A stretch of 16,917 bases of DNA, from positions 1 through 16,917 of the forward strand of contig JAKOZM010000493.1 in the NCBI GenBank assembly GCA_029779995.1. The letters are read 5' to 3'. Made by a program: the position numbers and the translations under genes. A model generated the notes under the pieces. It had not been told where the DNA came from, ran no database searches, and worked only from the letters and a program-made list of their open reading frames with translations. The stretch comes from Actinomycetes bacterium. Lineage in GTDB: Bacteria > Actinomycetota > Actinomycetes > S36-B12 > UBA10799. Below are positions 1 through 16,917 of the stretch, piece by piece. Position 1 is the first letter of the stretch. Each line of letters opens with the position of its first letter.

Positions 1-9
1 CTTCTCTTG

Positions 10-82
10 TAGCCCCGACGGGATTCGAACCCGCGCTACCGCCTTGAGAGGGCGGCGTGCTAGGCCACTACACAACGGGGCC
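10..82 (-). tRNA. tRNA-Glu (anticodon CTC)
   Basis: Read on the minus strand this folds as a cloverleaf. The anticodon arm is CCGCC-CTCTCAA-GGCGG with anticodon CTC, which reads GAG. The T arm is GCGGG-TTCGAAT-CCCGT. The acceptor stem begins GGCCCCG and pairs with CGGGGCT, giving a G-U at the first pair, with A as discriminator base. CCA is not encoded. It lies 23 bp downstream of tRNA-Gln on the same strand, so the two are probably one transcript. Both are substrates of the GltX encoded further right if this organism uses the usual indirect Gln-tRNA route. Confidence 0.95.
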
Positions 83-105
83 GCATGAGTCGCTATGGCG
101 TCTCG

Positions 106-177
106 CTGGGGTACCAGGACTCGAACCTAGACTAACTGGACCAGAACCAGTCGGGCTGCCAATTACCCCATACCCCA
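106..177 (-). tRNA. tRNA-Gln (anticodon CTG)
   Basis: The minus-strand cloverleaf starts TGGGGTAT and ends ATACCCC-like with discriminator G; this is the typical bacterial tRNA-Gln pattern. The anticodon loop is TTCTGGT with CTG as anticodon, which reads CAG. The T loop is TTCGAGT. CCA is not encoded. It is the upstream member of a Gln-Glu tRNA pair. The promoter must lie to the right, between position 178 and the divergent FIST gene; I see no clear -35/-10 pair there. Confidence 0.95.
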
Positions 178-325
178 AGGCATTCATGTTTGTTGTACTG
201 CTGCTGCGAAGGCAACCCCTCAAGCATACCCAACGTTCTCAAACCCTGTGAACGGTGGTCTGCGCTCGCTGGCAAGAGGATCACCACTATGGGAATAATG
301 ATGTACGGGAGCAAGGGGTGCGTAC

Positions 326-1471
326 GTGCAGACGACTCTGGTGACGTGGGGGCCGTCAGAAGGTTGGTCCATGGACCTTTCCGCCCTTGTGACGCATCCC
401 GGCAGATCGGTGGCCCTGGCCTTCGCCGACCCCCTGGTCGACGTCGTCACGGCCCTCGACGAACTGGAACGGGCACTGCCTGACGCGGCGGTCGTCGCCT
501 GCTCGACGGCAGGTCAGATCCTCGGGTCCCGCATCGATGCGGCCCCGCTGGTCCTGTCCCTGTCCACCTTCGACGATGCAGAGATCGTGTGTGCGTTCGC
601 CGTCGAGGACGGCGACGGCAGCAAAGCCATGGGCGCGCACCTCGGACGCCAGCTGATCGAGTTGGCCGGCGGCCGGCGGATCGCGGGGGTCATGGTGTTC
701 GGCGGAGGCCTGGAGACCAATGGCAGCGCCCTCGTGGACGGCTTGGCCGCCGCGTTGCCGCCGGGCACGGCATTGTCCGGCGGCCTCGCCGCGGACGGTC
801 CCCGATTCGGCCGTACCTGGGTCCGCTGCAACGGCCGGCAGGGCCATGATTGTGTGGCCGCGTTCGCCGTCGTGGGCCAGACTGTGCGCTTCCAGCACGG
901 ATCGCAGAGCGGCTGGGACGGCTTCGGTCCCGTGCGGACGATCACGCGCAGCACCGGCCACGTCCTTTTCGAACTCGACGGCCAGCCCGCCCTGAGTCTT
1001 TACAAGCAGTACTTGGGCGACCGCGCCGAGGATCTGCCGGGATCGGCGCTGCTGTTCCCATTGACCGTTCAGGCACCGGATGGCTCGTCGGCCGTGGTGC
1101 GCACCATCCTGTCGGTGGACGAGTCGACGCAATCGATGACCTTTGCCGGGGACGTCCCGCAAGGCTGGACCGCGCGGCTGATGTGGACCACCGTCGAGAG
1201 TCTTGTGGAGGGTGCCAGCGAGGCTGCGACGGAGGCATCGCAGAGCGAGATCGGGTTGGCAGTGGCCGTCTCCTGCGTCGGCCGGCGCCTCGTGCTCGGT
1301 CACCGCACAGACGAGGAACTCGAGTGTGTGGTCGACGTGATCGGGCAGCAGACACCGCTGATCGGCTTCTACAGTTATGGCGAGATCACCCCGGTCGGAG
1401 GCCGGTGTCAATTACACAACCAGACCATGACCATCACGACCATTACCGAGCCGGCGGGCGTGCCGCAATGA
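326..1471 (+). CDS. FIST-domain sensor protein (FIST_N + FIST_C)
   Basis: This is a 381-aa soluble protein with the two-part FIST architecture. The N-terminal domain covers about residues 20-205 and includes the typical CSTAGQI stretch. The linker ELDGQPAL starts near residue 216. The C-terminal domain ends with the hallmark GFYSYGEI (347-354) followed by LHNQTMT. FIST domains are ligand sensors; some bind heme and nitric oxide (NosP type), and others are proposed to bind small molecules such as amino acids. The ligand here cannot be read from sequence. The GTG start is preceded by an AAGGGG ribosome-binding site about 7 nt upstream. The stop overlaps the start of the next gene (ATGA), so the two are translationally coupled. 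This makes the protein the likely input module for the GGDEF-EAL enzyme downstream. There is no signal peptide or membrane segment. Confidence 0.88.
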   Translation: MQTTLVTWGPSEGWSMDLSALVTHPGRSVALAFADPLVDVVTALDELERALPDAAVVACSTAGQILGSRIDAAPLVLSLSTFDDAEIVCAFAVEDGDGSKAMGAHLGRQLIELAGGRRIAGVMVFGGGLETNGSALVDGLAAALPPGTALSGGLAADGPRFGRTWVRCNGRQGHDCVAAFAVVGQTVRFQHGSQSGWDGFGPVRTITRSTGHVLFELDGQPALSLYKQYLGDRAEDLPGSALLFPLTVQAPDGSSAVVRTILSVDESTQSMTFAGDVPQGWTARLMWTTVESLVEGASEAATEASQSEIGLAVAVSCVGRRLVLGHRTDEELECVVDVIGQQTPLIGFYSYGEITPVGGRCQLHNQTMTITTITEPAGVPQ

Positions 1472-3330
1472 CCGCCCACGATCTTCACCGCACCCTGCAG
1501 CGTCAACTCACCCGCTGCGCGATCCCTCTCGAGGAGGTCTCCGACCCCCGCTACCTCGACCTGCTGGGCCGGGTGTCGCACTTCTACGAGGACGCTGAGA
1601 AGCAACGGTATCTCCATGACCGGGCGTTCCTGTTGGCCTCGACGGAGATGCAGACGCTGTACGAACGTCTGGAGCAGGCGAGCCAGTCTGCGGCGGCCGT
1701 TCAGCGCGACCGGCTGCAGGCCGTCTTCGACACCGCAGCGACTGGACTGATCGTCCTGGAACCCGACGGCACGATCTTCGACATCAACGATGTGGCGCAG
1801 TCGGTGCTGGGCACCCTCGACCCCAGCGCACTGCACCAGCCACTGGATGCGGTGCTGAAGCCGGCATCTTCTTCGGACCACACCCTCAGCGAACTCGATC
1901 ACGCCATCCGACACGGCAAGAACTGGCGTTCCCCCGACACTGCTGTGCGCGGACACCACGGTGACACGTTCAGCGCGGCCCTGCTCTACCGAGCGATGGC
2001 CACCGGTGGCGGTGTCCTGGCCATCGAGGACATCACCGAACGTAAGCAAGCGCAGGCTGAGTTGCTCTGGCGGGCGAACCACGACCAACTGACGGGTCTG
2101 CTCAACCGCGCCGCCCTGATGGAACAGATCCAGCGAGCGCTGCAGCGCGCACGGCGATACGAGCACCGGATCGCTGTGATGTTCCTTGACCTCGACCGCT
2201 TCAAGCGGGTCAACGACACCCTTGGCCACGCCGCCGGTGACGCACTGCTGGTCGAATGTGCGGCCCGGATCAGTACTGTGATGCGCGAGGTGGACACGGT
2301 CGCCAGGCTCGGTGGGGACGAGTTCGTCGTGGTCTGCGAGAACCTGATCCAGACCGACGACGCCCACGTCATCGCTGACCGGCTCGTGGACATCATCGCC
2401 AAGCCGTTCGACATCGGTGACGACGTGGCTTTTGTGGATGCCAGTGTCGGCATCGCCACCACCGACGGGCACAACATCGATCCGGACCGGCTCCTGCGCG
2501 ACGCCGATGTGGCGCTGTACGAGGCCAAGGAGCACCCGGGCTCGGCGATCGTGGTCTACAAGGAGGCCATGATCACCCGCATTCAGCACGGTCTGGACCT
2601 GGAACGCCGGATGCGCCGCGGGCTGGACAACGACGAGTTCACGGTGGCCTATCAGCCGATCTTCCGGCTGCCGGGCAAGGCCTTCGTCGGCTACGAGGCG
2701 CTGGCCCGCTGGACGTCATCGGGTCAGCTGGTCCCGCCGGACGAGTTCATCCCGGTGGCCGAGGAGGCCGGCCTGCTCGATGAGATCGGGCGCCGCGTGA
2801 TCATGGCTGCGATGCACTTCGCCCATGACTGCCCGCCCGGCACGCTGATGTTCGTCAACGTCGCGCCCAGCCAGGTCGCCTCCCCCGACTTCGTGCAGTG
2901 GTTCGACTCGGCGCTGCAGTTGACGGGGGCGGATCCGCACGACCTGTTCCTGGAGATCACGGAGATGTCAGCGATCACCGACTACGCCATCCATCCGATC
3001 CTGGGGCGGCTGCGGGGCCGCGGCGCCCGGGTGGCCCTGGATGACTTCGGTGTCGGCCACTCCTCCCTGGCCTCGCTGCACAGTCTGCCGGTCGATCTGA
3101 TCAAGGTCGACCGGGCGTTCCTCGCGAATGCCAGCCATGACCCGCGGGCGGCCGCGATCGCCAAGATGGTCTGCGACCTCGGCCACCAGTTGGGCATCGA
3201 GGTGCTCGCCGAGGGTGTCGAACAGCCCGAACATCTGGCCATCCTCGATGACATCGGCTGCACGCTGGGGCAGGGCTTCCACTTGGGTCGCCCGGCGGAC
3301 CGGGAAACCGCAGCCAGCTATCTCCCCTGA
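1468..3330 (+). CDS. PAS-GGDEF-EAL cyclic-di-GMP synthase/phosphodiesterase
   Basis: This 620-aa protein makes and/or degrades cyclic di-GMP. Residues 1-80 are helical and probably coiled, a PAS domain spans about 82-195, GGDEF about 200-360, and EAL about 385-618. The GGDEF active site is intact (GGDEF 282-286), and the RxxD product-inhibition site (R273-D276) is at the canonical five-residue distance. The EAL domain also looks catalytically complete: EALAR from 410, NVAPSQ, LEITE, DDFG, IKVDR, AEGVE and LGQGF are all present. It may therefore do both reactions under sensory control. There is no membrane segment, so it should act in the cytoplasm. The ATG overlaps the stop of the FIST gene by 4 nt, which decides the start, because the open frame runs much further upstream inside that gene. 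It converges on gltX with only 5 bp between the stops. Confidence 0.95.
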   Translation: MTAHDLHRTLQRQLTRCAIPLEEVSDPRYLDLLGRVSHFYEDAEKQRYLHDRAFLLASTEMQTLYERLEQASQSAAAVQRDRLQAVFDTAATGLIVLEPDGTIFDINDVAQSVLGTLDPSALHQPLDAVLKPASSSDHTLSELDHAIRHGKNWRSPDTAVRGHHGDTFSAALLYRAMATGGGVLAIEDITERKQAQAELLWRANHDQLTGLLNRAALMEQIQRALQRARRYEHRIAVMFLDLDRFKRVNDTLGHAAGDALLVECAARISTVMREVDTVARLGGDEFVVVCENLIQTDDAHVIADRLVDIIAKPFDIGDDVAFVDASVGIATTDGHNIDPDRLLRDADVALYEAKEHPGSAIVVYKEAMITRIQHGLDLERRMRRGLDNDEFTVAYQPIFRLPGKAFVGYEALARWTSSGQLVPPDEFIPVAEEAGLLDEIGRRVIMAAMHFAHDCPPGTLMFVNVAPSQVASPDFVQWFDSALQLTGADPHDLFLEITEMSAITDYAIHPILGRLRGRGARVALDDFGVGHSSLASLHSLPVDLIKVDRAFLANASHDPRAAAIAKMVCDLGHQLGIEVLAEGVEQPEHLAILDDIGCTLGQGFHLGRPADRETAASYLP

Positions 3331-3339
3331 CCCGGTCAG
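3327..3339. other. Short palindrome spanning two convergent stop codons
   Basis: CTGAC-CCG-GTCAG is a perfect 5-bp stem with a 3-nt loop. It contains the TGA of the GGDEF-EAL gene on the plus strand and the TGA of gltX on the minus strand. There is no T tract on either side, so it is at best a weak terminator. No other terminator separates these convergent genes. Confidence 0.35.
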
Positions 3340-4790
3340 CCCTCCAGCACTGCCCGAAGCCGTGCCAACGACTGTTCGCGGCCGAGGAGTTCCATCGACT
3401 CGAACAGCGGTGGCGACACGCGGCGGCCCGTGACTGCCACGCGAACGGGCCCGAACGCGAGCTTCGGTTTGATGCCCAGACCGGCCACCAGGGCCTCTCG
3501 CAGCACCTCCTGAATCGGGCCGGCGGCGAAGTCGTCCAGCGGTTCCAGCGCCTCCCAAGCCGCTCGCACGACCTCCCGGCCCTGCTCCGTCAGCACCTTC
3601 TGGGCATCGTCGGGATTCACTTCGAAACCGGCTCCGGCGAAGAGGAAGCCCAGCATCCCGGGCGCCTGTGCGAGTGTCTCCAGTCGCTCCTGGACCAGCG
3701 GCGTGGCCGCCACCAGGAGGTCGCGCTGGTCCTGGCTGATCTGCAGTCCGAGGACACCGTCGCGCTGCAGGAAGGGCACCATGCGATCAGCCAGGTCGCT
3801 GGCATCCAGCGCTCGGATCCAGTCCCCGTTGATGGCTGTGCACTTCTTGAGATCGAAGCGTGCCGGGTTCGGGTTGACCCGCGAGATGTCGAACGCCGCG
3901 GCCATCTCCTGCAAGCTGAAGAACTCCCGATCCTCCCCGATCGACCAGCCGAGCAGCGCCAGGTAGTTGACCAGCGCCTCCGGCAGATAACCCTCGTCGA
4001 CGTACATCTGGAAGTTGGACTGCGGGTCACGTTTGCTCAGCTTCTTGTTGCCCTCCCCCATCACGTACGGCAGGTGTCCGAACCGCGGAACCGGCGCACC
4101 GAGGGCTTCGTACATGGCCAATTGCCGGGGGGTGCTGGACAACAGATCCTCACCGCGCAGCACGTGGGTGATCTGCATGGCGATGTCGTCCACGGGGTTC
4201 ACCAGGGTATACAGCGGTTCCCCGTTGGCGCGCACGATCACGAAGTCGGGCACGTGGGCACCCTTGATCTCCAGCGGCCCGCGGACCAGATCGTCCCACC
4301 TCCAGTCCTTGTCAGGCATCAACACGCGGATGACCGGCTGCCGGCCCTGCGCTTCGAACTGCGCCACCTGCTCCGCGCTCAGGTGGCGGCAGGTGCCCTC
4401 ATAACCAGGTGCGCGGTTCTCGGCGCGGGCGACCTCGCGTCGCTGCTCCAACTCCTCCGGTGTGCAGTAGCACCGGTACGCCTTGCCCTGTTCGAGTAGA
4501 TCGGCGGCGACCTGCGCGTACAGCTCCATCCGCTGGGACTGCCGGTAGGGCTCGTGCGGCCCCCCGACCTCAGGACCCTCGTCCCAGTCGAGATGTAACC
4601 AACGCAAGGCGTCGACCAGCGCCTGGTAACTCTGCTCGGAGTCGCGGGCGGAGTCGGTGTCCTCGATGCGGAACACGAAGGTGCCACCAGTGTGCCGGGC
4701 GTAGGCCCAGTTGAACAGGGCCGTGCGGATCATCCCGACATGCGGGTTGCCGGTGGGCGAAGGACAGAACCGGACGCGAACGTCACTCAT
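3336..4790 (-). CDS. gltX: Glutamyl-tRNA synthetase
   Basis: This 484-aa class I aminoacyl-tRNA synthetase attaches glutamate to tRNA-Glu. In organisms without GlnRS it also misacylates tRNA-Gln for later amidation by GatCAB. The HIGH-type motif is H17-V-G-M within [11 protein letters not shown], the RIEDTD motif is present, and the KMSKS-type loop is KLSKR at 250-254. Length is normal for the family. The ATG overlaps the stop of the FAH-family gene upstream by 4 nt (ATGA), so the two are co-translated from one mRNA. Its two likely substrate tRNAs, Glu and Gln, lie about 3.2 kb further along the same strand. The 3' end faces the GGDEF-EAL gene. It is intact and ordinary in every visible way. 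Confidence 0.97.
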
Positions 4791-5566
4791 GCGAAGACTC
4801 CTGTGTCGCTGACGATGTTGTCGAGGGTGCCGATCCCCTCGATGGTGACGGTCACCAGATCCCCGTTCCGCAGTGGTCCGACACCTGCGGGCGTTCCAGT
4901 CAGGATGACGTCACCGGGGACCAGCGTCATCACCGAACTGATCCACGAGACGAGCTCCGCGACGCTGCGAACCATGTCGGCCGTCGAGGCGTCCTGGCGC
5001 ATCTGCTCGTTGACCTCACACTCGATGCCGACATCGTCAGGGTCGATGTCGGTCTCGATCCATGGTCCGAGCGGGCAGAATGTGTCGAACCCTTTGGCGC
5101 GCCCCCACTGACCGTCTCGGGCCTGCAAGTCGCGCGCAGTCACGTCGTTGGCGCAGGTGTAGCCGAGGATGACTTCCGCCACTCGATCCTCGGGGACGTC
5201 CTTGCACAGTCGTCCGATGACGACCGCCAGTTCAGCTTCATGGTCGACCCGATCCGATTGTGCGGGCAGCCGGATCACACCTTCTGGACCGATCACCGCC
5301 GTCGAGGGCTTGAGGAAGATCATGGGTTCGGCGGGCACCTGCCCGCCCAGCTCTGCGGCGTGGTCCCCATAGTTCTTCGCCACTGCGATGATCTTGGTCG
5401 GCAGGACCGGTGCCAACAGGGTGACGTCGTCGAGGTCATGCACCTCACCGGTCACCTGCATCTCCGCCCCGGCGGGGAATGGGGCCCCCGTCAACTGGTG
5501 CACGTCTTGGCCGTCCACGATGCCGTAGGAGACCTCATTGTCGAAGCGGTACCGCGCGATCCTCAC
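4787..5566 (-). CDS. Fumarylacetoacetate hydrolase (FAH) family protein
   Basis: The product is a 259-aa enzyme of the FAH superfamily. These proteins are metal-dependent and act on acylpyruvate-type or 2-oxo acids (hydrolase, isomerase or decarboxylase); the substrate of this one cannot be told from sequence. The conserved metal ligands are visible as E110 and E112 in [12 protein letters not shown] and D141 in [18 protein letters not shown] and [10 protein letters not shown] are also typical. I chose the GTG at 5566 because the family usually begins MRIARY-like. A TACACT -10 box ends 8 nt before it, giving a nearly leaderless mRNA. An ATG 33 nt further upstream (5599) is in frame, but it would put coding sequence over that -10 box. 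The gene overlaps gltX by 4 nt, so this promoter probably also drives gltX. Confidence 0.88.
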
Positions 5567-5574
5567 GAAGTACG

Positions 5575-5615
5575 AGTGTAGGCGGTCGCCGCCGGACATC
5601 CGGTCGGCCGCCTAC
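5575..5615 (-). promoter_or_regulatory. FAH-gltX promoter region with nested palindrome
   Basis: On the minus strand a TACACT hexamer (5575-5580) sits 8 nt before the GTG of the FAH gene. It overlaps one arm of an inverted repeat, GTAGGCGG (5608-5615) with CCGCCTAC (5578-5585). Inside is a second perfect palindrome, CCGGA-CA-TCCGG (5592-5603), near where the -35 would lie. The placement suggests an operator. If transcription starts further upstream, the same DNA would make a long hairpin in front of the gene. Both readings are inference. Confidence 0.5.
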
Positions 5616-5852
5616 CGCTCAGCAGGCGGCCAGGACCTCGCGCACTTGCAGCCAGCTGTCCGACCCTGTCGGGTCGCGCAGTGGGCACGCGGAAAGTCGC
5701 GCAACGTATCACTGGCGGCGATCGGGTCGTGAAAGTGGGCGTCCGCGCCAAGTACGGGAGATCGCTAAGGGAGCATGCTGCTCCGGCGGCTCAGCGGTCT
5801 GCAACTCATCCGCTGACACGACCGCAGCCTACTCCTTGATCATTCGGGTTGA
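5616..5852. other. cimA-FAH spacer with two small hairpins
   Basis: I find no convincing gene in this stretch. Two short stems lie 3' of cimA on its strand: TCAGCGG with CCGCTGA (5791-5797 and 5810-5816, 12-nt loop), and GGAGCA with TGCTCC (5770-5775 and 5779-5784, 3-nt loop). Neither has a T tract. They could slow or end cimA transcription, which fits the FAH gene having its own promoter. They could also be chance. Confidence 0.3.
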
Positions 5853-7433
5853 TCAGCCACGTGGCCCCGCCGACAACAACCCGTATGCGACCGCATCCTC
5901 GAGGGCCATCCACGAGGCGGCGATGACGTTCTCATGCACTCCGACGGTGTCCCAGCGCTGGGTGCCGTCGCTGGACCCGACCAGGGTCCGGGTGACGGCG
6001 GCGGTGCCCTTGACACCCTCCAGGATGCGCACCTTGTAGTCCACGAGTTGGACCTCGGCCAGTTCCGGATGCACCTCCTGCAAAGCAGACCGCAGGGCGT
6101 TGTCCAAGGCGTTCACAGGCCCGTTGCCCTCGCCCACCGCCACGACCCGGCGTTCGCCGATCACCACCTTGACGGTGGCCTCGCTGACCACCTCGCCGTC
6201 AATACGTTGCTCGACGATCGTGCGCCAGCTCTCGACGCTGAAGGGACGCAAACGCCCGTGTTCCCGCTCGTCCACGATCAGCAGCTCGAAGGAGGCGTCG
6301 GCGGCTTCGAACGTCCAGCCCTTGGCCTCCATCTCCTTGACCCGATCGGTGACGCGCGACAGCAGCGCCGGGTCACGGGAAAGGTCGTAGCCGAGCTCCT
6401 TGCCCTTCAGTTCCACCGACGCCCGGCCGGCCATCTCGGTTACCAGGACCCGCATGTCGTTGCCGACCGCACCGGCGTCCTCGTGGTTGTACAACTCGTA
6501 GTTGACCTTCAGCGCACTGGCGTGCAGACCGGCCTTGTGCGCGAAAGAGCTCACGCCCACGTACGGCTGATGGGTGTCCGGGGCGATGTTGGCGATCTCG
6601 GCGATGGCGTGGCTGATCCGCATCGACTCCCGCAGATGGCCGGCGGGCAGCACCTGCATGCCCAGTTTGAGTTCGAGATTGGCCGACACGACAAACAGGT
6701 CCGCGTTGCCTGTGCGCTCGCCGTAGCCATTGGCGGTGCACTGGGCGTGGGTGACACCGGCCTGCACAGCCGTGACCGTATTGGCCACTGCACACCCGGT
6801 GTCGTCCTGACAGTGGATGCCCAACCGGCCCTCGACGCGCGCGCGCACGTCGGAGACGATCTCGTGGATCCCGACCGGCAGCATCCCGCCGTTGGTGTCG
6901 CACATGACCGCGGCGTCGGCGCCAGCCTGCAGGGCTGTGCGGACCACGCTGACCGCGTAGTCGTTGTCATGTTTGTACCCGTCGAAGAAGTGCTCGCAGT
7001 CCACGAAGACCTGCCGGCCCTGGGCGCGCAGGTACTCCACCGTTTCGCGCACCATGGCGAGGTTCTCCTCGGGGGTGGTGCGCAACGCCTCGTGGACGTG
7101 ACGGATGTCGGACTTGGCCACCAGTGTGACGACCGGTGCCTGGCTGGCCAGCAGTGCGGCCACCTGCGGATCCTGCGCGACGGGCACGCCGGCCTTGCGG
7201 GTCGCGCCGAAGGCGACCAGGGTGGCATTGCGCAGTTTGAGTTCAGTGGCGGCCCGGGCGAAGAACTCGGTGTCCTTGGGCATGGCGCCGGGCCAGCCCC
7301 CCTCGATGAAACCCACGCCGTACTCATCGAGCAGGCGGCAAATGGCGAGCTTGTCCTCCACCGAGAAGGAGATGCCCTCACGCTGGGCGCCATCGCGCAG
7401 CGTGGTGTCGAACAACTGGAACTGCTCGTCCAT
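5853..7433 (-). CDS. cimA: Citramalate synthase
   Basis: This 526-aa enzyme of the isopropylmalate/homocitrate synthase family condenses pyruvate with acetyl-CoA to (R)-citramalate. That reaction is the entry to the threonine-independent route to 2-oxobutyrate and isoleucine. It has an HMGL-like TIM barrel with FDTTLRDG near residues 8-15 and the NGYGERTGNADL loop. A C-terminal LeuA-type regulatory domain (about 390-526) is the usual site of end-product feedback. The metal-site motif reads H207-C-Q-D-D rather than the HxHND of LeuA. I start at the ATG at 7433, because GGAAGGA lies 5 nt upstream; for the ATG at 7439 the same SD would abut the start codon. It is preceded by a leader peptide and an intrinsic terminator (separate entries). 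The citramalate assignment over another 2-isopropylmalate-synthase-like function rests on overall family resemblance. Confidence 0.9.
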   Translation of the reverse strand: MDEQFQLFDTTLRDGAQREGISFSVEDKLAICRLLDEYGVGFIEGGWPGAMPKDTEFFARAATELKLRNATLVAFGATRKAGVPVAQDPQVAALLASQAPVVTLVAKSDIRHVHEALRTTPEENLAMVRETVEYLRAQGRQVFVDCEHFFDGYKHDNDYAVSVVRTALQAGADAAVMCDTNGGMLPVGIHEIVSDVRARVEGRLGIHCQDDTGCAVANTVTAVQAGVTHAQCTANGYGERTGNADLFVVSANLELKLGMQVLPAGHLRESMRISHAIAEIANIAPDTHQPYVGVSSFAHKAGLHASALKVNYELYNHEDAGAVGNDMRVLVTEMAGRASVELKGKELGYDLSRDPALLSRVTDRVKEMEAKGWTFEAADASFELLIVDEREHGRLRPFSVESWRTIVEQRIDGEVVSEATVKVVIGERRVVAVGEGNGPVNALDNALRSALQEVHPELAEVQLVDYKVRILEGVKGTAAVTRTLVGSSDGTQRWDTVGVHENVIAASWMALEDAVAYGLLSAGPRG

Positions 7434-7449
7434 ATTCATCCTTCCAACG

Positions 7450-7480
7450 AAAAACCCCCGGGCCCGAAGGCACGAGGGTT
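7450..7480 (-). terminator. Intrinsic terminator (attenuator) in the cimA leader
   Basis: On the minus strand AACCCTCGTGCC and GGCCCGGGGGTT form a 12-position stem. It has one mismatch and one G-U pair, is closed by a TTCG tetraloop, and runs directly into five T residues. It lies after the leader peptide and ends about 11 nt before the cimA ribosome-binding site. It would therefore stop transcription before cimA, not end ilvE, whose stop is 130 nt upstream with a separate leader ORF in between. Confidence 0.82.
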
Positions 7481-7481
7481 A

Positions 7482-7512
7482 GCGCATCGACCAAGCGGTT
7501 CAGCCGATGCGC
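7482..7512 (-). promoter_or_regulatory. cimA leader hairpin overlapping the leader-peptide stop
   Basis: GCGCATCG and CGATGCGC pair perfectly over 8 bp (7505-7512 with 7482-7489) around a 15-nt loop that contains the leader peptide's TGA. A ribosome stalled on the ATT-ATT codons just upstream would block this stem. This is the place of the 1:2 pause hairpin of a classical attenuator. I could not trace a convincing antiterminator by eye. Confidence 0.7.
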
Positions 7513-7538
7513 CCTTCAATAATGAGCGCGGTACGCAC
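7500..7538 (-). CDS. cimA leader peptide (MRTALIIEGRIG)
   Basis: This 12-codon ORF starts with GTG and ends with TGA inside the loop of the leader hairpin. It encodes Leu-Ile-Ile (CTC ATT ATT) in mid-peptide and a third Ile two codons before the stop, so 4 of 12 residues are branched-chain. There is no Shine-Dalgarno. A CACACT hexamer ends 6 nt before the GTG, the spacing of the other leaderless starts in this window. Order and spacing (leader ORF, stop-overlapping hairpin, terminator, cimA) match ribosome-mediated attenuation that senses charged Ile and perhaps Leu tRNA. The peptide is inferred from arrangement, not from homology. Confidence 0.65.
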   Translation of the reverse strand: MRTALIIEGRIG

Positions 7539-7544
7539 ACGATC

Positions 7545-7550
7545 AGTGTG
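7545..7550 (-). promoter_or_regulatory. Candidate -10 box for the cimA leader transcript
   Basis: CACACT lies 6 nt upstream of the leader-peptide GTG on the minus strand, about 60 nt after the ilvE stop. It fits the loose nAnnnT pattern and spacing seen before other starts here. No -35 box is recognisable. If it is not used, the leader is transcribed from the leuB promoter through ilvE. Confidence 0.35.
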
Positions 7551-7609
7551 GCACAGGTGCCCAACGGGCCACCAGCGGGTCGGTCCGTGGTCGTGCTGAC
7601 ACAGCCACC

Positions 7610-8701
7610 TCAGGCCAATTCGAACATCCAGGCGTGCACGTCAGGATCGAGGCCACTCTGGATTCCCAGCAAAGCGTTGCGCACGGCCATCGTGACCGGG
7701 CCCGGACCACCTTCACCGACCGTCCAATTGCCCACCCGGCTCTTCACCTCGCCGACCGGCGTCACCACAGCCGCGGTCCCACAGGCGAATACTTCAGTGA
7801 TCTCATTGGCCGTGCAGCCAGCCTGCCACTGCGTGACACTGATCGGCTCCTCCGATACGGGGATGCCCAAGTTGTGCGCGAGGATCATGATCGAATCGCG
7901 GGTCACGCCTGGCAGCAACGAACCTGTCAGCGGGGGGGTGACCAGACGGGCCGAGTCACCGTGGCCGAAGACGAAGAAGAGGTTCATCCCGCCCATCTCC
8001 TCGACCCACTCGTGCTGCGCAGCATCGAGCCACACGACCTGGTCACAGCCGTGGGTGGTGGCCTCCGCCTGGGCCACCAGGGAGGCGGCGTAGTTGCCAG
8101 CGCACTTGGCCTCCCCGGTGCCCCCCACCGCCGCGCGCACGTAATCCGGGGTCAGCCACACCGACACCGGCGCCACGCCGCGCGGGAAGTACGCTCCGGC
8201 CGGCGAGGCGATCAGCAGGTATCGATAGGAGTCAGCCGGCTTCACACCCAAACCGACCTCGGTGGAGAACATGAACGGGCGCAGATAGAGCGACTTCTCG
8301 GAATCTGTGGGAACCCACGCGCCATCCACCGCCAACAACTCCACCAGCGACTGCAGGAACATCTCGACGGGCAGCTCGGGCATGGCCAGACGGCGCGCCG
8401 AGTACTGGAACCGTTCGGCGTTCTTCATGGGCCGGAAGGTGCGGATGTGCCCGTCGGCATGCCGGTAGGCCTTCATCCCCTCGAAGATCGCCTGCCCGTA
8501 ATGGATGAAGTTCGTGGCCGGGTCCAGCGTGACGGGGCCGTACGGCATCACCTGGGCGTCGTGCCAGCCCCGGTCACGGTCGTATTCGATGCTGACCATG
8601 TGGTCGGTGAAGTGCCGGCCGAAGCCGGGGTTGGCCAGGATCTCCTGGCGCTGCTGGGCACTGCGCGGCGCACTCGCAGGGTTGCGCGTGAACGTGATCA
8701 C
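7610..8701 (-). CDS. ilvE: Branched-chain amino acid aminotransferase
   Basis: This 363-aa fold-type IV PLP enzyme carries out the last step of leucine, isoleucine and valine synthesis and the first step of their breakdown, exchanging the amino group with glutamate. The PLP-binding lysine is K199 in [15 protein letters not shown]. Other family marks are [34 protein letters not shown] and [15 protein letters not shown]. The length is that of the actinobacterial/large BCAT type. It starts with GTG at 8701, overlapping the leuB stop by 4 nt (GTGA), so it is translationally coupled to leuB. About 70 nt downstream begins the cimA leader. Confidence 0.96.
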
Positions 8702-9726
8702 GGGCTGACCCCTTGCGCCAGCGCCGCCCCGATCTGCGAAGTACTGCGCACCGCCGTCCCCCGAGCTGCCAGGTCGTCGGTCACCGCCTTCTCCACCGCC
8801 ATAGCCGCCTCCTGCTCACCGAGGTGATCCAGCATCATCGCCAGGCTCAGGACCGTGGCAGTGGGGTCGGCCTTACCCTGCCCGGCGATGTCCGGCGCTG
8901 AACCGTGCACAGGCTCGAACATACTCGGATTCGTCCGCGTCACATCGAGGTTTCCGCTGGCGCTCAGGCCAATGCCGCCAGCGATCGCAGCCCCGATGTC
9001 GGTGATGATGTCGCCGAACAGGTTGTCCGTGACGACAACATCGAAGCGCTCCGGTGCGGTGAGGAAGAACATGCTGGCCGCGTCGACGTGGCAGTAGTCG
9101 GTCTCGATGCCCGAGTACTCCTGCGCGACCTCATTGAATGTGCGCTGCCACAGCGAACCAGCGTTGGTCAGCACGTTCGTCTTGTGAACCAGGGTCACCT
9201 TGCCGCGACGGCGGGTGGCACGGTCAAAGGCATCGCGCACGATCCGCTCGACGCCAAAGCGCGTGTTGAGGCTCTCCTCCACTGCCACCTCGTGCGGGGT
9301 GCCCACACGCAGCGCACCACCTGCGCCGACGTAAGGGCCTTCGGTCCCCTCCCGGCACACGACCATGTCGATGTGTTCCGGGCCTTTCCCGGCCAGCGGC
9401 GTGACCACGCCGGGGTAGAGCTTGACCGGGCGCAGGTTCACGTGGTGGTCGAGGGTGAACCGCAGCTTGAGCAGCAGACCCCGCTCGAGTACACCGGGCG
9501 GAACGCTGGGATCACCAACCGCACCGAGCAGGATGGCGTCATGGGTGCGGATCTGCTCGAGGTCGGCGTCGGGAAGTACCTCACCCGTGCGGTTGTAACG
9601 GGCTGCGCCGAGATCAAATTCGGTGACCTCCGCCTTCACACCGGTGGCGTCGAGCACGCGTAGCGCCTGCTCCACCACTTCACTGCCGATGCCGTCGCCG
9701 GGGATGGTCGCGATCCGATAAGCCAT
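8698..9726 (-). CDS. leuB: 3-isopropylmalate dehydrogenase
   Basis: The 342-aa enzyme oxidises and decarboxylates 3-isopropylmalate to 2-oxoisocaproate in leucine synthesis, with NAD+ and a divalent metal. GDGIG is at 10-14. The substrate-loop region reads [19 protein letters not shown], followed by REGTEGPY and HKTNVL. The metal aspartates include D239 and D243 in [10 protein letters not shown] plus the one in [17 protein letters not shown] is the NAD-binding signature. The ATG lies exactly 6 nt after a TACCCT -10 box and has no Shine-Dalgarno, so the mRNA is probably leaderless. It is the first gene of the leuB-ilvE unit, running on towards cimA. Confidence 0.97.
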
Positions 9727-9732
9727 GCGCTA

Positions 9733-9738
9733 AGGGTA
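9733..9738 (-). promoter_or_regulatory. leuB promoter -10 box (leaderless start)
   Basis: TACCCT on the minus strand ends 6 nt before the leuB ATG, placing the predicted transcription start at the A of the start codon. No good -35 hexamer is visible at 16-18 nt. The same hexamer at the same distance precedes the leuA leader peptide. Confidence 0.6.
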
Positions 9739-9802
9739 GTCAAGGCTTACCGCGGCGCGCCAAAGGCCTCAGGCGAGCTCAGTGCTCGTCGGACGTTCGG
9801 GC

Positions 9803-9839
9803 AAAACTCCGCACGGCGGGCATGGCCATGCGGAGTTTT
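9803..9839. repeat. Inverted repeat 1 (AAAACTCCGCA arms)
   Basis: AAAACTCCGCA (9803-9813) and TGCGGAGTTTT (9829-9839) are perfect 11-bp arms around a 15-nt loop. The A/T ends make it look like a bidirectional terminator, but no gene is transcribed into it from either side. It shares its stem with the next inverted repeat, so it may belong to a dispersed repeat family. Confidence 0.8.
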
Positions 9840-9885
9840 CCCGAGCCAAATCACCACATAACGCCCACATCGGGCCTCCTTTGGG

Positions 9886-9934
9886 CAAGACTCCGCATCC
9901 TCAGCTGATATTCGCCTGGCCGTGCGGAGTTTTG
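9886..9934. repeat. Inverted repeat 2 (CAAGACTCCGCA arms)
   Basis: CAAGACTCCGCA (9886-9897) and TGCGGAGTTTTG (9923-9934) are 12-bp arms with one G-T position and a 25-nt loop. The stem is nearly that of inverted repeat 1, 46 bp away, but the loops are unrelated. Arms of the two copies could also pair with each other. The copy ends 22 bp before the promoter-like TAGGCT of the small ORF at 9968. Confidence 0.8.
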
Positions 9935-9967
9935 CTGCAGCCCGCCAGCAAGGCCTAGGCTGTGGCG

Positions 9968-10081
9968 ATGCCACTCGGCCTTTTGAGCGGTTGCCTGCGC
10001 CGAGGTGGTTGTCCGGGGCGAATCCTGGTGGCCACCGGCCGCGCATCTTGGTCGTTGGGCTATCTGGTCGCTGTGGTGTGA
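9968..10081 (+). CDS. Possible 37-aa leaderless small ORF
   Basis: This ATG-to-TGA ORF codes for a 37-residue peptide (MPLGLLSGCLRR... ending LGYLVAVV) that I do not recognise. Its only support is position. TAGGCT (9956-9961) ends 6 nt before the ATG, the same arrangement as before leuB, the leuA leader and the protease gene, and CCTAGGCTG recurs before the NIL gene. It has two Cys and four Arg residues and no clear signal or membrane segment. It could be a real small protein, the remains of a lost gene, or chance. Confidence 0.25.
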   Translation: MPLGLLSGCLRRGGCPGRILVATGRASWSLGYLVAVV

Positions 10082-10097
10082 CCCCGGGCACAGCTAG

Positions 10098-10342
10098 AAT
10101 GTCAGTAGCGGGGACTTTACGTGCGTCCCTCTGACAACTTCAACTGCTGGTCCCACCCAGGCAGCAAGAATGTCAGTAGCGAAGACTTTACGTGCGTCCC
10201 TCTGACAACTTCAACTGCTGGTCCCACCCGGGCAGCAAGAATGTCAGTAACGAAGACTCAACGTGCGTCCCTCTGACAACTTCAACTGCTGGTCCCACCC
10301 GGGCAGCAAGAATGTCAGTAACGAAGACTCAACGTGCGTCCC
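10098..10342. repeat. 71-bp tandem repeat, about 3.5 copies
   Basis: Units start at 10098, 10169, 10240 and 10311. The last is cut after 32 bp, and a degenerate piece lies just left of the first. Copies are nearly identical: unit 1 is the most diverged, while units 3 and 4 agree over their shared part. Each unit has TGTCAG at its start and CTGACA about 25 bp later, then a second inverted pair, TGCTG with CAGCA. The period is not a multiple of 3 and the reading frame drifts, so it does not encode a protein repeat. There are no unique spacers, so it is not a CRISPR array. No function is evident. Confidence 0.92.
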
Positions 10343-10517
10343 AACGACATCTTCGGTTTGTTGGACTGTGCCTGACACCACCCCCGAACCATCGGGGCAT
10401 CGTAGATCGGCCCCAACCCTTCGCCACACGACGCCCAACAGCAATCGGCAGCCGCGAGGGTTGCACTGGCAGACGTGAGGCGAACGCGGCACGAAAGGCC
10501 TCATCGGCACGCCGCAT

Positions 10518-10538
10518 CTGTCAGACAGACCCTAGGCT
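10518..10538 (+). promoter_or_regulatory. NIL gene promoter with operator-like palindrome
   Basis: The perfect palindrome CTGTC-A-GACAG (10518-10528) is followed by a TAGGCT -10 box (10533-10538). That box ends 7 nt before the ATG at 10546, which has no Shine-Dalgarno. The palindrome would lie about 18-28 bp upstream of the start, between -35 and -10, where a repressor could act. It contains TGTCAG, the hexamer repeated in the upstream 71-bp array. Confidence 0.5.
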
Positions 10539-10545
10539 GGCTCTC

Positions 10546-10785
10546 ATGGCCGAACACCTGCTGCTGACCTTCCCGGAGACCCGCGCTACCGAACCGGTGA
10601 TCTACCGCATCGTCACCGACTTCGACGTGATCCCCAACATCCGACGCGCGAAGATCGAGAACCACCTGGGCTGGATGGTCATTGAACTGGACGGCGACCC
10701 TGACGACATTCGGAAGGCCAAGAAGTACCTGCAGGGTCAGGGCATCGGCGTCGAGCGCGCCGAGGGGGACATCGTCGCAGGGTGA
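10546..10785 (+). CDS. Stand-alone NIL-domain protein
   Basis: The 79-aa product is essentially one NIL domain, the ferredoxin-like ligand-binding fold found at the C terminus of methionine ABC-transporter ATPases (MetN) and in small free-standing proteins. The pattern is recognisable in VIYRIVTDFDVIPNIRRAKIE, GWMVIELDGDPDDIRKAKKYL and a final GVERAEG. There is no transporter ATPase, membrane or signal segment attached. NIL domains sense amino acids where studied; the ligand here is unknown. It sits 30 bp upstream of the leuA leader and on the same strand, so it may be co-expressed with leuA, but leuA also appears to have its own promoter. The ATG follows a TAGGCT box by 7 nt. Confidence 0.85.
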   Translation: MAEHLLLTFPETRATEPVIYRIVTDFDVIPNIRRAKIENHLGWMVIELDGDPDDIRKAKKYLQGQGIGVERAEGDIVAG

Positions 10786-12642
<1,857 letters not shown>

Positions 12643-12665
12643 TCAGCGACACCCAAGGTCACAGT

Positions 12666-12685
12666 GCCGACACTGTTCGGCGTTT
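12666..12685 (+). terminator. Weak hairpin after leuA
   Basis: GCCGA-CACTGT-TCGGC is a 5-bp stem with a 6-nt loop, 23 bp after the leuA stop, followed by GTTT. The T tract is too short for a confident intrinsic terminator, but no better candidate separates leuA from the protease gene. Confidence 0.3.
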
Positions 12686-12702
12686 CCCCTGGTGATTTCG
12701 AG

Positions 12703-12728
12703 GTGTTGTGCCAACACAGGCGTACCGT
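12703..12728 (+). promoter_or_regulatory. Protease gene promoter with operator-like palindrome
   Basis: The perfect palindrome GTGTTG-TGC-CAACAC (12703-12717) lies immediately upstream of TACCGT (12723-12728). That -10-like box ends 6 nt before the GTG at 12735. A dimeric repressor bound to the palindrome would cover the space between -35 and -10. The regulator is unknown. Confidence 0.5.
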
Positions 12729-12734
12729 GGAGGA

Positions 12735-14297
12735 GTGAGGCGGGCGATTGTCGCGATTTCCGTCGTGCTGTCGCTGGGGGCCGTGCCAGCAGCAGCCGAC
12801 GACTCCGTCACGCCCGAAGTCACCCCACAGTGGGCGCAGCCGGCGGCCAGTGTCGCCGCTGAGCCAGCGACGCTGATCGAACAGGCCGATGAGACCGGCT
12901 CCATGACCATCACGTACGCGGTCCAAGAGGGCGACACGCTGCGCATCGAGACCGAGCAAGTAGCGTCCCCCACTGCGGCGGAGCAGACCATCGCCGACGT
13001 TCAGCAGCAGCCAGACGTGATCGCCGTCGAAGTGGATGAGCCTCGCCGTCTGACCGGTCTACCGACCATGCCAGTGGTCGCTGATCCTGGGCGGTCGGAC
13101 CAGTGGGCGCTGGACATGCTGCAGGCCGAGACCGCGTGGGACTACTCCACAGGTGCCGGGGTGACTGTCGCCGTGCTCGACTCCGGGGTGTCCCGGCATC
13201 CGGACCTGTCCGGCTCTTTTGTCAAGGGCGTGGACCTGGTCAATAACAGCGACGGCCGAGTCGACAACAACGGCCACGGCACCCACGTCACCGGCATCAT
13301 CGCCATGACGGCGAACAACGCCGAAGGCGGTGCCGGTCTGGCCCCGCAGGTGTCGATCATGCCGGTAACAGTCGCGGACAGCAGCGGCTGGGTGAGCGCC
13401 AGCGACTCCGCCCAGGGGATCATCTGGGCCGTCGACCACGGCGCCGACGTGCTGAACATGAGTTACTCGGGCTCGGCCAGCGGTGTTGAGCAGAAGGCGA
13501 TCGACTACGCCCTGTCGAAGGGCGCCATACCGGTGGCGGCGGTCGGAAACGCGTACCTGGACTCCGGCGGTTCGCTGTACAACCCGATCCAATACCCCGC
13601 GGCCTACACCGGGGTGATCGGGGTGGGAGCGGTGACACGTAGCCAGACCCGGTCCTCGTTCTCCGAGGTGGGCAAGCAGGTCGACGTCGTGGCCCCGGGC
13701 GGCAGTGGCATGTTCGACTCTTCAAGGGGCATCTACAGCTCGTTCGCGGACGGTCGCTACGTCCGGATGCCCGGCACGTCCATGGCGGCTCCGTACACGG
13801 CCGCCGCCATGGCGCTGGCCATCTCCCGGGAGCGCGCATTGGGCCTGCGCACCAGCGTGACCGACGTAGTGCTGGGGACCGCGGTCGACCTCGGTGACCC
13901 TGGACGGGATGACGAGTTCGGCTTTGGGCTGATCAACCCGCTGGGCGCCCTGAACATGCTGACCACCATGGCCCAGACCGGGATCCAGGCCCCCAGCGTC
14001 GAGCCCTCGGAGGTCCAGACCCGCCCGGTCAATCGCGTACAGGTCCGTGCCCGGCCCGGCCTGGTGCGCTACCGGATTCCCGCGACCGGACGGTTCGTGG
14101 TGGCGATCCAGCGCGTGAAGGCCCGGAAATGGACCAAGCCGCTGGAGTTCGACGGCTTGCGCAAGGGACGGACGTGGTACGCCATCGCCGTGCCGCCGGG
14201 GCTGAAGGTGCGCATCATCGCCATGCGCGGTGATGCCAGCGACACCGGGGCGCCGGTGTGGGTGTCGCCCACGATGCGCACCCGCACCTCACGGTAG
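12735..14297 (+). CDS. Secreted S8 (subtilisin-like) serine protease
   Basis: This is a 520-aa preproprotein. It begins with a signal peptide (VRRAIVAISVVLSLGAVPAAA, probable cleavage after Ala near 21). A propeptide-like part follows to about 120, with an inhibitor-I9-like end (TIADVQQQPDVIAVEVD). The S8 catalytic domain spans about 130-415. The catalytic triad is complete: D149 in VAVLDSG, H181 in NGHGTHVTG and S349 in GTSMAAP, with the oxyanion N272 in AAVGN. The last about 95 residues are basic and rich in predicted strand, with no domain I recognise and no cell-wall anchor or final membrane helix. The GTG at 12735 is chosen because TACCGT ends 6 nt before it and the signal peptide then has a normal length; a GTG at 12708 would add nine residues and overlap the promoter palindrome. 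Its substrates are unknown. Confidence 0.93.
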   Translation: MRRAIVAISVVLSLGAVPAAADDSVTPEVTPQWAQPAASVAAEPATLIEQADETGSMTITYAVQEGDTLRIETEQVASPTAAEQTIADVQQQPDVIAVEVDEPRRLTGLPTMPVVADPGRSDQWALDMLQAETAWDYSTGAGVTVAVLDSGVSRHPDLSGSFVKGVDLVNNSDGRVDNNGHGTHVTGIIAMTANNAEGGAGLAPQVSIMPVTVADSSGWVSASDSAQGIIWAVDHGADVLNMSYSGSASGVEQKAIDYALSKGAIPVAAVGNAYLDSGGSLYNPIQYPAAYTGVIGVGAVTRSQTRSSFSEVGKQVDVVAPGGSGMFDSSRGIYSSFADGRYVRMPGTSMAAPYTAAAMALAISRERALGLRTSVTDVVLGTAVDLGDPGRDDEFGFGLINPLGALNMLTTMAQTGIQAPSVEPSEVQTRPVNRVQVRARPGLVRYRIPATGRFVVAIQRVKARKWTKPLEFDGLRKGRTWYAIAVPPGLKVRIIAMRGDASDTGAPVWVSPTMRTRTSR

Positions 14298-14300
14298 GTT
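14295..14300 (+). promoter_or_regulatory. -10 box of the small membrane protein gene
   Basis: TAGGTT ends 7 nt before the ATG at 14308; its first three bases are the stop codon of the protease gene. There is no Shine-Dalgarno between it and the ATG. Read-through from the protease gene is an alternative source of message. Confidence 0.45.
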
Positions 14301-14307
14301 CGCAGCC

Positions 14308-14472
14308 ATGGACACCTTTGACGGCCGTGGTCTGGCGGTCGGCATCGCCGGCGGAGTCGGCGTGGGTCTGCTCGTCTGGTGGCTCACCGGCAGTTCCTTG
14401 TGGATCGGGATCCTGGCCGCGATCGGCGCGGTCATCGGCATGAATGCGGGGTTCGGCAACTCCGACAAGTGA
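14308..14472 (+). CDS. Small two-helix membrane protein (54 aa)
   Basis: I do not recognise a named family. After a short polar start (MDTFDGRG) the chain has a glycine-rich hydrophobic segment, LAVGIAGGVGVGLLVWWL, a brief TGSSLW turn, and a second hydrophobic segment, IGILAAIGAVIGMNAGF. It ends in a polar GNSDK. Two short membrane helices in a hairpin with both ends on the cytoplasmic side is the natural reading. The start follows a TAGGTT box by 7 nt. It lies 10 bp after the protease stop and 34 bp before the dehydrogenase start, on the same strand. Glycine-zipper-like small membrane proteins of this kind are common and of unknown role. Confidence 0.65.
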   Translation: MDTFDGRGLAVGIAGGVGVGLLVWWLTGSSLWIGILAAIGAVIGMNAGFGNSDK

Positions 14473-14494
14473 TGCGCGGTGCCCCGGACCCGAC

Positions 14495-14500
14495 CAGAAT
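14495..14500 (+). promoter_or_regulatory. Candidate -10 box of the dehydrogenase gene
   Basis: CAGAAT ends 6 nt before the ATG at 14507, the spacing of the other leaderless starts here, and no Shine-Dalgarno is visible. Confidence 0.35.
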
Positions 14501-14506
14501 TGCCCT

Positions 14507-15287
14507 ATGACCACGGTTCTCATCACCGGTTCGACCGACGGTATCGGCCTGCGCGCGGCACAGACACTGCGAGCGCGCGGATGTGATGTCATTGTGCATG
14601 GGGCGCGACCCGGACCGCGTGGCAGCAGCCCGCGACCGGGTCGGGGCGATCGCTGGTCTGGTCTATGACCTCGGGGATCTGCACCAGGCCACGCAGCTGG
14701 CGGATGCGGCCAGTGACTTCTCCCCGGACGTGCTGATCAACAACGCGGGAATCTACGCGCGCGAGCGCACCCTGGTTGCGTCCGGGGAGGCGACCTGGGT
14801 CGTCAATCACTTGGCGGCCAGCCTGTTGGCCGACGCCCTGATTCCGGGGATGGCGGCGGGCGGGCGCGTCATCTACGTGTCGAGCATCGCCCACGGCCGG
14901 GCCTCGTTGGACCTCGACGACCCCGAGTTCGAGCGCCGCCCGTACGACCATTACGCGGCCTACGCCCAGAGCAAACTGGCGAATCTGCTGATGGCTCAGG
15001 AGACCGCCCGCCGGCTTGGTCCCGGCTCCCTGGTGGCGGTGAACGCCCTGCACCCCGGGGTCGTGGGAACCAAACTGCTGACCGAGGGTTTCAACATCCC
15101 CGGTCGCGATGATCTCGACGCCGGCAGCGCCACCTCTGTACATCTCGCCTTGGACGCCGATCCCAGGCACACGGGCGGGTATTGGTACCGCAGCAAGCCC
15201 GCTGCGCCCCAAGGTGCCGGCAAGGACAGCCAGCTCGCGGCGGACCTGTACGACTACACGATGCAGGTCATCGAGGAGCGCGGCTGA
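14507..15287 (+). pseudogene. Short-chain dehydrogenase/reductase, split by a frameshift
   Basis: Two reading frames together make one complete SDR. The first, from the ATG at 14507, gives MTTVLITGSTDGIG (the TGxxxGIG cofactor motif, 7-14) and runs to VIVHG, after which it turns into nonsense. The second gives GRDPDRVAAARDRVG onward with NNAG, the VSS serine, the YAQSK catalytic pair and a normal C terminus. Removing one G from the GGGG run at 14600-14603 joins them into a 259-aa protein of ordinary length, similar to the retinol-dehydrogenase-like SDRs (NAD(P)H-dependent, substrate unknown). Since everything else is conserved, a sequencing error in the homopolymer or a very recent mutation is more likely than an old pseudogene. 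A translation start inside the second frame would lack the cofactor motif. Confidence 0.85.
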
Positions 15288-15306
15288 TCCCGGTCGCCCA
15301 GAACAC

Positions 15307-16695
15307 CTAGTGCGCGAAACTCTTGCGATGGTCCGGGTCGTGCGGCATCGGACCGTCGAGGTTCTCGAAGAAGTCCACGGCATGCCGCAGATCAGCCAGG
15401 AACAGATCGGCCAAATCACGGCCGAACCCATTGCGGACCACGATCCGCAAACCAGCCAGATCCTCGGCGTTAGGCGGCATCGTGTAGGCCGGCACCTGCC
15501 ATCCGCGTTCGCGCAGTTTGGCCGACACGTCGAACACGGTGTAGTTGGTCCGGTCGTCCTTGAGCGTGAAGAGGAAAACCGGCAGCTCGGATCCGTCGCT
15601 GAGCAACCGGAAGGGATCCAGCTTGGCGATTTCGTTCGAGAGGTGCCTGGCGGTGTCGCGGCATGCCTGCTGGACCGCCCGGTACCCTTCGAAGCCGAGT
15701 TGCAGGAAGCGGTAGTACTGCAGGATCACCTGGCTGCCCGGCCGCGAGAAGTTCAGCGTGAACGTCGGCATGTCACCACCGAGGTAGTTCACATGGAAGA
15801 TCAGGTCCTGCGGCACGCGCGAGTGCTCACGCCAGACCACCCAGCCCACGCCCGGATAGACCAGGCCGTACTTGTGCCCTGAGGCGTTGATCGAGTGCAC
15901 TCGCGGGAGGCGGAAGTCCCACACGAGCTCAGGGTCGATGAACGGCGCGACAAATCCGCCGGATGCGGCGTCCACGTGCACAGGGATGTCCCAGCCCTTC
16001 TCCTGCTGGACGACGTCAAGGGCCTCACAGACCTCTTTGACCGGCTCGTACCTGCCGTCGAAGGTGGAGCCGAGGATGGCCACCACACCGATGGTGTTCT
16101 CGTCGACGAGTTCCATCGCGCCTTCGGCCGTCATGAACAACTGGTCCCGGGTGACCGGCACGTAGCGTGGCTCGACATCCCAGTAGCGGCAGAACTTCTC
16201 CCACACAACCTGGACGTTCTGCCCCATGACCAGATTGGGCTTCTCCGGCTTACCTGCTGCCCGCTGCCGCTGCTGATAGAGCCGCTTGAGCGACATCCCC
16301 GCCAGCATGACGGCTTCGCTCGACCCGATCGTGGAGGTGCCGATGGCGTTGTTGCCCTCCGGGGAGTTCCACAGGTTGGCAATGATGCTGACGCAACGGG
16401 ACTCCATCGCCGCCGTCTGCGGGTATTCGTCCTTGTCGATCATGTTCTTGTCGTACGTCTCGGCGAACAGCCGGTCCGCGAAGGGATCCATGAACGTCCC
16501 CACGAACGTCGCCAGGTTCTGCCGCGCGTTGCCGTCCAGCATCAACTCATCGTGGATCAGCTGGTACGCGGTCTCCTGGGTGCGGCCCAGATCAGCCAGT
16601 TTGTGGGCGACGATGGCTGTCTCTTCGCCGTAGCGCGCGAAGGTCGGCGCCAGGTACAGCTTCTCGATCTGCGTGATGTCTTCCTCGTGCAGCAT
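15307..16695 (-). CDS. gadB: Glutamate decarboxylase
   Basis: This 462-aa PLP enzyme converts glutamate to GABA and CO2, consuming a proton; in many bacteria it supports acid tolerance or GABA metabolism. The PLP lysine is K275 in SINASGHKYGLVYPGVGW, preceded by HVDAASGGFVAPF. MESRCVSIIANLWN and GTSTIGSSEAVMLAG are typical of the GAD family. Length is close to the 466 aa of the E. coli enzymes. The ATG at 16695 is favoured by AAGGAG 6 nt upstream. A GTG 27 nt earlier is in frame but would swallow that site. No glutamate/GABA antiporter gene is in the window. It converges on the dehydrogenase gene with 19 bp between the stops. Confidence 0.95.
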   Translation of the reverse strand: MLHEEDITQIEKLYLAPTFARYGEETAIVAHKLADLGRTQETAYQLIHDELMLDGNARQNLATFVGTFMDPFADRLFAETYDKNMIDKDEYPQTAAMESRCVSIIANLWNSPEGNNAIGTSTIGSSEAVMLAGMSLKRLYQQRQRAAGKPEKPNLVMGQNVQVVWEKFCRYWDVEPRYVPVTRDQLFMTAEGAMELVDENTIGVVAILGSTFDGRYEPVKEVCEALDVVQQEKGWDIPVHVDAASGGFVAPFIDPELVWDFRLPRVHSINASGHKYGLVYPGVGWVVWREHSRVPQDLIFHVNYLGGDMPTFTLNFSRPGSQVILQYYRFLQLGFEGYRAVQQACRDTARHLSNEIAKLDPFRLLSDGSELPVFLFTLKDDRTNYTVFDVSAKLRERGWQVPAYTMPPNAEDLAGLRIVVRNGFGRDLADLFLADLRHAVDFFENLDGPMPHDPDHRKSFAH

Positions 16696-16722
16696 GTGCG
16701 ACTCCTTCGCTGGGCTGAGCAC

Positions 16723-16728
16723 AGCCTA
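16723..16728 (-). promoter_or_regulatory. Candidate -10 box of the glutamate decarboxylase gene
   Basis: TAGGCT on the minus strand lies 27 nt before the ATG at 16695, which would give a short untranslated leader carrying the AAGGAG site. The -35 is not clear. Confidence 0.4.
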
Positions 16729-16752
16729 TTGGAGGATCACCGCACAAAGCGG

Positions 16753-16917
16753 CTACACGAGGTCGATCGCGGACCCCATCGAAGCCTCGATCTCAGCGGC
16801 GATCTTCTCCACCGTGGCCGCGTCGACGGCCGAGTCGACGGTCAAGGCGATCAGCGCCTGACTGGTCGCGGCGTCGCGCCCGACCTGCATGTTGGCGATG
16901 TTGACCCCGGCCGCGCC
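16753..16917 (-). CDS. serA: D-3-phosphoglycerate dehydrogenase, C-terminal end (partial)
   Basis: The last 54 codons and stop of a gene entering from the right. The translation, AGVNIANMQVGRDAATSQALIALTVDS... ending MGSAIDLV, matches the end of a C-terminal ACT domain as in SerA, including the GVNIANMQVGR strand-helix. SerA makes the first oxidation of the phosphorylated serine pathway, and its ACT domain binds serine as inhibitor. The catalytic part lies outside the window, so another ACT-ending protein cannot be excluded. The location supports SerA, since serA precedes leuB in many actinobacteria. Confidence 0.75.
   Translation of the reverse strand, partial: GAAGVNIANMQVGRDAATSQALIALTVDSAVDAATVEKIAAEIEASMGSAIDLV

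What the first reader, a model, noticed from the sequence alone, without database searches (positions are those of the whole stretch)
7431..7550. Complete-looking ribosome-mediated attenuator upstream of cimA
Seen directly on the minus strand: a 12-codon ORF containing Leu-Ile-Ile and a third Ile, a perfect 8-bp hairpin enclosing its stop codon, then a 12-position stem with a TTCG loop and TTTTT, and then the cimA SD. Attenuators of this class are known before ilvB, trp and leuS genes of actinobacteria; I know of none described for cimA. Citramalate synthase feeds isoleucine synthesis, so an Ile-sensing leader makes biological sense. The antiterminator pairing could not be found by eye. A GAAGG to CCTTC pairing (7513-7517 with 7466-7470) is one weak candidate.
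Basis: partly seen in the sequence, partly recalled or inferred. Interest (0 to 1): 0.75.

Follow-up and report, generated by a model that had tools for sequence, protein, structure and literature searches.

The report
Isoleucine-sensing attenuator before cimA
The DNA in front of this bacterium's citramalate synthase gene encodes a tiny isoleucine-rich peptide followed by two RNA hairpins, the second a transcription stop signal, and the same arrangement recurs before cimA in many actinobacteria, so it very probably switches isoleucine synthesis on only when isoleucine runs short.

Summary
On the minus strand a 12-codon ORF (7538-7500, VRTALIIEGRIG*) overlaps a 14-bp hairpin (P1), which abuts an intrinsic terminator with TTCG loop and T5, just before cimA. 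A covariance model built without the window and its nearest relative still finds the site (62.3 bits, E 4.9e-15; next best 7.1 bits). In the window's probable order, at least 98 of 127 genomes with a cimA N-terminus have the leader 13-106 nt upstream. Both hairpins covary (0 of 500 shuffles). The last Ile codon ends 5 nt before P1 in 72 of 87 leaders. Related leaders precede ilvB, leuA, leuS and leuB, and their codons follow the gene product: Ile for cimA, Leu for leuA/leuS, mixed for ilvB. This is very probably an Ile-sensing, ribosome-mediated attenuator. It is not a complete trp-type one: a strong antiterminator is absent, unlike in trp leaders from Streptomycetales tested alongside. Only a 3-4 bp candidate exists. 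No Rfam family matched, and no paper that I found covers cimA. Regulation itself is untested.

The parts
7545..7550 (-). -10-like element CACACT of the leader's own promoter, preceded by TGC (7553-7551); GTG start codon 6 nt downstream, so the leader mRNA is probably leaderless
   Evidence: sequence; NA...T at 6-7 nt before the start codon in 82 of 87 homologous leaders. The sigma-70 consensus scan found no promoter here.
7500..7538 (-). leader ORF, 12 codons plus TGA: V R T A L I I E G R I G
   Evidence: ORF in 87 of 91 distinct homologous leaders, window included; closest relative VRTALIIDRRIG*
7518..7523 (-). regulatory Ile-Ile codons (ATT ATT), ending 4-5 nt before P1
   Evidence: Ile codon to P1 distance is 5 nt in 72 of 87 leaders, 2-8 nt in all 87
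7481..7513 (-). P1 hairpin: 14-bp stem 7513-7500 with 7494-7481, loop 7499-7495; nearly invariant GCGC at its base; encloses the leader stop codon
   Evidence: 9 of 12 consensus pairs with changes on both sides, 92.0% of cells paired
7450..7480 (-). intrinsic terminator: 11 bp with one mismatch, TTCG loop, T5 at 7454-7450; directly abuts P1
   Evidence: 6 of 9 consensus pairs with changes on both sides, 94.5% of cells paired
7482..7485 (-). GCGC at the 3' base of P1, candidate partner of GTGC 7474-7471 in a weak 3-4 bp antiterminator when the 5' base of P1 is covered
   Evidence: predicted only: MFE of the masked RNA in the window and at least 3 such pairs in 83 of 91 leaders; not found in general in ilvB/leuA/leuB leaders
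7440..7445 (-). Shine-Dalgarno GGAAGG of cimA
   Evidence: sequence
5853..7433 (-). cimA, citramalate synthase (mechanical ORF 5853-7439; likely start ATG 7433)
   Evidence: NCBIfam TIGR00977 595.8 bits, cut-off 450
7610..8701 (-). ilvE, branched-chain aminotransferase, gene upstream of the leader
   Evidence: NF009897 493.2 bits
8698..9726 (-). leuB, 3-isopropylmalate dehydrogenase
   Evidence: NF002898 556.4 bits

Best explanation
It is an isoleucine-responsive, ribosome-mediated transcription attenuator of cimA. Transcription starts at or close to the leader GTG, and a ribosome follows at once on this leaderless ORF. With enough charged tRNA-Ile it passes the Ile codons, terminates at or inside P1 and leaves; P1 refolds, the abutting terminator forms, and transcription stops before cimA. 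When tRNA-Ile is uncharged the ribosome waits on the Ile codons. Their fixed distance to P1 (5 nt) makes it cover the first ~5 nt of P1, the nearly invariant GCGC, so the base of P1 cannot close and polymerase more often reads through the terminator into cimA. Shown by sequence and comparison: ORF, Ile codons, both hairpins, their geometry, conservation, and the match of leader codons to gene product. Inferred: leaderless start, ribosome stalling, termination, and the sense of regulation. Open: how opening the base of P1 weakens the terminator. The best candidate is a short re-pairing of the freed GCGC with CGC/GUGC in the terminator's 5' arm.
For: Leader ORF with Ile codons, GTG/ATG start and a stop at or in P1 in 87 of 91 distinct leaders. 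Covariation of P1 and terminator: 175 double-changed cells against 48 in shuffles, 0 of 500; 93.1% of cells paired against 28-66% when slid. Hold-out detection of the window at E 4.9e-15. The 30 best loci of a class-wide search with that model all precede cimA (some of the 30 belong to genomes whose leader is in the model). Codon identity tracks gene product among relatives: cimA Ile; leuA and leuS Leu-Leu-Leu; leuB Val/Ile; ilvB mixed, as LVLI or LVVI. Ile-to-P1 spacing is nearly fixed (sd 1.0 nt) while Ile-to-U-tract varies (sd 10 nt), so position on P1 seems to be what matters. CimA makes a precursor of Ile (pathway knowledge). The Mtb ilvB1 leader was reported to lose induction when its LVVI codons were changed (PMC13236596, passages).
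Against: No strong mutually exclusive antiterminator: region 2:3 pairing is not better than permuted (z +0.5) and the 2+3+loop stretch folds worse than permuted (z +5.1) in 56 leaders below 80% identity. With the 5' side of P1 masked the RNA still folds the terminator (44 leaders, window). Codon replacement in the S. coelicolor ilvB leader reportedly had no effect (stated in PMC1262725, part 1 of 3 read). 29 of 127 genomes of the order have no leader among the listed matches. 4 of 91 aligned leaders have no ORF with ATG/GTG in the place searched (L215, L219, L224, L226). Four Streptomyces leaders have ATT ATG, so a single Ile, at the regulatory place (L019, L029, L058, L073). No expression data.
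Confidence: 0.86

Rival explanations
1. Classical trp-type attenuator: region 2 (3' arm of P1) forms a strong antiterminator with region 3 (5' arm of the terminator) when the ribosome stalls.
For: The parts list is otherwise that of a classical attenuator. In the window, GCGC:GUGC pairs in the masked RNA, and GGU-CGA with UCG-U-GCC could pair by eye.
Against: No 2:3 coevolution and apparent avoidance. After masking, region 3 is paired with mean probability 0.34 (highest 0.55) in 91 cimA leaders against 0.98 in 16 trp leaders.
Confidence: 0.12
2. The terminator merely ends the ilvE transcript, and the short ORF is a chance or unrelated reading frame; cimA is expressed from a constitutive promoter.
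For: The site lies in the ilvE-cimA gap; intrinsic terminators between genes are common.
Against: The ORF, its Ile codons and a -10-like box at fixed spacing are conserved between ilvE and terminator; related elements precede ilvB, leuA, leuS and leuB with matching codons.
Confidence: 0.04
3. Control by something other than Ile-tRNA, such as a T-box, a ligand-binding riboswitch or an RNA-binding protein that uses P1.
For: P1's base GCGC is conserved beyond what pairing needs.
Against: No Rfam family but tRNA at gathering score in the window or in 17 related loci; P1 upper stem and loop vary in sequence and length; codons follow gene function.
Confidence: 0.03

Closest known systems
ilvB(NC) leader-peptide attenuators of actinobacteria (Seliverstov et al. 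2005, PMC1262725; ilvB-II motif of Corynebacterium, PMC10272879; Mtb ilvB1, PMC13236596)
   Same: Short BCAA-codon ORF overlapping a first hairpin, followed by an intrinsic terminator, before a BCAA gene. The cimA model itself finds ilvB leaders, also in the genome of the window's closest relative (L237, 48.4 bits).
   Different: cimA leaders have Ile runs, where ilvB leaders have mixed LVLI/LVVI codons. The antiterminator described for ilvB-II (P1 loop with 3' shoulder of P2; passages) has no support here: loop-1:region-4 z -0.6, and P1 loops can be 4 nt (L010).
leuS leader attenuators of Streptomyces (PMC1262725, passages)
   Same: Leader ORF, P1 and terminator; leuS leaders with LLL codons are found by the cimA model (L131, L142, L146).
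   Different: Other gene and codon; reported there with an antiterminator.
trp attenuators of Streptomyces (PMC1262725)
   Same: Leader codons, stop near hairpins, GC-rich terminator.
   Different: trp leaders have a strong 7-bp GGCGGCC:GGCCGCC antiterminator; cimA leaders do not.
LEU element before leuA (PMC1262725)
   Same: Leader ORF rich in the end product; the window's own leuA has a Leu-rich one at 10815-10856.
   Different: Described as a pseudoknot; the window's leuA leader is not matched by the hold-out cimA model.

Membership tests
Actinobacterial BCAA leader-peptide attenuator (ilvB/leuS kind) | short ORF with codons of the end product upstream of the gene | tested here: met
Actinobacterial BCAA leader-peptide attenuator (ilvB/leuS kind) | first hairpin overlapping the end of the ORF, then intrinsic terminator with U-tract | tested here: met
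   P1-terminator spacer 0 nt in 74 of 88 scored leaders, 1-3 nt in 14; 3 of 91 not scored
Actinobacterial BCAA leader-peptide attenuator (ilvB/leuS kind) | detectable kinship of the RNA with ilvB and leuS leaders | tested here: met
   of 50 loci read (of 55 listed matches of the cimA model), 48 precede cimA (17), ilvB (20), leuA (4), leuB (4) or leuS (3); 2 unresolved (L124, L148)
Actinobacterial BCAA leader-peptide attenuator (ilvB/leuS kind) | expression rises when the amino acid is scarce, dependent on the codons | not testable with these tools
   needs reporter or RNA-seq
Classical trp-type attenuator | strong antiterminator excluding the terminator | tested here: not met
   only a weak 3-4 bp candidate
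T-box or other Rfam cis-regulatory RNA | match to the family's covariance model | tested here: not met
   only tRNA at gathering; best sub-threshold hit Atu_C8, 20.1 bits against 50 required
LEU element | conserved pseudoknot before leuA, no terminator | not tested
   pseudoknot not modelled; the cimA leader differs in having a terminator

The most novel reading that the evidence does not exclude
The cimA leaders are an attenuator class without a true antiterminator. P1 and terminator are selected to fold independently while touching end to end, and a ribosome stalled at a fixed 5 nt from P1 works as a toehold that opens only the basal GCGC. Terminator efficiency would then depend on the closed base of the neighbouring hairpin, or on a 3-4 bp re-pairing, rather than on a competing long helix.
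Probability: 0.3. Interest if true: 0.75.

Novelty: new member of a known kind. Interest (0 to 1): 0.52.

Why it matters
Citramalate synthase opens the threonine-independent route to isoleucine. If the reading is right, many actinobacteria control this route through an Ile sensor separate from the mixed Ile/Leu/Val sensor that related genomes carry on ilvB. Leader codons then give a cheap test of what each paralogous BCAA gene is for: for example, the leuB genes with Ile/Val leaders found here. The missing antiterminator also makes an old puzzle testable, since Seliverstov et al. [quoted passage not shown]

Tried and rejected
Region 2:3, 2:4, 1:3, 1:4, loop 1:2, loop 1:3, loop 1:4 and upstream-ORF pairings: none coevolves, while the 1:2 and 3:4 controls do (1:2, 3:4, 2:3, 2:4 and the 2+3+loop fold repeated on representatives). 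A general mini-antiterminator: consistent in cimA leaders (83 of 91; 5 of 5 distant cimA leaders above shuffles) but not in ilvB (7 of 16 above shuffles), leuA (2 of 4), leuB (2 of 4) or leuS (2 of 3). The effect in cimA is modest: mean pairing probability 0.87 against 0.69 in shuffles, native above its own shuffle mean in 84 of 91. Leaders are related, so the 2:3 avoidance z-scores are not exact probabilities.

Rfam sub-threshold hit Atu_C8 (E 0.099, 20.1 of 50 bits): rejected as chance.

Faulty or limited steps. One search stopped with an error after two results and was redone. The leader peptides were chosen among frames by content of I+L+V, which favours BCAA as a whole though not one of the three. 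One search picked wrong frames in the Streptomyces rows and for L157; one search replaced it but still gives wrong frames for L117 and L120, a shifted core for some rows, and no ORF for 6 rows (L126, L129, L132, L136, L141 of ilvB; L137 of leuB), and L156 was left out of its leuA row. One search used 41 of the 50 loci (six Streptomyces cimA and three ilvB rows left out), and P1 is doubtful in at least L113-L115, L138 and L160. One search used 32 of the 50. Five of the 55 matches were not fetched. In one search the start codon nearest model position 30 was preferred, which favours constant start spacing; one search uses the same starts and tries -10 spacings of 6, 7, 5, 8, 9 and 4 nt in that order. 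One search used places copied; both listings were cut, so 98 is a lower bound (G013 and G091, for example, have unlisted weak matches). The alignment was fitted to the model's structure and left out some near-duplicate loci.

Positive control: the first attempt with the best trpE loci found no leader; loci upstream of weaker trpE-like matches gave 16 trp leaders in 20 loci. That these genes are fused trpE is my inference.

Literature: 20 of 55 papers were listed, all with no occurrence of citramalate synthase; of the 4 papers three were not opened; the one paper was not opened, and the locus tag SCO5529 used there is recalled.

Full report
What is there. The minus strand of the window reads leuB (9726-8698), ilvE (8701-7610), a 170-nt gap, then cimA (NCBIfam citramalate synthase TIGR00977, 595.8 bits against a cut-off of 450). 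In the gap, in order, lie a TGC-CACACT box resembling an extended -10 (7553-7545), a GTG 6 nt further on, a 12-codon ORF VRTALIIEGRIG ending in TGA at 7500, a 14-bp hairpin P1 (7513-7481) that holds the stop codon, an abutting intrinsic terminator (7480-7450) and the cimA SD. The hairpins are far more stable than shuffled sequence (z -5.2, 0 of 200). The plain sigma-70 scan found no promoter. cimA probably starts at ATG 7433 rather than 7439, from SD spacing (sequence).

Is it conserved? A scan of GTDB species genomes with the window's CimA kept the best 80 loci: uncultured actinobacteria, several titled Candidatus Nanopelagicales, then Streptomyces and Actinoplanes-type species. Most carry a short Ile-rich ORF and terminator upstream of cimA; L004 and L030 show none. 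In the order of G002, 138 of 148 genomes have some match to CimA, and of 127 genomes with a CimA N-terminus 98 have a listed leader 13-106 nt upstream. In 11 of the 30 loci no leader was found: in ten of them (L083, L093, L095, L097, L099, L102, L104, L108, L109, L110) the end of ilvE runs up to cimA, read by eye, and in L106 there is a gap without one. Of the 29 genomes without a listed leader 25 are 2.1 Mb or smaller, but small genomes with a leader also exist (G125 0.8 Mb, G099 1.0 Mb), so a link with genome size is only a hint. A model built from 29 leaders without the window and L081 finds the window at 62.3 bits, E 4.9e-15, with nothing else above 7.1 bits in the window. With that model 176 of 246 genomes of the class have a match at E 0.001, and all 30 loci returned, the 30 best, precede cimA; some of those genomes contributed leaders to the model.

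Structure. Over 91 distinct leaders, P1 and terminator pairs are kept in 93.1% of cells; 15 of 21 pairs show double-sided change, 175 cells against 48 expected from shuffles (0 of 500), and sliding by 1-3 columns drops pairing to 28-66%. The alignment was fitted to this structure, which leans the counts towards it; the MAFFT alignment of 44 leaders, not so fitted, also shows double-sided changes in P1 but none in the terminator pairs it predicts. The basal GCGC of P1 hardly varies.

Reading frame and geometry. 87 of 91 leaders have an ORF, with start GTG (70) or ATG (17), stop TAG (73), TGA (9) or TAA (5), and Ile codons near its end. The last Ile codon before P1 ends 5 nt before it in 72 of 87 and 2-8 nt in all; the stop codon overlaps the first base of P1 in 72 of 87 and lies 10-13 nt into it in 8, as in the window. 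The distance from the Ile codons to the U-tract varies ten times as much. In 82 of 87 a -10-like NA...T lies 6-7 nt before the start codon, which points to leaderless mRNA, as reported for S. lividans leaders (PMC8079986, passages). Some Streptomyces leaders have a single Ile (ATT ATG; L019, L029, L058, L073).

Relatives that test the meaning. The cimA model also finds leaders of other genes in 296 genomes of the phylum (48 with a match). Of 50 loci read (of 55 listed matches), 17 precede cimA, 20 ilvB, 4 leuA, 4 leuB, 3 leuS, and 2 are unresolved. The peptides change with the gene: cimA ends such as SIIIIR, AIIIC and ASIIIIA; leuS NLLLR and FLLLT; leuA NLLLT, GLLLR and ELLLR; ilvB LNLVLIT, or LVVI in L239 and L240 of the window's probable order; leuB VIIIE, IVIIS and VVIIR. 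This is the strongest argument that the codons are read, because the RNA frame is shared while the codon identity follows the product. The genome of the closest relative also has an ilvB leader (L237, 48.4 bits; ilvB confirmed).

The missing antiterminator. In the classical scheme the 3' arm of P1 (region 2) must pair with the 5' arm of the terminator (region 3). Matched regions 1:2 and 3:4 pair much better than permuted ones (z -15.6 and -9.6), but 2:3 does not (z +0.5), and the stretch 2+3+loop folds less well than permuted (z +5.1) in 56 leaders below 80% identity. The wider set of 41 leaders gives the same sign (z +2.4 and +4.3). As a positive control I took trp leaders from Streptomycetales: in the 16 of 20 loci with the pattern, region 3 pairs in a 7-bp antiterminator before the terminator's 3' arm appears (mean probability 0.98), against 0.34 in 91 cimA leaders. 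What remains is short: if a stalled ribosome covers the first 5 nt of P1, the freed base of P1 pairs with region 3 or its loop in at least 3 pairs in 83 of 91 cimA leaders, mean probability 0.87 against 0.69 for shuffled region 3 and loop; in the window it is GCGC with GUGC. It does not hold in general for ilvB, leuA and leuB leaders.

Mechanism. I commit to Ile-tRNA-dependent attenuation of transcription (0.86), with ribosome position on the base of P1 as the sensor step. Shown: parts, geometry, conservation, codon-product match. Inferred: leaderless start, stalling, termination, direction. Unsettled: the last step, where a weak toehold-like re-pairing is my best guess and dependence of the terminator on a closed P1 the boldest reading.

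Compared with what is known. Leader peptides before ilvB, leuS, trp and cys, and the LEU element before leuA, are described in actinobacteria (PMC1262725; part 1 of 3 read, passages). [quoted passage not shown] The S. lividans reannotation describes eight leader peptides, none for cimA (PMC8079986, passages). Corynebacterium ilvB-II and Mtb ilvB1 are experimental relatives (PMC10272879 and PMC13236596, passages). PMC4833913 and PMC2965389 do not contain the words cimA or citramalate (term searches). No paper that my searches of the held library brought up joins cimA or citramalate synthase with a leader peptide or attenuation in the sense meant here (the one joint hit, PMC13158618, mentions them in separate passages). 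Most subscription papers are not held. Rfam 15 has no matching family. Verdict: a new, widely conserved member of a known kind, with an unusual lack of antiterminator.

Noticed in passing
window 10815-10856 (+): Leader ORF before leuA: GTG CTG CGC GGG CTC CTG CTT ATG TGC CGC GGC GAG GCC TGA (VLRGLLLMCRGEA), with TACCCT 6 nt before the GTG; looks like the leucine leader of the LEU element (name from PMC1262725). The leuA ORF of the finder (10786) probably starts too far upstream.
   Followed up: partly
window 10091-10342: Tandem array of a 71-bp unit, 3.5 copies, 96% matches, between the leuB start and leuA; nature unknown.
   Followed up: no
L128, L133, L137, L157: leuB genes with Ile/Val-rich leaders (AVIIIE, LIVIIS, IVIIR, QVVIIR) found with the cimA model, as if leuB there answers to isoleucine.
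   Followed up: partly
L083, L093, L095, L097, L099, L102, L104, L108, L109, L110: Genomes of the window's probable order in which cimA follows ilvE directly and no leader is seen. 25 of 29 genomes without a listed leader are 2.1 Mb or smaller, though some small genomes keep it; possibly lost in genome reduction.
   Followed up: partly
window, L020, L062, L070: Where the usual TAG at the P1 base is changed, the ORF runs on to a TGA inside P1 (GGCTGA), a backup stop.
   Followed up: partly
window 10-82 and 106-177 (-): Two tRNA genes; tRNA pairs also lie in the cimA loci L010 and L036.
   Followed up: no
L130, L134, L149, L150, L152: cimA about 50% identical to the window's, with leaders of 3-4 Ile codons and, in four of five, terminators of a different sequence (GCCGCCC/GGGCGGC), so the system extends to distant actinobacteria.
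   Followed up: partly
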